A stretch of DNA of 64,000 nucleotides, taken from NCBI RefSeq assembly GCF_020171625.1, contig NZ_JAIUZY010000012.1, forward strand, positions 62,001 to 126,000. Reading direction: 5' to 3'. The notes beneath the pieces were generated by a model, which saw only the letters and a program-made list of their open reading frames with translations, did not search any database and was not told where the DNA came from. The position numbers and the translations under genes were made by a program. This DNA comes from Salipiger bermudensis (GTDB lineage: Bacteria; Pseudomonadota; Alphaproteobacteria; Rhodobacterales; Rhodobacteraceae). Below are positions 1 through 64,000 of the stretch, in pieces; the first letter of the stretch is position 1, and each line of letters starts with the position of its first letter.

Positions 1-93
1 ACGGCCTTCTGCGCCCTCGTGAACTTCGAGGCCGGCATGCTGTCACGCGCCACTCCCGGTCAAGAGAGCTTCTTGAAAGGCTCCAGTTTCTAG
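1..93 (+). CDS. 3' end of an unidentified reading frame
   Basis: Frame 1 is open from the window edge to a TAG at 91-93 and gives about 30 residues ending in FLKGSSF. The fragment is too short to place in a family. It could be the end of a gene or of a transposase, or simply a chance open frame. No terminator-like hairpin follows it before the gntR promoter. Confidence 0.25.
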   Translation, partial: TAFCALVNFEAGMLSRATPGQESFLKGSSF

Positions 94-175
94 GGGACAG
101 AGCATTCAGTCTGAGACTGCTTGGTCGAACACATCTAACGATCTGTATATCTTTGCCGCCTCGGCCCCACGCGAA

Positions 176-203
176 TTGACACAGCGTGGGCACAGGCTAG
201 AAT
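176..203 (+). promoter_or_regulatory. Near-consensus sigma-70 promoter of the GntR gene
   Basis: TTGACA (176-181) is separated by 16 nt from TAGAAT (198-203). The ATG of the GntR gene starts at 210, where transcription would be expected to begin, and no ribosome binding site lies between the -10 and the ATG. The transcript may therefore be leaderless. The hexamers are read directly; leaderless initiation is inferred. Confidence 0.65.
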
Positions 204-209
204 CCGGAT

Positions 210-989
210 ATGTCGGACAAATCGAACGCTCCCGAGCTCGCCTTCGACAGGCAGGCAGCGCCGGAAAAGCGCAAAAACGAGTCCATCGCTGACTGGCTCG
301 GGTGCCAGATCGTCAGCGGCGTGTTCGCCGCCGGTGAGGCTATCCCGAAAGAGATGGATTTTCTCGCCCAGACCGGTATCTCGCGCGGCGCCTACCGCGA
401 GGCACTGAGGCGCTTGGCGGGCAAGGGCATGCTGGTGACGCGCACCCGCAGCGGAACCCGGGTCACCCCGCACGAGCAATGGTCGCTTCTCGATCCCGAC
501 GTCGTGCGCTGGAGCTTCAAGAGCGGCACGCCGCCCGACTGGTATATTCGGGCACTTTACGAAATGCGGGCCATGATCGAGCCGCCCGCCGCCGCCTTCG
601 CCGCCGAGCGCCGCACTGAGGAGGATCTGCAACTCTTCCGCGACGCCCTGCATGCCATGCGCTATTGCGACATCACCGAGGACAGCTGGCACACTGCCGA
701 CGCCAATTTTCACCGCGCCATCCTGATAAGTTCTCACAATCCGGTTCTTCTGTCGCTCGCCGCGGGGATCACCGCTGCCGTCGCCCACACCACCGCGTTT
801 CGGTACCGCGACATGTCCAACCCTCACACTCGAAACCCTGTCGAGGAACACGCTGCCGTGTTTGAAAGGATCGAGAACCGCGACCCGGTGGGCGCACGCC
901 GCCTGATGACCGAACTGGTGGACACGGCATTGCTGGACTCCAAGGGCACCACGGTCTTCGATCTCGGGCTGCCGACGCTGAAAGTCTGA
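210..989 (+). CDS. GntR-family transcriptional regulator, FadR subfamily
   Basis: A 259-residue DNA-binding repressor-type protein. The N-terminal winged helix-turn-helix spans about residues 25-90 (SIADWLGCQIVSGVFAAGE, then ISRGAYREALRRLAGKGML). The C-terminal all-helical FCD effector domain spans about 115-240 and contains the usual metal-ligand pattern, with DANFHRAIL and EEHAAVFERI. The length is normal for the FadR subfamily, whose members often sense sugar acids or other carboxylates. The gene points away from the minus-strand arabinofuranosidase/ABC operon whose 3' end lies 170 bp downstream, and the two face each other. A FadR-type palindrome at that operon's 5' end (6906-6918) makes it the likeliest target, but this is inferred. 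The start is the ATG just after the promoter. Confidence 0.88.
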   Translation: MSDKSNAPELAFDRQAAPEKRKNESIADWLGCQIVSGVFAAGEAIPKEMDFLAQTGISRGAYREALRRLAGKGMLVTRTRSGTRVTPHEQWSLLDPDVVRWSFKSGTPPDWYIRALYEMRAMIEPPAAAFAAERRTEEDLQLFRDALHAMRYCDITEDSWHTADANFHRAILISSHNPVLLSLAAGITAAVAHTTAFRYRDMSNPHTRNPVEEHAAVFERIENRDPVGARRLMTELVDTALLDSKGTTVFDLGLPTLKV

Positions 990-1087
990 GCCGCTCTTTT
1001 TCACCAATCGTCCTTGGACCCCCTACATCAGGCGCGCCAAAGGAGTGCGGCGGTGCGCTCGTCACTCTCGGGACCGCCCGCCCACCG

Positions 1088-1117
1088 AAAAAGCCCCCCA
1101 CCGATCACGGCGGGGGC
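1088..1117 (-). terminator. Intrinsic terminator of the arabinoside ABC operon
   Basis: Read on the minus strand, a GC-rich hairpin (GCCCCC arm, about 12-nt loop, GGGGGC arm; 1093-1117) is followed at once by five U residues (1092-1088). It lies about 40 nt beyond the stop of the last permease gene, as expected for a rho-independent terminator. Confidence 0.8.
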
Positions 1118-1157
1118 CAAAACCGGGAACCAGAGTGCCCGGGAGGATACTCCGGCG

Positions 1158-1988
1158 TCATCCCTTCACGCCCGACGAGATCATCACTGCCTCTGTCACC
1201 CGCTTCTGGAAGATCAGGTAGGCGATGACCACCGGGGCGGCGGCCAGAAGCGCCACCGACATGATCCGCGCATAGGCCACGCCGAAGGCGTCGTTCACCT
1301 GCGTGATGCCGACCGGGATGGTCATCATGTCTTCGGTCGTGACCACCAGGAACGGCCAGAGGAAGGCGTTCCAGCTCATGATGAAGGTGATGATGCCAAG
1401 CGCCGTGGTGATGCCCCAGTTGAGCGGCAGGTAGACCTTGAAGAGCAGCGTGTAATCGCCGCCGCCATCCAGTACCACGGCCTCCTTCATCTCCTTCGGG
1501 ACCGCGTCGAAGAACTGCTTGTAGACGATGATGACCACCGGCACGACCAGCTGCGGCAGGATGATCCCGCCCCAGCGGTTGATCAGGTCGAGATCGTTCA
1601 TCAGCACGAACTGCGGCACCACCAGCGCCTGCGCCGGAACCATGAAGCTGGCCAACACGATGCCGTAGAGCAGGCGACGTCCGGGGAACTGCATCTGGCT
1701 GAGCGCATAGGCGCACATCATGCCGGTCAGCAGCACCACCGCGGTGATGATGACCGAGGTGCCGATGGAGTTGATGTACCAGTCGATCAGCGAGGTGTTG
1801 AACAGCGCATCTACATAGGACGAGAGATTGAGTTCGTCCGGGAGGAGCCTCGCCGCCTCGGACACCACCCGGTTTTCCGAGCGGATCGAGGTGACGAAGG
1901 CCCAGTAGAGCGGGAAAATCCAGATCAGCCCCGCGAGCAGCGTGATCGCGGTCAGCGCGAGGTTCTCGAAACGTCTCTGCCGGGTCAT
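1158..1988 (-). CDS. Sugar ABC transporter permease, MalG type
   Basis: A 276-residue inner-membrane protein with six predicted transmembrane segments (first at about residues 12-32, LALTAITLLAGLIWIFPLYW). The EAA cytoplasmic loop reads EMKEAVVLDGGGDYTLLFKVYLP at about residues 165-187, the contact site for the ATPase. It forms the second half of the channel of a CUT1-type carbohydrate importer together with the permease just upstream. Its ATG overlaps the TGA of that gene (ATGA), so translation is probably coupled. It is the last gene of the operon and is followed by an intrinsic terminator. The long open frame extending further upstream is a shadow of the partner permease. Confidence 0.93.
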   Translation of the reverse strand: MTRQRRFENLALTAITLLAGLIWIFPLYWAFVTSIRSENRVVSEAARLLPDELNLSSYVDALFNTSLIDWYINSIGTSVIITAVVLLTGMMCAYALSQMQFPGRRLLYGIVLASFMVPAQALVVPQFVLMNDLDLINRWGGIILPQLVVPVVIIVYKQFFDAVPKEMKEAVVLDGGGDYTLLFKVYLPLNWGITTALGIITFIMSWNAFLWPFLVVTTEDMMTIPVGITQVNDAFGVAYARIMSVALLAAAPVVIAYLIFQKRVTEAVMISSGVKG

Positions 1989-2872
1989 TTGTCTTTCCCC
2001 CCGATGCGCAGGATCTGGAATTGCAGCACCGAGATCACCACGATGATCAGGAACAGCACGAGCGAGATCGCCGCGGCATAGCCGCCGTTGTTGAGCTGGA
2101 AAGCCTCGCGGTAGACCATCAACAGCAGCACGTAGCTGGAATTGAACGGCCCGCCTTCGGAGAGCAGGTAGACCTGATCGAAGATCTTCAGTTGCAGGAT
2201 CAGCTGCAGCGTCAGAACCAGCGCGGTCACCGGCCACAGCAGCGGCCATGTCACCCGCAGGAACAGCTGCCTGCGGGTCGCACCGTCGAGCTTTGCGGCC
2301 TCGTAGAGCTCTTCGGGGATGTTGCGCAGACCGGCGAGGAACAGCAGCACGTTGAAGCCGTTGGTCCACCAGATCGTCACCACCGCCACGGCGGGCATGA
2401 CCCAGAAGGGGTTCTTGAAGACCGGCACCGGCTTGCCGGTGAAGAACTCTATGACCGGCTGCAAGATGCCGAACTGGAAGTCGAGCATCCACGCCCAGAT
2501 CTGCGTCACCACCGAGACCGGCAGCACGTAGGGCATGAAGAACATCACCAGCGCCAGTGCCTGCATCCGCCCCGACAGACGGTTCACCGCGAGCGCGATG
2601 ACCAGCGCGATCACCGTCGTCGGGATCACCGTCAGCAGAACGAAATAGCCGTTGTTGACCAGCGACGTGTAGAACAGCTTGTCGGAGAGCAGCCGCGTGT
2701 AGTTGTCGAAGCCCACCCATTCGCCGCCGCCGATGAGCGGCGCGTCGGTGAAGCTCATGCGGACCACCTCGATCACCGGGTAGGCGAAGACCAGCGCGAA
2801 GATCGCCACGAAGGGCAGGATCAGCGAATAGGCCACCAGCCTGTGCCGTGACCGGTTCCGGATCATGGCCAT
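1985..2872 (-). CDS. Sugar ABC transporter permease, MalF type
   Basis: A 295-residue inner-membrane permease of a CUT1 sugar importer. It begins with a short basic N-terminus and a transmembrane helix (LVAYSLILPFVAIFALVFAY). The EAA loop reads ELYEAAKLDGATRRQLFLRVTWPLL. It pairs with the MalG-type permease, overlapping its start by four bases. A second in-frame ATG two codons downstream (MIRNRS) is an alternative start. A stable stem-loop lies between this gene and the binding-protein gene upstream. Confidence 0.92.
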   Translation of the reverse strand: MAMIRNRSRHRLVAYSLILPFVAIFALVFAYPVIEVVRMSFTDAPLIGGGEWVGFDNYTRLLSDKLFYTSLVNNGYFVLLTVIPTTVIALVIALAVNRLSGRMQALALVMFFMPYVLPVSVVTQIWAWMLDFQFGILQPVIEFFTGKPVPVFKNPFWVMPAVAVVTIWWTNGFNVLLFLAGLRNIPEELYEAAKLDGATRRQLFLRVTWPLLWPVTALVLTLQLILQLKIFDQVYLLSEGGPFNSSYVLLLMVYREAFQLNNGGYAAAISLVLFLIIVVISVLQFQILRIGGKDK

Positions 2873-2906
2873 GTCGTCAAGTCTCCTCGCAGGGGGGTAT
2901 TCGGCC

Positions 2907-2930
2907 CCCGCGCGCGTGCCGGCGCGCGGG
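2907..2930 (-). other. Intercistronic stem-loop after the binding-protein gene
   Basis: A perfect 9-bp GC stem (CCCGCGCGC at 2907-2915 with GCGCGCGGG at 2922-2930) and a 6-nt loop lie 21 nt after the binding-protein stop codon. No U tract follows, so it is more likely a 3' stabiliser or processing site that keeps binding-protein mRNA above permease mRNA, as in the mal operon. The structure is seen; the role is inferred. Confidence 0.55.
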
Positions 2931-2951
2931 AACGAGGACGCGGGACGCGCC

Positions 2952-4238
2952 TCAGTTCATCTTGCTTTCCAGCTCGGATTTCACCTGCTCGATCGCATCG
3001 GCAGGCGACAGGTAGCCGTGCATCGCCGGCGAGATGATGTTCTGCGCCGCGTCATAGGCGGGCGAGGCCACGCCGGCGACTTCGCTGCGCGGATCGTAGG
3101 TCGCGCCATCGGCCAGCGACGAGTAGGTCGCGTTCGGCTCCATGCTCTCGAACTCTTCGCTCTCGGCCACCGGCTTGTAGGCCGGGATATGGCCCGCGTC
3201 GGCCCATTGGATCGCGTGCTTTTCCATCCAGCCGATCACCTGCATGACCGCCTCGCGCTTGGCGGGGTCCATCTCCTCGTCGCCCTGCACCGGGATCGCC
3301 CAGGCGTGGCTGTCGGCCCAGGTCGTCCGGGTGTCCATCAGCTTGGGAATCTCCACCGCGCCCCATTCGAAGCCGAGGTCGCCGTTCTTCTCGAGGTCCT
3401 TCATCGTCGGCACTTCCCAGACGCCGTTGAGCTGGAATGCCGACTTGCCCGAGCTGAAGAGCGCAACCGAGGCCTCGTAGAGCGCCTGCTCGGGCTGCCA
3501 GCCCTGTTCGTGCCAGTTGGTCATGATCTCGAGCGCCTTGACCGCCTTGTCGGCGCTGTCGCCGGGCAGCACTTCGCCCTCGTCCGAAATCAGGGTGCCG
3601 CCCTGCTGAGAGAGCAGCGTGTAGAACACGCGGTAGGTGCCACCATCGTCGCCCGTGGCATAGGTCACCGGAACCTCCGAGCCGTTGTCGGCCGCGGCCT
3701 GCAGCGCCTCCTCGAAGTCGGCAAGGCTCTCGATGCCGGTCAGCTGGCCCTCCTCGTCGAGGAAGCGCGTCCCCTCGAGGTAGGACTTGTTGTAGTAGAG
3801 CACGATCGAATGGATATCGAAGGGCACCGCGTAGAGCGACCCGTCCGCGCCCTTGGCCGCGTCGAACGCGCTGGCGAAGAAGTCGCCCTCGCTGAGGCCC
3901 GCAACCTCGAGATCAGCATCGGTGATCGGGGTCAGCACGCCTTCGCTGAGACCGAGAGGCAAGCGCGACAGGTGATAGGACATGATATCCGGCCCGCGGC
4001 CCACCGCGGCGGACGTGCGCACCTTGGTGTAGAAGGGCACGCCCCATTCCAGCGTGGTGCCCTCGATCTGCACGTCGGGGTGTTCCTCGTTGAACTGATC
4101 GATGAGCGCCTTCATGCGCACGCCGTCGCCGCCGGAGAAGAAATCCCACCACGTGACGGTCTGCTGCGCAAAGGCGGGCATGCCGATGCCGGCAAGCGCC
4201 GCGATTACAGAGACCTGTGCCAATGTCTTCAGTTTCAT
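2952..4238 (-). CDS. Sugar ABC transporter substrate-binding protein
   Basis: A 428-residue periplasmic family-1 extracellular solute-binding protein. It has a Sec signal peptide (MKLKTLAQVSVIAALAGIGMPAFA, cleavage probably after AFA) and the family pattern VTWWDFFSGGDGVRMKALIDQFN. It delivers carbohydrate to the two permeases encoded downstream. Linkage to a GH51 arabinofuranosidase suggests arabinose-containing oligosaccharides or their release products. The gene sits between two stem-loops, an arrangement that would favour high levels of this transcript segment. Substrate identity cannot be read from the sequence. Confidence 0.93.
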   Translation of the reverse strand: MKLKTLAQVSVIAALAGIGMPAFAQQTVTWWDFFSGGDGVRMKALIDQFNEEHPDVQIEGTTLEWGVPFYTKVRTSAAVGRGPDIMSYHLSRLPLGLSEGVLTPITDADLEVAGLSEGDFFASAFDAAKGADGSLYAVPFDIHSIVLYYNKSYLEGTRFLDEEGQLTGIESLADFEEALQAAADNGSEVPVTYATGDDGGTYRVFYTLLSQQGGTLISDEGEVLPGDSADKAVKALEIMTNWHEQGWQPEQALYEASVALFSSGKSAFQLNGVWEVPTMKDLEKNGDLGFEWGAVEIPKLMDTRTTWADSHAWAIPVQGDEEMDPAKREAVMQVIGWMEKHAIQWADAGHIPAYKPVAESEEFESMEPNATYSSLADGATYDPRSEVAGVASPAYDAAQNIISPAMHGYLSPADAIEQVKSELESKMN

Positions 4239-4259
4239 TCGGTCCTCCTCCTTGACCGT

Positions 4260-4276
4260 GGGGCGAAAGGCGCCCC
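4260..4276 (-). other. Small stem-loop between ATPase and binding-protein genes
   Basis: GGGGCG (4260-4265) pairs with CGCCCC (4271-4276) around a 5-nt loop, about 20 nt upstream of the binding-protein start on the minus-strand transcript. It has no U tract. It could be a processing site or a minor attenuator. Confidence 0.4.
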
Positions 4277-4306
4277 GTCCCGTGTCGGTCCGCCCTCCAG
4301 CAGACC

Positions 4307-5380
<1,074 letters not shown>

Positions 5381-5383
5381 GGC

Positions 5384-6889
5384 TTACACCTTGAGCCGGA
5401 CGACGTGGTAGGACAGCGGCGCGACCGAGCCGCCGAGCGTGCCGTCCTCGACCGCAAGGCCGCTTCCCTCAGCCGGGGCAATGGCCTCCGTATCCGGGCC
5501 GTTGGTGGCGCGCAGGTCGTGGCCTTCCATCACCTGATGGCCCAGCACCGAGGCGCCCTCGAAGCCGGTCAGCGCCAGCCGCAGCTCTGCGGCTTCGGTC
5601 AGGTGCCGGTTGACGATGAACAGCGTCACCGTGCCGCCCGCCGCGTCATGGGTCGCCGCCACATCGAGATATTGCACGTCATCGGCCACCGCACAGTCGT
5701 AGGTCGGCCCGTCCACCGAGACCCGCAGCGCCGTGCCGCGCCCGTAGAGCGAGGCAAGCTGGTAGGGCCAGTAGATCGACTGCCGCCAGGCCTTGCCGCC
5801 CCTGTCGGCGCGGATCGGCGCGATGACGTTCACCAGCTGCGCGATGCAGGCGATCTTCACCCGGTCCGAGCGGCGGATGAACTCGTTGAGCAGGCAGGCG
5901 ACGAAGAGCGCGTCCTCGAAGTTGTAGTCCTCTTCCAGCAGCGCCGGGGCCTCGGGCCAGTCCCAGCTCTTCCAGTTCTCGGAGTCCTGCTGGCGCTTGT
6001 GGTACCAGACGTTCCACTCGTCGAAGCAGATGTGGACGTCGTTCTTCGCCCGCTTCTTGGCCTTCACGAAATCGATCACCCCGGCGATGGACTGGATGTA
6101 GCGCCCGGTTTCCTCGACCTTGCCGAAGAAGTTCAGCGTGTCGTTGCTCGAGTTTCCGAAATACTTGTGCAGCGAGATGTAATCGACGTTCTCGTAGCAC
6201 TCCTCCAGCACGCCGCGCTCCCAGTCGGGATAGGTGGGCATCTCGTCGTTCGACGAGCCGCAGACGATCATCTCGGCGCCGGGGGTGAGCTGGCGCAGCG
6301 CCTTGGCGGTCTCGTCGGCGAGGCGGCCGTATTCCTTGGCTTCCTTGTGGCCGATCTGCCAGGGGCCGTCCATCTCGTTGCCAAGGCACCACATCTTAAC
6401 GCCGTAGGGCTTTTCGACACCGTGACTGCGGCGCAGGTCGGACCAGTGGGTGCCCGAGGGGTGGTTGACGTATTCCATGAAGTTGCGGGCATCCGAGATG
6501 CCGCGCGAGCCCAGGTTGACCGCCAGCATCATGTCGATGCCCAGGTCCTCGGCCCAGATGGCGAACTCGTTGATGCCGACCTGGTTGCTCTCCTTGCTGC
6601 GCCAGGCCAGGTCGAGACGAACCGGGCGATCCTCCTTCGGCCCGATGCCGTCCTCCCAGTTGTAGGCCGAGACGAAGTTGCCGCCCGGGTAACGGATGGC
6701 GGGGATCTTCAGGTCCCGCACCATCTGCGCCACGTCCCGGCGGAAGCCGTGACCGTCGGCCTCCGGGTGGCCCGGCTCGTAGATCCCGGAATAAATGGCG
6801 CGCCCCATGTGTTCGATGAATGCCGCGTAAAGCCTGTCGTCGATCTGTGCGATTTCAAACGCGCGATGGATGGCAGCAGTGACCCGCAT
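5384..6889 (-). CDS. abfA: Alpha-L-arabinofuranosidase, GH51
   Basis: A 501-residue glycoside hydrolase that releases terminal L-arabinofuranose from arabinan or arabinoxylan oligosaccharides. The catalytic acid/base glutamate lies in MWCLGNEMDG and the nucleophile in CFDEWNVWY; both are intact. The early motif AIRYPGGNFVSAYNWEDGIG and the C-terminal beta domain are typical of the family, and the length matches. No signal peptide is present, so it acts in the cytoplasm on imported oligosaccharides. The start is the ATG at 6889, preceded by a strong AGGAGGAG. It is the first gene of the operon and has a palindromic operator candidate 17 nt upstream. Confidence 0.95.
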   Translation of the reverse strand: MRVTAAIHRAFEIAQIDDRLYAAFIEHMGRAIYSGIYEPGHPEADGHGFRRDVAQMVRDLKIPAIRYPGGNFVSAYNWEDGIGPKEDRPVRLDLAWRSKESNQVGINEFAIWAEDLGIDMMLAVNLGSRGISDARNFMEYVNHPSGTHWSDLRRSHGVEKPYGVKMWCLGNEMDGPWQIGHKEAKEYGRLADETAKALRQLTPGAEMIVCGSSNDEMPTYPDWERGVLEECYENVDYISLHKYFGNSSNDTLNFFGKVEETGRYIQSIAGVIDFVKAKKRAKNDVHICFDEWNVWYHKRQQDSENWKSWDWPEAPALLEEDYNFEDALFVACLLNEFIRRSDRVKIACIAQLVNVIAPIRADRGGKAWRQSIYWPYQLASLYGRGTALRVSVDGPTYDCAVADDVQYLDVAATHDAAGGTVTLFIVNRHLTEAAELRLALTGFEGASVLGHQVMEGHDLRATNGPDTEAIAPAEGSGLAVEDGTLGGSVAPLSYHVVRLKV

Positions 6890-6905
6890 CCGACTCTCCT
6901 CCTAA

Positions 6906-6918
6906 TTTGTACTACAAA
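6906..6918. promoter_or_regulatory. FadR/GntR-type operator candidate
   Basis: The perfect palindrome TTTGTA-C-TACAAA fits the TNGT-N3-ACNA pattern known for FadR-subfamily GntR regulators. It lies just upstream of the Shine-Dalgarno of the arabinofuranosidase gene. A TTGACA on the minus strand (6944-6939) lies further upstream and could be the -35, although no good -10 is visible. The GntR protein at 210-989 is the natural candidate binder. Confidence 0.6.
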
Positions 6919-7149
6919 AGACAACCTGATCGGAGACCTGTCAACAGCGGATCAACCAACTCTGCGGAAAGGATCTATCAAGATCTGGAAAACGCTGTCG
7001 GAATTCAGCACCAGGCGAGTTACAAAACCATGCTCCAGCGTGGAAGTCTGGCTCTGGCGCCGGCAGCGGGCGCGTCTCCGTCAAGCGGTTTCAGCCAAGC
7101 AACTCGGTCCGCCCGGAGCGGGGTTTCAGACCGTCCTGTCACCGTTCGT
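6919..7149. other. Intergenic region without a recognisable gene
   Basis: This stretch holds the probable promoter of the minus-strand arabinofuranosidase operon near its left end. Beyond that no coding sequence, repeat or hairpin could be supported. It leads directly into transposase debris. Confidence 0.5.
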
Positions 7150-7375
7150 CAAAGGACCAGAGTGAACGGCGCACGTGAGCAAAGCTGACCTGCCACACGC
7201 CCCCGATTTGGCGGGCAACGTCGTCCTGCGTTCGCTGATCCAGCCTCGGTCCGCTGATGGCAACAATATGGATCACGCTGTTCGCGGGTCGGTGACCACC
7301 CCTGTTCAGCCCGTGCGGCACGGTCTTCCCTGACGACGCCGGTACCGGACCGAGCCCGCACATTGCGGCGAAGCT
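7150..7375 (-). pseudogene. IS110-family transposase, C-terminal remnant
   Basis: On the minus strand, translation from about 7375 downward gives FAAMCGLGPVPASSGKT, then LNRGGHRPANSVIHIVAIS and a run ending near DDVARQIGG. This matches the transposase_20 part of IS110-type enzymes (AALCGVAPIPASSGKT, RLNRGGDRQAN). The N-terminal DEDD domain is missing and the C-terminus has lost the usual ending. The fragment stops where an IS5-type fragment begins on the other strand, so one element was cut by another or by a deletion. Confidence 0.75.
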
Positions 7376-7521
7376 AACCGTATCGAAATCATGTTCGGTC
7401 GGCTCAGGGACTGGCGCCGCGTGGCAACCCGATACGACAGGTGCCCCAAGGCATTCTTCTCCGCCATCGCTCTCGCAGCAGTCGTCATCTACTGGCTGTG
7501 AAACTCAATGAGTCCAGAGCA
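7376..7521 (+). pseudogene. IS5-family transposase, C-terminal remnant and right end
   Basis: Codons from 7376 to the TGA at 7499-7501 read NRIEIMFGRLRDWRR, then TRYDRCPKAFFSAIALAA and a terminal YWL. This is the conserved C-terminus of IS427-group IS5 transposases and includes the catalytic glutamate region (IEIMFGRL). Everything upstream is lost. The bases after the stop (AACTCAATGAGTCCAGAGC-like) resemble the terminal repeat region of such elements. It is in the same orientation as the N-terminal IS5 remnant at 51.1 kb. Confidence 0.85.
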
Positions 7522-7593
7522 TAATAGCCCACCGAACACTATTGCGCGGACTCAACTGGTCGTCGCAAGGCCCCGCTATTGGAGGTGTTGTTG

Positions 7594-8060
7594 ATGGCAG
7601 GAAAACGGAAGTTGAAGCGTTCGACACGACGCCATTTATCCTCGTCAGGTCTACCGCCAGTCTGGCTGCGTAAGCATTCATGCCGGTTCTGGCAGGAGAT
7701 CACAGGGGTTTCCGCTCCGGCGGGAACTCGATGGTTTCGGAGTTCTGGCGGGATCCCCCTACACATCTTGCGCCATCGGCTCCTGTGCGAAAGCACCGTA
7801 GCCTTTCGGTCGTGGAACGCGAGGAAATAGCACCCGAATGTGCTCGGGGCCCCGCCGTGCGGGCAATCGCGCAAGCTGGGCCGATCATCCAGCACAAGCT
7901 CAGGTGAGATCAGGCGCAACTCGTCGACGCGCAGCGGAGAGTTCGACTGTCGGGCCACTGCCGCGCAGTGGCGTGCGGATCGTTCGGTCAAGCGTTCAAA
8001 GATCAGCCCCGGGCAGAATCTCGTCTGGCAAAACCGCAAAGCTCCGCGCCACGGCGCGCG
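7594..8060 (+). pseudogene. IS30-family transposase, frameshifted N-terminal remnant
   Basis: Pieces in different frames join into an IS30-like N-terminus: FWQEITGVSAPAGTRWFRSSGG, then LSVVEREEIAPECARGPAVR, then RKLGRSSSTSSGEIRRNS followed by FDCRATAAQWRADRS. These match the helix-turn-helix and following segment of IS30 transposases (LSFxEREEIAxxRAxGxxVRxIARxLGRSPSTISRE). At least two frameshifts separate the blocks, and the catalytic DDE domain is absent. The region 8060-8300 shows no further convincing coding. Confidence 0.7.
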
Positions 8061-8305
8061 CAGCTATCGTCACCGGCCATCATTTCAGCATCAAGCGGGA
8101 ACCTGCCGTGAGCGCTTTGCAGGACGGGATGCCGCCGAGAGGACCTGCTCCGCCCGAGGGCCTTCCAGTGCCGTAGTCGCCGACCATCATGCAGGGCAGC
8201 CCTCTGGACGGCCTCCAGGCGCCGCGGCGGTCGGGATTGGCAGTCGACGACCATCTGCCGCCGCGACCTCAAGCTGAATGGGTCCCGCTCGAGGTCTCGA
8301 AAGTA

Positions 8306-8336
8306 GTTATGACGCATAACAGTTATTGACGATAAC
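8306..8336. promoter_or_regulatory. Two tandem MarR operator candidates
   Basis: Two copies of GTTAT-N5-ATAAC occur at 8306-8320 and 8322-8336, with centres 16 bp apart. The first extends to GTTATG/CATAAC and the second to AGTTAT/ATAACT. They lie 40-70 bp upstream of the MarR start. The spacing and symmetry fit autoregulation by a MarR dimer pair. A TTGACG inside the second site could serve as a -35. Confidence 0.65.
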
Positions 8337-8375
8337 TAAATCTTTCCGCATCCTTGCGCCAAGAGGAGATTCGAC

Positions 8376-8858
8376 ATGCCGCACCGCGAGCTCGACAAAC
8401 CCGACACGACCGCAGCGAGGGATCACGTCGACGAGGGCGTGGTGCGCGGGCTGATGGGCTACAACGTCAAGCGCGCCTATCTCGTGCTGCACGCCGCCGC
8501 GCGGCAGGCTGCCGCCGAGTTCGACCTGCGCATTCCGACCTTCAGCTGCCTGTCGGTCATCGTGCGCAACCCGGGCATCAGCCCGTCGGCGCTGGCCGAG
8601 CTGCTGAAGATCGAGCGCTCCAACCTCGTCGTCATGGTCGATGAGCTCGAGACCCGCGAGCTGGTGAGCCGGACGCAGATGAAGTCCGACCGCCGCCGCT
8701 TCGAGCTGAAGGCGACGGTGCGCGGACGCCGCCTGCACGACAAGGCCGTCGAGGCCATCGCCGCCGCCGAGGCCGCGTGCCTGACCGCGTTGGAAGACGA
8801 GGAGCAACAGCTTCTTCTGACGCTGCTCAACCGCATCGAAAGTTCAATGGCCGACTAG
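8376..8858 (+). CDS. MarR-family regulator of the aromatic-acid cluster
   Basis: A 160-residue cytoplasmic DNA-binding protein with a winged helix-turn-helix at about residues 65-115 (NPGISPSALAELLKIERSNLVVMVDELETRELV, followed by a basic wing TQMKSDRRRFELKATVRG). Flanking helices form the dimer interface. MarR proteins in hydroxycinnamate clusters (CouR, FerR) are typically released from DNA by the aryl-CoA ester; the downstream CoA-ligase cluster suggests the same here. The ATG at 8376 has a good AGAGGAG. Two palindromic operator candidates lie immediately upstream. Ligand identity is inference. Confidence 0.9.
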   Translation: MPHRELDKPDTTAARDHVDEGVVRGLMGYNVKRAYLVLHAAARQAAAEFDLRIPTFSCLSVIVRNPGISPSALAELLKIERSNLVVMVDELETRELVSRTQMKSDRRRFELKATVRGRRLHDKAVEAIAAAEAACLTALEDEEQQLLLTLLNRIESSMAD

Positions 8859-8906
8859 GCCGGACATGCCGCCCAATGGGAGTGGGCGGTTCCAAGGGAG
8901 GAAGAC

Positions 8907-10010
8907 ATGACCATCAGATTGACCGCACTGGCCACCGCCGGTGCCCTCATGGCCTGCACCGCGCTGGCCCACGCCGACACCATCCGCGCCACCAGCGGCT
9001 TCGGCCCGGCACACGTGCTGGCCACCGTGGTGTATCCCGAGATCGGTAACCGCCTCGAGGAGTTCACCGACGGCGCGTGGGATCTGCAGGACACGCCCTC
9101 GGGTCTCGTTGCCCCCAACGAGATGAGCTCGGGCCTGCGCGACGGCGTTACCGAGATGGGCACGCTGCTGATGCCCTACTTCCCGGCGGAATTCCCCGAC
9201 GCGGCGCTGCCGTCGGAGCTGTCGATCCTCGGGTCCAACAACTACGTGATCTCGTCTGCCGTGACCGAGTACATCGCGACCTGCGAGGACTGCCAGGCCG
9301 AGTTTTCCCGGAACGGCCAGGTCTATCTCGGCACCGATGCCACCCCGCCCTACAACCTGCTGACCACCAAGCCGGTGCGCAGCCTCGAGGATGTGAAGGG
9401 GATGCGCCTGCGCACCGGCGCGCCGCTCTATGCGGGCTTCGTGGAGGCGATGGGCGGCGAGCCGACCCAACTGCCCTCCTCGGAGCTGTTCGAGGGCCTG
9501 AGCCAGGGCGTCATCGAAGGCACCTTCAGCGCCAACCACGAGATCATCGCCAACCGCCTTGGCGACGTGATCGGGTACGTGACCGAGATCGAGGAAGGCG
9601 TGTTCAACGGCGCTGCCGCCGGCGGCGTGAGCGCGCTGCTGTGGATGCGGATGTCGGAAGAGGATCGCCAGGCGCTGGCCCGCGCCACCCAGTACGGCAT
9701 CGCCAAGGGCCTCGTCGGCTTCCTCGAGGATGCCGAGAAGGCCCGCGAAATCGAGGGCATCGAGTTCATCGCCCCCGACGAGAGCCTCATTGCCGCCAAG
9801 GAGACCTATAACGAAGAGCGCCTCGCCGCCGCCGCCGATGTGCTTGCCGAGCGTGGGGTCGAGGACGCGCAGGCCAAGATCGACCGCTACAAGGCCCTGA
9901 TCGAGAAGTGGGAAGGGCTGGTCTCCACCGACATGAGCTACGAAGAGCTCGCGGAGCTGCGCTACGAAGAGATCTTCTCCAAGATCGACCTCGGCAGCTA
10001 CGGGTCCTGA
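8907..10010 (+). CDS. TRAP transporter substrate-binding protein, DctP family
   Basis: A 367-residue periplasmic solute receptor. It has a signal peptide (MTIRLTALATAGALMACTALAHA) and the DctP fold, with the segment GMRLRTGAPLYAGFVEAMGGEPTQLPSSELFEGLSQGVIEG where the conserved arginine binds the substrate carboxylate. It works with the DctQ and DctM membrane proteins encoded downstream. Its context suggests an aromatic carboxylate such as a hydroxycinnamate. A strong GGGAGGA precedes the ATG. A GC-rich stem-loop follows its stop. Confidence 0.93.
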   Translation: MTIRLTALATAGALMACTALAHADTIRATSGFGPAHVLATVVYPEIGNRLEEFTDGAWDLQDTPSGLVAPNEMSSGLRDGVTEMGTLLMPYFPAEFPDAALPSELSILGSNNYVISSAVTEYIATCEDCQAEFSRNGQVYLGTDATPPYNLLTTKPVRSLEDVKGMRLRTGAPLYAGFVEAMGGEPTQLPSSELFEGLSQGVIEGTFSANHEIIANRLGDVIGYVTEIEEGVFNGAAAGGVSALLWMRMSEEDRQALARATQYGIAKGLVGFLEDAEKAREIEGIEFIAPDESLIAAKETYNEERLAAAADVLAERGVEDAQAKIDRYKALIEKWEGLVSTDMSYEELAELRYEEIFSKIDLGSYGS

Positions 10011-10020
10011 CCCAGCCGGC

Positions 10021-10043
10021 GCGCCCCGCCCTGAGCGGGGTGC
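10021..10043 (+). other. Stem-loop downstream of the dctP gene
   Basis: GCGCCCCGC (10021-10029) pairs with GCGGGGTGC (10035-10043) with one G-T wobble and a 5-nt loop, beginning 10 nt after the DctP stop. There is no U tract. Its place matches the stem-loop after the ABC binding-protein gene at 2907-2930. A role in keeping dctP mRNA high relative to dctQM is plausible. Confidence 0.55.
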
Positions 10044-10092
10044 GCCCCTCGTCGCACCGCCTCCAAACCCCCCAATACCGTCGGAGAGGGTC

Positions 10093-10632
10093 ATGTACCT
10101 CATCGAGAAATGGATCGGCCGGATCAGCGCCGTACTGGCGTCGCTCGTCCTGCTGGCAATGATGCTGCAGATCGTCGTCGACGTCTTCATGCGCACTTTC
10201 CTGGGGTCGGGCTTCCCGGCCACCGCCGATCTCGTCAGCCGCTACTACATGGTCGCGATCAGCTTCCTGCCGCTCGCCATGACCGAAATCCGCCGCCGTC
10301 ACATCGAGGCGACGATCTTCACCGACACCCTCACCGGCCGCCCGCGCCAGTTCATCGCCTTTCTCGGCTTCGCCGTGGCGCTCGCCGCCTTCGTGCCGAT
10401 GACCTGGGGGACGGCGCAGAACGCGCTCCGTCAGACCGACCGGGGCGCCTATGTCGAGGTCGGGACCACGGTGTTCCAGACCTGGCCCACCTACTGGATC
10501 CTGCCGATCTCGTTCGGGCTCATGTCCCTCGTGCTGGTGCTGCGCCTGATCGAGGTCGCCACCGGCCGGTTCGAATTGAGCGCCGACGACCCGCTCGACG
10601 AGCTGCAGGCCACGCATAAGGAGACGAACTGA
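10093..10632 (+). CDS. TRAP transporter small permease, DctQ family
   Basis: A 179-residue inner-membrane protein with four predicted transmembrane helices (about residues 13-35, 48-66, 90-110 and 131-152). It includes the DctQ-type segment VVDVFMRTFLGSGFPATADLVSRYYMVAISFLPLA. It is the small membrane subunit that bridges the receptor and DctM. Its TGA overlaps the DctM start (TGATG), showing translational coupling. Confidence 0.92.
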   Translation: MYLIEKWIGRISAVLASLVLLAMMLQIVVDVFMRTFLGSGFPATADLVSRYYMVAISFLPLAMTEIRRRHIEATIFTDTLTGRPRQFIAFLGFAVALAAFVPMTWGTAQNALRQTDRGAYVEVGTTVFQTWPTYWILPISFGLMSLVLVLRLIEVATGRFELSADDPLDELQATHKETN

Positions 10633-11912
10633 TGGATCCGATCACCGTCGGTCTTCTGGCCCTCGTCGGGCTGCTGGCCCTGATCGCCCTGCGCGTGCCG
10701 ATCGGTGTCAGCCTGATCTTCGTGTCGTTCCTCGGCATCTGCGGCATTGCCGGCCTGCGCCCGGCCATGAGCATGTTGTCGAACATCCCCTACACTTCCT
10801 CGGCCAGCTGGACGCTCAGCTCGATCCCGATGTTCCTGCTGATGGGCTACATCGCCTATCACTCGGGCCTCACCCGCGGCCTGTTCGAGGCGGCGCGGGT
10901 GTGGTGGAGCTGGCTGCCCGGCGGGCTCGCCATCGCCTCGCTCGCCGGTGCGAGCGGCTTTGCGGCGGTCTCGGGCTCGTCGGTGGCCTGCTCCGCCGCC
11001 ATCGGCCGCATCGCCATCCCCGAGATGAAGCGCAACAACTACGACCTGCGCATCGCCACGGGCTCGGTCGCCGCGGGCGGCACCATCGGGGCGCTGATCC
11101 CGCCGTCGATCATCCTGATCCTGTTCGGCATCCAGTCCAACAGCTCGATCAACGCGCTGTTCATGGGCGGCATCTTCCTCGGCCTCGCATCGCTGCTGTT
11201 CTACGTCATGGCGGTGCTGTTCGTCTGGTGGCGCACGCCCGAACGACTGCCCGCGGTCGAGCCCTACGCCATGGGGGATCGCTGGAAGAAGACGCTCGAG
11301 ATCTGGCCGGTGCTGTTGCTGATCTCCGCCGTGCTCGGCGGTCTCTTCGGCGGCATCTTCACCGCCACCGAGGCCGGGGCCTTCGGCGCGTTCATGGCGC
11401 TGGTGCTGGGGGTGCTGCGCCGCTCCCTGAGCTGGGACAACTTCAAGGAAAGCCTCGTCGACACCATCCTCGCCTCGGGCGCGCTGTTCATCATCGCCAT
11501 CGGGGCCGGCCTCTTCACCCGCCTCGTGGCGATGTCGGGGCTTTCGCGGGAAGTGGGGATGCTGGTCGAGGCGATGGGCCTCGGCACCACCGGGCTGCTG
11601 CTCATCATCGTGCTGATCTATATCGCGCTCGGCATGTTCCTCGAGCCGATCGGCGCGCTGCTGCTGACCCTGCCGCTGTTCCTGCCGCTGACCACCGCGC
11701 ATGGCATCGACACCATCTGGTTCGGTCTGCTCGTCGCCAAGCTGCTCGAGATCGGGATGATCACGCCACCGGTCGGGCTCAACGTCTTCGTCATCCACTC
11801 GGTGGCGCGGGATTACGTCAAGCTCGAGCAGATCTTTGCCGGCATCCTGCCGTTTCTCGCCGCCGACATCGCTCTGGTCGCCGCCATGCTGCTGACCCGC
11901 GGCCTGTTCTGA
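10632..11912 (+). CDS. TRAP transporter large permease, DctM family
   Basis: A 426-residue polytopic inner-membrane protein with about 12 hydrophobic segments. It has DctM family motifs (GGTIGALIPPSIILILFGI and IALGMFLEPIGALLLTLPLFLP). It is the ion-coupled transport subunit that imports the ligand delivered by DctP. The family usually uses a sodium gradient. The length is typical. It is followed within 11 bp by the dehydrogenase gene, so transport and catabolism are transcribed together. Confidence 0.94.
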   Translation: MDPITVGLLALVGLLALIALRVPIGVSLIFVSFLGICGIAGLRPAMSMLSNIPYTSSASWTLSSIPMFLLMGYIAYHSGLTRGLFEAARVWWSWLPGGLAIASLAGASGFAAVSGSSVACSAAIGRIAIPEMKRNNYDLRIATGSVAAGGTIGALIPPSIILILFGIQSNSSINALFMGGIFLGLASLLFYVMAVLFVWWRTPERLPAVEPYAMGDRWKKTLEIWPVLLLISAVLGGLFGGIFTATEAGAFGAFMALVLGVLRRSLSWDNFKESLVDTILASGALFIIAIGAGLFTRLVAMSGLSREVGMLVEAMGLGTTGLLLIIVLIYIALGMFLEPIGALLLTLPLFLPLTTAHGIDTIWFGLLVAKLLEIGMITPPVGLNVFVIHSVARDYVKLEQIFAGILPFLAADIALVAAMLLTRGLF

Positions 11913-11923
11913 GGAGCCCCCAC

Positions 11924-12691
11924 ATGGACATCCAAAACACCATCGCGCTGGTCACCGGCGGCGGCAGCGGCCTTGGCGCCGCGACCGTCCGGCGGCTGGC
12001 GAAGGCCGGCGCCCGGGTCGCCGTGCTGGACCTGAGCCTCGAGGCCGCAGATGCCGTCGCCGCCGAGAGCGAGGGTCTCGCCGTTGAGGCCGATGTTTCG
12101 GATGCGGCCTCGGTCGAGGCGGCCTTTGCCCGTTGCAAGGAGCACTTCGGCAGCGCCCCGCGCATCGTGGTGAACTGCGCCGGGATCGGCACCGCGTCGC
12201 GCATCCTTCCGCGGGACGGGGCGCTGACCGTGGACCTGTTCGAGCGCACCCTGCGGGTCAACCTGCTCGGCACCTACACGGTGCTCAACATCGCCGCGCG
12301 CGAGATGGCGGCCCTCGAGCCGATCGACGCGGATGGCGCCCGCGGCGTCATCGTCAACACCGCATCGGTGGCCTATCAGGACGGCCAGATCGGTCAGGCG
12401 GCCTATGCAGCCTCGAAGGGCGGCATCGCGTCTCTGACCCTGCCGGCCGCGCGCGAGCTTGCCCGCTTCGGCATCCGCGTGATGACCGTCGCACCGGGTC
12501 TCTTCGAGACCGCGATGAGCGCCGGCCTGCCGCCCGAGGCCAAGGCCTCGCTCGAGGCCCGCCTGCCCTTCCCGTCGCGGATGGGCAAGCCTGACGAATA
12601 CGCGATGCTGGTGCAGCAGATCGTCGAGAACCCCCTTCTGAACGGCGAGGTCATCCGCATCGACAGCGCCGTCCGCCTTGCCCCCAAATGA
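11924..12691 (+). CDS. Short-chain dehydrogenase, 3-hydroxyacyl-CoA dehydrogenase (HSD10) like
   Basis: A 255-residue Rossmann-fold oxidoreductase. The cofactor motif is TGGGSGLG (about residues 12-19) with an Asp in VAVLDLS that favours NAD+. The catalytic Ser-Tyr-Lys appear in NTASVAYQDGQIGQAAYAASKGG. It resembles HSD10-type 3-hydroxyacyl-CoA dehydrogenases and the CouN enzyme of beta-oxidative hydroxycinnamate clusters. It would oxidise the 3-hydroxy-3-aryl-propionyl-CoA made by the downstream hydratase. The exact substrate is inferred from context. Confidence 0.85.
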   Translation: MDIQNTIALVTGGGSGLGAATVRRLAKAGARVAVLDLSLEAADAVAAESEGLAVEADVSDAASVEAAFARCKEHFGSAPRIVVNCAGIGTASRILPRDGALTVDLFERTLRVNLLGTYTVLNIAAREMAALEPIDADGARGVIVNTASVAYQDGQIGQAAYAASKGGIASLTLPAARELARFGIRVMTVAPGLFETAMSAGLPPEAKASLEARLPFPSRMGKPDEYAMLVQQIVENPLLNGEVIRIDSAVRLAPK

Positions 12692-12714
12692 CCGCCCAAG
12701 TGAGGAGAGACACC

Positions 12715-13482
12715 ATGACAGGCACCTATACCGAAGCCTCCTACAACGGGCAGATCGCCGAGCTCGAACTGATCCGCGAGGACAAGCGCAACGCCATGTC
12801 CGACGGGCTTCTGGCCGAGATCGAGACCTTCTACAACAGCCTGCCAAAGGAGGTCCGCGTGGTCGTCCTGCACGGTCGAGGCGGGCACTACTGCTCGGGG
12901 CTCGATCTGGCCGAGCACGTGTCGCGCAGCGCCGAGGACGGCGTCTACCACTCGCGCAACTGGCACCGGGTGCTCGACATGATCCAGTACGGCGGCGTCA
13001 TCACCGTCAGCGCCATGACCGGCGCGGTGATCGGCGGCGGGCTCGAGATGGCCACCGCCACCCACGTGCGCATCGCCGAGCCGTCGGTGATCTTCCAGCT
13101 TCCCGAAGGCCGCCGCGGCATCTTCGTGGGCGGCGGCGCCACGGTGCGCGTGGGCCGCATCCTCGGCTCCGACCGGATGGTCGAGATGATGCTCACGGGC
13201 CGCAAGTACAACGCCGACGAAGGCCTGCAGCTCGGCCTTGCCCATTACAGCGTGGGCGAAGGCGAAGCGCTGCCGCTGGCGCGCAAGCTGGCCGAGAAGA
13301 TCGCCGCCAACGCCCCGATGTCGAACTATTTCATGGTCAACGCCCTGCCCCGCATCGCCGACATGTCACGCTCGGACGGGCTTTTCACCGAGAGCCTCGC
13401 TGCCGCACTGGTGCAGACCACGCCGGACGCCGAGGAGGGCCTCAACGCCTTCCTCGAAAAGCGCAACCCGGTCTTCCGCTGA
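12715..13482 (+). CDS. Enoyl-CoA hydratase/isomerase family protein (crotonase)
   Basis: A 255-residue crotonase-fold enzyme. The oxyanion-hole segments are GRGGHYCSGLDLAEH and AVIGGGLEMATATHVRIAE. The catalytic region reads LPEGRRGIFVGGGATVRVGR. It probably hydrates the cinnamoyl-CoA double bond. A chain-cleaving hydratase/lyase activity cannot be excluded, but a dehydrogenase and a hydrolase nearby favour simple hydration. The chosen start is the ATG at 12715, preceded by GAGGAGA; an upstream ATG at 12688 overlaps the previous stop but lacks a ribosome binding site. Confidence 0.85.
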   Translation: MTGTYTEASYNGQIAELELIREDKRNAMSDGLLAEIETFYNSLPKEVRVVVLHGRGGHYCSGLDLAEHVSRSAEDGVYHSRNWHRVLDMIQYGGVITVSAMTGAVIGGGLEMATATHVRIAEPSVIFQLPEGRRGIFVGGGATVRVGRILGSDRMVEMMLTGRKYNADEGLQLGLAHYSVGEGEALPLARKLAEKIAANAPMSNYFMVNALPRIADMSRSDGLFTESLAAALVQTTPDAEEGLNAFLEKRNPVFR

Positions 13483-13503
13483 GACCGACGGGAGGAGGAG
13501 CCA

Positions 13504-15378
13504 ATGACCACCCACCTCATCGAACGCGCCCCCAGCGACCCGGCCGCCCGGGCCGACTGGGCGCGCCGCCACACCCTGACGCGGTTTGTCCCGCACAAGG
13601 TGATCCGCGAGGACCGCGCCGACGGAAGCATCCTGCTGCGCTCGGGCTACGAGCTGCCCGAGCCGGTCGCCAATACCGGCGTCTGGCTGCATGACTGGGC
13701 CGAGAAGGCGCCCTACCGCGTCGCCGTCTCCGAGCGCCCGGTCGAGGGGCCGGGCTGGCGCAACATCACCTATCTCGAGCTGCTCCAGCAGGTCCGGGCC
13801 ATCGCCTCGGCGCTGCTGGCCCGCGGGCTTGGCGAAGGCGACACCATCGCGATGCTGTCGGGCAACGGGCTCGACCACCTGCTGCTGTCGCTCGCGGCGC
13901 AGTATATCGGCGTCCCGGTGGTGCCGCTGGCCGAGCAATATTCGCTGATCCCCGAGGCTCATGGCCGGCTGATCTACGTGCTCGACAAGGTGAGGCCCAA
14001 GATGGCCTTCGTCGACGACGCCACACGCTACGCGGCCGCGCTGGCCCTGCCGCAGCTTGCCGATGTCGAGATCGTCGCCGCGCGCGGCGAGGCCGGTCGC
14101 CCGGTCACGCCGATCTCGGCGCTGGTTCAGACCGAGGAAAGCCCCGAGCTTGACGCCGCCCATGCCCGGGTGGGGCCGGACACGCTGGCGAAGATCCTCT
14201 TCACCTCCGGCTCGAGCTCGGACCCCAAGGGCGTGCTCACCACGCACCGGATGATTTGCGTGAACCAGGTTCAGATGGAGGTCGCCCTGCCCTTCCTGAA
14301 GGACCACGCGCCGCGCATCACCGACTGGTTGCCGTGGAACCACGTGTTCGGGGGCTCGCACAACGTCAACATGATGCTGAGCCATGGCGGCACGCTGACC
14401 ATCGACAACGGCAAGCCCACCGGGCGCGGCTTTGCGACCACGCTGAAGAACCGCACCGACCGCCCGGGCACGCTGGCCTTCAACGTGCCGGTGGGCTGGT
14501 CCATGCTGGTCGAGGCCATCAAGGACGATCCCGCCACGCAGGAGCATCTGTTCAAGGACCAGCAGCTGCTGTTCTACGCCGGCGCCTCGCTGCCGCAGGA
14601 GGTCTGGGAGGCGCTCGAGCAGTTCTGCCTGCGCGCCCGTGGTGGCCTGCCGATGATGATCTCGAGCTGGGGCCTGACCGAGACCGCGCCGGCCTGCGTC
14701 ATGGTGCACGAGCCGCTCGGGCGCTCGGGGGTGATCGGCGTGCCGCTGCCGGCGGTCGAGCTGAAGCTCATCCCCGACGACGACATGCGCTGCGAGATCC
14801 GGGTCAAGGGTCCGAACATCATGCCGGGCTACTACGACGATCCCGAGAAGACCGCGCAAGCCTTCGACGAGGACGGCTTCCTCATCACCGGCGACGCGGT
14901 GCGTTTCGTCGATCCCGAGGACGCCAACCGCGGCCTTGTCTTCGACGGCCGCGTCTCGGAGGATTTCAAGCTCGATACCGGCACCTGGGTGCAGGCCGGC
15001 AACCTGCGCATGAGTGCGCTCAAGGAGCTGGCCGGTCTCGCGCAGGACGTGGTGATCTGCGGCCATGACCGCGGCGAGGTGGGGTTGTTCGTCTTCCCCG
15101 CCCCGGGCGTGGCAGAGCCCGGAGAGGTCACCGAGGGCGCGGTCACCGACACGCATCTGATGACCCGGATCGAGGTCAAGCTGCGCGAGATGAACGCGCA
15201 TGTCTCGGGCTCGGCCAAGCGCATCACCCGGGCCGTCGTGCTCGCCGAGCCGCCCTCGCTCGAGCATCAGGAGATCACCGACAAGGGCTCGCTCAACATC
15301 AAGAAAATCCTGACCCGCCGGGCCGACCTGCTCGAGCGGCTCTACGACAACGAAGACCCGGCGCTGATCCGCGTCTGA
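13504..15378 (+). CDS. Feruloyl/hydroxycinnamoyl-CoA synthetase-like AMP-binding ligase
   Basis: A 624-residue acyl-adenylate-forming enzyme. The P-loop motif is LFTSGSSSDPKGVLTTHRM (about residues 236-254) and the second core motif is SWGLTETAPA. The C-terminal hinge FDGRVSEDFKLDTGTWV is characteristic of the feruloyl-CoA synthase group. It would activate a hydroxycinnamate to its CoA ester using ATP and CoA. The length is normal for this group. GGAGGAG precedes the ATG. It is the first catabolic step in the order of reactions, although it is the sixth gene after the transporter genes begin. Confidence 0.88.
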   Translation: MTTHLIERAPSDPAARADWARRHTLTRFVPHKVIREDRADGSILLRSGYELPEPVANTGVWLHDWAEKAPYRVAVSERPVEGPGWRNITYLELLQQVRAIASALLARGLGEGDTIAMLSGNGLDHLLLSLAAQYIGVPVVPLAEQYSLIPEAHGRLIYVLDKVRPKMAFVDDATRYAAALALPQLADVEIVAARGEAGRPVTPISALVQTEESPELDAAHARVGPDTLAKILFTSGSSSDPKGVLTTHRMICVNQVQMEVALPFLKDHAPRITDWLPWNHVFGGSHNVNMMLSHGGTLTIDNGKPTGRGFATTLKNRTDRPGTLAFNVPVGWSMLVEAIKDDPATQEHLFKDQQLLFYAGASLPQEVWEALEQFCLRARGGLPMMISSWGLTETAPACVMVHEPLGRSGVIGVPLPAVELKLIPDDDMRCEIRVKGPNIMPGYYDDPEKTAQAFDEDGFLITGDAVRFVDPEDANRGLVFDGRVSEDFKLDTGTWVQAGNLRMSALKELAGLAQDVVICGHDRGEVGLFVFPAPGVAEPGEVTEGAVTDTHLMTRIEVKLREMNAHVSGSAKRITRAVVLAEPPSLEHQEITDKGSLNIKKILTRRADLLERLYDNEDPALIRV

Positions 15379-15390
15379 GGAGGACTGACC

Positions 15391-16263
15391 ATGATCGATT
15401 TCGAAAACATCCGCGCGATCGACTTCCATACCCACGCCGAGGAGGCCTGCGGCTGTCACACCGATGACGGCTACGACGAGCTTCAGTCGACGATGGCGAA
15501 GTATTTCGGCGCGCCCTGGGCGCACCCGCCGACCATCGACGAGACCGCCGCGCATTACCGCGAGATGAACATCGCGGCGGTGATCTTCCCCGTCGATAGC
15601 GAGCGCGAGACCGGCTACCGGCGCTACGACAATTACGAGGTCGCCGACGCCTGCGCGAAGAACTCGGACATCCTGATCCCCTTCGCCTCGATCGATCCGG
15701 CCAAGGGCAAGCTCGGCGCCCGCGAGGCGCGCGATCTGGTCGAGAACCACGGCATCAAGGGGTTCAAGTTCCACCCCACCATGCAGGGCTTCTATCCCAA
15801 CGACCGCATGGCCTACCCGCTCTACGAGGCGATCGCCGAGGCCGGGGTTCCGGCGCTGTTCCACACCGGGCAGACCGGCGTCGGCTCGGGGATGCGCGCG
15901 GGCAACGGGATGCGGCTCAAGTACTCGAACCCGATGTACATGGACGATCTGGCGGTGGATTTCCCCGACATGCCGATCATCCTCGCGCACCCGTCCTTTC
16001 CCTGGCAGGAAGAGGCGCTGTCGGTCGCGCAGCACAAGCCCAACGTCTATATCGACCTCTCGGGCTGGTCGCCGAAGTACTTTCCGAAGATCCTCGTGCA
16101 GTATGCCAACACCATCCTGAAGAAGAAGATGCTGTTCGGTTCCGACTGGCCGATGATCGCGCCGGAGAAGTGGCTGAACGCCTTCGACAAGGCCGAGTTC
16201 CGCGACGAGGTGCGCCCGCTGATCCTGAAGGAGAACGCCATGCGGCTGCTCGGAATCGCCTGA
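15391..16263 (+). CDS. Amidohydrolase-2 family hydrolase, CouO-like
   Basis: A 290-residue TIM-barrel hydrolase with the metal-binding HxH in AIDFHTHAEEACGCH, a further histidine in GFKFHPTMQGF, another in ILAHPSFPWQ, and the aspartate in LFGSDWPMI. In actinobacterial hydroxycinnamate clusters an amidohydrolase (CouO) hydrolyses the 4-hydroxyphenyl-beta-ketoacyl-CoA to aryl acid and acetyl-CoA; the present gene occupies the same context. A decarboxylase function, also common in the family, remains possible. Confidence 0.8.
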   Translation: MIDFENIRAIDFHTHAEEACGCHTDDGYDELQSTMAKYFGAPWAHPPTIDETAAHYREMNIAAVIFPVDSERETGYRRYDNYEVADACAKNSDILIPFASIDPAKGKLGAREARDLVENHGIKGFKFHPTMQGFYPNDRMAYPLYEAIAEAGVPALFHTGQTGVGSGMRAGNGMRLKYSNPMYMDDLAVDFPDMPIILAHPSFPWQEEALSVAQHKPNVYIDLSGWSPKYFPKILVQYANTILKKKMLFGSDWPMIAPEKWLNAFDKAEFRDEVRPLILKENAMRLLGIA

Positions 16264-16264
16264 C

Positions 16265-17824
16265 GTGACCACGTTCCACGCCCCCACCGACGACATCCTG
16301 TTCTCGCTGCGCCACGTCGCCCGCGCCGACCGTCTGCCGGACTGGGACGATGCGCTGGCCGGCGAGATCACCAGCCATTTCGCCGCGTTTGCCGAAGGCC
16401 GTATCGCGCCGCTCGATGCGCCCGGTGACGCACAGGGCTGTCGGCTCGAGAACGGGCGCGTGCGGATGCCGGACGGCTTTGCCGAGGTCTATGCCGAACT
16501 CTCGGCGGGGGGCTGGCAGGGCATCGCCGCACCCGAGGCATTCGGGGGCATGGGGCTGGGCGGGCCGGTTCTGGCGGCGGTGAGCGAGATCTTCACCGGC
16601 GCCAACCATTCGCTGCAGATGGTCACCTCGCTTGCACACGGTGCGATCTCGCTGCTGCTGCGCTTTGGCTCGGAGCCGCAGAAGCAGGCCTATATCCCCC
16701 CGCTCGCCTCGGGCGCGTGGCTCTCGACCATGTGCCTGACCGAGCCCTGCGCCGGCTCCGACCTGTCGGCGATCCGCACCAAGGCGACCCGCGACGGCGC
16801 GCGCTGGCGCCTCACGGGCGAGAAGATCTTCATCTCGGGCGGCGATCAGGACATGACCGACAACATCCTGCATCTCGTGCTCGCCCGCACCGGCGCCCCC
16901 GAGGACGGGATCCGCGGGCTCAGCCTGTTTGCCTGCCCGGCCATCGCTGAGGACGGATCGCGCAATGCCGTCACCGTGACCCGGATCGAGGAAAAGCTCG
17001 GTCTGCACGCCTCGCCCACCTGCCAGCTTGCCTTCGATGGCGCGCAGGCCGAGCTCGTGGGGGCCGAGGGGGCCGGGCTCGCGGCCATGTTCGCGATGAT
17101 GAACCACGCCCGGCTCGACGTGGGCTTGCAGGGCGTCGCCCACGCGGCCCGCGCGGCAGACCTTGCCAAGACCTACGCCGCCGAGCGCAAGCAGAGCCGC
17201 GGTGGGGACGGGGCGGCTGTCAGCATCGACCGGCACCCGGACGTGGCGCGGATGATCGACGCGTGCGACGCGCTGGCACTTGGCGGGCGGGCGCTCTGCC
17301 ATATCACGCTGGTCGCGCAGGAGCTTGGCACCGAGCCGGATTTCGTCGCGTTCATGACCCCGGTGTGCAAGTATTTCTGCTCCGAGGCCGGCAGCCGCGC
17401 CGCCGATCTCGCCATTCAGGTGATGGGGGGCTACGGCTACCTGCGCGAATACGGTGCCGAGCAGAACTGGCGCGACAGCCGGATCTGCGCCATCTACGAA
17501 GGCACCAACGGCATCCAGGCCCGCACCACCGCAACCCGCTCGCTGACGCGCAACGACGGAGCCGGGGCGCAGGCCTTTGCCGCCTTCCTGCGCGAGAGCG
17601 ACCCGTCGCTTGCAGAGGCCGCGGCGCAATGGGAGGCCGAGGCCAAGCGCATCGCCTCCTCGGCTCAGGCAGGGGAGGAGGCGCATTCCTTCATGGAGGC
17701 GACCTGCGCGCTCGCCTACAGGGCGGCATGGGCCCGCATCGCCGCGGGCGGCGATCACGCATCCGACCCCGCGCGGCTGCAGAGGCTGGCCGGCAAGGTC
17801 AAAGCACAACGCGCGGTGTGGTAG
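16265..17824 (+). CDS. Acyl-CoA dehydrogenase with C-terminal extension
   Basis: A 519-residue FAD-dependent enzyme. Substrate/FAD segments read MCLTEPCAGSDLSAIRTKA, and the C-terminal catalytic region contains QVMGGYGYLREYGAEQNWRD and AIYEGTNGIQA, whose Glu is the usual base. The N-terminus (ADDILFSLRHVA-like) and the tail after the main fold resemble the large DmdC/FadE-like group, though it is shorter than the usual ~590 residues. It may introduce the double bond into dihydro-hydroxycinnamoyl-CoA. The start is a GTG four bases after the previous stop region. No clear terminator was found in 17825-18078. Confidence 0.88.
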   Translation: MTTFHAPTDDILFSLRHVARADRLPDWDDALAGEITSHFAAFAEGRIAPLDAPGDAQGCRLENGRVRMPDGFAEVYAELSAGGWQGIAAPEAFGGMGLGGPVLAAVSEIFTGANHSLQMVTSLAHGAISLLLRFGSEPQKQAYIPPLASGAWLSTMCLTEPCAGSDLSAIRTKATRDGARWRLTGEKIFISGGDQDMTDNILHLVLARTGAPEDGIRGLSLFACPAIAEDGSRNAVTVTRIEEKLGLHASPTCQLAFDGAQAELVGAEGAGLAAMFAMMNHARLDVGLQGVAHAARAADLAKTYAAERKQSRGGDGAAVSIDRHPDVARMIDACDALALGGRALCHITLVAQELGTEPDFVAFMTPVCKYFCSEAGSRAADLAIQVMGGYGYLREYGAEQNWRDSRICAIYEGTNGIQARTTATRSLTRNDGAGAQAFAAFLRESDPSLAEAAAQWEAEAKRIASSAQAGEEAHSFMEATCALAYRAAWARIAAGGDHASDPARLQRLAGKVKAQRAVW

Positions 17825-18078
17825 GGCCGCGCGCGTTCTTGCGCGATGTTATGGGGCTTTGTGCTTGAGCGGGGGTGCTGGTCTCCTGAGGGAGGAGGGC
17901 GCGACCGCCCCTGCGGCGTCCGCGCCAGCCGGTCGCTTTCAAGGCTATCATCAAGACCCGGCGCGGTGACGCAAAGCCGCGCGCTCTGCGCCTCTGTGCC
18001 TTAGCCGGGACAAGGCCCCCTGAGCGGAACGCGAGCCGACCCGGCGGGTCTGCAGCACCGGGCCGACCCCCGAAGACC

Positions 18079-18690
18079 TCAGAGCTTGATGTCGCCCAGT
18101 CGCTGATCGCCCGGCAGCTTGGAGCGCTCGAGGATGATCTGCGAAATCGCCCGCGCCCGCACCGGTGTCAGCGCCGCCATGATCGGTGCCGCGTCGCGCT
18201 CGTTCATCGTGCCGAGCACCATGACCGACACCTCGATGTCGAGATCGTTCATGATCGCCGCGGCGTCCTTGGGCTTCATGTTCCGGTAGAGCGCCACGAG
18301 CCGGTCGACATCCGACGTGTGCGCCGCCTTCACCTTGTCGAGCAGCGCCTCGAGCTCGGTCTTGAGATCGGCGAGCCGCTGCTGCTCCACCTCGAGCGTC
18401 TCGGCCACGAGATCCAGCTCGGCCTCGCGCTCGGCATGCTGCGCCTTCTGCGCCTCGAGCAGGTCGCGCTCCTGCTGGATCGAGGCGAGAAGCTCTTCGG
18501 GGGCCTTGCAGACCTTCGGCTCGGGCGTCGTCGCAGAGGTGTCGTCATCGGTGGCGGCTGCGGAGGCGGCGCTCACGAAGGGCGCGTTGTCGTCGGCGCT
18601 CGGAAAGCCGGGCTCATCCATCAGCGTGACGCCGATCTTGGCCACCACCGCGAGGGCGAGGCCGGCGAGAACGAAGGTGATCGGACGCAT
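18079..18690 (-). CDS. motE: MotE-like periplasmic motility protein
   Basis: A 203-residue protein with an N-terminal signal anchor (ITFVLAGLALAVVAKIGVTL), an acidic linker, a coiled coil at about residues 65-125 (ERDLLEAQKAQHAEREAELDLVAETLEVEQQ) and a C-terminal MgtE_N-like domain (LYRNMKPKDAAAIMNDLD). In rhizobia MotE is a periplasmic chaperone of the stator partner MotC. It is the last gene of a minus-strand motE-pflI-like-fliM-fliL set. No MotC homologue was recognised here. Confidence 0.75.
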   Translation of the reverse strand: MRPITFVLAGLALAVVAKIGVTLMDEPGFPSADDNAPFVSAASAAATDDDTSATTPEPKVCKAPEELLASIQQERDLLEAQKAQHAEREAELDLVAETLEVEQQRLADLKTELEALLDKVKAAHTSDVDRLVALYRNMKPKDAAAIMNDLDIEVSVMVLGTMNERDAAPIMAALTPVRARAISQIILERSKLPGDQRLGDIKL

Positions 18691-18696
18691 TCGGGA

Positions 18697-19068
18697 TCAG
18701 GCCTCGCGCTGACGGACGGTTTCGAAGAAGCCGCGCACCAGCTCGGACTTGCCCGAGGCCTTGGTGGCTCCGGCCGGGCGCGACGGCCGCTCGCGGCTGG
18801 TGCGGAAGGACGGCTCGGCCCGCGTCATCTCCGGCTCCCGCTCGCGTTCTCGCTGCGGCCGCGCCTTGGGCTCGGCCTGCTGGCCCAGCGAGCGCAGCAC
18901 CGAAACGGTGCTCTCGCTGCGATCCACGGCCTCGGAAAAGGTGCCGATCATCGGCTCCATTTCGCGCAGGACACGCATCAGGTTGCGCACCCGACGATCC
19001 ACCACCCAAGCATAGGTCAAGGTACCCACAAGCAACACAAGAATAGCGATATCAATCACGACGGCCAT
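18697..19068 (-). CDS. DUF6468/PflI-like flagellar protein
   Basis: A 123-residue protein with a single N-terminal transmembrane helix (VVIDIAILVLLVGTLTYAWVV), then a short helical stretch and a charged, low-complexity tail rich in Arg, Glu and Pro. Size, topology and its position beside fliM/fliL match the alphaproteobacterial PflI/DUF6468 group, linked in Caulobacter to flagellum positioning. Its start lies inside the end of fliM (17-bp overlap). Identification rests on topology and context, so it is tentative. Confidence 0.55.
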   Translation of the reverse strand: MAVVIDIAILVLLVGTLTYAWVVDRRVRNLMRVLREMEPMIGTFSEAVDRSESTVSVLRSLGQQAEPKARPQREREREPEMTRAEPSFRTSRERPSRPAGATKASGKSELVRGFFETVRQREA

Positions 19069-19993
19069 CGGAGGAGTCCTCTTCTTCGTAGAGCTTTTCT
19101 GAGAGTTTCAGCGCGATCCGCCCGTTCTTGCGGTGGCCGACCTCGGCGCGGGCGATATCCTTGCCGGCGCAGCACAGCGTCACCGGGTCATCCACTTGGA
19201 TGCCGAGATCGAGCACCTGCCCCGGCGCCCAGGCCAGAACATCGCGCATCGGCAGGACCGCTTGCCCCATCACCGCCGACATCGGCAGGTTGGTGTGACC
19301 GAGCATGTCGGTCATCTTGAGCCGCCAGCCGCTGTCGCCGCCGAGCTGCCCGCCGGTGAACTGCTGCGACAGGATGTGGCTGACCTTCTCGAAGGCGGTG
19401 TTGGGCAGGACGAAGACCATCTCGCCGACCCGCCCCTCGATGTCGATGGTCAGGCGTGCGCGCACGCAGGCGCTGGTGGGCGGGGCCAGCAGCAGCGCCT
19501 TCGGGTTGGTTTCGAGATGGCTGACGGCGAACGATACCGGGGTGACCTTGGCAAAGGCGTCCGACAGCTCGCTCAGGACCTTCTCGGTGAAATTCTGACC
19601 GATGCGCTTCTCGATGCTGGTGAAGTTGCGCGCCTTCTTCTCGCCCGCGGCGACGGTTCGCCCGCCGAAGGTGATCTCGATGATCCCGAAGAGCAGCTCG
19701 GGGGGCATGATCGCGGCGATGGTGCCGCCCCATTCCTCCGCCGTGGTGACCGCGATCAACGCGGGATCGGGCTGGTCCTTGAGCGCGTCCTGACAGCTGA
19801 GATAGTCGATGCCGCCGAGGCTGACTTCGGCCATCGCGCCGAGATAGCTTTTCAGCGTCTGCGCCAGCGACAGGGCGAAGCGGTCGAACACCACCTCGAG
19901 CATCGGCTGCCGGGCGTAGGAAAGTCTCGCGCGTTCGACGATCAGCTCTTCGACGGCGCGGGTGTCGGGGGTGAGGGCGCGTGCGGTGCTCAT
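19052..19993 (-). CDS. fliM: Flagellar motor switch protein FliM
   Basis: A 313-residue C-ring component that binds the phosphorylated chemotaxis protein and sets rotation direction. The middle CheC-like domain includes PPELLFGIIEITFGG. The C-terminal SpoA/FliN-like domain reads VLDLGIQVDDPVTLCCAGKDIARAEVGHRKNGRIALKL. The N-terminus lacks a clear LSQxEIDALL CheY-binding motif, starting instead with a divergent TPDTRAVEELIVERARLSY. It overlaps fliL by four bases and the PflI-like gene by 17. Confidence 0.88.
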   Translation of the reverse strand: MSTARALTPDTRAVEELIVERARLSYARQPMLEVVFDRFALSLAQTLKSYLGAMAEVSLGGIDYLSCQDALKDQPDPALIAVTTAEEWGGTIAAIMPPELLFGIIEITFGGRTVAAGEKKARNFTSIEKRIGQNFTEKVLSELSDAFAKVTPVSFAVSHLETNPKALLLAPPTSACVRARLTIDIEGRVGEMVFVLPNTAFEKVSHILSQQFTGGQLGGDSGWRLKMTDMLGHTNLPMSAVMGQAVLPMRDVLAWAPGQVLDLGIQVDDPVTLCCAGKDIARAEVGHRKNGRIALKLSEKLYEEEDSSDGRRD

Positions 19994-20574
19994 TGTACGA
20001 TCAGGTCCGCGATGAGGAATTCCTGCGGCGCGTCGCTGTCCGAGATGGCGCGGGCGCGGCGCAGAAGCTCGGACTTGAGCCGCACCAGTCCGATCGAGCC
20101 CTGCAGGTCGTTCTCGTTGAGCTGGCGCAGGTATTCCTGGAAGCTGTCGCGCAGAAAGAGCTTGCGGCTCTCGATGTTCTCGGCGCCGGAAATCCGGGTG
20201 TCATAGGCCAACGCAAGGTTGAGCTTCAGGAAGCGCGTGGTCTGCCGCCCCGTTGCGGTGGTCGCGGTGATGTTGACGATGATCTCCTGGAACGGCGTGA
20301 CCACGATGTGTTCGCCCGGAAGGCCCGCGTGGGACGAGGCGGCGGCGCCGTGTCCGTCACCGTGACCGTCGGCAGCCGCCTCGTCAGAGGCCGCCGCGTC
20401 GTCCTTGGACTCGCCCGCCAGTCCGACAAGCTTGAGCGCGCCCTGCGGCCCGACCGACGCCACGAAGCCGCCCGCGAGCGCTGCCACGCAGAGCAACAGC
20501 AACGCGAGGACGCGCAGCAGCGTCTTCTTTTTCGGCGTCTTGGCGTCTTGGGATGTCCCGGTTGAGTCGGTCAT
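19990..20574 (-). CDS. fliL: Flagellar basal-body associated protein FliL
   Basis: A 194-residue single-pass inner-membrane protein. The transmembrane helix is at about residues 20-42 (LLRVLALLLLCVAALAGGFV), followed by a His/Asp-rich linker and the periplasmic FliL domain (VVTPFQEIIVNITATTATGRQTTRFLKLNLALAYD). It associates with the stator. The start is the ATG at 20574; an upstream extension lacks family similarity. It is the first gene of a minus-strand operon divergent from fliF, with about 150 bp of shared promoter region. A second FliL-like gene occurs at 41060. Confidence 0.9.
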   Translation of the reverse strand: MTDSTGTSQDAKTPKKKTLLRVLALLLLCVAALAGGFVASVGPQGALKLVGLAGESKDDAAASDEAAADGHGDGHGAAASSHAGLPGEHIVVTPFQEIIVNITATTATGRQTTRFLKLNLALAYDTRISGAENIESRKLFLRDSFQEYLRQLNENDLQGSIGLVRLKSELLRRARAISDSDAPQEFLIADLIVQ

Positions 20575-20684
20575 CGCCCCTGTTCTTCGAAGCTGTTCTA
20601 ATCTTGCACCACAATGCGCAGAACGAGCATTCAATACAAGTATAAAAGGTGAGCTAGTTCTTGCCGGTCAAGAATAATTATGGT

Positions 20685-20692
20685 TATCCTTG
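20685..20692 (+). promoter_or_regulatory. TATCCTTG motif in the fliL-fliF divergent promoter region
   Basis: TATCCTTG lies 30-38 bp upstream of the fliF start, in the region shared by the divergent fliL and fliF operons. The same 8-mer or its complement recurs beside other flagellar genes (31226, 31241, 47237, 49426, 51099). No strong sigma-70, sigma-28 or sigma-54 match was seen in this interval. Confidence 0.4.
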
Positions 20693-20722
20693 GACGAGAT
20701 AGGGGAATAGGCAGAACTTCGC

Positions 20723-22408
20723 GTGCAGGGCATTCTAGACAATCTGAAATCGCTGGGATGGAAACGCCTGTCGGTCCTTGGCGGGGCTGGCATCGCGATG
20801 GTTTTCGCCATGTTCTTCGGGCTTTCCGCGGTCACCACGCCGGACTACGTGGCGCTCTACCGGGACCTCTCTCCCGCCGAGGCTGGGCGCATGGTCGAAT
20901 CCCTCGAGCAGGCCGGCATCCGGTCCCGGACCGACATGGCGGGCACCGCCGTCAGCGTCCCCGGCGAGGATATGGCGCGGGCGCGAATGCTGCTGGCCGG
21001 TGCGGGCCTGCCGAACGACGGCACCCCGGGCTGGGAGATCTTCGACGAGGCAAGCGGGCTTGGCATGAACACCTTCATGCAACGGGTGAACCGTGCCCGC
21101 GCCATGGAGGGAGAGCTGGCCCGCTCGATCCAGACCATCGACGGGGTCGAGGCCGCCCGCGTGCACCTCGTCCTGCCCGAGCGCGAGCCGTTCTCGCGCG
21201 AACGCCCGCGCCCCTCGGCCTCGGTCATCGTACGCGGCTCGCGTCAGGTCGGCGTGCGGCAGGCCCGAGCGATCCGGTCCCTGGTCGCCTCGGCGGTGCC
21301 CGATCTCGCGCCGGCGCAGGTCACCGTGCTGTCGGCCACCGGCGAGACCATCCTCTCCGACGATGGCGAGGCGGGCAGCGAAGCCTCGCTGCAATCGGCC
21401 CGCGCCCAGATCGAGGACCGGCTCGGCCAGCGCATCGCCCAGATCCTGAGCGCCCGCGTCGGCGCCGGCAACGCGCGGGTGCAGGTCAGCGTCGAGCTCA
21501 CCACCGAGCGGCAGGTGGTGCGCGAACAGACCTACGACCCCGAGCAACGCGTCGTGCGCTCGACCGAAACCCGCGAGGAAACCCGCGAAGACCAGTCCGC
21601 TGCACGGGGCGAGGTCGGCGTTGCCGACGACATCCCCGCGGCGCTGGCCGCCGACGTGCCGGGCAACAACCGCAATACGGCCAACAGCACCAACGAGATC
21701 GTCAATTACGAGATCGGCGGCACCTCCTCCGAGACGGTGCGCGAGCCGGGCGACATCGAGAAGGTCTCGGTCGCGGTGCTGGTGAACGGCATCTACAACG
21801 TGCAGGATGGCGGCTCGGTCGACTACGAGGAGCGCAGCCAGGAAGAGCTGCAGCGGCTCGAGGCGCTGGTGCAGAGCGCCATCGGCTTCGACGAGGCCCG
21901 CGGCGACAGCGTCGAGGTGGTGAGCCTGCGCTTCATGGATTACTCGATGGATGTCGGCGAGCCGGTGTCGCGCAGCTTTGCCCAGACCCTGAGCGAGAAC
22001 ACCGGCACCATCCTGCGCGGCGTGTTCGCGCTGGCGCTGGTGGCGGCGGTGCTGGCGCTTGGCGTCCGCCCGGCGCTGAACCGGGTGTTCGACCAGCCGG
22101 CGCTGGCCGACGCTGGTGGCGCCGACCTGCCCAGCCTTGCCTCGTCTTCCGCCAACCTGCCGGCGACGAGCACGGCGGCAGCCTCCGGCGGGGCGAGCGC
22201 GCAGGGCAGCGGCGAGCCGCCGGTCTACCAGAGCGGCACCGTGCTTGACCCCCTGCCCCCCGGCGTCGACGAGATGGTCGAACTGGCGGCGGTTCAGGGC
22301 GGCGTGCCGCGCGGCCTGATCAACACCGTGAGCGAGCTCATTGAACGCGAACCCGAGGGCGCGATCACCGTGGTCCGATCGTGGCTGGCGGAAGGGCCGA
22401 ACGCATGA
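20723..22408 (+). CDS. fliF: Flagellar MS-ring protein FliF
   Basis: A 561-residue inner-membrane ring protein that is the base of the flagellum. It has an N-terminal transmembrane helix (about residues 17-40), the ring-building motifs with YVALYRDLSPAEAGRMVESLEQAGI and AEGELARSI-type segments (MEGELARSIQTIDGVEAARVHLVLPE), a variable central region, and a C-terminal transmembrane helix (GTILRGVFALALVAAVLALGV). A FliG-binding tail ends the protein. The start is a GTG at 20723. The stop overlaps the fliH ATG. Confidence 0.95.
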   Translation: MQGILDNLKSLGWKRLSVLGGAGIAMVFAMFFGLSAVTTPDYVALYRDLSPAEAGRMVESLEQAGIRSRTDMAGTAVSVPGEDMARARMLLAGAGLPNDGTPGWEIFDEASGLGMNTFMQRVNRARAMEGELARSIQTIDGVEAARVHLVLPEREPFSRERPRPSASVIVRGSRQVGVRQARAIRSLVASAVPDLAPAQVTVLSATGETILSDDGEAGSEASLQSARAQIEDRLGQRIAQILSARVGAGNARVQVSVELTTERQVVREQTYDPEQRVVRSTETREETREDQSAARGEVGVADDIPAALAADVPGNNRNTANSTNEIVNYEIGGTSSETVREPGDIEKVSVAVLVNGIYNVQDGGSVDYEERSQEELQRLEALVQSAIGFDEARGDSVEVVSLRFMDYSMDVGEPVSRSFAQTLSENTGTILRGVFALALVAAVLALGVRPALNRVFDQPALADAGGADLPSLASSSANLPATSTAAASGGASAQGSGEPPVYQSGTVLDPLPPGVDEMVELAAVQGGVPRGLINTVSELIEREPEGAITVVRSWLAEGPNA

Positions 22409-23079
22409 GCTTTGTCTTCGACCGCAACTTCGACGCCGAGATCGACGCCGCCCGCCGCGGCGAAGAGCCGGTGATCGGCGCGGTGTTCACCCGCGCGCAA
22501 TTCGAAGAGGCCGTGGTCAACGCCCGCCGCGAGGGCTTCGAGGCCGGCATTGCGCAAGGCCAGACCGAGACGCTGCAGGCCACCGAAGCCTCGGCCAGCC
22601 AGCGCCAGCTGTCTGCGCTCGAGGCGGTGACCCCGGCCCTGCGCCAGCTCATCGATGATGCCGACCGGCACCACGCCACGCTCGAGGCCCAGATGGTGGG
22701 CTTCGTGCTCGAGGTGTTCGAGCAACTCGCCCCGGATGTCTTGGCGGCGCTCGCCACGGGACAGGCCGAGCGCGAGGCGAAGAACGCAGTGCGCATGGCG
22801 CTCGGCTCGGCGGTGCTGCGGATCTGGTTCGCCCCCGGCGCGGTCGAGAGCTCGGGCGCCGAGGTGCAGCACGCCGCGCGGGTCGCCGGACTTGGCGGGC
22901 GCATCGACATCAAGGCGGACCCGGATCTGGCCGCCGGCGACGTGCGCGCCGAATGGGATCACGGCGTGATGGCCTACAGCTTCAAGGACATCTGTGCCCG
23001 CATCCTGTCCTCGCTGGGCAAGACGCGGGACGAGATCGACCGAAGCCTCGAACGGGACAGGCAGGAGAGCAGGACATGA
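22405..23079 (+). CDS. fliH: FliH-like flagellar export ATPase regulator
   Basis: A 224-residue cytoplasmic protein in the fliF-fliH-fliN-fliP-fliG operon. A long helical N-terminal half (REGFEAGIAQGQTETLQATEA; QLIDDADRHHATLEAQMVGFVLEVFEQLAPDVL) precedes a C-terminal domain with ADPDLAAGDVRAEWDHGVMAYSF, as in FliH/YscL proteins. It should hold FliI, yet no fliI gene is present in the window. It starts in an ATGA overlap with fliF. Confidence 0.8.
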   Translation: MSFVFDRNFDAEIDAARRGEEPVIGAVFTRAQFEEAVVNARREGFEAGIAQGQTETLQATEASASQRQLSALEAVTPALRQLIDDADRHHATLEAQMVGFVLEVFEQLAPDVLAALATGQAEREAKNAVRMALGSAVLRIWFAPGAVESSGAEVQHAARVAGLGGRIDIKADPDLAAGDVRAEWDHGVMAYSFKDICARILSSLGKTRDEIDRSLERDRQESRT

Positions 23080-23420
23080 GCGAAGAGCTCGGAGACGACG
23101 GGCAGGACACCGTGGTGCAGGCCGTGGCCGAAGAGGCCGCCGCCGAAGAAGCCAGCAAGGGCGGCAGCAACAGCATCGACGCGATGCTCAATGTCGGGCT
23201 GAACGTGCAGATCGTTCTGGGCCAGACCCGGATGCCGATCGCGCAGCTTCTCAAGCTCAGCCGCGGCTCGATCATCGAACTCGACAAGAGCATCGGCCAG
23301 CCGGTCGAGGTGGTCATCAACGACCGGCTCGTCGCGCGCGGCGATCTGGTGAAGCTCGAGGACGACCGGCTTGGCGTTTCGCTGATCGAGATCGTCAAGG
23401 ATTACGTGTCCGAGACATGA
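23076..23420 (+). CDS. fliN: Flagellar motor switch protein FliN
   Basis: A 114-residue C-ring protein. An acidic N-terminal tail (about 30 residues) precedes the SpoA domain: LNVGLNVQIVLGQTRMPIAQLLKLSRGSIIELDKSIGQPVEVVINDRLVARGDLVKLEDDRLGVSLIEI, a textbook FliN fold. It starts four bases before the end of fliH and its stop overlaps the fliP start, so the four genes are translationally coupled. Confidence 0.95.
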   Translation: MSEELGDDGQDTVVQAVAEEAAAEEASKGGSNSIDAMLNVGLNVQIVLGQTRMPIAQLLKLSRGSIIELDKSIGQPVEVVINDRLVARGDLVKLEDDRLGVSLIEIVKDYVSET

Positions 23421-24265
23421 TCCGGTGCGGCGGCCTTTCCAGAGCGGTCCCTCTCTGCCTGCTGGCAGCGGGGCTGTGCGGGCTGGCCGCGACGCAGGGC
23501 CATGCGCAATCGGCAGGCTCGGACCTGCTGGGCGCCATCGGCGACGCGCTGAGCTCGGCGCCAGCGGGCTCGGACGAGCGCGCCACGCTGTCGGGACGGA
23601 TCATCCAGCTCATCGCCGCGATGACCGTGCTGTCGCTGGCGCCGGGGCTGCTGGTCATCATGACCAGCTTCACCCGCTTCGTGATCGTGTTCTCGATGCT
23701 GCGCTCGGCGCTCGGCCTGAACCAGTCGCCGCCCAACATGGTGCTGACCTCGATGGCGCTGTTCATGACCTTCTTCGTCATGCAGCCGGTCTTCGAGGAT
23801 GCGTGGGAAGGCGGCGTGCAGCCGCTGATGGCCAACTCGATCACCGAGGAACAGGCCCTGATGCGGGTCGGCGAGCCGTTCAAGCTGTTCATGTATGCCA
23901 ACACGCGCGAGAAGGATCTCGCGCTGTTCCGCGATATCGCGGCGCGCAGCGAGGGCCGCGTGCCTGCCGAGGAAAGCGCACCGGCACCGCAAAGCGCCGA
24001 GGACGTGGGCTGGCGCGAGCTGGTGCCGGCCTTCATGATCTCGGAGCTGCGGCGGGCCTTCTCGATCGGGTTCCTGATCTACCTGCCGTTTCTGGTCATC
24101 GACCTGATCGTCGCCTCGGTGCTGATGAGCGCGGGCATGATGATGCTGCCGCCGGTGCTGATCTCGCTGCCGTTCAAGGTGATCTTTTTCGTCCTCATCG
24201 ACGGCTGGTACATGCTGGCCGGGTCTCTCATGGAAAGCTATCTCCCGCTCGCAGGCGGCGGGTAG
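23417..24265 (+). CDS. fliP: Flagellar export-gate protein FliP
   Basis: A 282-residue inner-membrane protein of the type III export gate. It has a cleavable signal peptide (CLLAAGLCGLAATQGHAQ), four transmembrane helices and the family signatures LVIMTSFTRFVIVFSMLRSALG, NQSPPNMVLTSMALFMTFFV and SMGMMMLPP-like (SAGMMMLPPVLISLPFKV). A longer cytoplasmic/periplasmic insert (about residues 160-185, EGRVPAEESAPAPQSAED) is acidic. The partner gate genes fliQ and fliR are not in the window. Confidence 0.95.
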   Translation: MIRCGGLSRAVPLCLLAAGLCGLAATQGHAQSAGSDLLGAIGDALSSAPAGSDERATLSGRIIQLIAAMTVLSLAPGLLVIMTSFTRFVIVFSMLRSALGLNQSPPNMVLTSMALFMTFFVMQPVFEDAWEGGVQPLMANSITEEQALMRVGEPFKLFMYANTREKDLALFRDIAARSEGRVPAEESAPAPQSAEDVGWRELVPAFMISELRRAFSIGFLIYLPFLVIDLIVASVLMSAGMMMLPPVLISLPFKVIFFVLIDGWYMLAGSLMESYLPLAGGG

Positions 24266-24285
24266 CGTAAGGAAGGGTGCAGGCC

Positions 24286-25350
24286 ATGGCCGCTGCAGAC
24301 ATCAAGCGCGCGACCTCCTCGTCGACGGGTTCGGGAAAACCGGCCCGGCGCCCGAAGAAGCTGACCGGCCCGCAGAAGGCCGCGGTGCTGTTCCTGTCTC
24401 TGGGCGAGAAACGCGGCTCGGCGCTGCTGCAGCAGCTCGACGACGACGAAATCCAGCAGATGACCCGGGCGATGTCGGGGCTGGGCTCGATCTCGTCCGA
24501 GACCGTCGAGCAGGTGCTGACCGATTTCGTGCAGGACATCACCAATGGCGCCGGCGTCGTCGGCTCGTTCGCGGCGGCGGAGAACCTGCTGCGCTCGCTG
24601 ATGCCGGGCGACAAGGTCGACGGCATCCTCAAGGACATCCGCGGCCCGCTGAAGGAGCGCGATCTCTGGGCCCGGTTCAACGCGCTCTCCGAGAACGTCA
24701 TCGCCAACTACCTCAAGGGCGAGCACGAGCAGACCATCGCGGCGATCCTGTCGAACGTGAACACCGACGTCGCCGCCAAGGTGCTGCCGATCCTCGGCCC
24801 GGAGAAGATGCACAACGTGGTCGAGCGGATGATCCGCATGGAAGCGGTGCCGCATCACATGATGCAGCAGATCGAGGAATCGCTGCAGGCCGACATCATG
24901 AACGCCGGCGCCCAGCCGACCACCGCCGAGCAGCACCAGCGCATGGCCGACCTGTTCAACAAGCTCGACCGAAACGCCTTTGACAACATGGCGCCCGAGC
25001 TCGAGGAGAAAATCCCCGACACGTTCAACGCCATCCGCGCCAAGATGTTCACCTTCGAGGATCTCGCCAAGATGGAGGCGATGGACCTCGCCAAGATCAT
25101 GCGCGGCGTGCCGGGCAACACCCTGCCCACGGCGCTGCGCGGCGCCACCGACATCGCCCGCGACGCCTTCCTCGCCGCGCTGCCCGCGCGTTCGCGCGAC
25201 ATGCTGACCGAAGAGATGGAGACCATGGGCGCGGTGCGCCGGCGCGACGTGAACGCGGCGCAGGCCCTGATGCTCGATTACGCCCGCCAGCTTGCCGACG
25301 ACGATCAGGTCCGCCTGCCCTTCGGCGAGGACGACGAGGACATCTTCTGA
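24286..25350 (+). CDS. fliG: Flagellar motor switch protein FliG
   Basis: A 354-residue C-ring protein that links the MS ring to torque generation. The N-terminal domain contains LTGPQKAAVLFLSLGEKRGSALLQQLDDDEIQQMTRAM. The middle-domain motif usually written EHPQ is EHEQ here (GEHEQTIAAIL). The C-terminal torque helix is present (MFTFEDLAKMEAMDLAKIMRGV). The start is the ATG at 24286, spaced correctly from AAGGAAGG; the GTG nine bases earlier sits on the ribosome binding site. It ends the plus-strand operon and converges with the next gene. Confidence 0.94.
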   Translation: MAAADIKRATSSSTGSGKPARRPKKLTGPQKAAVLFLSLGEKRGSALLQQLDDDEIQQMTRAMSGLGSISSETVEQVLTDFVQDITNGAGVVGSFAAAENLLRSLMPGDKVDGILKDIRGPLKERDLWARFNALSENVIANYLKGEHEQTIAAILSNVNTDVAAKVLPILGPEKMHNVVERMIRMEAVPHHMMQQIEESLQADIMNAGAQPTTAEQHQRMADLFNKLDRNAFDNMAPELEEKIPDTFNAIRAKMFTFEDLAKMEAMDLAKIMRGVPGNTLPTALRGATDIARDAFLAALPARSRDMLTEEMETMGAVRRRDVNAAQALMLDYARQLADDDQVRLPFGEDDEDIF

Positions 25351-25372
25351 GGCTGACCGGAGGCCCGGGGCG

Positions 25373-26197
25373 CTAGCGCGTCTTGTAGCCGCCGAAGCCC
25401 TGGATCGCGGTGATGTCGATGGTGGCGGGAATATAGCTCCCCGACGCGGCGCTGAGCGCACCCGACAGCAGGGTCACGGCCGCGTTCGAGCTGGTGGCGG
25501 TGCCCGATGTCGCATCGCTGATCGCCACGTAACGCCGCACCAGATCGTCGACGACCTCGGGGTCCGACAGGGTTTCGAGATCGATCCTGTCGTTGATGAT
25601 CGCGGCCTGCCTGTCGATGTCGATGCCCGCCAGCGCCTCGGGCAGGCCAAAGGCCGTGCGGAAGAACTCGGACAGGTCGCTGTTGCGCAGGATGTCATAG
25701 GCGGACTTGATGCCGCCGGCCTTGCGGCGGAACTCGAGCACCGTGCCGATGGCGCCGTTCTCGTCATCCTTGCCGTTGACGTATTGCGTGTCGACATATT
25801 TGTCGACGACCGCGGCTTTCCAGCTGGCATCGATGGTGTTGAGGTTGCCCTGCCCCTCGGGGCCGAAGCCCATGGCCTTGTGGATCTCCTTGAAGCGGGA
25901 ATCCGTCAGCCGGTTGACCAGCGCGCTGCGGTCGGTGAGGTCGCTCTTAAGAACCTTCTCCATCATCGCCTTGCCGAAGATCTGGTCCTCGAGATCGTAG
26001 GCCTTCATCACGAAGCTGTAGAGGCGGTAATCGCCGGTCAGATCCTCGACATTCTCGACGTCGCCGATGTTGTCGAGGAAATACGCGATCTCGCGGGCGT
26101 GCTGCGGCTCCTTCCGGATCAGCTCCTGATCCTTGTCCTCGGTGGCGTTGATCAGCTGCAGCGCTACCGTGCTCGACATCCCCGCAATCGAGATCAT
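25373..26197 (-). CDS. DUF1217-domain flagellar-cluster protein
   Basis: A 274-residue protein with repeated helical blocks (EPQHAREIAYFLDNIGDVENVEDLTGDYRLYSFVMKAYDLEDQIFGKAMMEKVLKSD; NSDLSEFFRTAFGLPEALAGIDIDRQAAII) that match DUF1217, a family tied to alphaproteobacterial flagellar clusters with no firm role. It has no signal peptide. It is the last gene of the flaF-flbT-DUF1217 set and overlaps flbT by four bases. A contribution to flagellin or filament handling is plausible but unproven. Confidence 0.75.
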   Translation of the reverse strand: MISIAGMSSTVALQLINATEDKDQELIRKEPQHAREIAYFLDNIGDVENVEDLTGDYRLYSFVMKAYDLEDQIFGKAMMEKVLKSDLTDRSALVNRLTDSRFKEIHKAMGFGPEGQGNLNTIDASWKAAVVDKYVDTQYVNGKDDENGAIGTVLEFRRKAGGIKSAYDILRNSDLSEFFRTAFGLPEALAGIDIDRQAAIINDRIDLETLSDPEVVDDLVRRYVAISDATSGTATSSNAAVTLLSGALSAASGSYIPATIDITAIQGFGGYKTR

Positions 26198-26604
26198 GCG
26201 TCGGCAAGCTCCGACGTGTTCGGCCCGAAGACCTCGTCCTCGCGCTTCATCAGCGGGCGCAGGTCGCGCAGCGCGGTGAAGTACTCGCCCCGGCTGACAT
26301 TGTTGGCCGCCTCGAAGACATGCTGGCGCAGCTCGTCTCCGAACACCGGCACCAGCGCGGCGAGGCGGGTCTGGATTTCCTTGAGCAGCCGCTCGCGGCG
26401 GGCCGGCTCGATCAGCGCGTTCTGGATCAGGAAATACACGATCCGGACGGGCGTCGAGGCCGCATCCGGTTTCAGCAGATCCGTTTCGCGAATGATGTCG
26501 GCGCGGTTCTCGACCGTGACGGTCGACTTGCGACCGCCATTGCGCATCATGCAGCCGTTGACGACGAAGCGTTCAAACGGTTTGAGCGTGAGATTGAGTG
26601 CCAT
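26194..26604 (-). CDS. flbT: Flagellin mRNA regulator FlbT
   Basis: A 136-residue cytoplasmic post-transcriptional regulator. It contains the FlbT pattern LTLKPFERFVVNGCMMRNGGRKSTVTVENRADIIRETDLLKP and NVSRGEYFTALRDLRPLM. In Caulobacter FlbT binds the 5' leader of a flagellin mRNA and lowers its stability or translation. Here it lies directly downstream of flaF and of two flagellin genes that share a conserved leader hairpin, which makes a local target likely. It overlaps flaF by 32 bp. Confidence 0.92.
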   Translation of the reverse strand: MALNLTLKPFERFVVNGCMMRNGGRKSTVTVENRADIIRETDLLKPDAASTPVRIVYFLIQNALIEPARRERLLKEIQTRLAALVPVFGDELRQHVFEAANNVSRGEYFTALRDLRPLMKREDEVFGPNTSELADA

Positions 26605-27010
26605 CTTGGTTCACCGCTGCTGGGGTCGGGCGCTGGCCGGCGAGGCCGCCGAGAATGTTCTGGTTCACGTCGATCAGGGCCGGAAGGCCGTCGCCGCCGC
26701 CGATCACCACGCCGCAGGTGCGATCGACCCACAGGGCGATCGACATCAGGTTGGCGCGCAGGTCGGCCGGAAGCTGGTTGTTGTCATCGCTCAGATCGGT
26801 GCGGAGCCTGCTCCACAGGACGCGGTTCTCCGCCACGGCGTCGCGCAGGCCATGCGCCAGAACCGCAGTGCGCGCGAACTTGTCGCGGGCCGCGAGCCAG
26901 TTCGGGCGATGCTGCTCCATTGCGCCGGTGATGCGGGCGAAGACGCGGGCTTCGATCTGCTTCGGCGAGGCGCTCTCGCGGATCGTGCGTTTGTATGCCG
27001 AGATGCTCAT
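26573..27010 (-). CDS. flaF: Flagellin biosynthesis regulator FlaF
   Basis: A 145-residue protein with the FlaF core SISAYKRTIRESASPKQIEARVFARITGAMEQH, then LAHGLRDAVAENRVLWSRLRTDLSDDNNQLPADLRANLMSIALWV. FlaF acts with FlbT: it favours flagellin production and secretion, counteracting FlbT repression. The start at 27010 begins right at the conserved core. It lies downstream of the flagellin genes, with a stem-loop in the 143-bp gap. Confidence 0.92.
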   Translation of the reverse strand: MSISAYKRTIRESASPKQIEARVFARITGAMEQHRPNWLAARDKFARTAVLAHGLRDAVAENRVLWSRLRTDLSDDNNQLPADLRANLMSIALWVDRTCGVVIGGGDGLPALIDVNQNILGGLAGQRPTPAAVNQDGTQSHAQTV

Positions 27011-27093
27011 TCGATTATTGCCTTTTCTCCCCCGGCTCGTCGCGGGGTGTTCCGTCACGCGGGCCCGGTTGATCCGGAGCTCCGTTGGTGAGA

Positions 27094-27111
27094 GGGCGCC
27101 CGGAGGCGCCC
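27094..27111 (-). other. Stem-loop after the first flagellin gene
   Basis: GGGCGCC (27094-27100) and GGCGCCC (27105-27111) form a 7-bp stem with a 4-nt loop between flagellin and flaF on the minus strand. A second imperfect hairpin lies right after the flagellin stop (about 27131-27152). Neither has a U tract, so partial termination or mRNA stabilisation is more likely than full termination. Confidence 0.4.
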
Positions 27112-27153
27112 CCCATTGTCAGGTCAGCCGGTGGTCAGCGCCACCCGGCCGGA

Positions 27154-28080
27154 TCAGCGGAACAGCGACAGGATGTTCTGCGGCGCCTGGTTGGCGATCG
27201 ACAGCGACTGGGTCGCCAGCTGCTGCTGCACCTGAAGCGCCTGCAGACGGGCCGCCTCTTCTTCCATGTTGGCATCGATCATCGAGCCGACGCCGGCGTC
27301 GATGTTGTCGACCACCGAGGAGAGGAACTGCTGCTGGTTCTCGAGCGACTTCTCGGACTGGCCGAGCTTGGTGGCGATGTCGGTGACAGCACCGGCAACA
27401 CCTTCGGTCGACGCCAGAACACCGGCAAGGAAGGCCTCGCCGGTGGCGGCCTCTGCGTTGGCCGCAAAGCCCGTCGCGATGGCCGCGAAGTTTGCGACCT
27501 GCTTCTGCATGTCGTGGGTGCCCACGGTGATCGACGTGGTCTTGTAGGTGCCGGCACGGCTGATGCCGGTCACCACGTTGCGGTCCGTCGGAGCGGCGCC
27601 GCCCGAGTCACCAGCGGATGTCAGGACACCCGTCGCGGCAGCGACTGCTGCCGCGGTGCCTGCTGCGGCCCCGGCTGCAAGCATGTCGTCGCCGTTGAAG
27701 GTCGACTGCTCCAGCGTGGTGGTCATCTGCTTGACCAGCTCGTTGAGATCGTTCTCGATCTCGGCCTGGCCGCCGGTGGCGCCCTGCGCGAAGGCCACCT
27801 TGTCGAGGAACTGCTGCCCCAGCTCATTGATGGTCTCGGCACCGAGGCGCGCGGTGGCAACCGAGTTCTTGGTGAGGGTCAGGCCTTCGTTGATCGACGC
27901 GTAGACCGAGCTGTCGCCCTTCATGGTCTCGGAGATCTGGAAATATGCGGCGTTGTCTTTGCCGGACTCGACCTTGAGGCCGGTGGAAATGCGGCCCTGC
28001 GTGCTCTCGAGGTTCGAGTTGATCTGACGCAGGGTCGACAGCGCGCTCATTGCGCTTGCATTGGTATTAATGGAAGACAT
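27154..28080 (-). CDS. Flagellin (copy 1)
   Basis: A 308-residue filament subunit. The conserved D0/D1 N-terminus (INTNASAMSALSTLRQINSNLESTQGRISTGLKV) and C-terminus (LQALQVQQQLATQSLSIANQAPQNILSLFR) frame a short, Ala/Gly/Thr-rich variable domain at about residues 135-170. It is nearly identical to the upstream flagellin copy over both ends and differs in the middle, so the two genes arose by tandem duplication. The 5' leader holds a conserved hairpin and a GGAG ribosome binding site. Confidence 0.96.
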   Translation of the reverse strand: MSSINTNASAMSALSTLRQINSNLESTQGRISTGLKVESGKDNAAYFQISETMKGDSSVYASINEGLTLTKNSVATARLGAETINELGQQFLDKVAFAQGATGGQAEIENDLNELVKQMTTTLEQSTFNGDDMLAAGAAAGTAAAVAAATGVLTSAGDSGGAAPTDRNVVTGISRAGTYKTTSITVGTHDMQKQVANFAAIATGFAANAEAATGEAFLAGVLASTEGVAGAVTDIATKLGQSEKSLENQQQFLSSVVDNIDAGVGSMIDANMEEEAARLQALQVQQQLATQSLSIANQAPQNILSLFR

Positions 28081-28130
28081 TGTAACTGCTCCGTTTTCTA
28101 TCGTTACTGTCCGTCATTCTGACGGAAACC
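28081..28130 (-). promoter_or_regulatory. Structured 5' leader of flagellin copy 1
   Basis: The 50 nt before the ATG align without gaps to the leader of flagellin copy 2. A hairpin (CCGTC stem at 28121-28125 with GACGG at 28111-28115 on the transcript, loop AGAAU) is followed by a conserved AACGATAGAAA stretch and CGGAGCAG ribosome binding site. The outer C-G pair here is U-A in copy 2. This is a candidate FlbT-binding leader. Confidence 0.6.
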
Positions 28131-28151
28131 TATTATTTTAAGTGGGGAGAC

Positions 28152-28180
28152 CCGCCAGCCCGGTACGCCCGGACTGGCGG
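28152..28180 (-). other. Stem-loop between the two flagellin genes
   Basis: CCGCCAG (28152-28158) pairs with CTGGCGG (28174-28180), and an inner CCGG pairs with CCGG (28160-28163 with 28169-28172). It starts 17 nt after the stop of flagellin copy 2. It may end or protect that transcript before the separate leader of copy 1. No U tract follows. Confidence 0.5.
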
Positions 28181-28196
28181 ATCGGGTGGTACTGGA

Positions 28197-29186
28197 TCAG
28201 CGGAACAGCGAAAGGATGTTCTGCGGTGCCTGGTTGGCGATCGACAGCGACTGGGTTGCCAGCTGCTGCTGCACCTGAAGCGCCTGGAGACGGGCGGCTT
28301 CTTCTTCCATGTTGGCATCGATCATCGAGCCCACGCCGGCGTCGATGTTGTCGACCACCGAGGAGAGAAACTCCTGCTGGTTCTCGATCGACTTCTCCGA
28401 CTGGCCGAGCTTGGTTGCGATGTCGGTCACCTGGCCGACAAGGTCTTCCGAGGTCGCAAGCGCGGTGGCAAGGAAGTTGTCCGTTGCGTCGGCGGCAGCT
28501 GCGGTCTCTCCGAAACCGTCGACAGCCGTGCCGCCGTTGGTGGTGCCGGCGACTTCGACGATGGCCTTGAACGACGCGACGAGCGACGCCATGTCGTGCG
28601 TGCCCACGGTGATCGAGGTGGTCTTGTAGGTGCCGGCACGGCTGATGCCGGTCACGACTTCCCGATCAGCGCCCACGGTTGCTGCGCCGTTTACTGCGGC
28701 AGTCGCCATGGCGCCGTCGACACCGGCCACCGCGTTGGTCGAGCCACCGGTGCCCGCCACGATGTCGGTGTAGGAGCCCGCACCCAGCATGTCGTCACCG
28801 TTGAAGGTCGACTGGCTCAGCGTGGTTTCCATCTGCTTGACCAGCTCGGCGAGATCGCTCTCGATCTCGGCATGGCCGCCGGTCGCGCCCTGCGCGAAGG
28901 CCACCTTGTCGAGGAACTGCTGTGCCAGGCCGTTGATGGTCTCGGCGCCGAGGCGTGCGGTGGATACCGAGTTCTTGGTGAGGGTCAGGCCTTCGTTGAT
29001 CGATGCGTAGACCGAGCTGTCGCCCTTCATGGTCTCGGAGATCTGGAAGTAGGCTGCGTTGTCCTTGCCCGACTCGACCTTGAGGCCGGTGGAGATGCGG
29101 CCCTGCGTGCTCTCGAGGTTCGAGTTGATCTGTCGCAGGGTCGACAGCGCGTTCATCGCGCTGGCATTGGTATTGATAGAGGACAT
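28197..29186 (-). CDS. Flagellin (copy 2)
   Basis: A 329-residue flagellin, 21 residues longer than copy 1. The N-terminal ~130 and C-terminal ~90 residues match copy 1 almost exactly. The central region (about 135-235; SYTDIVAGTGGSTNAVAG, then a Thr/Ala-rich segment) differs and is longer, giving a different surface-exposed domain. It has its own leader hairpin and ribosome binding site. It lies upstream of copy 1 in the direction of transcription. Confidence 0.96.
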   Translation of the reverse strand: MSSINTNASAMNALSTLRQINSNLESTQGRISTGLKVESGKDNAAYFQISETMKGDSSVYASINEGLTLTKNSVSTARLGAETINGLAQQFLDKVAFAQGATGGHAEIESDLAELVKQMETTLSQSTFNGDDMLGAGSYTDIVAGTGGSTNAVAGVDGAMATAAVNGAATVGADREVVTGISRAGTYKTTSITVGTHDMASLVASFKAIVEVAGTTNGGTAVDGFGETAAAADATDNFLATALATSEDLVGQVTDIATKLGQSEKSIENQQEFLSSVVDNIDAGVGSMIDANMEEEAARLQALQVQQQLATQSLSIANQAPQNILSLFR

Positions 29187-29236
29187 TTATTCTGCTCCGA
29201 TTTCTATCGTTGTCCTTCGTCTTTCTGACGAAAACG
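29187..29236 (-). promoter_or_regulatory. Structured 5' leader of flagellin copy 2
   Basis: This is the same 50-nt architecture as the leader of copy 1. The stem UUCGUC/GACGAA (29227-29232 with 29216-29221) closes an AGAAA loop, followed by AACGATAGAAA and CGGAGCAG. The pair that is C-G in copy 1 is U-A here, a compensatory change supporting a real RNA structure. Confidence 0.6.
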
Positions 29237-29300
29237 GTCCTGCCGTATCGCAGGCGTAACACGCGAAATCGAAACAGTGTAAATTTTTGATTTTGTCGAT

Positions 29301-29720
29301 TCAGATCGACTTGTCGAACCGTTGCGAGGGAGTCACAGGTCCGTCCTTGGGGGTGCCGTCACGATCATAGAGTCCGCGAAGGCTTTGACGATCCCGGATT
29401 CTTTCGATTTCGCGCGCGACATCCCCTGTGGCTTGGGTCATTCGCTTCAGAAGCGCCAGATCGGTGTGGATGAGATCGCGCAGCTCATCGAGCTTATTGC
29501 GCAGTTTCTGGCTCTGCGGATCGTCACGCCCGAAATATTTTTCTGCCGATCCAAATGCTGTCTCAATTTCGCCCAGAAGCTCGGTTTTGCGTGGATACAG
29601 CTCTTCGACGCGCGCCAATTGGCCCTGCCCGATGGCGGCGATCTCGTCCCGAAGCAGGCGCGCGAGGCGGTCGATGAGCTGCGTCGCCTCGGCATGGGTC
29701 ATCTCGGACATCGGCGTCAC
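29301..29720 (-). CDS. Putative FlgN-like export chaperone
   Basis: A 139-residue, mostly helical cytoplasmic protein (LIDRLARLLRDEIAAIGQGQLARVEELYPRKTELLGEIE, then LRNKLDELRDLIHTDLALLKRMTQ). Size, coiled-coil nature and the conserved central K-x-x-L-L resemble FlgN-type chaperones that protect hook-associated proteins FlgK and FlgL, both encoded nearby. The GTG start overlaps the stop of the preceding rod-binding gene; an ATG three codons later is possible. Sequence identity to FlgN cannot be proven by eye. Confidence 0.6.
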   Translation of the reverse strand: MTPMSEMTHAEATQLIDRLARLLRDEIAAIGQGQLARVEELYPRKTELLGEIETAFGSAEKYFGRDDPQSQKLRNKLDELRDLIHTDLALLKRMTQATGDVAREIERIRDRQSLRGLYDRDGTPKDGPVTPSQRFDKSI

Positions 29721-30028
29721 TCCATCTCTCGGGTCTGGCTGTAGGCGGACAGCGCCCGCTCGAGGCTGGCCGAGAGTCCCGCCCCGCCCTGATCGACGAT
29801 CTCGCGGCTGAAGGCTTCGGCAAGGAAGAAGCGCCAGGTCTCTTCCCCCTGCCCGCCTCCGAAATCGCCGATCTCGACCTGCTTGAGCATCTCGTCGACC
29901 ATCTGGGTGAGGAACATCGCCTCGAATTCCTTGATCGCGCTGGCGGGCGCCGCGGGTGCGGCGGCACCGGGTTGCGCCACCTGCGCCCCGGTGACCTGAA
30001 GCGCGGCCATGCTGGTGTTCACGTCCAT
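29717..30028 (-). CDS. flgJ: FlgJ-type rod-binding protein, lacking the muramidase domain
   Basis: A 103-residue protein with the rod-binding domain AIKEFEAMFLTQMVDEMLKQVEIGDFGGGQGEETWRFFLAEAFSREI. It corresponds to the N-terminal half of enterobacterial FlgJ. The peptidoglycan hydrolase half is absent, as is usual in alphaproteobacteria. It acts as a rod cap or scaffold in the periplasm. It lies between flgI and the FlgN-like gene with tight spacing. Confidence 0.82.
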   Translation of the reverse strand: MDVNTSMAALQVTGAQVAQPGAAAPAAPASAIKEFEAMFLTQMVDEMLKQVEIGDFGGGQGEETWRFFLAEAFSREIVDQGGAGLSASLERALSAYSQTREME

Positions 30029-30039
30029 CGCAGGGCCCC

Positions 30040-31152
30040 TCAGATGATTTCCAGATCGGCGTGCAAGGCGCCGGCGGCCTTGATCGCCTGCAGGATCGAG
30101 ATCGTCTGCGTCGCGCTCAGCCCGATGGCGTTGAGCGCATCGACGAGCCGCTGCAGGCTTACGTCGGCGCCTTCTAGGATGGTGAAATGCGCCTCCTGTT
30201 CGTCGACGCCCACGGTGGTGCGCGGCACCACCACGGTCGTGCCGCCGATGGTGATCGGGTTGGGCTGGCTGACCACCGGATCCTCGCGCACCATCACCGT
30301 CAGACCGCCCTGGCTGACAGCGACGCGGTCGATGCGCACATTGGCCCCGATCACGATCGTGCCGGTCTTGGCGTCGACCACGACCTTGGCGATGCTGTCC
30401 GGCTCGAGCCGCAGGTTCTCCACCTCCGACAGCACCCCGGGCACGTCGCCCTTGCCCGCGCCGTGAATGGCAAGCTCGACGGTGCCGGAGTCGAGCACGC
30501 GCGACGAGCTGCCGCCGAGCCGGTCGTTGATAGCGTCCGACATGCGCACGGCGGTGGTGAAATCGGGGTTTCGCAACGTGATGCGCACCGAGTCCAGCGA
30601 CGACAGCTGGAAATCGACCTCGTTCTCGACCGTGGCACCGTTCTCGATCCGCGCCACCGTGGGCACGCCCTCGGTGATCGAGGCCGCAACGCCCGTCGCC
30701 GAGAAGCCGGCCACCGCGATCGGCCCCTGTGCCACCGCGTAGACCTCGCCATCGGCGCCGGTCAGCGGCGTGACGATCAGCGTGCCGCCCCGCAGCGAGG
30801 TGGCGTCGCCCAGCGAGGAGACCACAACGTCGATGGTCGAGCCGAGGCGCGCAAAGGGCGGCAGCATGGCCGTGACCATGACCGCGGCGGTGTTGGTGGT
30901 CTTGATGTTGTCGTCGGACAGGTTGCCGACCCCGAGCCGCTCGAGCATCGCCTCGATGCTCTTCTCGGTGAACGGGGAATTGCGCAGGCTGTCGCCGGTG
31001 CCGTTGAGGCCGACCACGAGGCCGTAGCCCACGAGCTGGTTCTCACGCACGCCTTCGAACGTGGCAATATCCTTGATCCGGACATCGGCCTGCGCCGGCA
31101 GGGCAAGGCTGAGCGCGCCGATAAGCGCAAAGAGGCAGGCTGCAATCCGCAT
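30040..31152 (-). CDS. flgI: Flagellar P-ring protein FlgI
   Basis: A 370-residue periplasmic protein. It has a signal peptide (MRIAACLFALIGALSLALPAQA) and the FlgI start of the mature protein (DVRIKDIATFEGVRENQLVGYGLVVGLNGTGDS). The C-terminus has LQRLVDALNAIGLSATQTISILQAIKAAGALHADLEII. It forms the peptidoglycan-layer bushing around the rod. It is first in the flgI-flgJ-flgN-like set and divergent from the OmpR-type regulator gene; the 182-bp gap contains a long palindrome. Confidence 0.96.
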   Translation of the reverse strand: MRIAACLFALIGALSLALPAQADVRIKDIATFEGVRENQLVGYGLVVGLNGTGDSLRNSPFTEKSIEAMLERLGVGNLSDDNIKTTNTAAVMVTAMLPPFARLGSTIDVVVSSLGDATSLRGGTLIVTPLTGADGEVYAVAQGPIAVAGFSATGVAASITEGVPTVARIENGATVENEVDFQLSSLDSVRITLRNPDFTTAVRMSDAINDRLGGSSSRVLDSGTVELAIHGAGKGDVPGVLSEVENLRLEPDSIAKVVVDAKTGTIVIGANVRIDRVAVSQGGLTVMVREDPVVSQPNPITIGGTTVVVPRTTVGVDEQEAHFTILEGADVSLQRLVDALNAIGLSATQTISILQAIKAAGALHADLEII

Positions 31153-31225
31153 GGGCTTCCGGTTGGATCGTGTTGCGTTACCTCAAGATTAAACATGGAA
31201 CAGGGGTCATCAGCAACGATTAAAT

Positions 31226-31248
31226 CAAGGATACTCAGACTATCCTTG
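31226..31248. promoter_or_regulatory. Palindrome CAAGGATA-N7-TATCCTTG
   Basis: This perfect 8-bp inverted repeat with a 7-bp spacer lies between the divergent flgI and OmpR-family regulator genes, 78 bp from flgI and 87 bp from the regulator. It is the best-formed instance of a motif that recurs as single half-sites by other flagellar genes. It is a good candidate for autoregulation by the adjacent regulator. Confidence 0.55.
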
Positions 31249-31334
31249 TCTAATGCTTGACCGCTCCGCCTTAACAAAGCATGATCGTCGTGTTCGCTCA
31301 TGGATAACAAGGTCCGAGGGCCCATCGGGAGTGC

Positions 31335-32111
31335 GTGGTGCATATCTATCTTTACGAGCCGCGGTCCAACGCATTCAGGGGCCTGCTGTCCAGGCTGGAC
31401 GAGGCCCAGTGGGAGCCGGTGGCCGTGAACGACGACCTGTTCGACCGCGAGCTCGACCTGCTCGGCGCGGATGGCTACGCCGACCGCCCGGTCCTTCTGG
31501 CCGAGCATCCGCGCCTGGTGGAACACATCTCGCGCCTGCGCCGCGCCGGTTGCCGCAATCCCATCCTCGTGCTGCGCATGGCACGCGACCCGAAAGCGGC
31601 GATGGATGCGCTCGATGCGGGGGCCGATGACGACATCGTCGGGCCGGTGACCGGGCTCGAGCTGCGCAGCCGCGTCAACGCCATCACCCGGCGCTTCCAC
31701 GGACATGCCGCGGGTGCCCTGCGGATCGGCGACATCACCGCCTATTTCGACGGCCGCGACCCCGATGTCGGCGGCCAGCCGATGAAGCTGTCGCAGCGCG
31801 AGCTGGCGATCTTTCAGCAGATCGCGCTGGCGGCGCCGCGGGTGGTGTCGAAATCGGTGATCTACGACGCGGTCTACGGCATGGCGCAGGACCAACCCTT
31901 CGACAAGGTGATCGACGTCTACATCTGCCGGATCCGCAAGAAGATCGAAGAGATGTCTCCCTCGGGCGACCCGCATATCCGCACCATTCGCGGGCGCGGC
32001 TACAAGCTCGCCCCGGACAGCGAGGCGGAAACCGCGCAGGACCGTCCCGCGCGCCTCCGCGTCGCCGCCGGTTCGGGATCAGCGCATGAAGTTCAGAAAG
32101 CTCAGCTGTGA
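31335..32111 (+). CDS. FtcR/Rem-like OmpR-family flagellar regulator
   Basis: A 258-residue protein with an N-terminal receiver-like domain (about residues 1-120) and a C-terminal winged-helix DNA-binding domain (MKLSQRELAIFQQIALAAPRVVSKSVIYDAVYG, DVYICRIRKKIEEMSP, IRTIRGRGYKLAPD). Where a phospho-acceptor aspartate is expected the sequence reads PVLLAEHPRLVEH, with no Asp, so this looks like a phosphorylation-independent pseudo-receiver. Rhizobial Rem and Brucella FtcR hold the same position in flagellar clusters. Its 3' end overlaps the convergent flgL by 33 bp. Confidence 0.82.
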   Translation: MVHIYLYEPRSNAFRGLLSRLDEAQWEPVAVNDDLFDRELDLLGADGYADRPVLLAEHPRLVEHISRLRRAGCRNPILVLRMARDPKAAMDALDAGADDDIVGPVTGLELRSRVNAITRRFHGHAAGALRIGDITAYFDGRDPDVGGQPMKLSQRELAIFQQIALAAPRVVSKSVIYDAVYGMAQDQPFDKVIDVYICRIRKKIEEMSPSGDPHIRTIRGRGYKLAPDSEAETAQDRPARLRVAAGSGSAHEVQKAQL

Positions 32112-33140
32112 CAGTCTGGCCGTGGCCGCGTAGCTTGCCTGAAGCTGGGTCTCGAGCGCGGTGATCGTGGTCGCCGCCTCGTAGCTGTCGACCTCGACCA
32201 TCTCCGCCACGCGCGCCTTGTAGAGGCTGGCCCGGTCTTCCATCCGGGTGTTGGCCTCGTCGATCCTGACCGACGCGGTGTCGAGCTTCATCCGGCTGTC
32301 GAGCAGGCCCGCGAGCCCGGTGCTGAGACGATCGTTGGCGGTCGAGATCCAGGTCTCGTAGGCGGCGGGATCGTCGATCTCGGACACGTCGGTCGAGGCC
32401 AGCATCGTCAGCCCCTGCAACACCTGCCGGAACGCCTCGTCATTGGCCTGCACGCCGTAGGTCACGGTGATGCCGTCACCGATGCCCACCGACATCGGGG
32501 CGCCCCCGGCGGCGCCGGTGTAGAACAGCCCATCGAAGGTCTGATCCGGGTCGGCGGCGGTGTTGTCGAAGATCGCGTCAAGCTCCGCAATGCGGGCGCC
32601 CGCCTCGGCGGCAGTGCCAAGACCGCGCGCGAGAATGCCGTCGATCACCGCCTTGGGGGTCAGGCCGGTATCGGCGCGCGGGCTGTCGTAGTCGTGGATC
32701 GCCGAGGTGCCGTCGCTGGGGCCGGCGAACAGCGGGATGCCGCCGTAATTGACGTTCGCCATCGACAGCAGGGCGTCGAGGGAGGCCTTGGCCTCGATCT
32801 GAATACCCTCGGCGGTGCCGCCATTGGTGCCGGCATTGGCGATCGAGAGATCCAGCGTCCTCTGGATTGCCTCGCCCATGGACCCCAGCGCGCCGCTCAT
32901 GGTGTCGAGGCGGCCGCCGAGAAGCGCGTTGGCGGCGATCTGCGCCTTGTCGCGCTCGAGCGCCGCGTTCACGTTCAGCGCCTCCGAGGCGCTCGGACCG
33001 AGGGATTTGTAGATGTCGCTCTTGATGCCGGTCGCCAGCTCCTGCTCGGCCTTGGCAAGCTGGGTCTGCATCTCGGCATTGGCATTGCGCCGCAGCAGAT
33101 TGCTGTAGAGCGTCGAGGGGGCACGGGTGAAACCGATCAT
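32079..33140 (-). CDS. flgL: Flagellar hook-filament junction protein FlgL
   Basis: A 353-residue flagellin-fold protein at the hook-filament junction. The N-terminus (STLYSNLLRRNANAEMQTQLAKAEQELATGIKSDIYKSLG) and C-terminal helices (DSRMKLDTASVRIDEANTRMEDRASLYKARVAEMVEVDSYEAATTITALETQLQASYAATARLSQLSFLNFM) are typical. It follows flgK at 14 bp in the flgE-flgK-flgL operon. Its end overlaps the convergent regulator gene. Confidence 0.92.
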   Translation of the reverse strand: MIGFTRAPSTLYSNLLRRNANAEMQTQLAKAEQELATGIKSDIYKSLGPSASEALNVNAALERDKAQIAANALLGGRLDTMSGALGSMGEAIQRTLDLSIANAGTNGGTAEGIQIEAKASLDALLSMANVNYGGIPLFAGPSDGTSAIHDYDSPRADTGLTPKAVIDGILARGLGTAAEAGARIAELDAIFDNTAADPDQTFDGLFYTGAAGGAPMSVGIGDGITVTYGVQANDEAFRQVLQGLTMLASTDVSEIDDPAAYETWISTANDRLSTGLAGLLDSRMKLDTASVRIDEANTRMEDRASLYKARVAEMVEVDSYEAATTITALETQLQASYAATARLSQLSFLNFMR

Positions 33141-33154
33141 CGCGGGCTCCGGGG

Positions 33155-34567
33155 TCAGATGGCGCCGAGCAGGGTGTCGAGCATCTCGGAGACGACCGAC
33201 AGGGTCTGCGCGTTGGCATTGTAGGATTGCTGGATCGACGCAAGCTGCTGCAGCTCGTCATCGACATTGACGCCCATGAAGGACAGCCGCGAGCTCTGCA
33301 CCGCGATGGCGCCCGCCGCGAGGCTCTCGGCCGAGGTCTCGGCGCTAGCGCGGGTGGTGTTCTGGCTGGCGATCAGCGTCGAGATGTAGCTCGGCAGGCT
33401 CTTGTTGTCGCCCAGCCCGAGGCTTTCGTCGAAGCTCATCGCGCCGTCGAGCGTGTCGATGAACGCCGTCACCTGCGTATTGTCGCCGGCGGCGCCGGGG
33501 CCCGCCGCGCCCACGCCGTCGCGGATGCGCCAGAGCGAGCCGCCCGCTTCCGGCACCACGGCGTCGTTCACCGAGATCCGGCTGGCCAGCCCCGGCTCGA
33601 ACGGATCCGAGAGCGCCGCGCCGTTGTCGGTGAAAAGGCCCGCCTCGCCGGCGGCAAGGCTGGCATCGGCTTCGACCATGCCGTCGATCAATGCCCGCGC
33701 CACTTCGTCGAGCTGGCTCTGCATCTCGGGCAGGACGGTGCTGAAGAGCTCGATCTTGCCAGACAGGGACCCTTCCGAGATGCCGCGCTTGCCGGGGACG
33801 CCGGGCGTGATCTCGATGGCGCCCGCGCTCAGGATGCCGGTATTGGCATCGAAGCTCAACGTCTCCGCTTCGCCGCCGGAGATCAGCGCCGTGCCGCCCC
33901 CGGTGAACAGCTCGATGCGGCCCTTGCTGTCGGTGCGGGTGGTGAAATCCATGTGCTCGGACAGCGCGTCGAGCTCGGCGCCAAGCTCGTCCTGCAGCGC
34001 CAGCCGCGCCTCGGCGGACTGGCCCTGACCGGCGAGCCGTTCGCTCAGCCCGGCGATCTTCGTGAGCGTGCTGTTCACCACCGCCACGTCGGACGCGATG
34101 CCCTCCCCGGCCCCGTCGAGCGCCGCCTCGAGATTGTCGCCGGCGCGGTTCAGCGCCTGCGTCAGTTCCTGCGCATCGCCCACGGTGGCCCGCTGCAGCG
34201 CGGTGTCGGCGGGGGAGACCGCCAGAAGCCTGAGCGAATTCTGGAAATCGGTCAGGCGGGTCAGCACGGTGTCGGTGCTTTCGGTATTGCCGAGCAAGCT
34301 CGTGTAGTTTTCGAGCCCCGCCGCGATGGCATCCTGCCGCGCCGTGCGCCCAACCTCGCCCCGGTACATGGCGTCGAGCCGGCTCTCGACGGCGCGGGTG
34401 ATCTCGCTCACCTGCGCGGCGCCCTGCCCGTTGGTGGTGATCTGCGCCTCGCGCCGGGCGTAGCTGGCGTTGTTGGCGTTGGCGATGTTGGTCGACACGG
34501 TTTCCGCCCAGCGGGAGCTGGTACTCATCCCGCTGCGCGCCGCGTTCAGGGCGGAGATCAGGCTCAT
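33155..34567 (-). CDS. flgK: Flagellar hook-associated protein FlgK
   Basis: A 470-residue junction protein. The FlgK N-terminus reads LISALNAARSGMSTSSRWAETVSTNIANANNASYARREAQI and the C-terminus NVDDELQQLASIQQSYNANAQTLSVVSEMLDTLL. It joins the hook to the junction protein FlgL. The length is in the family range. It sits between flgE and flgL with short gaps, indicating one transcript. Confidence 0.94.
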   Translation of the reverse strand: MSLISALNAARSGMSTSSRWAETVSTNIANANNASYARREAQITTNGQGAAQVSEITRAVESRLDAMYRGEVGRTARQDAIAAGLENYTSLLGNTESTDTVLTRLTDFQNSLRLLAVSPADTALQRATVGDAQELTQALNRAGDNLEAALDGAGEGIASDVAVVNSTLTKIAGLSERLAGQGQSAEARLALQDELGAELDALSEHMDFTTRTDSKGRIELFTGGGTALISGGEAETLSFDANTGILSAGAIEITPGVPGKRGISEGSLSGKIELFSTVLPEMQSQLDEVARALIDGMVEADASLAAGEAGLFTDNGAALSDPFEPGLASRISVNDAVVPEAGGSLWRIRDGVGAAGPGAAGDNTQVTAFIDTLDGAMSFDESLGLGDNKSLPSYISTLIASQNTTRASAETSAESLAAGAIAVQSSRLSFMGVNVDDELQQLASIQQSYNANAQTLSVVSEMLDTLLGAI

Positions 34568-34596
34568 GGGGTATTCCTATCCGGCGACCGCGCCGA

Positions 34597-35898
34597 TCAG
34601 CGCTTGAGGTTCACGGTTTCGTTCAGCATCTCGTCCGCCGTGGTGATGATCTTGGCGTTCGAGGAATAGGCCCGCTGGCGCTGGATCAGGCTGGTGAGCT
34701 CTTCGGCGATGTCAACATTGGCCGACTCCACCCCGCCCGAGGTCATCGTGCCGGTTTCGCCGGTGCCGGGCTGGCCGAGGTAGTAGCTGCCGGAGGTGTT
34801 CGACACGTGGAAGGTCGAGTTGTTGCTGGTCTCGAGCCCGTTGGGGTTGGCGAAGGTCGCCAGCGGGATCGAGTAGAGCGTCTTGCGGGTGCCGTTGTCG
34901 AACACGCCCCAGACATCGCCGAACTCGTCGAACTCGACCCGGGTGAGCGTGCCGCTCTCGCTGCCGTTGGGCTTGACCGTCATCGGGGTGTAGTCGCCCG
35001 AGAACTGGGTCAGGCCGTCGAAGCTGCCGGGCGCGCCGAGCGACATGGTGAGGACCTGCGGATCGGTGCCGTTGTCGATCGTCAGGGTCATCTCGCCGGT
35101 GGCCGGGTCGAAGGCAAAGCCCGCCGGCGCCGCGGCACTGACGTTGACGTTTCCGTAGCCCGCCGGCGCACCGGCATTTGCGCCGGTGTCGTTGAAGGAC
35201 ATCGTGAAGCTGCCGTACTCGGTCGTCTTGTCCGAGACCGTCACCACCCACTCGTCGTTGTTGGTGGAGGGCTGGAACGAGAGCGTCAGCCGCTCGGATT
35301 CGCCGAGCGCGTTGAAATACTCCGCCGAGGTCACGAAAGCGTCGCCCGGGGTGTCGAGGCCGGTCTCCTGCGACGGCAGGTTGCCCGAGACCGAGACCGC
35401 GCTCGTTGCGGTGCCCTTGATCGTCTGGTTGGCGATGTTCACCGGCTCGAGATCGTTGAAGCTTGCCCGGTCCACGGCGCCGAGAGTGCCGTCATCGCCA
35501 TAGCCGAAGCCCATCAGGTAGAGGCCGGCTGCATTGACCAGATTGCCGTTCTCGTCGGGTTCGAAGCTGCCGACGCGGGTGAACATGTTGCCCGAGGTGT
35601 GCGACGCGTCGATGTTCGAGTTCACCACGAAGAAACCGCTGCCGGTGATCGTGAGGTTCGAGGCGACTGCGGTGTCCATGAACCCGCCTTCGGCGGTGTT
35701 CGAGTGGGTCACCCGGGTGGCGACCCCGGTCGAGAAGCTGCCGGAGGCCGAGGTCGAGCCGGACGTGACCATCTGCGAGAAGCTGCGACGATAGCCGACG
35801 GTGTCCGCGTTCGCGATGTTGTAGGAGATCTTCTCGACAGCCTTGGAGTTCGCCATCAGGCCGCTGACCCCGGATGCCATCGCGTTGGAAATGCTCAT
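34597..35898 (-). CDS. flgE: Flagellar hook protein FlgE
   Basis: A 433-residue hook subunit. The flg_bb_rod N-terminus is SISNAMASGVSGLMANSKAVEKISYNIANADTVGYRRSFSQMV. The FlgE D2 domain spans about residues 150-330, and the C-terminus is GGVESANVDIAEELTSLIQRQRAYSSNAKIITTADEMLNETVNLKR. The start is the ATG at 35898. It leads the flgE-flgK-flgL operon. The 140-bp upstream gap has a TTAA-N7-TTTA element (35974-35988), close to a CtrA box, and a 12-mer shared with the upstream region of the MucR-like gene at 47.5 kb. Confidence 0.95.
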   Translation of the reverse strand: MSISNAMASGVSGLMANSKAVEKISYNIANADTVGYRRSFSQMVTSGSTSASGSFSTGVATRVTHSNTAEGGFMDTAVASNLTITGSGFFVVNSNIDASHTSGNMFTRVGSFEPDENGNLVNAAGLYLMGFGYGDDGTLGAVDRASFNDLEPVNIANQTIKGTATSAVSVSGNLPSQETGLDTPGDAFVTSAEYFNALGESERLTLSFQPSTNNDEWVVTVSDKTTEYGSFTMSFNDTGANAGAPAGYGNVNVSAAAPAGFAFDPATGEMTLTIDNGTDPQVLTMSLGAPGSFDGLTQFSGDYTPMTVKPNGSESGTLTRVEFDEFGDVWGVFDNGTRKTLYSIPLATFANPNGLETSNNSTFHVSNTSGSYYLGQPGTGETGTMTSGGVESANVDIAEELTSLIQRQRAYSSNAKIITTADEMLNETVNLKR

Positions 35899-36002
35899 GT
35901 CCGCCTCGCCTTTTCTGTGCCGGTGATAGCCCACCGTTCCCGAACCAAATACCAGATCCCGGTTACACCATGTTTAAAGAACTGTTTACTTGGCGAAATT
36001 CA

Positions 36003-36014
36003 CGCGAATCTTGC
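36003..36014 (-). promoter_or_regulatory. Repeated element upstream of flgE
   Basis: CGCGAATCTTGC (plus strand) recurs exactly at 47624-47635, with nearly identical flanks (AAATTC just before it in both). Read on the minus strand, each copy lies 105-113 bp upstream of a gene start (flgE at 35898, the short MucR-like gene at 47511). A shared regulator site or promoter part is suggested. Confidence 0.4.
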
Positions 36015-36038
36015 GAGAATTTGAGCTTTCAAGGCGCG

Positions 36039-37916
36039 TTAGTTGACCTGTTCTGATCCCGGCAAGGTTTCGAGCAGGTCCGCGCCACCGTCGATCCTTG
36101 CCCGGGCGGTGTCTTCGCGCAGCGGCAGAAGCTCGGGCGCGGCCCGGGTGAGGCTGCGCTCGATATCCTTCCACGCGGGCAACTCGGTCAGCGCCGGAAA
36201 GGCGCGCGCGATCTCGGCGGTCTGCGCCATGTCCTCGCTGCGATGCGCCGCAAGCAGGTAGCGGATGCTGTCGGGCAGCGGCATGGCGTCGCCGAGCCGG
36301 TCGTGCAGGCGACCGTAGGCGGCGACCGCGGCAGGCCAGTCGCCCTCGTCGAAGCGGGCCTGCGCGCGCAGGCGCAGCACCTGTTCGGGGGCGCCTTCGC
36401 CGTCGCCTCCGAGCAGCTCGCTCACCCGGCCGGTGTGTTGCAGGTAGCGCGCCGAGACCATGTCGTAGCGCTCGCGCAGAGCGGCATCGGCAGGCGTCAG
36501 GGGCTGCGCCAGAAGCGCGCCGAGGGTGTCCCACTGCCCGCCCGCCGCCAGCGCCTCGGCTTCCTTCACCTTGAGCCGCTCGAGATGGCCCTCGCCCGGA
36601 TCGCTGATGCCAAGATCCTGCCCGGCGGTGAGGTAGTCATGCGTGGTGCTGTATTCGCGCGCGGCCATCGTCGTCGCACCCGCCTTGAGGAACGTGTCGG
36701 CAAGCAACTCGGCCGCCTCCGCGAAATCGGCATTGAAGCGGAAGAACGGCGCGATGCGTTCGTGGCTGGCCATGAAGCGCCCGAGCGTGATCTCGTGCGC
36801 GGCGCCCTTGCGGTAGAGCTCGTCGATCAGCACCCGCGCTTTCTGCCGTGCCTCCTGCGCCTCGGGACTTTTGGGATGGCGCACGATGATCCGGCCGTAG
36901 GTTTCCACCGCACCCGCGGCGTCCTCGGCGATGAGCTGCAGCGACCCGAGGTCGCGCAGGGTCTGCGCCCCCTCCTCGCCGCCGCGCCACATCTCGGCTT
37001 CCTGCGCCAGCAGCGCAACCGCCTCCTCCGGCGGGAGCGCGTCGTGCGCGAGCCCCAGATCGATCAGCGCCCGGCGCGCCCGGTGGGACCAGAGGTCATG
37101 GCCGCCCTGCGCCTGCACGTAGCTGTCGAACGCCGCGAGCGGTGCGTCCCCGGCCTCTGCCACCCGACCCAGCAGGAAGTGATAGGCCGACCCGCGCTTG
37201 AGCGAGGGATAGGCTTCGAACGCCGCGGCAAGATCCCGGGCAAGCCGCCACCGTCGTGTCTCGATGGCGCATTCCAGAAGGGAGGGCAGAACCCGCTCCT
37301 GCACCGGCCTGGAGAACCGCGCCAGACGCGTCACCGCCGCGTCGAGCAGCGCACCAGCCGCCTCGCAGCGCCCCTCGCGCAGATGGTCCAGGACCAGAAA
37401 CAGCGGCTGGTCGGGCCACTCTTCGTGCCGCGGCGCGAGCAGCGCGCGGGCGCGTTCGGTGAGGGGGCGCTCGAGCGGATCAATCAGACCGAGGGCCAGC
37501 TCGAAAGCACTGGCGCGCAGCGCGTGGGCCAGGGGCAGGTCTGGCCCCTGCACCGCGGCGAGCACCGACAGCCCTTCGGACGCAAGCCCGTGCGCAAAGT
37601 AGAATTCCGCCAGATCGGTGAGCGCGCGGGCCTGCGCCGGCGTGCCGTCACCGACCTCGCGCAGCTTGCCCATCAGGGCGCGGCGTTCCTCGAGAAACGG
37701 CGGCGCCTCGCGGCGATCGAGATAGAGCGGCGGTGGGTTGATCCCGTCCAAGGGATCGAACAGCGCCTGCGAAACGCCCCCGTCGAAAGCTGCAGCCGCG
37801 ACGGCGGCCTCGCGCTCGGCCAGCGCCGGCGCAGCGCAAAGCAGACCCGCAAAGCCGGCCAAGAAAGAGCCTCGAAGGACGCAAGGATAGGCCACTTTCT
37901 TTGAACGCCTCGCCAT
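36039..37916 (-). CDS. Secreted TPR-like protein of the flagellar cluster, function unknown
   Basis: A 625-residue protein with a basic N-terminus and a signal peptide (LRGSFLAGFAGLLCAAPALA). The rest is built of repeated helical pairs in a TPR-like pattern (ALTDLAEFYFAHGLASEGLSVLAAV; AGAVETYGRIIVRHPKSPEAQEARQKARVLIDELYRKG; ALADTFLKAGATTMAAREYS-like). It is probably periplasmic. Its place between flgE and flgF suggests a motility role, perhaps one that stands in for the missing MotC. The family was not recognised. Confidence 0.7.
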   Translation of the reverse strand: MARRSKKVAYPCVLRGSFLAGFAGLLCAAPALAEREAAVAAAAFDGGVSQALFDPLDGINPPPLYLDRREAPPFLEERRALMGKLREVGDGTPAQARALTDLAEFYFAHGLASEGLSVLAAVQGPDLPLAHALRASAFELALGLIDPLERPLTERARALLAPRHEEWPDQPLFLVLDHLREGRCEAAGALLDAAVTRLARFSRPVQERVLPSLLECAIETRRWRLARDLAAAFEAYPSLKRGSAYHFLLGRVAEAGDAPLAAFDSYVQAQGGHDLWSHRARRALIDLGLAHDALPPEEAVALLAQEAEMWRGGEEGAQTLRDLGSLQLIAEDAAGAVETYGRIIVRHPKSPEAQEARQKARVLIDELYRKGAAHEITLGRFMASHERIAPFFRFNADFAEAAELLADTFLKAGATTMAAREYSTTHDYLTAGQDLGISDPGEGHLERLKVKEAEALAAGGQWDTLGALLAQPLTPADAALRERYDMVSARYLQHTGRVSELLGGDGEGAPEQVLRLRAQARFDEGDWPAAVAAYGRLHDRLGDAMPLPDSIRYLLAAHRSEDMAQTAEIARAFPALTELPAWKDIERSLTRAAPELLPLREDTARARIDGGADLLETLPGSEQVN

Positions 37917-37997
37917 GTTAATACTTGCGTTATCCTAGCAAAGCCCGCATTCTTCGCAAGAAAAGAATGAACGGGCAAACATTGGCAGGCATGGCGC

Positions 37998-38747
37998 ATG
38001 GATAATTCGACCTACGTCGCACTCTCCAAGCTGACGGCGCTCGAGCGCCAGCTCGACGTGACGTCGAACAACATCGCCAATGCCAATTCCAGCGGCTTCA
38101 AGGCCGAGCGTGTCCTGTTCGAGACCTACCTGCAGAAGGACGATGCGGCACTCACGGGTGAGGGCACGAACTACGTGCTCGACCGCGGCTCCTATGTCGA
38201 CGACACGCCCGGCGTCGTGGTGCAGACCGGCAATCCGCTCGACCTTGCCCTGACCGGTCAGGGCTGGTTCGCCTACGAGATGCCCGATGGCGGCATGGCC
38301 TATGGCCGCGACGGCCAGCTCGTGCTCGACGCACAGGGGCAGGTGACCACCGCCAGCGGCGCGCGGATCCTCGACCTTGGCGGTGCGCCGCTGAACATCC
38401 CGCCGGAATTCGCCGCCTCGGTGACGATCTCGGACGATGGCGTGATCTCCTCGCCCGAGGGCGGCGTGATGGGGCAGGTCGGCATCTTCGAGCTGCCCGA
38501 CCGGCAGACGCTGAGCCGTGGCGGCAGCGGCATGTTCGTGCCGAACGCCGAGGCGCAGGGGCTGGCCCCCGACGAGACCGGGTCCAGCGTCATTCAGGGC
38601 GCGGTGGAAAGCAGCAACGTGCAGCCGGTGACCGAGGTCACGCGGCTGATCAACATCCAGCAGGCCTACCAGCACGCGCTCAACCTGGTCGCATCGGATG
38701 ACGAACTGAAAAAAGAGATGCTGACCCGCATCGGTCGGAACAGCTAA
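37998..38747 (+). CDS. flgF: Flagellar proximal rod protein FlgF
   Basis: A 249-residue rod protein. The N-terminal motif is YVALSKLTALERQLDVTSNNIANANSSGFKAERVLFETYL and the C-terminal motif is GAVESSNVQPVTEVTRLINIQQAYQHALNLVASDDELKKEMLTRI. It heads the flgF-flgG-flgA-flgH operon on the plus strand. A TATCCTAG close to the recurring motif lies 60 bp upstream. Confidence 0.94.
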   Translation: MDNSTYVALSKLTALERQLDVTSNNIANANSSGFKAERVLFETYLQKDDAALTGEGTNYVLDRGSYVDDTPGVVVQTGNPLDLALTGQGWFAYEMPDGGMAYGRDGQLVLDAQGQVTTASGARILDLGGAPLNIPPEFAASVTISDDGVISSPEGGVMGQVGIFELPDRQTLSRGGSGMFVPNAEAQGLAPDETGSSVIQGAVESSNVQPVTEVTRLINIQQAYQHALNLVASDDELKKEMLTRIGRNS

Positions 38748-38762
38748 GCGAGGGACTGGAAG

Positions 38763-39548
38763 ATGAAGGCACTGGGCATCGCCGCCACCGGCATGATGGC
38801 GCAACAGACGAATGTTGACGTGATCTCGAACAACATCGCCAACGCCAACACCACCGGCTTCAAGAGTGCGCGGGCCTCGTTCACCGACCTCATCTACGAA
38901 AACCAGTCGCGCGAGGGGGCTGTGACCGCCGAAGAGGGCACCACCCGCCCCATCGGCCTCGACATCGGCCTCGGCGTGCGCTCGGTGGGCACGCTGCGTC
39001 TGAACACGCAGGGCGGCCTGACCCAGACCGAAAGCCAGCTCGACCTCGCCATCGACGGGCGCGGATATTTCACCGTCAACCTGCCCGACGGCAATCAGGC
39101 CTATACCCGAGATGGCTCGTTCCGGCTGTCGGCGGAGGGGCAGATCGTCAACCATCAGGGCTTCGAGGTCGATCCGGGCGTGGTGCTGCCGGACAACACC
39201 ACCGCGGTCGAGATCAGCGAGACCGGCATCGTCAGCGCCTATGTCGAGGGCGACCCGGTCCCGGTCGAGGTCGGCCAGCTCACGCTAACCACCTTCGTCA
39301 ACGATGCCGGGATGCGCCCGATGGGGAACAACCTTCTCGAGGCCACCGTGGCCTCCGGCGACGCGATTCCGGCGCTGCCCGGCGATGCCGGGGTCGGCAT
39401 CCTGCGGCAGGGCTATCTCGAGGCCTCCAACGTCGACATCATCCGCCAGATCACCGACCTGATCCAGGCGCAGCGGGCCTACGAGATGAACTCCAAGGCG
39501 ATCGAGACCGCGGACCAGATGATGTCCGCCGCCAACCAGATCAAGTAA
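38763..39548 (+). CDS. flgG: Flagellar distal rod protein FlgG
   Basis: A 261-residue distal rod subunit with the classical N-terminus MKALGIAATGMMAQQTNVDVISNNIANANTTGFKSARASF and the C-terminal LEASNVDIIRQITDLIQAQRAYEMNSKAIETADQMMSAANQI. The length is exactly that of FlgG proteins. It lies 15 bp after flgF and four bases before flgA. Confidence 0.97.
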   Translation: MKALGIAATGMMAQQTNVDVISNNIANANTTGFKSARASFTDLIYENQSREGAVTAEEGTTRPIGLDIGLGVRSVGTLRLNTQGGLTQTESQLDLAIDGRGYFTVNLPDGNQAYTRDGSFRLSAEGQIVNHQGFEVDPGVVLPDNTTAVEISETGIVSAYVEGDPVPVEVGQLTLTTFVNDAGMRPMGNNLLEATVASGDAIPALPGDAGVGILRQGYLEASNVDIIRQITDLIQAQRAYEMNSKAIETADQMMSAANQIK

Positions 39549-39552
39549 GCCC

Positions 39553-40215
39553 ATGCGCCGCCGCCTCGCCGCCCTGCTTTGCGCCCTGACGCTCACCGCC
39601 CTGCCCGCGCTGGCCGAGACCACGCAGGTTCTGATCGAAGAGCAGGTGCGCGACACCTGGGGCGACACGCTCCCCGTCGACGCCAGCATCCAGATCCGCT
39701 TCAGCGCCGGCCCGGTGGACGAGGCCGAGCTGATCTCGGCGTTCTGGATGGACAAGGACACCGGCAGCTTCCTCGCCAACGCGGTGACGCAGGACGGCAT
39801 CACCCATCGGCTGCAGGGCCTCGCGCTGGCGACGCTCAGCCTGCCGGTGCCGACCCGCCGCCTGATGCCGGGCGAGATCGTTTCGGGGGCCGACATCAAG
39901 ACCGTCGACCTTCCGGTCGCCCGCGTCGGCGCCTTCACCCTGACCGATGCCGAGATGCTCGAGGGGATGCAGGTGCGGCGGATGCTCGCGCAGGGCCGCC
40001 CGGTGATGCGCCAGTCGGTGATGGAGCCGCTGGTGATCGGGCGCGGCGACAAGGTGAATATTCTCTATGACGATGGCCGTCTGGTGGTAACCGCCCCGGG
40101 CCGTGCGCTCACCGATGCCCATCGCGGGCAGGACGTGCGCATCGTCAATCTGGTCAGCAACAACGCGCTGACCGCCATCGCCCGCGAGGATGGGCTTGTG
40201 GAGGTGATCCGATGA
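39553..40215 (+). CDS. flgA: P-ring assembly chaperone FlgA
   Basis: A 220-residue periplasmic protein with a signal peptide (RRRLAALLCALTLTALPALAET). The SAF/FlgA C-terminal domain includes RRLMPGEIVSGADIKTVDLPVAR, then GMQVRRMLAQGRPVMRQSVMEPLVIGRGDKVNILYDDGRLVVTAPGRAL. It assists FlgI polymerisation around the rod. The stop overlaps the flgH start (ATGA). Confidence 0.92.
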   Translation: MRRRLAALLCALTLTALPALAETTQVLIEEQVRDTWGDTLPVDASIQIRFSAGPVDEAELISAFWMDKDTGSFLANAVTQDGITHRLQGLALATLSLPVPTRRLMPGEIVSGADIKTVDLPVARVGAFTLTDAEMLEGMQVRRMLAQGRPVMRQSVMEPLVIGRGDKVNILYDDGRLVVTAPGRALTDAHRGQDVRIVNLVSNNALTAIAREDGLVEVIR

Positions 40216-40973
40216 CAACCCTGCGCGTCGCGCTTTTCACGGGCTCGGCCCTGACCGTTCTCGTCGGCTGCAGCAGCCCCGCCTTCGACCGCGACCCCGA
40301 GCTAAGCCCGGTCGGCGTCGACCCCGGCGAGCTGGCCGCCGCGCGCAATGTGTCCGTGCCGATGCCGCCCCCCGAGGCTGTGCGCGTGCCCTACCGCGCC
40401 GAGGGCGCCTCGCTCTGGGAGCGCGGCTCGGCGGGCTTTTTCGGCGATCAGCGCGCCACGCAGGTCGGCGACATCCTGACCATCATCATCGAGATCGACG
40501 ACGAGGCGCGCCTCAGCAACGAATCCGACCGCAGCCGGACAGGCCGCAGCACCCTCGCCTTCCCCAAGTTCTTCGGCTACGGCACCCAGATCGACAAGAT
40601 CCTGCCCGGCGTCGGACCCGAGGATCTGCCCGAGGGCAATTTGGTCGACATCACCTCGACCACTGGCGCCTCCGGCGACGGCTCGGTCGAGCGCAACGAG
40701 GCGATCTCGCTGCGCATGGCCGCGCTCGTCGTGCAGCAGCTGCCCAACGGCAATCTCGTGGTGCTCGGCCGTCAGGAGGTCAAGGTCAACGAGGAACTGC
40801 GCGAGCTGCGCGTCTCGGGCATCATTCGCCCGCAGGACATCAACCGCGACAACTCGATCCCCTACGACAAGATGGCCGAGGCCCGGATCGGCTATGGCGG
40901 GCGCGGCGCGATCAGCCGCCAGCAGACACGGGGCTACGGCGAGGACGTCTTGGACATCATCTTGCCGTATTAA
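40212..40973 (+). CDS. flgH: Flagellar L-ring lipoprotein FlgH
   Basis: A 253-residue outer-membrane lipoprotein. The lipobox LVGC follows a short hydrophobic signal. FlgH motifs include SLWERGSAGFFGDQRATQVGDILTIIIEIDDEARLSN and NLVVLGRQEVKVNEELRELRVSGIIRPQDI. The C-terminus RGYGEDVLDIILPY is typical. It forms the outer-membrane bushing of the rod and ends the flgF-G-A-H operon or leads into the FliL-like gene. Confidence 0.96.
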   Translation: MTTLRVALFTGSALTVLVGCSSPAFDRDPELSPVGVDPGELAAARNVSVPMPPPEAVRVPYRAEGASLWERGSAGFFGDQRATQVGDILTIIIEIDDEARLSNESDRSRTGRSTLAFPKFFGYGTQIDKILPGVGPEDLPEGNLVDITSTTGASGDGSVERNEAISLRMAALVVQQLPNGNLVVLGRQEVKVNEELRELRVSGIIRPQDINRDNSIPYDKMAEARIGYGGRGAISRQQTRGYGEDVLDIILPY

Positions 40974-41059
40974 TTCCGGTTTGAGCCATGTTTGCATAAA
41001 ACTGTCGCCCGAATTGGCCCGCATAACCGACCCTGACCAGCAACATGCGGGATTCGGTT

Positions 41060-41731
41060 ATGAAGAAAGCCTATATTGCCTTTGCGGCGCTGCCCGTCCT
41101 TTTCGGGGCCGCCGGTTTTGCGGGCGGGCAATTCATCCCCTCCGCCAAGGCCGAGGTGGGGGCAGAGACCGCCCATCAGACCCCGGCGCCCGGCGCCGGT
41201 CCTGACGGCGTCGCCCAAAGTGAAGACACGGGAGGCCGCAGCGAGGCCGAGAAAGTGCTCGACCACCTCGCCAGCTCCGCACCCGACAACCTCCCCGAGG
41301 AAGAGGGCGGCACCCCCGGCCACGCCCCGAGCCAGGCCGATGCCGGCCATGGCGCAGATCCCGAGCAGAAGTCCGTCAGCCTGATCCGCAAGGATCCCTT
41401 CGGCGACAGCAGCGTCGTGCGCCTTGGCCGCGTCAGCGTGCCGGTCTATCGCCCCAGTAGCGTGACCTACGTGGTCTCGGAAGTCGGCGTCGCGATGCGC
41501 GACCGGGAGACCGCCGAGGTGTTCAACGTCGCGGAAAACGCTTCGCGCCTGCGTGACGTGATCCTCGCCTCGATGCACAAGGCCGCCGGAACCTCGGCCA
41601 TGCAGGGGCCGAACATCGACACCGAGAAACTGACGAAGACACTGGTCTCCGACCTCAAGGCCGATTTCGGCGAGGGCGTGTCGGACGTGCTGTTCCTGTC
41701 GCTGGTCAAGGCCGACGTGCCGCGCAGCTAA
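41060..41731 (+). CDS. FliL-like membrane-anchored protein (second copy)
   Basis: A 223-residue protein with an N-terminal membrane anchor (AYIAFAALPVLFGAAGFAGGQF), a long acidic, Pro/His-containing linker (to about residue 110) and a C-terminal domain (VRLGRVSVPVYRPSSVTYVVSEVGVAMRDRETAEVFNVAENASRLRDVILASMHKAAG) weakly like FliL. A fliL gene follows flgH in rhizobial clusters, which supports the call. The true fliL at 19990 is far more canonical. The start is the ATG at 41060; an upstream ATG at 41045 is less likely. Confidence 0.55.
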   Translation: MKKAYIAFAALPVLFGAAGFAGGQFIPSAKAEVGAETAHQTPAPGAGPDGVAQSEDTGGRSEAEKVLDHLASSAPDNLPEEEGGTPGHAPSQADAGHGADPEQKSVSLIRKDPFGDSSVVRLGRVSVPVYRPSSVTYVVSEVGVAMRDRETAEVFNVAENASRLRDVILASMHKAAGTSAMQGPNIDTEKLTKTLVSDLKADFGEGVSDVLFLSLVKADVPRS

Positions 41732-41756
41732 GCCGCGCCGGCACGTTTATCCTGCC

Positions 41757-42428
41757 TTAGCGGATCTCTTCGATGAGGCCGGCGAGCGTGGTGTCGCCGT
41801 TGGCCATCTGAAGCGTCGCCAGCCCGTTCTCATAGGTCATGCCCGTGACCTTCGAGGCGGCATAGGTCTGGGCCGGCACGCTGTTGCCGGCAGCATCCGT
41901 GGCGGTCACGGTCATGTAATAGCTGCCCTCGGGCAGCGGCAAACCTTCGTAATCCATGCCGTCCCAAGCAACGTCGTGCAGCTCTCCCGCAGCGCCCGAC
42001 AGGCCGTCATAGCTGCGCAGCAAGGTGCCGTCGGCCGAGACGATCGACAGGGCGACGTTGCTGGCCTCGCCCGCGAGCCGGTAGCTCGCCACCGCCGCGC
42101 CCTCGCCCTCGAGCGCGATCTGTTCCGACGGGGCCACCACGCTGCGCCCGATGAGGTCGAGCCCGGCAATCGCCGACATGCTCGAGAGCTGCGAGGCAAT
42201 CCCCTCGAGATTGTCGTTCACCGCCACCGACTGCTCCACCTGGCTGAGCTGCGCGAGCTGCGAGATGAAGGTGGTGCTGTCCATCGGCTCCAGAGGGTTC
42301 TGGTTCTGGATCTGCGCCGTCAGCAGCGTGATGAAGCTCTCGTAATCCGCGCTGAGCTGGCTCATCGAAGACGAGGCGGTGGTGTTTGCGCCGGTTACAC
42401 TTCCGGTGCCGAATGGGTCGATCGCCAC
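41757..42428 (-). CDS. flgD: Hook-cap (hook assembly) protein FlgD
   Basis: A 223-residue scaffold for hook polymerisation. The signature is YESFITLLTAQIQNQNPLEPMDSTTFISQLAQLSQVEQSVAVNDNL, followed by a FlgD Ig-like/tudor region (GEASNVALSIVSADGTLLRSYDGL). The GTG at 42428 is favoured because AGAGGAGA precedes it; a TTG overlapping the fliK stop would add a few residues. It is the last gene of sigma factor-fliK-flgD. Confidence 0.9.
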   Translation of the reverse strand: MAIDPFGTGSVTGANTTASSSMSQLSADYESFITLLTAQIQNQNPLEPMDSTTFISQLAQLSQVEQSVAVNDNLEGIASQLSSMSAIAGLDLIGRSVVAPSEQIALEGEGAAVASYRLAGEASNVALSIVSADGTLLRSYDGLSGAAGELHDVAWDGMDYEGLPLPEGSYYMTVTATDAAGNSVPAQTYAASKVTGMTYENGLATLQMANGDTTLAGLIEEIR

Positions 42429-42445
42429 GGCGCTCTCCTCTTGCT

Positions 42446-43765
42446 TCAAACCTGGATGTCGACGCCGCCGGCCAGCGGCAGCACGATTTGTTTCATCTCG
42501 ACCTCGGGCTCGGCGCCCGCGGCCTCTGCAGTGAGGCCGAACCCACGCGCGCCCGGAGCCCCCTGCCCCTGCGACTGTCCGTGCGACGCCCCCTGCCCCG
42601 ACTGGCGCGCGCCGAGATCGGAAAAGCTCAGCGACCGGTCATCGACCTGATGCCCCGCCTCGCGCAGCAGCGCGACCAGCCCGTCGCGGTCGCTGCGCAG
42701 GGCCGTCAGCACCGAGGCCTGCTCGGCCCGCACCGTCACCTTGAGCGCGCCGGACTCGTCCGGCGCGAGGTCGATCTCGAGCGTGCCCATGCCCTCGGGC
42801 TTGAGCTCCACACGGATGCGCCCGGTCTCGCTGACCTGGGCGCGGACTTGGGTCAGGATCTGGTCAGAACTCGGCGCGGCGGGCGTCTGGACCGGACGCG
42901 GCGCCTCGGTCTGCAGCACCGGCGCGGCCTCCGAGGTGCCCGCCATCGGCGCGACCACAGCGACCTGGATCTGCTGGCCGGTCTGCGGTGCCTCCGGCGT
43001 GACCGGGCCTGCGGCCTGCACGACCGGCACCACCTGCGGCTGCGCGGCGCGCTGGGTCATGCCGACAGGTGTCTCGGCGCGCTCGAACGCGGCGCCGTCC
43101 GGCGCGGGCTCGGCATCGGGCAGGCGCGTCACTGCCAGTTCCGAAAGCTGCGCCCGGCGGACGGGCTGCGCGATCTCTTCCGCCAGTCCGAGCACCCGCC
43201 CCACCAGCGCCTGCACGCCCGGCTCGGAGGCCACTTCGCGGGTCAGCGCACTGGGTGTGACGGGCGCCTCTTTCAAAGCCGCGCGCAACAGCGGCATCGC
43301 TTCGGCCAGCGTTCGCCAGCTGGCATCCGGCGCCGCAGGCTCGGGGCGCAGCCCGGCCAGCGGCACCGCCGCGCCGGTGGCCACCGCTTCGGCCCGAAGG
43401 CTGAGGGCATCCAAGCTGCCCGGCTCTGCTGGCGCAGGCTCGATCCCCGCCTCGCTCAAAGCGGTGCGCAGCTGCTCCATCCGGGCTGGGACCGCCGCCA
43501 GCGCCGTCGCGAGGTCCTCGAGCATCGGCGCAAGGATATCCTCGAGCTCGTCATCCGTCAGATCGGGATCGGCGAGCGCCTCCTCTGCCTCCGACAGGAT
43601 CGCCGGAAGGTCTGCCCCCTCCTGCGCCGGCGCGATGCCCTCGTCGCTGCGCAGGAACGCCATGATCGAGGCGAAGGCCCCGTCGCCCTCGCCGGTCCGC
43701 GCCGCGCCATCCGCGCCCTTGGCGGGCTCGGGCATCGTTCCGAAGAGAGAAAGAAATTTCATCAT
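42446..43765 (-). CDS. fliK: Flagellar hook-length control protein FliK
   Basis: A 439-residue secreted ruler protein. A long low-complexity Ala/Pro/Glu-rich N-terminal part leads to the conserved Flg_hook domain (GRIRVELKPEGMGTLEIDLAPDESGALKVTVRAEQASVLTALRSDRDGLVALLREAGHQVDD). The start is an ATGATG whose first ATG overlaps the TGA of the sigma-factor gene. The open frame continues upstream inside the sigma gene, but that is a shadow. Confidence 0.88.
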   Translation of the reverse strand: MMKFLSLFGTMPEPAKGADGAARTGEGDGAFASIMAFLRSDEGIAPAQEGADLPAILSEAEEALADPDLTDDELEDILAPMLEDLATALAAVPARMEQLRTALSEAGIEPAPAEPGSLDALSLRAEAVATGAAVPLAGLRPEPAAPDASWRTLAEAMPLLRAALKEAPVTPSALTREVASEPGVQALVGRVLGLAEEIAQPVRRAQLSELAVTRLPDAEPAPDGAAFERAETPVGMTQRAAQPQVVPVVQAAGPVTPEAPQTGQQIQVAVVAPMAGTSEAAPVLQTEAPRPVQTPAAPSSDQILTQVRAQVSETGRIRVELKPEGMGTLEIDLAPDESGALKVTVRAEQASVLTALRSDRDGLVALLREAGHQVDDRSLSFSDLGARQSGQGASHGQSQGQGAPGARGFGLTAEAAGAEPEVEMKQIVLPLAGGVDIQV

Positions 43766-44511
43766 GACAGCACAGTCCGCGAAAAGCCGCAGTCGATCAA
43801 GACCCGGCGCAGGCGCATCATTGCGCGCCGTTCGACCTGCCGCAGCCGGTCCTGCGTGATGCCGAGATCCGCGGCGATGCCCGCCAGTGTCTCCGGCTCG
43901 GCGGCAAGCCGGCGGCGGCGGATCACCGCGGCCTCCTCGGGCTCCATCCGCGCCAGCGCATCGTCGATGAGCCGCAGCAGCATCCGGCGCTGGCTTTTCA
44001 GGCTGGCATGTTCCTCCGGGTCGGGCTCGTTCGAGACCAGAAGCTGCCCCGGTTCGCGCCCGGCGTCCTCGTGATGGCTGTCGAGCGCGACGGTCCCGCG
44101 CGTCGCGAGCTGGACGATGAACACATCCTCGTCGGGCAGCTTGCCCATCTGGGCGTCGAGATAGGTCCGCGCGGGAATGTCGATCACCGCCTTGATCCGC
44201 GACAGCGCCGACGACACCGCGTTGCGCACCGACCACGCCGCGTAGGTCGCGAACCGCACGTCCTGCGCCCGGTCGAAACTGTCAGCGGCGCGCAGCAAGC
44301 CCATCACGCCCTCCGCCGCAAGATCCTCGAGATGCACCGGATTGTCGGTAAACCGTGCCGCGTGCGACCAGGCCTGCCGCGCATGAGAGCGCAGCAGCAC
44401 CTCGAGCGCCGCGCGGTCGCCGCGATCCTGCCAGCCGCAGATCGCCGCCCGCTCCTGCTCGAAGCTGAGCAGCGGCTCGCGCATCGCGGAGTGATACGAC
44501 ATCGACATCAT
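43762..44511 (-). CDS. RpoH-like sigma-70 family factor in the flagellar cluster
   Basis: A 249-residue sigma factor. Region 2 is visible at about residues 15-105 (AALEVLLRSHARQAWSHAARFTDNPVHLEDLAAEGVMGLLRAADSFDRAQDVRFATYAAWSVRNAVSSAL) and region 4 at about 190-240 (RRRLAAEPETLAGIAADLGITQDRLRQVERRAMMRLRRVL). It resembles the RpoH group more than FliA and lacks an obvious RpoH-box QRKLFFNLR. Overlap with fliK and flgD downstream suggests a flagellar role, such as transcribing late genes in a lineage without FliA. The promoter set is unknown. Confidence 0.82.
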   Translation of the reverse strand: MMSMSYHSAMREPLLSFEQERAAICGWQDRGDRAALEVLLRSHARQAWSHAARFTDNPVHLEDLAAEGVMGLLRAADSFDRAQDVRFATYAAWSVRNAVSSALSRIKAVIDIPARTYLDAQMGKLPDEDVFIVQLATRGTVALDSHHEDAGREPGQLLVSNEPDPEEHASLKSQRRMLLRLIDDALARMEPEEAAVIRRRRLAAEPETLAGIAADLGITQDRLRQVERRAMMRLRRVLIDCGFSRTVLS

Positions 44512-44587
44512 GGAGAAAAAGCAAAACCATCCTTATCTGCAAGAACAGGTAAGCATAAATCCCGATATGTCGGAAGGACTTAATGAT

Positions 44588-45385
44588 TTACTGGAGGTTA
44601 AAGCGCGCTGCGAGACGGCTTTGAAGGGTCGGAGTCTGGCGCTCCGGGGCGCCCAACACCGCGCGCAGCACCGCCTCCATCCGGCTGACCCATTCCGGCA
44701 GCACCAGCGGCGTTTCGGCCACGCGCAGCAGGTCTCCGTTCACCATGCGCGGATCGGGCGCGGTGAATCCCGGATCGAGCCGGGACAGGTAGCCCTGAAG
44801 CGACGGCTGCCACAGGAAGTCGGGCCGCGAGAACACGGTCGGGTCGGGCAGGCGCCCGCCCTGCTCTGCCACCCAATGCCGCTCGAGGCTCTGGCCGAGC
44901 CCCCGCGCAAAGGCTTCGGTATCGAGTGGGCTGCCCTGCGCCAGCAGGCTGGCCGCCCGGCGCATCGCCGCATGGGCCAGCAGGTAGAGCGCATCGGTCT
45001 CGCGCTCCATCGGCAGGCCGCCCTGGTTCAGCATGAGCTGAAGCGCTTCGCCGACCGCCGCACCGAGCAGCGACGACAGGTCGGAGCCACGCTCGGGCAG
45101 GAACAGGACAAGCGTGCCATAGGGCAGATCGACCGGCAGTTCCTCGACCAGCACGTCCCCGAGGGGCAGCGCAGGGGCAAGCTCGAGTTCGTCGGACATC
45201 GCGAGCGGGCGGGGGCAGGACTCGCCGGCCAGAAGGCACACCACACGGACCGGAAGAATGCGGCTGAACATGGTCTCGAAGGCACGGTAGCCATCGTGGA
45301 TGGGAAGCGCGACGCCATCCTGCCAGATCAGACTGAGCACCTCTCCGCTACGCATATTCGGCCTTTTCCCTATGTCCTGTGACAA
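44588..45385 (-). CDS. Uncharacterised flagellar-cluster protein
   Basis: A 265-residue soluble protein without signal peptide or membrane helix. It is Leu-rich and mostly helical in the middle (TDALYLLAHAAMRRAASLLAQGSPLDTEAFARGLGQSLERHWV), with an acidic N-terminal half and a basic C-terminus. No family was recognised. An ATG ten codons downstream (45355, MRSGEV) is an alternative start. It precedes the sigma-factor gene by 76 bp on the same strand and might be cotranscribed; the gap holds CATCCTTA, a variant of the recurring motif. Confidence 0.6.
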   Translation of the reverse strand: MSQDIGKRPNMRSGEVLSLIWQDGVALPIHDGYRAFETMFSRILPVRVVCLLAGESCPRPLAMSDELELAPALPLGDVLVEELPVDLPYGTLVLFLPERGSDLSSLLGAAVGEALQLMLNQGGLPMERETDALYLLAHAAMRRAASLLAQGSPLDTEAFARGLGQSLERHWVAEQGGRLPDPTVFSRPDFLWQPSLQGYLSRLDPGFTAPDPRMVNGDLLRVAETPLVLPEWVSRMEAVLRAVLGAPERQTPTLQSRLAARFNLQ

Positions 45386-45686
45386 CCTGTCTTAACCCTA
45401 TTTCTGGGGTCGTGACCGGGAAAGCCACCAAATGTTAAGCATCTGACAAGATATAGGAGAAGCCGAAGCGCCGAGCGCTATATAGGGATTGCGGGCGCGG
45501 CGGGTCAACGCCTTGTATTTGCCTGATAAATATCACCGAGCCAAGAGGGGGATTGCGCAAAATCCCCCTCCACACCCTCGGACTTTCCTTAACATTCAGA
45601 AAAAAACGTGTGGATATAATGGAGAAGCGCCCGCCGGCAACACTAGATGTGGTGAAATCTGCAACAGTGAGCCCGGGAATAGGGAC
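45386..45686. other. Intergenic region with a perfect 10-bp stem-loop
   Basis: About 300 bp without a supported gene between the 5' end of the uncharacterised gene (45385) and the 3' end of motB (45687). A perfect inverted repeat, GAGGGGGATT (45545-45554) and AATCCCCCTC (45561-45570), closes a 6-nt loop. No U tract follows on either strand. It may mark the 3' end of the motB transcript. Short plus-strand open frames here have no coding signal. Confidence 0.5.
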
Positions 45687-46676
45687 TCAGTCTTGCGCGG
45701 GTGCGCCTGTTAGCGCTTGCGGGTACTGCACAGAGACGCTGATGCGCCGGTTTTCCGGTGCGTCGGGCGACCCCGGTGTCAGCGGGTCGGTGTCCGCCAG
45801 ACCGGAGATCCGGGTGATGCGTTCGGGGCTGACTCCGTTGGCCATAAGCACCCTGCGGGTGGCGTTGGCGCGGTCGGCTGACAGCTCCCAGTTCGAGTAG
45901 GTCGCAGAGCGCGTGTAGGGCACCGAATCGGTGTGCCCCGAGATCGTCAGTTCGTTCGGCAGATCGACGACCGCATCGGCGATGATCCGGAGCAGGTCGC
46001 GGGTGCGGTCCTGGATCCGGGCGCTCCCGGTGGCGAACATCGATTCTCCGCCCTTGTCGATGATCTGGATTTCGAGGCCGTTCTCGGTCCGGTCGAATCG
46101 CAGGTTGTCGGAATAGCTTTCGAGCTCCGGGCTGCCGACCACCTCCTGCATGATCTGCTGCTCGAGGCGATCCTGCGCCGCGTCCCAGTCCTGCCGGGCG
46201 CGCTCGGCTTCGGCCTCGGCGCGGGCGTCCTCCATCGGGTCGCTGCCCTGGTTGATCGTGGCGCTTTCCTGACGGCCCTCCGGGCGGGTATCATACTCGA
46301 CCTGGATGTTGGGATTGGTGTCGCGCAGCCGGCTGTCGAACACCGCCAGCGGGTTCTCCTGACCGAAGCTCGGCAGCTGCACCGGTGTGGCCGGCCCGTC
46401 GGTTCCGCTCATCACGCCGTCGGCGGCGAGCACGGTGCCGTCGAGCAGGCCGTCGCCGCGGCCACCGCTTTGCGACAGGCTCGGGGTGAAATAGTCCGCC
46501 AGCCCGCGAAGCTTTTCCTCGTCCGAGGCGGCGAGAATCCAGAGCAGAAGGAAGAACGCCATCATCGCCGTCATGAAGTCGGCATAGGCCACCTTCCACG
46601 CACCGCCGTGATGGCCGTGCCCGTCCTCTTCCTCGACGCGCTTGATGATGATGGTCTGCTCGTTGTTACCGGCCAT
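45687..46676 (-). CDS. motB: Flagellar stator protein MotB
   Basis: A 329-residue stator subunit. The single transmembrane helix carries the proton-binding aspartate in YADFMTAMMAFFLLLWIL (about residues 31-48). The periplasmic plug/linker is acidic and has a coiled coil (AEAEAERARQDWDAAQDRLEQQIM). The C-terminal OmpA-type peptidoglycan-binding domain reads LTISGHTDSVPYTRSATYSNWELSADRANATRRVLM. It anchors MotA to the wall. It is encoded 10 kb from neither partner but 3 kb from motA, on the opposite strand. Confidence 0.96.
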   Translation of the reverse strand: MAGNNEQTIIIKRVEEEDGHGHHGGAWKVAYADFMTAMMAFFLLLWILAASDEEKLRGLADYFTPSLSQSGGRGDGLLDGTVLAADGVMSGTDGPATPVQLPSFGQENPLAVFDSRLRDTNPNIQVEYDTRPEGRQESATINQGSDPMEDARAEAEAERARQDWDAAQDRLEQQIMQEVVGSPELESYSDNLRFDRTENGLEIQIIDKGGESMFATGSARIQDRTRDLLRIIADAVVDLPNELTISGHTDSVPYTRSATYSNWELSADRANATRRVLMANGVSPERITRISGLADTDPLTPGSPDAPENRRISVSVQYPQALTGAPAQD

Positions 46677-46686
46677 GGGCTAGGGC

Positions 46687-47115
46687 TTAAACCTGTCCGA
46701 TCGGATGCGTCCGATCATACTTGCCAAGCCCGGCCTCCTTGGCGTGGGCGGCCTTCTTGCGCGAATAGCTGGGCGCCACGAGCGGGAAGTCCTCGGCCAG
46801 CCCGAAGGCAGTGCGATACTCCGCCTCGGTCATGCCATGCTCTGCCCCGAGATGGCGCTTGAGCATCTTGAAGCCGCGCCCGCAGCACAGGCAGTACACC
46901 TTGTCCTCGGTCACGGCCTGCTCAAGCGGCAGGGCGGGCTGCAGCCCCGGCGTTTCCGGGGCGCGTACCACGGTTGCCGCCTGCGGTGCTTCGTCGAACT
47001 CTCCGGCCAGCCGCCGGTATAGCGCCACGATCTCGTCGGGGCTGACATCGGGGCGCGAGGCGTAGGCCGCCACAATATGGCTGATCCTGTCCTGCATCTG
47101 ATCCTCTGCACTCAT
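46687..47115 (-). CDS. MucR/Ros-type zinc-finger transcriptional regulator
   Basis: A 142-residue DNA-binding protein. The ROS/MucR zinc finger is intact, with ligands in YCLCCGRGFKMLKRHLGAEHGMTEAEYR (Cys-x2-Cys-x9-His-x4-His). It is followed by the conserved FGLAEDFPLVAPSYSRKKAAHAKEAGLG. MucR regulators repress motility and exopolysaccharide genes in rhizobia, including the flagellar regulator rem. The start is taken at MSAEDQ (47115). It lies 10 bp upstream of motB and may be cotranscribed with it. Confidence 0.9.
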   Translation of the reverse strand: MSAEDQMQDRISHIVAAYASRPDVSPDEIVALYRRLAGEFDEAPQAATVVRAPETPGLQPALPLEQAVTEDKVYCLCCGRGFKMLKRHLGAEHGMTEAEYRTAFGLAEDFPLVAPSYSRKKAAHAKEAGLGKYDRTHPIGQV

Positions 47116-47235
47116 GCTAAGGTACCTGCCTTTATTCTTGTACTTGTTGGACCGGGAGCGCTGTCGCCCCGCTGGTCGCAAGTTCATCCGAGGGCTTGTG
47201 AAGTATAATTAGAGGCCCTCCGCGGTTTTCCAAGC

Positions 47236-47511
47236 TTATCCTTGGAGCTTCATGGATTTGGCGGCATTTCGCCGAGCCGCATAGGCCGCCGACACCATGG
47301 GGTAGTCGTCCGGAAGGCCCCACTTCTTGCGATACTCTTCCGGGCTCATGCCCAATGTCTCGCGCAGATGGCGCCGCAGAAGGGGACGCCGCTGCCCGGT
47401 TTCGAGGCAAAGCAATGTGCCCGGCCGGTCGTCACCAATGGCGAACTGTGGCTGACCTCCGCGGCGCGCGCGGACCAGACGTTGTAATATGTGGCGCAGG
47501 TTAATCCTCAT
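47236..47511 (-). CDS. Short MucR/Ros-like protein with degenerate zinc finger
   Basis: A 91-residue protein clearly related to MucR over its C-terminal half (LLRRHLRETLGMSPEEYRKKWGLPDDYPMVSAAYAARRNAAKSMKL). The zinc site is degraded: the finger reads LLCLETGQ, so one Cys is replaced, and the second His position is Leu (RETLG). The usual N-terminal oligomerisation part is reduced to a short basic helix. It may bind DNA without zinc or modulate the full-length MucR next to it. The last codons contain the recurring CAAGGATA motif. Confidence 0.8.
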   Translation of the reverse strand: MRINLRHILQRLVRARRGGQPQFAIGDDRPGTLLCLETGQRRPLLRRHLRETLGMSPEEYRKKWGLPDDYPMVSAAYAARRNAAKSMKLQG

Positions 47512-47669
47512 ACCCGGCTCTCTTCTTGTTGTTACTTGTTAAGCGCGATGACGTCGTGGCCTTGTCATCGGTTTAGAAATAGGAAGGTAAGGTTAATCGT
47601 TGGTGAAAAGTTTCAAAATTCTGCGCGAATCTTGCCAGCGCATGGACACAATACAATCAGAACGGTCAG

Positions 47670-48335
47670 ATGAAGAAAAGAGCTTCCTTCTCGGTCGTGC
47701 TGGAGCGCGACACCGCCCGCCGGAATGACTGGGCGGACCTGTTGAGGGCCGCCGGGTTGCGCCGCGTTCTCCGCCGCGCCCGCCCGGCTGAAATGAGCGA
47801 ACTGATCGCGCCGGATGCGCCGCTCAGCGCGATGATCGTCGGGCTGACGGCGCACGGGCCGCGCGATGATGCCATGCTGTCGCTGATTGCGAGCGTCCGC
47901 AGACAGGTTCCGGGCGCGGTGATCCTTGCGGTCGACCACGGCAATCGCCCGCGCGGCGCCGCCGAGGCCTTTGCCGCCGGGGCCGACGATGCCCTGCGCG
48001 CCGATCACGATCCCTCCGAGCTGCGCGCCCGGCTGGCCGCGCGCCTGCAAAACGCCGCGCAGGGCGGGCAGCGCGCCGCGTGGCTGGCGCAGCTCGGGCT
48101 GACGCCGCTCGAGGAACGCATCTTCTCGGTGCTGAACGCGCGCCGCAACGAGATCGTCAGCCGCCCGGCGCTGGCCGAGGCCCTGGGCGAAGAGGAGTGG
48201 CGCTACGGGGATCGGCGGATCGACGTTCATATCGCCCGCATCCGACGCAAGCTCGACGCCCATTTCGAGGGCGCGGTGACGCTCCGGACGGTGCGCGCGC
48301 AAGGTTATGTGATGGACGGCGAGCCGCGGTCCTGA
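47670..48335 (+). CDS. OmpR-family regulator with degenerate receiver
   Basis: A 221-residue protein. The N-terminal ~120 residues have a receiver-like alternation (SVVLERDTARRNDWADLLRAAG, AMIVGLTAHGPRDDAMLSLIASVRRQVPGAVILAVDHG) but no aspartate at the expected phospho-acceptor site. The C-terminal winged helix is clear (LTPLEERIFSVLNARRNEIVSRPALAEALG, RIDVHIARIRRKLDAHFEGAVTLRTVRAQGYVM). It faces away from the short MucR gene. It is the second such regulator in the cluster and probably controls flagellar genes. Confidence 0.82.
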   Translation: MKKRASFSVVLERDTARRNDWADLLRAAGLRRVLRRARPAEMSELIAPDAPLSAMIVGLTAHGPRDDAMLSLIASVRRQVPGAVILAVDHGNRPRGAAEAFAAGADDALRADHDPSELRARLAARLQNAAQGGQRAAWLAQLGLTPLEERIFSVLNARRNEIVSRPALAEALGEEEWRYGDRRIDVHIARIRRKLDAHFEGAVTLRTVRAQGYVMDGEPRS

Positions 48336-48345
48336 TCGGGGAGTG

Positions 48346-49389
48346 TCAGTCCGCGCTGTCATCGAAGGCGACGAGGCTTACCGCCGCCGCCGGTCGGTCC
48401 GGGCTCGCGACCGCATTGATCACCGTTCCGGCGGTCAGCCCGACACCGGTCAGCAGCACCACCGCGACGCGCAGCGGCGTGAGGAAGCGGCGGCGGCGCA
48501 CCGGTGCCTTGAGGTCCGCCTCGGACACCGCGGGCTCGGGTTCGGGGATCACCGCGCCCGGCGCGACGAACACGCCCTGCGCGGTGATGGTCACCTCGGC
48601 CACCCGCGCCGCGCCCGAGAACCGGGCCCGCAGCCCGGCGGGGAAGCGCTCCTCGGGGATGTCGATCACCAGAGGCTCGCCCGGCTGCCATCCCTCGACC
48701 GCCTTGCGCGGCAAAACGAAGCGCGACAGGTCATCGCGAAAGCCCACCTCCTGCACCAGACGGGTGCAGGTCTTGATGTCGACCAGCTCGGGCGCCAGCG
48801 ACAGACGCACTCCCCGGCGTCCGAGCCGCAGCTCGCCCTCGGCAAAGAAGCACTCGACCTCCGAGATCGCCTCGGCCGGGACATAGCCCTGGGGGATGAC
48901 GGGCGCCTTCGGACGAGGCTGCCGCTTGGCGCGAACCTCCGACAGATGCAGCCGCGGCCGCCAGAAGAACGGCTCGGAGCTCGGCGCCGGGCTCTTCGGC
49001 GCGGCAGCGCGGGCGGCCTCTTTCTCGCGACGCTCGCGCGCCTTGCGATCCTGCTCGAAGTGGTAGTTGATCAGGTAGTCGGCGGCCATCTCGGCGAGGT
49101 CATCCTCGTCCGCGACCAGTGCCAGAAGCTTCTGCTCGTCCGAGAACATCACGCGCCGGGTCGGATAGCCCTCGATCGGTGGCACCACGGCGAACTCACC
49201 CGAACCGCGATCCAGCAACGCGCCGGCCTTGCGCAGCACGGAGCGGCCTTCGTCGTGATGATGCAGCAGCATCTCGCAGGTGCCGGCATCGTCGAGGCAC
49301 AGCACCAGACCGATCTCCTCGGGCCAGTCCTCGAACACGTTGCCGAGGTCAGCCGCATCGAAAAAGTAAGCCAGCTTCTCGGCGATCAT
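48346..49389 (-). CDS. Uncharacterised membrane-anchored protein of the flagellar cluster
   Basis: A 347-residue protein. The N-terminal ~125 residues look like a globular domain (IAEKLAYFFDAADLGNVFEDWPEEIGLVLCLDDAGTCEMLLHHHDEGRSVLRKAG). A charged linker follows, then a second domain (VECFFAEGELRLGRRGVRLSLAPELVDIKTCTRLVQEVGF), and a C-terminal transmembrane helix after RRRR (FLTPLRVAVVLLTGVGLTAGTVI), suggesting a cytoplasmic, tail-anchored protein. No family was recognised. It is divergent from motA and converges on the regulator gene at 48335. Confidence 0.65.
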   Translation of the reverse strand: MIAEKLAYFFDAADLGNVFEDWPEEIGLVLCLDDAGTCEMLLHHHDEGRSVLRKAGALLDRGSGEFAVVPPIEGYPTRRVMFSDEQKLLALVADEDDLAEMAADYLINYHFEQDRKARERREKEAARAAAPKSPAPSSEPFFWRPRLHLSEVRAKRQPRPKAPVIPQGYVPAEAISEVECFFAEGELRLGRRGVRLSLAPELVDIKTCTRLVQEVGFRDDLSRFVLPRKAVEGWQPGEPLVIDIPEERFPAGLRARFSGAARVAEVTITAQGVFVAPGAVIPEPEPAVSEADLKAPVRRRRFLTPLRVAVVLLTGVGLTAGTVINAVASPDRPAAAVSLVAFDDSAD

Positions 49390-49405
49390 GGTCTGCTGTC
49401 CCAAC

Positions 49406-49433
49406 TGTCCTTATATTTCCCAATCTATCCTTG
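49406..49433. promoter_or_regulatory. Direct repeat TGTCCTTA / TATCCTTG upstream of motA
   Basis: TGTCCTTA (49406-49413) and TATCCTTG (49426-49433) are exactly 20 bp apart, two helical turns, in the divergent gap between the tail-anchored protein gene and motA. They match the half-site of the palindrome at 31226-31248. Confidence 0.45.
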
Positions 49434-49524
49434 TTTATACTTGAACGAAAGTCAAATTTACTTATGAATTAACATCGATTGCCGGCCTTCCGGCGTGGTG
49501 ACCACAACGCAGAGACCGTACCCG

Positions 49525-50391
49525 ATGACGATGATACTGGGACTTGCCATTGTGTTCGGCCTTGTCTTCGGAGGCTTCATGCTTTCGGGCGGCAAGATGG
49601 ACATCGTGCTGCACGCCCTGCCCTTCGAGGGCATGATGATCGGCGGCGCGGCGATCGGAGCCTTCGTCATCGCCAACAGCGTCGACGTGATCAAGAAATC
49701 CGCCCGTGGCGTCGTCAAGGTGCTGAAGGGGCCGCGCTGGAAGTCCAAGGATTACGGCGACCTGCTCAACCTGATGTACGAGCTCACCCGCATCTACAAG
49801 GCCAAGGGCATCCTTGCGCTCGACAGCCACATCGAGTCGCCTTCCGACAGCGACATCTTCAACCGCTACCCGCGCATCGCGGAGGATCACTTTGCCATCG
49901 ACCTGATCCGCGACAGCTTCCGCATGTTGTCGATGCAGTTCGACGACAAGTACGCGACCGAGGATGTCATCAACCGCAAGATCAAGAAGCACCACCACGA
50001 GTCGCTGGCCTCGGTGCACGCGATCCAGCAGGTGGCCGACGGTCTGCCGGCGATCGGCATCGTCGCGGCCGTGCTCGGGGTGATCAAGACCATGTCCTCG
50101 ATCGACCAGCCTCCCGAGATCCTTGGCAAGATGATCGGCGGCGCGCTGGTCGGCACCTTCCTCGGGGTGTTTCTCGCCTATTGCATGGTGCAGCCGATCT
50201 CGGGCCGGCTGAAGCAGATCGAGGAAGAGGATGGCGCCTTCTACATGATCATCCGCGACATCTTCGTCGCCATGGTGTCGGATCATCCGCCGAGCATCTG
50301 CGTCGAGATCGGTCGCGGCAACATTCCGACCCGGATGCAGCCCGATTTCTACGCGGTCGAGGCGGCGCAGAAAGAGCTGCCGGCGGCATGA
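49525..50391 (+). CDS. motA: Flagellar stator protein MotA
   Basis: A 288-residue (from this start) inner-membrane stator subunit with four transmembrane segments (ILGLAIVFGLVFGGFMLSGG; MMIGGAAIGAFVIA; LPAIGIVAAVLGVIKTM; IGGALVGTFLGVFLAYCMV) and the large cytoplasmic loop (RWKSKDYGDLLNLMYELTRIYKAKGILALDSHIESP). Pro residues in TM3/TM4 that couple proton flow to rotation are present (LPAIGI, QPPEILG). A GTG at 49495 would add ten residues before the first helix, but the ATG at 49525 fits the family better. Confidence 0.94.
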   Translation: MTMILGLAIVFGLVFGGFMLSGGKMDIVLHALPFEGMMIGGAAIGAFVIANSVDVIKKSARGVVKVLKGPRWKSKDYGDLLNLMYELTRIYKAKGILALDSHIESPSDSDIFNRYPRIAEDHFAIDLIRDSFRMLSMQFDDKYATEDVINRKIKKHHHESLASVHAIQQVADGLPAIGIVAAVLGVIKTMSSIDQPPEILGKMIGGALVGTFLGVFLAYCMVQPISGRLKQIEEEDGAFYMIIRDIFVAMVSDHPPSICVEIGRGNIPTRMQPDFYAVEAAQKELPAA

Positions 50392-50657
50392 TCCGCCGGC
50401 CCCCCCTGCCCTGCCTGTTGGTCCTCGCCGGGGTCGCCTCGGCGGCGGACGCGCCCGCCCCTCCGCTGGGCGTTTCCCAGGAGACCAGCTTCACCTCCGC
50501 CGCGGTCGGTGGGCGCTTCACCGACCTGCCGCCGTCGGAATACGGCTTTCCCGTCGAGATCCTCGCCCAGATGCGCATCCGACTGGGTGGCGAGCCGCCT
50601 GCCCCGGAGCCGGTCGTGGAGCAGACGCCAGCGCAAGAGCCCTCCGATGGCCACTGA
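50388..50657 (+). CDS. Small secreted protein between motA and fliJ-like gene
   Basis: An 89-residue predicted exported protein. A signal peptide (RRPPLPCLLVLAGVASAADA) precedes a short Pro/Glu-rich mature part containing FTDLPPSEYGFPVEILAQMRIRLGG. It starts in an ATGA overlap with motA and overlaps the next gene by 11 bp, which supports it as a real coupled gene. The family was not recognised. A periplasmic stator or rod accessory role is possible. Confidence 0.6.
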   Translation: MIRRPPLPCLLVLAGVASAADAPAPPLGVSQETSFTSAAVGGRFTDLPPSEYGFPVEILAQMRIRLGGEPPAPEPVVEQTPAQEPSDGH

Positions 50658-51075
50658 CGCCGCCCGGCGCCGCCTCAAGGCGCTCGACGTGATGGAACGC
50701 CTCAAGCGGCTCGACACCGAGCGAGAGGCTCGCAGCACCGCGCAGCTGCGCGATCGGATGGCCCGGCTCGATTCGGAAAAACAGGCTCTATTGCAGCGTC
50801 TTTCGGGTGAATCGCGGATCGAGGGCCTTGAGGGCGCGCCCTATCTCGGCCGCTTCATTCGCTCGATCCGCGCCGAGGTCGACCGGATTTCGCACGAAGC
50901 GGCGATCCTCGCACCCGAGGTTGCCGCCGCCGAGGCTCGGCTGCGTGATGCGCTTTCGGAACAGAAAACCTTCGAAATTCTGCGTCTTAAGCGGATTACT
51001 GAAGAACGCGTCGCACAGAAGAAACGTGAGGACAGGGATCTGGACGAGCTGTCGCTGATGCGCTGGCGCCGCTAG
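50647..51075 (+). CDS. FliJ-like coiled-coil protein
   Basis: A 142-residue, highly charged helical protein (MERLKRLDTEREARSTAQLRDRMARLDSEKQALLQRL, then an AAEARLRDALSEQKTFEILRLKRITEERVAQKKREDRDLDEL ending). This two-helix coiled coil is what FliJ looks like, the stalk of the FliI export ATPase. FliI itself is not in the window. It is the last gene of the flagellar block; a CAAGGATA lies 24 bp after its stop. Confidence 0.6.
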   Translation: MATDAARRRLKALDVMERLKRLDTEREARSTAQLRDRMARLDSEKQALLQRLSGESRIEGLEGAPYLGRFIRSIRAEVDRISHEAAILAPEVAAAEARLRDALSEQKTFEILRLKRITEERVAQKKREDRDLDELSLMRWRR

Positions 51076-51109
51076 ACCTCGTTTCGAAGGTAGTGTCGCA
51101 AGGATACGC

Positions 51110-51214
51110 AGGCACTAGACTCAGGACCCATCGACTTGGGTGGGCGAGCGTGATTCATAGTTCGAAAAGGTGTCGTGAACATGTCTGGTCTTTTCTGATT
51201 GGGGAATGCGCAGA
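51110..51214 (+). pseudogene. IS5-family left end and N-terminal transposase remnant
   Basis: The left-end-like sequence (ACTAGACTCAGGACCC, then GGGTGGGCGAGCGTGATTCA) leads to an ATG at 51181 coding MSGLF, a TGA where Trp is expected, then LGNAQ. This matches the start of IS427-group transposases (MSGLFWLSDAQ). The rest of the element is gone and the sequence runs into a palindrome. It has the same orientation as the C-terminal IS5 remnant at 7376. Confidence 0.7.
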
Positions 51215-51236
51215 GGTGACGTCCATGGACGTCACC
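51215..51236. repeat. Perfect 22-bp palindrome
   Basis: The 22 bases from 51215 to 51236 are identical to their reverse complement (GGTGACGTCCA on each strand). They lie exactly where the IS5 remnant ends. This could be a junction scar, a recombination or insertion hot spot, or an operator. Confidence 0.7.
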
Positions 51237-51424
51237 CTGGTGTTCCCTGGCAAGAGCAAGATCAAGCCCGGCGACGCTGACGATATGCTTCGCATGGACT
51301 GGCTATATGCGCTCGCGGTGGCGTTGATGACGTGACCGCCCTCCTCACGGCATCGATGTGCCAAGGTGGGTCTGCGATGATCCACAAAGCAGGACGGTCA
51401 CATTACCGACACCCACTAGACGTT
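51237..51424. other. Intergenic region, no recognisable gene
   Basis: No supported gene. Imperfect inverted repeats (TGACCGCCCT near 51334 and AGGACGGTCA near 51391) enclose about 60 bp and could be a hairpin or decayed element ends. It precedes the convergent 3' end of the hydroxyacid dehydrogenase gene. Confidence 0.4.
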
Positions 51425-52333
51425 TCAGGCGACTTGGTCCGGAACTCTGTCACCTCTGAACCAAGCATCAAGGTTATCAAGTACACGGTCGCCCATCATG
51501 CGGCGTGTGACCTCGGTAGCCGAGCCGACGTGCGGCAGCAGCACCGTGTTGGGCAGGTCGACTAAAGCCTGCGGCACCTGCGGCTCGTGCTCGAACACGT
51601 CGAGTCCCGCCGCGCCGAGCCGGCCCGACGCCAGCGCCGCGATCAGTGCCGTCTCGTCGACCACCGAGCCGCGCGCCACGTTCACCAGGATCCCGTCCGG
51701 GCCAAGCGCGTCCAGCACCTTTGCACTTACAAGCCCCTCGGTTGCGGCGCCGCCCGGTACGATCACCACCAGCGCGTCGCAGGCCTGCGCCAGTGACAGG
51801 GCGTCGGGGTGGTAGGCGTAGGGTACGTCGCGCGGGGTGCGTGTGGCATAGGCCACCTCGAGCTTCATGGCGGTGAGCCGCGCCGCGATGGCAAGGCCGA
51901 TGCGGCCAAGGCCGAGGATGCCGATCCGGCGCCCGCGCAGCGAACGGGTCAGCGGGTATGATTTCGTGGTCCAGTGGCCGGCGCGCAGGTAAGAGTCGGC
52001 TTGAGGAAGCTGGCGCGAGGTGGCGATCAGCAGCCCCACGGCGAGGTCGGCGACCTCCTCGGTCAGGACATCGGGCGTGTTGGTGACGGCGACGCCGCGC
52101 GCCTGCGCCGCCGCCACGTCGATGCTGTCATAGCCGACGCCGAACTTGGCGACGATCTCGAGCTTGGGGAAGCGATCCATGACCGCCGCGTCGACCTTGC
52201 TCGGCCCCGAAAGCGCGATCGCCCGCACCTCGGTGTCGCGTCCGGTGTCGTCCGGGCCAAGCAATTCGTAGCCGTCCAAGCGGCCCTCGCTGGTCGGGAA
52301 GGCGCGCGGCAGGTAGAGAAGCGGTCTGGTCAT
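51425..52333 (-). CDS. D-isomer 2-hydroxyacid dehydrogenase (glyoxylate/hydroxypyruvate reductase type)
   Basis: A 302-residue NAD(P)-dependent oxidoreductase. The cofactor motif is GLGRIGLAIAARL (about residues 140-152). Active-site Arg, Glu and His lie in VNVARGSVVD, FEHEPQVP and LPHVGSAT. It would interconvert a 2-oxoacid and a 2-hydroxyacid, for example glyoxylate/hydroxypyruvate or a sugar-acid intermediate. It is the last gene of the minus-strand sugar-acid operon. A second, distinct member is at 55834. Confidence 0.9.
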   Translation of the reverse strand: MTRPLLYLPRAFPTSEGRLDGYELLGPDDTGRDTEVRAIALSGPSKVDAAVMDRFPKLEIVAKFGVGYDSIDVAAAQARGVAVTNTPDVLTEEVADLAVGLLIATSRQLPQADSYLRAGHWTTKSYPLTRSLRGRRIGILGLGRIGLAIAARLTAMKLEVAYATRTPRDVPYAYHPDALSLAQACDALVVIVPGGAATEGLVSAKVLDALGPDGILVNVARGSVVDETALIAALASGRLGAAGLDVFEHEPQVPQALVDLPNTVLLPHVGSATEVTRRMMGDRVLDNLDAWFRGDRVPDQVA

Positions 52334-52351
52334 GGGCCCTCCGGGGTTGGC

Positions 52352-54085
52352 TCAGAAGATGTCGGGCTCGCCGGCGGCCTTGCCGAAGCCCCGCTCGAGG
52401 TAGTCGAAGTCGCAGCCCGTGTCGGCTTGTGTCACGTGCTGCGAGTACATGTAGCCCCAGCCCCGCTCGAAGCGCGGTTCCGGTGGCGTCCAGGCGGCGC
52501 GGCGGCGGGCAAGCTCGTCCTCGTCCACCAGCATGTCGAGGCTGCGGTTCGGCAGGTCCATGCGCACGATGTCCCCGGTCTTCAGCAACGCCAGCGGGCC
52601 GCCGATATAGCCCTCGGGGGCGATGTGCAACACGCAGGCGCCGTAGGACGTGCCCGACATCCGCGCATCCGAAATCCGCAGCATGTCGCGGTAGCCCTGC
52701 TTGATCAGCGCCTTGGGGATCGGCAGCATGCCCCATTCCGGCATTCCCGGCCCGCCCTTCGGCCCGGCGTTGCGCAGCACGAGAACGGTGTCGGGCGTCA
52801 CAGCCAGATCCTCGTCGTCGATGGCGGCCTTCATCTCGGGGTAGCTGTCGAAGACCAGCGCGGGCCCCTCGTGAACGTGGAATTTCGGATCGCAGGCGGC
52901 TGGCTTGATCACCGCACCGTCCGGGCAGAGGTTGCCGCGCAGCAGCGCGAGCGAGCCCTGGTGGTAGACCGGGTTCGACAGCGGGCGGATCACGTCGTCA
53001 TTGTAAACCTCGGCGGTGGCCAGAGCCTCGGAGAGCGGCTTGCCGGTGACGCCGGTCACGGTGGTGTCGAGCCGCTCCTCAATTTGCTTCATCAGAGCGA
53101 GGAGGCCTCCCGCGTAGTAGAAATCCTCCATCAGATAGTTCTTGCCGGCCGGTCGCACGTTTGCGCAAAGCGGCGTGACGCGGCCAAGCTTGTCGAGATC
53201 GTCGAGCGTGAGGTCGATCCCGGCGCGGCGGGCCATGGCGATGAGGTGCACCACCGCGTTGGTCGAGCAGCCGGTGGCCATGGCGACGATGGCGGCGTTG
53301 CGTACGGCGGCTTCGGTGATGACGGTGGCGGGGGTCATGTCCTCCCAGACCATCTCGACGATGCGGCGCCCGCAGCCTGAGCCCATGCGCTTGTGGCTGC
53401 TGTCGGCGGCGGGGATCGACGAGGCGCCGGGCAGCGTCAGGCCCATCGCATCGGCGATGGCGGTCATGGTCGAGGCGGTGCCCATCGTCATGCAGGTGCC
53501 GACCGAGCGCGCGATGCCGCCCTGGATGCCGAGCCATTCCTCATCGGTGACGTTGCCGGCGCGGCGCTCGTCCCAGTACTTCCAGCCGTCCGAGCCACTG
53601 CCGAGGGTGCAACCCTTGTAGTGGCCGCGCAGCATCGGGCCGGCGGGCAGGAAGATCATTGGCACGCCTGCGGTGATCGCCCCCATCACGAGGCCGGGCG
53701 TGGTCTTGTCGCAGCCGCCCATCAACACCACGCCATCCAGCGGGTGGCTGCGGATCATCTCTTCGGTCTCCATCGCGAGCATGTTGCGGTAGAGCATCGA
53801 GGTCGGTTTGGTAAAGCTCTCGTCCACGGACAGGGCGGGCATCTCGACGGGGAACCCTCCCGCCGCCAGAACGCCGCGTTTGACGTCCTGCACCCGCTCC
53901 GGGAAGTGACCGTGGCAGGTGTTCAGCTCGGACCAGGTGTTGAGGATGCCGATGATCGGCTTGTGACGGAAATCCTCCTCGGCGTAGCCCAGCTGCATCA
54001 TACGCGAGCGGTGGCCGAAGCTGCGCAGGTCGTCGGGGGCAAACCAGCGGGCGGAGCGGAGGGTATCGGGGGTCTTCTTGGTCAT
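52352..54085 (-). CDS. IlvD/Edd-family sugar-acid dehydratase (L-arabinonate dehydratase-like)
   Basis: A 577-residue Fe-S dehydratase. Cluster-ligand cysteines lie in NTWSELNTCHGHF, LMGGCDKTTPG and GTCMTMGTAS, with the family segment ISDARMSGTSYGACVLHIAPE near the C-terminus. Sequence features (RSRMMQLGYAEEDF start; WKYWDERRAG) resemble L-arabinonate and related pentonate dehydratases rather than biosynthetic IlvD. It would convert an aldonate to its 2-keto-3-deoxy derivative. The exact aldonate is inferred from context. Confidence 0.88.
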   Translation of the reverse strand: MTKKTPDTLRSARWFAPDDLRSFGHRSRMMQLGYAEEDFRHKPIIGILNTWSELNTCHGHFPERVQDVKRGVLAAGGFPVEMPALSVDESFTKPTSMLYRNMLAMETEEMIRSHPLDGVVLMGGCDKTTPGLVMGAITAGVPMIFLPAGPMLRGHYKGCTLGSGSDGWKYWDERRAGNVTDEEWLGIQGGIARSVGTCMTMGTASTMTAIADAMGLTLPGASSIPAADSSHKRMGSGCGRRIVEMVWEDMTPATVITEAAVRNAAIVAMATGCSTNAVVHLIAMARRAGIDLTLDDLDKLGRVTPLCANVRPAGKNYLMEDFYYAGGLLALMKQIEERLDTTVTGVTGKPLSEALATAEVYNDDVIRPLSNPVYHQGSLALLRGNLCPDGAVIKPAACDPKFHVHEGPALVFDSYPEMKAAIDDEDLAVTPDTVLVLRNAGPKGGPGMPEWGMLPIPKALIKQGYRDMLRISDARMSGTSYGACVLHIAPEGYIGGPLALLKTGDIVRMDLPNRSLDMLVDEDELARRRAAWTPPEPRFERGWGYMYSQHVTQADTGCDFDYLERGFGKAAGEPDIF

Positions 54086-54109
54086 GGGTGTCTCTCTGTC
54101 GCTCTGGGC

Positions 54110-55768
54110 TCACGCGCCGCGCAGACGGCCGACCGTCGTGCGGGTGGATATCTGGTCGGGGTCAGTCATCAGCTCGATCACCGTGGGGGCGTCATGCTCG
54201 AAGGCGCGCAGCAGCGCGGGCTTGAACTGGGCGGTCTCGGTGATGCGCTCATGCGCCGCGCCAAGGCCTTCGGCGATGCGCCCAATGTCGGACGAGGCGA
54301 TATCGGTGCCTGAGATCCGCTCCGGGTGCTCGCGCTCCTGATGCATGCGGATGGTGCCGTAGGTGCCGTTGTTGAATACCAGCACGATGGGCCGACCGCC
54401 ATGCTGCGCGGCGGTTGCGATCTCCATGCCGGACATCATGAACCCGCCGTCCCCGACAAAGGCGATGGCCTGCCGCTTGGGTTCCTGCAACGAGGCGGCG
54501 ACGGCCGCAGGCACCGCGTAGCCCATTGACCCGCAGGTCGAGCCGATCTGCCGCCCCGGTCTCGCATAACGCAGGAAGCGTTGCGCCCAGCCGGTGTGGT
54601 TGCCCGCATCCAGCGTGATGACCGTATCGGCGGGCAGCAGGTCGCGCAGGTCGGCCATCGCCTGCCCCATGTCGAGCGGGTAGTCATGCGGCGGTGGCTT
54701 GCTGTCGGCGAGGTACTCGCGGCGCAGCGTGGTGCACCAATCCTCGGCGGCAAGCGCGGAGGGCTGTGCGTTCAGCGCCGCCAGCGCAGCGTCGGGGCCG
54801 GAGACGGCGGAGACGGTGGGCGAATAGACCCGGCCGATCTCGTCGGCATCCGAGTGGATATGCACCAGCGTCTGTGCCGGGGTCGGCACCGAAAGCGTGG
54901 CATAGGTCCTGGTGGTGATCTCTCCAAGCCGGGCGCCGATGACGAGCAGCAGGTCGGCCTCGGCCAGCCGCTTGACAAGGCTCGGCGCGACGCCGGTACC
55001 GAGATCGCCCACGTAGACGTCGGAGCGGTTGTCGATGAGATCCTGCCGCCGGAAGCTGGTCGCCACCGGCAGGCGGTTGGCATCGGCGAAACGCAGGAGA
55101 GCGGCGCAGCCTTCCTCGCTCCAGCCGGGGCCGCCGGCCAGCAGCAGAGGGCGCTCGGCCCCGGCCAGCGCAGCCATGACCGAGGCCGAGTCCTCGGACG
55201 TCAGCGCCGGAACACTCGGCCTGTAGGGCATGGCGTCGGCGACCTCGACAACGTCGGTCAGCATGTCCTCGGGCAGCGCCAGAACCACTGGGCCAGGACG
55301 CCCGGAGGTGGCGACGCGGAAGGCGCGGGCCATGTACTCGGGGATACGGTCCGCGCTGTCGATCTGCGCCGCCCACTTGGCGACGGGCGCGAACATCTGG
55401 CGGTAGTCGATTTCCTGGAAGCTCTCGCGGTCCATCGTGTCGCGGCCCACCTGTCCCACCAGCAGGATCATCGGCGTGCTGTCCTGGAAGGCGATGTGCA
55501 CGCCCACGGCGGCATGGCAGGCGCCCGGCCCGCGCGTGACCATGCAGATGCCGGGCCTGCCGGTGAGCTTGCCATAGGCCTCGGCCATGTCGGCGGCGCC
55601 CGCCTCATGGCGCGCGTTGTAGAGCGTGAAGCGGTCCTTAACGTCATGCAGGGCGTCGAGCACCTCGAGGTAGCTCTCGCCCGGCACGCAATAGGCGCAG
55701 TCCGCGCCATGAATTAGAAGCTGATCCACAAGCACCTGTCCGCCGGTGCGCTTGGCGATCTCCGACAT
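54110..55768 (-). CDS. Thiamine diphosphate enzyme, acetolactate-synthase-like
   Basis: A 552-residue TPP-dependent enzyme with three domains. The N-terminal Glu that activates TPP is in LYNARHEAGAADMAEAYG. The C-terminal cofactor motif GDGGFMMSGMEIATAAQHGGRPIVLVFNN is complete. It is a stand-alone catalytic subunit without a regulatory subunit gene nearby, which argues for a catabolic decarboxylase or carboligase rather than valine synthesis. The start is the ATG at 55768 with GGAGGAGA; the longer open frame upstream belongs to other genes. Confidence 0.87.
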   Translation of the reverse strand: MSEIAKRTGGQVLVDQLLIHGADCAYCVPGESYLEVLDALHDVKDRFTLYNARHEAGAADMAEAYGKLTGRPGICMVTRGPGACHAAVGVHIAFQDSTPMILLVGQVGRDTMDRESFQEIDYRQMFAPVAKWAAQIDSADRIPEYMARAFRVATSGRPGPVVLALPEDMLTDVVEVADAMPYRPSVPALTSEDSASVMAALAGAERPLLLAGGPGWSEEGCAALLRFADANRLPVATSFRRQDLIDNRSDVYVGDLGTGVAPSLVKRLAEADLLLVIGARLGEITTRTYATLSVPTPAQTLVHIHSDADEIGRVYSPTVSAVSGPDAALAALNAQPSALAAEDWCTTLRREYLADSKPPPHDYPLDMGQAMADLRDLLPADTVITLDAGNHTGWAQRFLRYARPGRQIGSTCGSMGYAVPAAVAASLQEPKRQAIAFVGDGGFMMSGMEIATAAQHGGRPIVLVFNNGTYGTIRMHQEREHPERISGTDIASSDIGRIAEGLGAAHERITETAQFKPALLRAFEHDAPTVIELMTDPDQISTRTTVGRLRGA

Positions 55769-55833
55769 GGTATCTCCTCCCATGAAGTCTTTTCGGGTCG
55801 CGATGTCTCGCTTAGGGGTGCTGCTCGACGGGC

Positions 55834-56790
55834 TCAGGGCAGCACAATGCAGGCGGGGTCGATGGCACGACCCTCGGCATGGGCACGAATATTGCCCGAC
55901 CAGTGCCGCACCATGCGGTCGAAATTGTCGAGCGTGCGCCCGGCCACATGCGGCAGAGTGACGGTGTTGGGCATCTCGAGCAGCGGGTTGGGGCCATCGA
56001 CCGGCTCGGTTTCGAACACATCGAGGCCTGCCGCGCCGATCTGTCTGGACTGCAGCGCCGCGATCAGCGCCGCCTCGTCCACAAGTCCGCCGCGCGAGGT
56101 GTTGATGAGCACCGCGCCCGGCTTCATCGCGGCGATGGCGCCGGCGTCGATCAGGTGCCGCGAGTCCGACGTCATCGGCAGGTGTAGCGAGATCACGTCG
56201 GCCCAGCCCAGCAGGTCGTCGAAGCTCATGAACTGCGCATCGAGCGCGGCATCCGCGCCGGAGCGTTTTGTATAGGCAATTTCGCAGCCAAAGCCCGAGA
56301 GGCGCTTGAGAACCTCCTTGCCGATGGCGCCCATGCCCACCAGCCCGACCTTGCAGGCCCCGAGATCTCGGGCCTCGCGCCACAGGTCCGGCTGGTTCCA
56401 CGCACCGCCTCTGAAGATGCTCTGCACCTGGGGCAGGCGCCGCAGCGTTGCCAGCATCAGGGCCAGCGTCGCCTCGGCCACGGTGGGCGCATTCATCCCC
56501 GGCGAGCGCGCGACGGTCACGCCGCGCGCCTTGGCGGTGTCCAGCGGGATGCCGTCGACGCCGGTTCCCCACTGGTGCACCATCTTCAGCGCCCCGGCCT
56601 CGGCCAGAAGCGCGGCCGGAAAGCGCAGCCCGCGCGTCACTGCGTAGGCTGCACCGTCGAGCGCGGTGCGCATGTCCTCGGTTTCGACGCTGCTCACGAA
56701 GCGCAGGTCGAAACCGTCGCAAAGCTGCTCGATCCGGGCTCGCATGCCGGGGCATGCGGGCTCCAGGACGGCGACGGGTCCGATGGGCAT
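55834..56790 (-). CDS. 2-hydroxyacid dehydrogenase, second copy
   Basis: A 318-residue D-isomer-specific NAD-dependent dehydrogenase. The Rossmann motif is GLVGMGAIGKEVLKRL (about residues 145-160), with catalytic segments INTSRGGLVD, FETEPVDGPNPLLEMPNTVTLPHVAG. It overlaps the upstream dehydratase gene by one base and lies in the same operon. It is only distantly similar to the enzyme at 51425, so the two probably act on different 2-oxoacids. Confidence 0.9.
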   Translation of the reverse strand: MPIGPVAVLEPACPGMRARIEQLCDGFDLRFVSSVETEDMRTALDGAAYAVTRGLRFPAALLAEAGALKMVHQWGTGVDGIPLDTAKARGVTVARSPGMNAPTVAEATLALMLATLRRLPQVQSIFRGGAWNQPDLWREARDLGACKVGLVGMGAIGKEVLKRLSGFGCEIAYTKRSGADAALDAQFMSFDDLLGWADVISLHLPMTSDSRHLIDAGAIAAMKPGAVLINTSRGGLVDEAALIAALQSRQIGAAGLDVFETEPVDGPNPLLEMPNTVTLPHVAGRTLDNFDRMVRHWSGNIRAHAEGRAIDPACIVLP

Positions 56791-57695
56791 CAGCCGCGTC
56801 CCGCGATGAGCTCTTGCATCATCTCGCGCTCTTCGCCGGTCAGGTCGGTGAGCGGCGCGCGCACGTGCCCGGTCTCGAAGCCGCGCAGGGCGACACCGGC
56901 CTTGATCGCGGATACCGCGTAGCCCGATTTGCGGTCCCGGATTGCGGCGAACTTGTAATAGAAGTCGCGCAGCAGCTGCTCGCACTTGGCATCGTCCCCC
57001 GCGAGGAAGGCGCCGTGGAATTCCAGCGCGGTCTCGGGCACGAAGTTGAATACCGCCGAGGAGTAGGTCGGCATCCCCGCCCCGCGATAGGCCTGCGCGA
57101 AAAGCTCGTGCGTGGGCATCCCGCCGATGTAGGACAGCCGGTCGCCCAGCTTCACGGTGATGCGGCGCACGGTGTCGATGTCGCCGGTGCCGTCCTTGAA
57201 GCCGATGAGGTTGGGGCATTCGTCGGCCAGCTGCTCGAGCGTCTTGGCCGAGATCTGCGCCTGGCCGCGGTTGTAGACGATGACCGCCATGTTGGTCGCC
57301 TTGCAGACGGCGCGGATGCGGTTGGCAACGCCCTCCTGCGGGCCCTCGGTGAGGTAGTGCGGCAGCAGCAGGATGCCGTCGCCGCCCGCCGCCTCGATCT
57401 CGCGGGCGAGGTCGCAGGCCATGCGCACGCCGTAGCCGCAGCCCGCGATCACCGGCGCGTCACCGGCGACCTCGCGCGCCGCGCGCACGACGTTCACGAT
57501 CTCTTCCGGGGTCAGCGAGAACATCTCGCCGGTGCCACCCGCGACGATCAGACCGGCCACCTTGTGCGGCTTGAGCCACTCCAGGTGCGCCTGGAACGGC
57601 TTCGGCGCAAAACGGTCGTTCTCGTCGAAGGGCGTCACCGGGAAGGACAGAAGCCCGTGGCGGATGATCTCGCGCAGCGCGTCGGGTGCGATCAT
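56790..57695 (-). CDS. kdgD: 5-dehydro-4-deoxyglucarate dehydratase-like DapA-family enzyme
   Basis: A 301-residue TIM-barrel enzyme. The Schiff-base lysine is in LIGFKDGTGDID and the catalytic tyrosine in AVIVYNRGQAQIS. The FPVTPFDENDRFAPKPFQAHLEWL start and GGMPTHELFAQAY are characteristic of KdgD, which makes 2,5-dioxopentanoate (oxoglutarate semialdehyde) with loss of water and CO2 from 5-keto-4-deoxyglucarate. The product feeds the aldehyde dehydrogenase encoded upstream. Confidence 0.88.
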   Translation of the reverse strand: MIAPDALREIIRHGLLSFPVTPFDENDRFAPKPFQAHLEWLKPHKVAGLIVAGGTGEMFSLTPEEIVNVVRAAREVAGDAPVIAGCGYGVRMACDLAREIEAAGGDGILLLPHYLTEGPQEGVANRIRAVCKATNMAVIVYNRGQAQISAKTLEQLADECPNLIGFKDGTGDIDTVRRITVKLGDRLSYIGGMPTHELFAQAYRGAGMPTYSSAVFNFVPETALEFHGAFLAGDDAKCEQLLRDFYYKFAAIRDRKSGYAVSAIKAGVALRGFETGHVRAPLTDLTGEEREMMQELIAGRG

Positions 57696-57761
57696 GGTGT
57701 GTGTCTCCTCACTCTTTCTTGTCGGGTCCGCATGACGCGGGATCTTGTCTGTGCTGGCCGT

Positions 57762-57790
57762 GCGGCGACGGGGTTAGGCCCCGCCGCCGC
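57762..57790 (-). other. Stem-loop between aldehyde dehydrogenase and kdgD genes
   Basis: GCGGCG-A-CGGGG (57762-57773) pairs with CCCCG-C-CGCCGC (57779-57790) with one mismatch and a 5-nt loop, 10 nt after the dehydrogenase stop. No U tract. A segmental stabiliser or partial terminator for the first gene of the operon. Confidence 0.5.
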
Positions 57791-57799
57791 GCGGAAAGG

Positions 57800-59329
57800 T
57801 CATTTCCAGCCGGCGGGCATCAACGCGTCGGGCAGGTTCTGGTAGCTCACGGGGCGCTGGAAGCGGCGGATCGCCATCGTGCCGACCGAGGTGGCGCCGA
57901 AGTTGGTGGAGGCCGGGTAAGGCCCGCCGTGCACCATCGCGTCGGACACCTCGACCCCGGTGGGGAAGCCGTTGGCGAGCACTCGGCCCGCCTTGCGCTC
58001 GAGCACCGGCATCAGGGCGCGGGCCGCATCGGCGTCGGCATCGTCCATGTGCAGGGTCGCGGTGAGCTGGCCCTCGAAGCCCTTGGCCAGGTCTACCATC
58101 TGCTCGGGTCCGCTGACGCGGATCACGAGGCCAAGCGGGCCGAAGACCTCTTCGCCAAGCGCGTGGTCCTGAAGGTAGGCCGCGGCGTCGGTTTCGTAGA
58201 GGTTGGGCCTGGCGTTGCGGCCCTCCTGCTCGGTGGTGAACACCGGCTTGACGGTATTGCGCGCGTCGAAGCGATCTTTGCCGTCACGGTAGGCCGCTGC
58301 GATCCCCTCGGTCAGCATGACCTGCGCAGGGGCATCCTTGAGCGCCTCGGACGCGGCAGAGACGAAGGCGTCCCCCTCGGAACCGGTTCCGATCACGGCG
58401 ATGCCGGGGTTGGTACAGAACTGGCCCGCACCCATTGTGAGCGATCCTGCCCAGCCCTTGCCGATCTCGGCGCCGCGCGCCTTGGCGGCTTCGGAAAGCA
58501 CGAACATCGGGTTGACCGAGCCAAGCTCGCCGAAGAAGGGGATCGGCTCGGGGCGCTGTGCGCACAGATCAAAGAGCGCGCGGCCCCCACCGAGCGAGCC
58601 GGTGAAGCCCACGGCCTTGATCAGCGGGTGCTGCACGAGGGCGGTGCCCACGTCGCGCTTGCCGCCCTGCACGAGGCTGAAGACCCCGCCTGGCAGGCCG
58701 CAGATCTCGATGGCGGCCTTGATGGCTTCGGCGACGATCTCACCGGTGCCGGGGTGGGCGGAGTGGCCCTTGACCACGACCGGGCAGCCCGCCGCCAGCG
58801 CCGAGGCGGTGTCGCCGCCGGCGGTCGAGAAGGCCAGAGGGAAGTTCGAGGCGCCGAAAACCGCCACGGGGCCGATCGGGCGCTGCATCAGCTTGATGTC
58901 GGGGCGCGGCAGCGGCGCGCGGTCGGGCAGCGCCTCGTCCTGGCGCCGGTCAAGGCAGTCGCCGGCGCGGATGTGGCTGGCGAAGAGCCTCAGCTGGCCG
59001 ACGGTGCGGCCGCGCTCGCCCTGCAGGCGGGCTTCGGGCAGACCGGTTTCCTGCGTGCCGATCAGGGTGATGGCCTCGCCGCGGGCGTCGATCTCGTCGG
59101 CGATGGTCTCGAGGAACTTCGCCCGGGTCTCCACGTCGATGTAGCCGTAAGTCCAGAACGCGTCCTCGGCCGCCTTCACTGCGGCATCCACCAGGGCCGG
59201 GGTGCCGACGCCGAAATCGTGCGCCGCGCCATGCGCAGGTTCCGAGCGGAAGGTCGTGTCTGCAGCAACCCACTCACCCGCGATCAGGTGGCGGCCGTGC
59301 GGAACAAATGCGCTTGTCGTGCCGTCCAT
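57800..59329 (-). CDS. Alpha-ketoglutaric semialdehyde dehydrogenase-type aldehyde dehydrogenase
   Basis: A 509-residue NAD(P)-dependent enzyme of the KGSADH/FALDH-like group. The cofactor segment AVFGASNFPLAFSTAGGDTASALAAGCPVVVKGHSAHPGT is diagnostic. The catalytic Glu is in FFGELGSVNPMFV and the catalytic Cys in MGAGQFCTNPGIAV. It oxidises 2,5-dioxopentanoate to 2-oxoglutarate, the last step of glucarate and pentonate (Weimberg-type) routes. The start is the ATG at 59329 with AGGAGG. It is first in the minus-strand operon behind a promoter that overlaps a GntR-type palindrome. Confidence 0.92.
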   Translation of the reverse strand: MDGTTSAFVPHGRHLIAGEWVAADTTFRSEPAHGAAHDFGVGTPALVDAAVKAAEDAFWTYGYIDVETRAKFLETIADEIDARGEAITLIGTQETGLPEARLQGERGRTVGQLRLFASHIRAGDCLDRRQDEALPDRAPLPRPDIKLMQRPIGPVAVFGASNFPLAFSTAGGDTASALAAGCPVVVKGHSAHPGTGEIVAEAIKAAIEICGLPGGVFSLVQGGKRDVGTALVQHPLIKAVGFTGSLGGGRALFDLCAQRPEPIPFFGELGSVNPMFVLSEAAKARGAEIGKGWAGSLTMGAGQFCTNPGIAVIGTGSEGDAFVSAASEALKDAPAQVMLTEGIAAAYRDGKDRFDARNTVKPVFTTEQEGRNARPNLYETDAAAYLQDHALGEEVFGPLGLVIRVSGPEQMVDLAKGFEGQLTATLHMDDADADAARALMPVLERKAGRVLANGFPTGVEVSDAMVHGGPYPASTNFGATSVGTMAIRRFQRPVSYQNLPDALMPAGWK

Positions 59330-59476
59330 GTCATTGGCCTCCTCTTGCCACGCGGTCGGACGCACCGGCCTCCCGCGCCTTGATCCCTGCCCCATCCCGG
59401 CGCGAATCACGCGCGGCGCTCTACAAAGCCTTGCCAGCACTGGGCCGGCGCTGCCGCGTCACGGGGCTTGTTATGT

Positions 59477-59506
59477 ACTAATATTTTAGTTTATCAGTAT
59501 GGTCAA
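59477..59506 (-). promoter_or_regulatory. Promoter of the sugar-acid operon with overlapping operator palindrome
   Basis: On the minus strand TTGACC (59506-59501), a 17-nt spacer and TATTAG (59483-59478) make a plausible promoter. The palindrome ACTAAT-AT-TTTAGT (59477-59490) covers the -10. A matching palindrome covers the -10 of the tctC promoter at 61.7 kb. The adjacent GntR regulator is the likely binder. Confidence 0.6.
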
Positions 59507-59562
59507 CCGGTCCGCAAATGCGGTTAATTGCCCGCCATCAAGGGAAGGACTCGGATCTCGGC

Positions 59563-60279
59563 ATGAAGACACCAACGATGACAGGCGCGTACGACATGAT
59601 GCGGCAGGACACGACGATGGGGCGCCCGATGGCCTCGTCGCGGATCTATGACGATCTGCGGCAACGCATCCTGTCGCTGGACCTTCCGCCGGGCACCGCG
59701 CTGACCCGCGCCGATCTCGCGCGTGAATACGATGTCAGCCAGACCCCGCTGCGCGACGCGATGCAGCGGCTCGACCAGGATGGGCTGATCCGCATCTACC
59801 CGCAGTCCAAGACGCTGGTGACGCGCATCAACCTCGCCCAGATCCGCGAGGCGTTGTTCCTGCGTCAGGCGCTCGAGACCGAGGTGGCCATGAAGCTCGC
59901 CCGCGAGCCGTCACCCGAGACCATCGACCGCCTCAGGGAGGTGATCGCCATGCAGCGCCTGGTCGCGCCCGACCAGGCCAAGCTGCGCCGCTTCCAAGAG
60001 CTCGACGAGTACTTCCACTACGTCATGTTCGACGGCGCGGGGCATCCGAACCTGCACGCGCTGCTGCGCGCGCAGACCGGCGACATGGACCGCGTGCGGC
60101 GCCTGCAGACCCATTCCGAGGAACGGCTGGGCCTCATCCTCGAGGGACACGAGCGCATCGTCGCCACGATCGAATCCGGGGTCGTCGAGGACGCCATCCG
60201 CGAGATCCGTTTCCACACCTACAAACCCGACGACTGGGCCGATGAGTACCGCGCCCTGCACGAGGACTACTTCACCTGA
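59563..60279 (+). CDS. GntR-family regulator, FCD type, of the sugar-acid island
   Basis: A 238-residue (from this start) repressor-type protein. The winged helix at about residues 25-90 reads SRIYDDLRQRILSLDLPPGTALTRADLAREYDVSQTPLRDAMQRLDQDGLIRIYPQSKTLV. The FCD ligand domain contains LDEYFHYVMFDGAGHPNL and GHERIVATIE. It is divergent from the dehydrogenase operon. Several ATGs are possible (59518, 59563, 59578, later); all lie before the DNA-binding domain, and none has a strong ribosome binding site. Confidence 0.9.
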   Translation: MKTPTMTGAYDMMRQDTTMGRPMASSRIYDDLRQRILSLDLPPGTALTRADLAREYDVSQTPLRDAMQRLDQDGLIRIYPQSKTLVTRINLAQIREALFLRQALETEVAMKLAREPSPETIDRLREVIAMQRLVAPDQAKLRRFQELDEYFHYVMFDGAGHPNLHALLRAQTGDMDRVRRLQTHSEERLGLILEGHERIVATIESGVVEDAIREIRFHTYKPDDWADEYRALHEDYFT

Positions 60280-60363
60280 CACCCGGCCCGCCCGGGCGTC
60301 GCCAGGCACACCAGCATCATCGAAGGAGAGCGCGGACCACGCCGGTTCGCGAAGGGAGAGATC

Positions 60364-61269
60364 ATGTCCAACGCACTCGAGCACACCACCGGCCTGCACA
60401 TCGTGGCGCAGACGCCGTTTCTCGACGACGGCACGCTCGACCTGCCTAGCATCGACACGCTATCGGCCTTCTACTACCGCCACGGCGCGCAGGGTCTGAC
60501 CGTGCTCGGCGTCTCTGGCGAGGCGCAGAAACTGACCGTCGACGAGACCATCGCCGTCGCCGCCCGCTACGTCGCGGCGGCCGACGGGCACCGGATCATC
60601 GCCGGGGTTTCGCACCCCAACCTCGCCACGCTCGTTGAAGTCACGGCGCAGGTCATGGCCGAGGGGGCCGACGCGGTGATGATCTGCCCGCCCTCGGGCA
60701 TCCGCACAGACGAGGACCTGATGCGTTATTTCGATGCGGTCTTCTCACGCATCGGTGACGTGCCCACGGTGCTGCAGGATTTTCCGGCCTCGTCCGGCGT
60801 GATGATGTCAGTGCCCGCACTCGACCGGCTGATCACCGCCTTCCCGCAGATCGGCGTCATCAAGGAAGAGGACTCCCCCTCCCCCACCAAGATCACCCGA
60901 ATGCGTACCGAGCTGTCGCGGCCGGTGCGGATCCTGACCGGCAACAACGGCCAGTTCTTAGTGCAGGAGATGGAGCGCGGCGCCGATGGCCCCATGGCCG
61001 GCTTCTCCTACCCGGAGATGCTGTCGGGCGTGTACGATCTGATGACCGCAGGCAAGCGGGCCGAGGCGCATGACCTCTTCAACCGCTACCTGCCGCTTCT
61101 GAAGCACGAGGCGCAGGGCCAGTGGGGAATCGCGCTGCGCAAGGAGATGATGCGCCGGCGGGGCGCCCTGACCTCGAACGCACTGCGCGGGCCGGGGCCG
61201 AAGCTCACCGAGGCGGACTTGGCCGAGCTCGACTTCCTCGTCGGGCGCATGGACCTGCCGCAGGGGTGA
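60364..61269 (+). CDS. DapA-family lyase/dehydratase, possibly 2-keto-3-deoxypentonate dehydratase
   Basis: A 301-residue TIM-barrel protein. The Schiff-base lysine lies in IGVIKEEDSPSPTKI. At the usual catalytic YN(x)P site the sequence is VLQDFPASSG, so the tyrosine is replaced, as in some L-2-keto-3-deoxyarabonate dehydratase relatives. That enzyme would act between the IlvD/Edd dehydratase and the semialdehyde dehydrogenase. An aldolase giving pyruvate and glycolaldehyde is an alternative. GGGAGAG precedes the ATG. Confidence 0.8.
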   Translation: MSNALEHTTGLHIVAQTPFLDDGTLDLPSIDTLSAFYYRHGAQGLTVLGVSGEAQKLTVDETIAVAARYVAAADGHRIIAGVSHPNLATLVEVTAQVMAEGADAVMICPPSGIRTDEDLMRYFDAVFSRIGDVPTVLQDFPASSGVMMSVPALDRLITAFPQIGVIKEEDSPSPTKITRMRTELSRPVRILTGNNGQFLVQEMERGADGPMAGFSYPEMLSGVYDLMTAGKRAEAHDLFNRYLPLLKHEAQGQWGIALRKEMMRRRGALTSNALRGPGPKLTEADLAELDFLVGRMDLPQG

Positions 61270-61319
61270 GCCCCGTACGGCAGCGGCGAGAGGCGCGGCC
61301 CGATTGCCGCGCCCTTCGC

Positions 61320-61643
61320 TCATGCCTTCGGCGTGAAGAATGGCACCGGCGCCAGGAGTTGGTTGACCTGCGAGACGAGGTAGCCGGCCTCGGCGCTTTT
61401 CCTGAGGTAGGCCTGCCAGTCCGGGTCCGCCGCGAGGGACTTCCGCCTGGCCGCCCGGTCGGCGCTGTCTGCATAGCACCAGACATGCACGTAGGAATTC
61501 ACGTCCCCGGTCTCGACCGCGCCGTAGACCACGGGCTCGCCAAGGTGACGGCGCTGCACGTCAAAGCCGTGCTCGCCGTAGAGCGCGAGGTGGTCCTTGA
61601 TGGTGCCAGGACGGCAAGAATAGGTCCGATGGTCGTATAGCAT
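61320..61643 (-). CDS. NIPSNAP-family protein
   Basis: A 107-residue alpha/beta-barrel ferredoxin-like protein with the family opening YDHRTYSCRPGTIKDHLALYGEHGFDVQRRHLG and VWCYADSADRAARRKSLAADPDWQAYLRK. Biochemical roles in bacteria are mostly unknown. The ATG at 61643 has GGAGGAA at proper spacing; an earlier in-frame ATG does not. It sits between the DapA-family gene (convergent) and the tctC promoter (divergent). Confidence 0.85.
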   Translation of the reverse strand: MLYDHRTYSCRPGTIKDHLALYGEHGFDVQRRHLGEPVVYGAVETGDVNSYVHVWCYADSADRAARRKSLAADPDWQAYLRKSAEAGYLVSQVNQLLAPVPFFTPKA

Positions 61644-61705
61644 GTCGGTTCCTCCAATCATTTCAAGGTTTTGCCACGATCTCGCCGGCGTGACCCCAAG
61701 GAGGC

Positions 61706-61744
61706 TTGCCAGCTTCGCGTGAATTCATATAGTAATGTATTAGT
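61706..61744 (+). promoter_or_regulatory. Promoter of the TTT transporter genes with operator palindrome
   Basis: TTGCCA (61706-61711), a 16-nt spacer and TATAGT (61728-61733) form a promoter candidate. AGTAAT-GT-ATTAGT (61731-61744) overlaps the -10 and is the same 14-bp palindrome type as at 59477-59490. The leader from here to the tctC ATG is about 160 nt. Confidence 0.6.
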
Positions 61745-61907
61745 TGGACAGGGCGCAAGCACCACCAGCGAATCCGGCCCTTGTGGCCCGGGACCCACGG
61801 AGGGGGGAGCTCAGAGCGCGCCAGCGCCGTGGCACGGGTCGGACGGTCAGATCAAAAGAAGCCGGGAAGGCATCGCCGGTCCCGGACAGTCCAGGAGGAG
61901 ACACACC

Positions 61908-62879
61908 ATGAACCGCAGCTTCATCGGCGCCCTTGCCGCCATCACCACGGCCCTCGTGCCTGTTGCCGCCCTTGCGGAATACCCCGAGCGCGATGTGCGC
62001 ATGGTGGTTCCGTGGGGCGCCGGCGGCGGCACCGACGGCATCGTGCGCAAGGTGACCACGCTGGCCGAGGACGCGCTCGGCGGCACCATCTACGTCGAGA
62101 ACATCGAGGGCGGCAACTCGGCCACCGGCGTCGGCCAGGTGATGAGCGCACGTCCCGACGGCTACACGCTCGGCACGCTGACCTATGACAGCATTGTCAC
62201 GGTTCCGTGGCAGGGCATGCTGCCGAGCTACCAGATGGACAAGCTCGACCTCATCGCCCGCATCACCAGCGAAGCCGACGCCATCATCGTCGACGCCGAG
62301 TCCGACTACCAGACGCTCGACGACCTGATCGCCGCCGCCGAGGCCGACCCGGGCAACGTGCGCGTCGGCGTGCAGAACCTCGGCGGGCGCGTACACCTGA
62401 CCCTGCTGCAGCTTCAGCAAATCACCGGTGCCGAGTTCCGCATCGTCTCCTACCCCGGCGGCGCGGCCCCGCAGAAAGAGGCGCTGCTCTCCGACGAGGT
62501 GGACGTGGTCCTGACCTCGCTCGGCGACTTCGCCAACCTGATCGAGGACGGCACCGCGCGCGGCATCGTTGAGTTCTCGGACGCCAAGAACCCGACCTAC
62601 GACGTGCCGACTGCCGAAGAAGCGGGCATCGACCTGCTCAACGGGTCGTTCATCGTGCTGGTCGCGCCGGAAGGCACTCCCGAGGACGTGGTGGCCTCGA
62701 TCGAGGCGGCCTATGAGGAGGCCTACAACTCGGACGAGTTTCAGGACTGGCTGGGCACGATGGGCGTGACGCCGAACTGGTTGGCGGGCGACGAACTCGA
62801 CACCTGGGCGGACGAGACGGCGCAAGGCCTGTTCACGCAGATGGATGCCCTGGTCGAAGCCGGCGTGCTGAACAAGTAA
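61908..62879 (+). CDS. Tripartite tricarboxylate transporter receptor, TctC/Bug family
   Basis: A 323-residue periplasmic binding protein with a signal peptide (SFIGALAAITTALVPVAALA) and the Bug-family pattern YPERDVRMVVPWGAGGGTDGIVRKV, then GYTLGTLTYDS. It collects a carboxylate for the TctAB permease encoded downstream. The shared operator with the sugar-acid operon suggests a sugar acid as ligand. The start is the ATG at 61908 after AGGAGGAG. Confidence 0.93.
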   Translation: MNRSFIGALAAITTALVPVAALAEYPERDVRMVVPWGAGGGTDGIVRKVTTLAEDALGGTIYVENIEGGNSATGVGQVMSARPDGYTLGTLTYDSIVTVPWQGMLPSYQMDKLDLIARITSEADAIIVDAESDYQTLDDLIAAAEADPGNVRVGVQNLGGRVHLTLLQLQQITGAEFRIVSYPGGAAPQKEALLSDEVDVVLTSLGDFANLIEDGTARGIVEFSDAKNPTYDVPTAEEAGIDLLNGSFIVLVAPEGTPEDVVASIEAAYEEAYNSDEFQDWLGTMGVTPNWLAGDELDTWADETAQGLFTQMDALVEAGVLNK

Positions 62880-62958
62880 GCGGCCCCGTTTCATCCCAGC
62901 AGCCATGACAGGCGGCATCGGAGTCCAGCTCCGGTGCCGCCCCTATACGGAGACCAAG

Positions 62959-63432
62959 ATGGCCGACCGCGCGCCCCTTCTCAGGACAGGTGTCCTGCTG
63001 CCCCTCTTCTTCCTGATCGTCACGACCGTCTACCTGGCAGCCGCCTTCGACATCCGCTCGCAGTTCGCTGCCCCCGGCGAGATGAGCCCGCGGTCGGTGC
63101 CGATCCTGATGGCCTGCCTGATGTATGTCGCCCTCGCGGTGGTGTTCGTCGGCGAGTTCCGAAAACCCACCGCCGACGGCCCCGCACGCGAGATGCTGCG
63201 CCCGGCGCTGGTGATCGTTGCAACCGCAGGCTACATCGCCCTCTTCCGCCCGCTGGGCTACTGGCTGGCGACGCTGCTGTTCACCTCGGCGCTGTTCGGC
63301 ATATTCCACTTCCAGCTGCGCAAGCCGCTCATGTTCGCGATCTACGCCATCGGCGTGACGGCCCTGTTCTACGGGCTCTTCGCCGGCATCTTCGGCGTGC
63401 GCCTGCCCACCCTCGCCGAGGGGGTCTTCTGA
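62959..63432 (+). CDS. Tripartite tricarboxylate transporter small subunit, TctB family
   Basis: A 157-residue inner-membrane protein with four predicted transmembrane helices (LLPLFFLIVTTVYLAAAFDI; PILMACLMYVALAVVFVGEF; PALVIVATAGYIALFRPLGYWLATLLFTSALFGIF; MFAIYAIGVTALFYGLFAGIFGV), the TctB layout. It has the C-terminal ...FAGIFGVRLPTL ending. The ATG at 62959 follows GGAGA; a start further upstream lacks a site. Its TGA overlaps the tctA ATG. Confidence 0.9.
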   Translation: MADRAPLLRTGVLLPLFFLIVTTVYLAAAFDIRSQFAAPGEMSPRSVPILMACLMYVALAVVFVGEFRKPTADGPAREMLRPALVIVATAGYIALFRPLGYWLATLLFTSALFGIFHFQLRKPLMFAIYAIGVTALFYGLFAGIFGVRLPTLAEGVF

Positions 63433-64000
63433 TGGACATCTTCGCCAATATCCTCGGCGGTATGAGCGCCCTTGCCGATCCCTACGTCATCGCGTTCATG
63501 GTCGGCGGCTTCCTCGTGGGCACCTTCTTCGGCGCAATGCCGGGTCTCACGTCGGTGCTGGCCATCGCGCTGCTGCTGCCGATCACCTACACGATCGACG
63601 TGGTCCCGGCATTGGTGATGTGTGCCTCGATCTTCATGGCCGGGATGTACTCCGGCTCGATCACCGCGACCACCATCAACATTCCGGGCGCCCCCTCCTC
63701 GATGATGACGGCGCTCGAGGGCAACGCGCTGATGAAGAAGGGCTTCGGCGCCAACGCGCTTGGTCACGCGGCGCTTGGCTCGATGATCGGCGGCGCCATT
63801 GGCGCGGTGCTGCTCATGGCCTTTATGCCCATCGCCGCAGAGATCTCTCTGCTGATCCGTACACCGGGCAAGTTCTCGTTGGTGCTCTTCGCGCTGGTCG
63901 TCATCGTGATCGTCGACAAGAGCAACATCGCCAAGGGCTTCGTCGCAACGCTGCTCGGGGTGATGATCGCCACCGTCGGCATCGACGTGCTCCAGCCGAT
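63432..64000 (+). CDS. Tripartite tricarboxylate transporter large subunit, TctA family (partial)
   Basis: The first 189 residues of a large polytopic permease, cut off by the window edge. The TctA signature is clear: VGTFFGAMPGLTSVLAIALLLPITYTIDVVPALVMCASIFMAGMYSGSITATTINIPGAPSSMMTALEGNALMKKG. It forms the transport pore with TctB. It starts in a TGATG overlap with tctB. The full protein would be about 500 residues. Confidence 0.94.
   Translation, partial: MDIFANILGGMSALADPYVIAFMVGGFLVGTFFGAMPGLTSVLAIALLLPITYTIDVVPALVMCASIFMAGMYSGSITATTINIPGAPSSMMTALEGNALMKKGFGANALGHAALGSMIGGAIGAVLLMAFMPIAAEISLLIRTPGKFSLVLFALVVIVIVDKSNIAKGFVATLLGVMIATVGIDVLQP

Follow-up and report, generated by a model that had tools for sequence, protein, structure and literature searches.

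The analyzed window, a 64,000-nucleotide stretch of the Salipiger bermudensis contig NZ_JAIUZY010000012.1, carries a run of flagellar genes on the minus strand. The run begins with FlgI, named from the gene order in annotated relatives, and continues with a rod-binding protein and a FlgN-like protein, whose Pfam match (E 3e-4) lies under the curated cut-off. Two flagellin open reading frames follow: the upstream flagellin of 329 amino acids (28197..29186), with Pfam Flagellin_N and Flagellin_C matches, and the downstream flagellin of 308 amino acids (27154..28080), which shows 82% identity to its upstream neighbor. Just downstream of them, where the initial annotation had placed flaF and flbT, matches to PF07309 (E 6e-23) and PF07378 (E 1e-31) identify FlaF (26573..27058) and FlbT (26194..26604), the latter a protein of 136 amino acids and our proposed binder of the hairpin described below. 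A DUF1217 protein, encoded after FlbT, is the last in the run. The listed FlaF frame begins with GTG, and an internal ATG is probably the true gene start. Between both flagellins, the minus strand contains an inverted repeat, CCGCCAG...CTGGCGG (window 28151-28180), which is terminator-like and without a clear T run. A separate promoter may serve the second flagellin.

Hairpins in the flagellin leaders

The 50 nt before each flagellin ATG (28081-28130 and 29187-29236, minus strand) can be aligned gap-free, with 37 of 50 positions identical; in the 80 nt farther upstream of the aligned parts, just 15 of 80 positions match. Both leaders fold into a hairpin, referred to here as H1, and equally good folds arise in only 1 of 200 shuffles of each leader (z -3.0 and -2.9). 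H1 of the upstream flagellin, UUUUCGUC-AGAAA-GACGAAGG, occupies positions 29214..29234, and H1 of the downstream flagellin, UCCGUC-AGAAU-GACGGA, occupies 28110..28126, both on the minus strand; the two are defined by sequence, by fold and by the covariation in homologous leaders presented in the next section. The loop of both copies consists of AGAA and one further base (U or A). Pairs 1-4, counted from the loop, are identical between the copies, and pair 5 is C-G in one of them and U-A in the other. The gap-free alignment, the AGAA(U/A) hairpin in each leader and the compensatory change beside unaltered loop-proximal pairs had been proposed in the initial annotation, and all of them were borne out by the sequences and by the comparison of folds with shuffles. 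In the minimum-energy fold of the downstream copy, the outer A and U of the loop pair too, which leaves a GAA triloop, and a 70-nt piece of the downstream-flagellin leader folds less strikingly (z -1.7, with 12 of 200 shuffles equal).

The CGATAGAAA stretch downstream of H1 and the GGAG ribosome binding site, recognized by sequence at 29195..29198 for the upstream flagellin and at 28089..28092 for the downstream one (minus strand), are kept in both leaders, as had also been claimed. In the upstream-flagellin leader, the CGATAGAAA stretch can fold as a possible second hairpin, H2, with the sequence CGAU-AGAA-AUCG (29198..29209, minus strand), ending on the ribosome binding site. Its counterpart in the downstream-flagellin leader is CGAUAGAAAACG (28092..28103, minus strand), around which a helix GUAAC/GUUAC is predicted, with the ribosome binding site in its loop.

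The 4.74-Mb genome contains CGTCAGAAWGACG at exactly three places: the two window leaders and contig C5, where it precedes, by about 80 nt, a flagellin of 38% identity that has a second FlbT next to it. Both S. bermudensis (L004) and a genome of the same genus (G367) also have this tandem flagellin pair and both of its leader types, so the flagellin duplication is not very recent. Recent duplication, which had been offered as the explanation for the likeness of the leaders, is not needed to account for it.

A third kind of flagellin in this genome, located on contig C3 (G000 C3:257368-258663; L031, L032; a 479-aa frame), has a leader without an AGAA hairpin, and may be outside FlbT control; the leader scan that took in this flagellin left out L021 and L024. 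By eye, its leader carries CGCGC-GAACU-GCGCG instead. Two FlbT genes lie close together in six other genomes (G116, G134, G149, G199, G215 and G269), perhaps with divided roles.

No part of the window attains the gathering threshold of any Rfam family, the flg-Rhizobiales RNA (RF01736) included; this RNA resembles the element described here in being a motif named for flagellar genes, in that case of Rhizobiales, according to a table entry in PMC2864571. A search of ten relatives at a loose threshold gave three chance-level Rfam matches, none of them within a leader.

Covariation of the leader hairpin

For comparison, 203 flagellin leaders were gathered, and AGAA was picked in them by position alone, not by pairing. 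Where leaders agreed in all of their last 60 or 80 nt, only one of them was counted, and flagellins with an HMM score below 60, a missing N-terminus or a leader of less than 80 nt were left out. In the short type of leader, AGAA lies at -50 to -34 from the start codon in 41 of 44 distinct leaders, and stems of at least 4 bp flank it in 35 of these 41. When the arms were swapped between leaders, the mean was 9.6 and the maximum 17 in 1000 swaps. Among the 34 distinct short-type hairpins, all seven pairs show two-sided changes, which amount to 58 cells as against 24 in shuffled data and at most 33 with the partner slid.

Because kinship among sequences can mislead shuffles, a tree-based null was added, in which columns were simulated independently along the tree of flagellin coding sequences in 2000 runs. 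Out of 287 cells, 214 were paired and 67 doubly changed, the null maxima being 206 and 50, and none of the 2000 null alignments reached the observed covariation. The initial annotation had made its hairpin depend on covariation in homologous leaders, and the short-type leaders do covary strongly. A constant AGAA loop with a stem that changes in step marks the leader hairpin as a real control element.

These data also bear on a simpler explanation, in which the likeness of the two window leaders reflects recent duplication and chance, without any function. The high identity of the two flagellin genes speaks for it. This explanation is refuted by the covariation, because, across 41 leaders, paired substitutions alter the stems around a constant loop; the third copy, standing before a distant flagellin, counts against it as well, and we regard it as extremely improbable.

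In the long type of leader, AGAA lies within range in 54 of 66 cases, with stems of at least 4 bp in 29 of the 54, compared to at most 26 after swapping. Covariation is modest here because GUCAGAANGAC is conserved as sequence. The alternative motif AAAA occurs in 45 of the 66 long-type leaders and has a stem in 29, with a swapped maximum of 16. A set of three hairpins is frequent in the long-type leaders of Rhodobacteraceae (L029 and many more): GUC-AGAAN-GAC (near -80), GC-AAA(A)-GC (near -30) and one that is GC-rich.

A second AGAA, at -32 to -8, is found in 31 of 44 short-type leaders, where 8 of the 31 have a stem of at least 4 bp (swapped mean 2.9, maximum 7). In other families, a second AGAA by the ribosome binding site has a stem in 9 of 47 leaders (swapped mean 2.8, maximum 8). 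Pairing of the H2 type is above that of swapped arms yet weak, and much weaker than that of H1.

Loop types in genomes with FlbT or CsrA

In a sample of 289 alphaproteobacterial genomes, FlbT was found in 106, a Flagellin_N match in 182 and a CsrA match in 62, of which 61 are over the family cut-off. The 182 genomes with Flagellin_N matches, which may take in FlgL-like proteins, divide into 99 with FlbT only, 53 with CsrA only, 5 with both and 25 with neither. These figures represent a split and not many independent events, because the groups are largely separate families. The genome under study (G000) has no CsrA (PF02599) match.

The known sites of CsrA/RsmA are leader hairpins with GGA in the loop, present, for example, in the flagellin mRNAs of CsrA-FliW bacteria. 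They share with the present case the location in flagellin leaders, a fixed short purine loop motif and a small RNA-binding protein, which here is a proposed one. In contrast to those sites, the loop here is ARAA and not AGGA, and FlbT is found in CsrA's stead. H1 as a site of CsrA itself was ruled out, as both window copies have AGAA, a loop without GGA, in a genome without a CsrA match.

Loops were tallied without motifs chosen beforehand, under a strict hairpin rule of at least four Watson-Crick pairs and a loop of 4-5 nt. The greatest excess was that of AGAA and AAAA in FlbT-bearing genomes, and of AGGA, followed by AAGU, AAGA and AGGU, in CsrA-bearing genomes devoid of FlbT. Hairpins with AGAA, AAAA and AGGA loops number 58, 33 and 0, respectively, among 112 leaders of Rhodobacteraceae and named Rhodobacterales, and 16, 15 and 1 among 65 leaders from other families with FlbT and no CsrA match. 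The corresponding numbers are 1, 1 and 15 among 54 leaders from 34 genomes with CsrA and no FlbT, a set from which 10 of 50 attempted loci were left out with an unclear start codon; the weak CsrA match of G226 was excluded from the counts. Nine leaders of genomes with neither protein gave 0, 1 and 0, and the two leaders from one genome with both proteins had no hairpin with any tested loop.

Within -110 to -20, AGGA occurs in 14 of 67 leaders from FlbT-bearing genomes of families other than Rhodobacteraceae, none of which places it in a stem-loop of 4 bp or more, and in 19 of 54 leaders from genomes with CsrA and no FlbT, 16 of these 19 having a stem. Under the strict rule, 32 of 67 leaders from FlbT-bearing genomes of these other families have an ARAA hairpin and about half are without one.

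A check on named species used 12 of 57 matching plasmid records with flbT nearby, chosen for variety. In 9 of the 12 flagellin leaders, AGAA is the loop of a hairpin that has four or more Watson-Crick pairs; these leaders are those of Cereibacter sphaeroides, Roseomonas marmotae, Azospirillum brasilense, A. lipoferum, Marinovum algicola, Salipiger CCB-MM3, Loktanella (two) and Alloyangia. The Methylorubrum leader has an ACAA loop, and the leaders of Paracoccus and Paroceanicella, inspected by eye, combine AGAA with a stem of three Watson-Crick pairs plus one G-U pair. This check is not fully independent, because the Marinovum and Loktanella leaders resemble earlier ones. Sulfitobacter L369 stands outside the 12, as the annotated flagellin is absent at the tested place.

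The leader hairpin thus exists, is conserved, covaries and accompanies FlbT in the samples. As a candidate FlbT element, the role first suggested for it, H1 gains support both from covariation and from the co-occurrence of ARAA loops with FlbT across the class sample, a link that is correlative. Its assignment to this lineage holds for Rhodobacterales and fails as a limit, since the element is also present in other FlbT-bearing families, including those of Azospirillum and Roseomonas.

One genome of the same family, G340, offers a natural deletion (L378, G340:C2:679500-684500). Flagellin, FlaF and DUF1217 are present in order, and FlbT is missing between FlaF and DUF1217. The leader of this genome has no ARAA-loop hairpin under the strict rule, while other stems remain by eye. 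This is one clean FlbT loss that fits the link between FlbT and the hairpin. Evidence against the link comes from a later set, kept apart from the main loop counts, of 13 leaders in five FlbT-less genomes of other families: a strict ARAA hairpin is present in three of them (G024 1 of 1, G284 1 of 4, G045 1 of 2). It is absent from G035 (0 of 4) and from G230 (0 of 2), although one G230 leader has such a hairpin with a six-nt loop. A short hairpin in G338 does not satisfy the strict rule. Two genomes are uninformative on FlbT loss, G312 with its flagellin at a contig end and G362 with FlbT pieces at contig ends, and no leader was recognized in G316 and G008. The three exceptional leaders (L266, L282 and L269 in G024, G284 and G045, respectively) have an AGAA or AAAA hairpin and belong to families with FlbT-bearing members. 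Possible causes are a recent loss of FlbT, gaps in the assemblies or a different reader of the hairpin.

The last of these causes can be generalized: the hairpin may be a real conserved RNA element whose reader is an RNase, an RNA chaperone or the ribosome instead of FlbT, for instance a 5' stabilizer of an abundant mRNA. Such a role would suit the ARAA hairpins of the three FlbT-less genomes and the correlative nature of the link to FlbT, and stem-loops near the 5' end are known to stabilize mRNA. However, a stabilizer would need no fixed AGAA/AAAA loop, AGGA is the commonest loop where CsrA replaces FlbT, and the leader of G340, a genome that has lost FlbT, is without the ARAA loop, although by eye it retains other stems. 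We find such a reader rather improbable.

FlbT and its possible relationship to CsrA

The action of FlbT on flagellin mRNA has been described since 2000, with opposite effects in Caulobacter and Brucella, as passages of PMC4347634 relate; there, FlbT of Brucella is proposed as an activator, the recognition site of FlbT is left blank and the mechanism is called 'unresolved'. Excerpts of PMC3930126 and PMC4347634 have Caulobacter FlbT binding the flagellin 5' leader, in agreement with the initial annotation, and the former has it repressing flagellin through that leader. According to excerpts of PMC7591256 and PMC9812332, it acts jointly with the flagellin FljJ, up to the point at which FlaF helps to export FljJ. 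In a rhodobacteral species, Phaeobacter inhibens, an flbT transposon mutant was still motile (an excerpt of PMC12363192), which is in keeping with FlbT as a repressor. The words 'analogous system' are used in a passage of PMC4894983.

The fljK leader of Caulobacter is the closest known parallel on the side of FlbT: it combines FlbT beside flagellin genes, hairpins in the 5' leader and expected post-transcriptional control. It differs from the leaders described here in that no FlbT loop motif is named for it in the excerpts of the literature found, and in that FljJ is described as the partner of FlbT for Caulobacter. More generally, the excerpts retrieved on FlbT and flagellin leaders contain no statement of an ARAA loop or of homology between FlbT and CsrA.

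The N-terminus of FlbT, with the pattern LxLKPGExxxxNGxV...LRExDI, recalls CsrA. When a profile of 144 FlbT sequences was compared with a profile of 30 CsrA sequences, hhalign gave a probability of 74% for the whole protein and 86% for the first 50 residues, over FlbT residues 3-41, and 0.4% for a reversed CsrA control. The FlbT-CsrA score was 29.3, and the maximum in 400 column shuffles was 19.0. By subset, FlbT from outside Rhodobacteraceae gave 82% and Rhodobacteraceae alone a weaker 55%. Among 90 open-frame families from the same loci compared with CsrA, only FlbT clusters, three in number, exceeded 20 bits; the highest score outside them was 19.5. Arg39 of FlbT, kept in 135 of 144 sequences, aligns to Arg44 of CsrA, which we take to be a key residue for RNA binding. 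In the FlbT of G123 and G200 (L068 and L191), LGE or IGE replaces the usual NGA (GERFILGESVITN), variants that bring these two proteins closer to CsrA (GETLMIGDEVTV).

The structural model of FlbT (pLDDT 84) shows five short strands followed by four helices, and a model of the N-terminal part alone shows four strands. The order of elements in the whole model would correspond to that of CsrA with a helical part added. Foldseek, with single chains, returned no CsrA among the best 50 of 359 matches for the whole FlbT model (best E 0.3) or among the best 50 of 90 matches for its N-terminal part (best E 0.4). A Pfam search of four FlbT proteins up to E 10 yielded no CsrA match, under HMMER filters that drop most weak matches, and a PDB sequence search with FlbT gave a single match (E 0.9). 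Homology between FlbT and CsrA is graded likely, on profile evidence, because the profile match stands while Foldseek, among the matches listed, and Pfam give no CsrA.

FlbT could also bind the hairpin and be unrelated to CsrA, with convergence or chance behind both the profile match and the similarity of the binding sites. The lack of CsrA among the listed Foldseek matches and in Pfam agrees with this possibility, as do the length of FlbT, about twice that of CsrA, and its four helices after the strands. On the other hand, the profile match runs along the CsrA core, including the Arg39/Arg44 position, and exceeds 400 shuffles and 87 other families; the FlbT and CsrA genes seldom co-occur, and the architecture of their sites is similar, with one loop base changed. 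We therefore consider an unrelated FlbT unlikely.

Our preferred reading, which we hold to be fairly probable, is that the hairpin is a structured leader element and the main FlbT site, and that FlbT is a distant CsrA relative that grips an A-(A/G)-A-A loop in place of A-GG-A. The N-terminal part of FlbT would keep a CsrA-like core and grip the H1 loop with it. CsrA is an intertwined dimer, and the FlbT unit that binds H1 would perhaps be a dimer too. In some leaders, FlbT may also hold the second A-rich hairpin beside the ribosome binding site, in the way CsrA holds paired GGA hairpins. By analogy with the published Caulobacter work, bound FlbT would, for as long as the hook-basal body is unfinished, either prevent translation or make the mRNA prone to decay, and flagellin translation would stay low until export starts. 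That FlbT binds this hairpin is itself suggested by their correlation across genomes.

The initial interpretation stands in a wider form, as a conserved hairpin of FlbT-bearing Alphaproteobacteria, and its resemblance to CsrA sites suggests that the two proteins have a common origin. A more far-reaching proposal, which in our view might equally well prove right or wrong, is that FlbT is the alphaproteobacterial descendant of CsrA, the family having split into readers of AGGA and of ARAA, the leader loops having switched along with it, so that flagellin control within the class is of either a CsrA type or a FlbT type.

With the hairpin defined and its loop fixed, the proposed FlbT site can be probed through changes of single bases. 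Should FlbT be related to CsrA, the flagellin checkpoints formed by CsrA-FliW and by FlbT with FlaF and the flagellin co-repressor would be variants of one theme, and a matched switch of protein and RNA specificity, from AGGA to ARAA, would be open to study.
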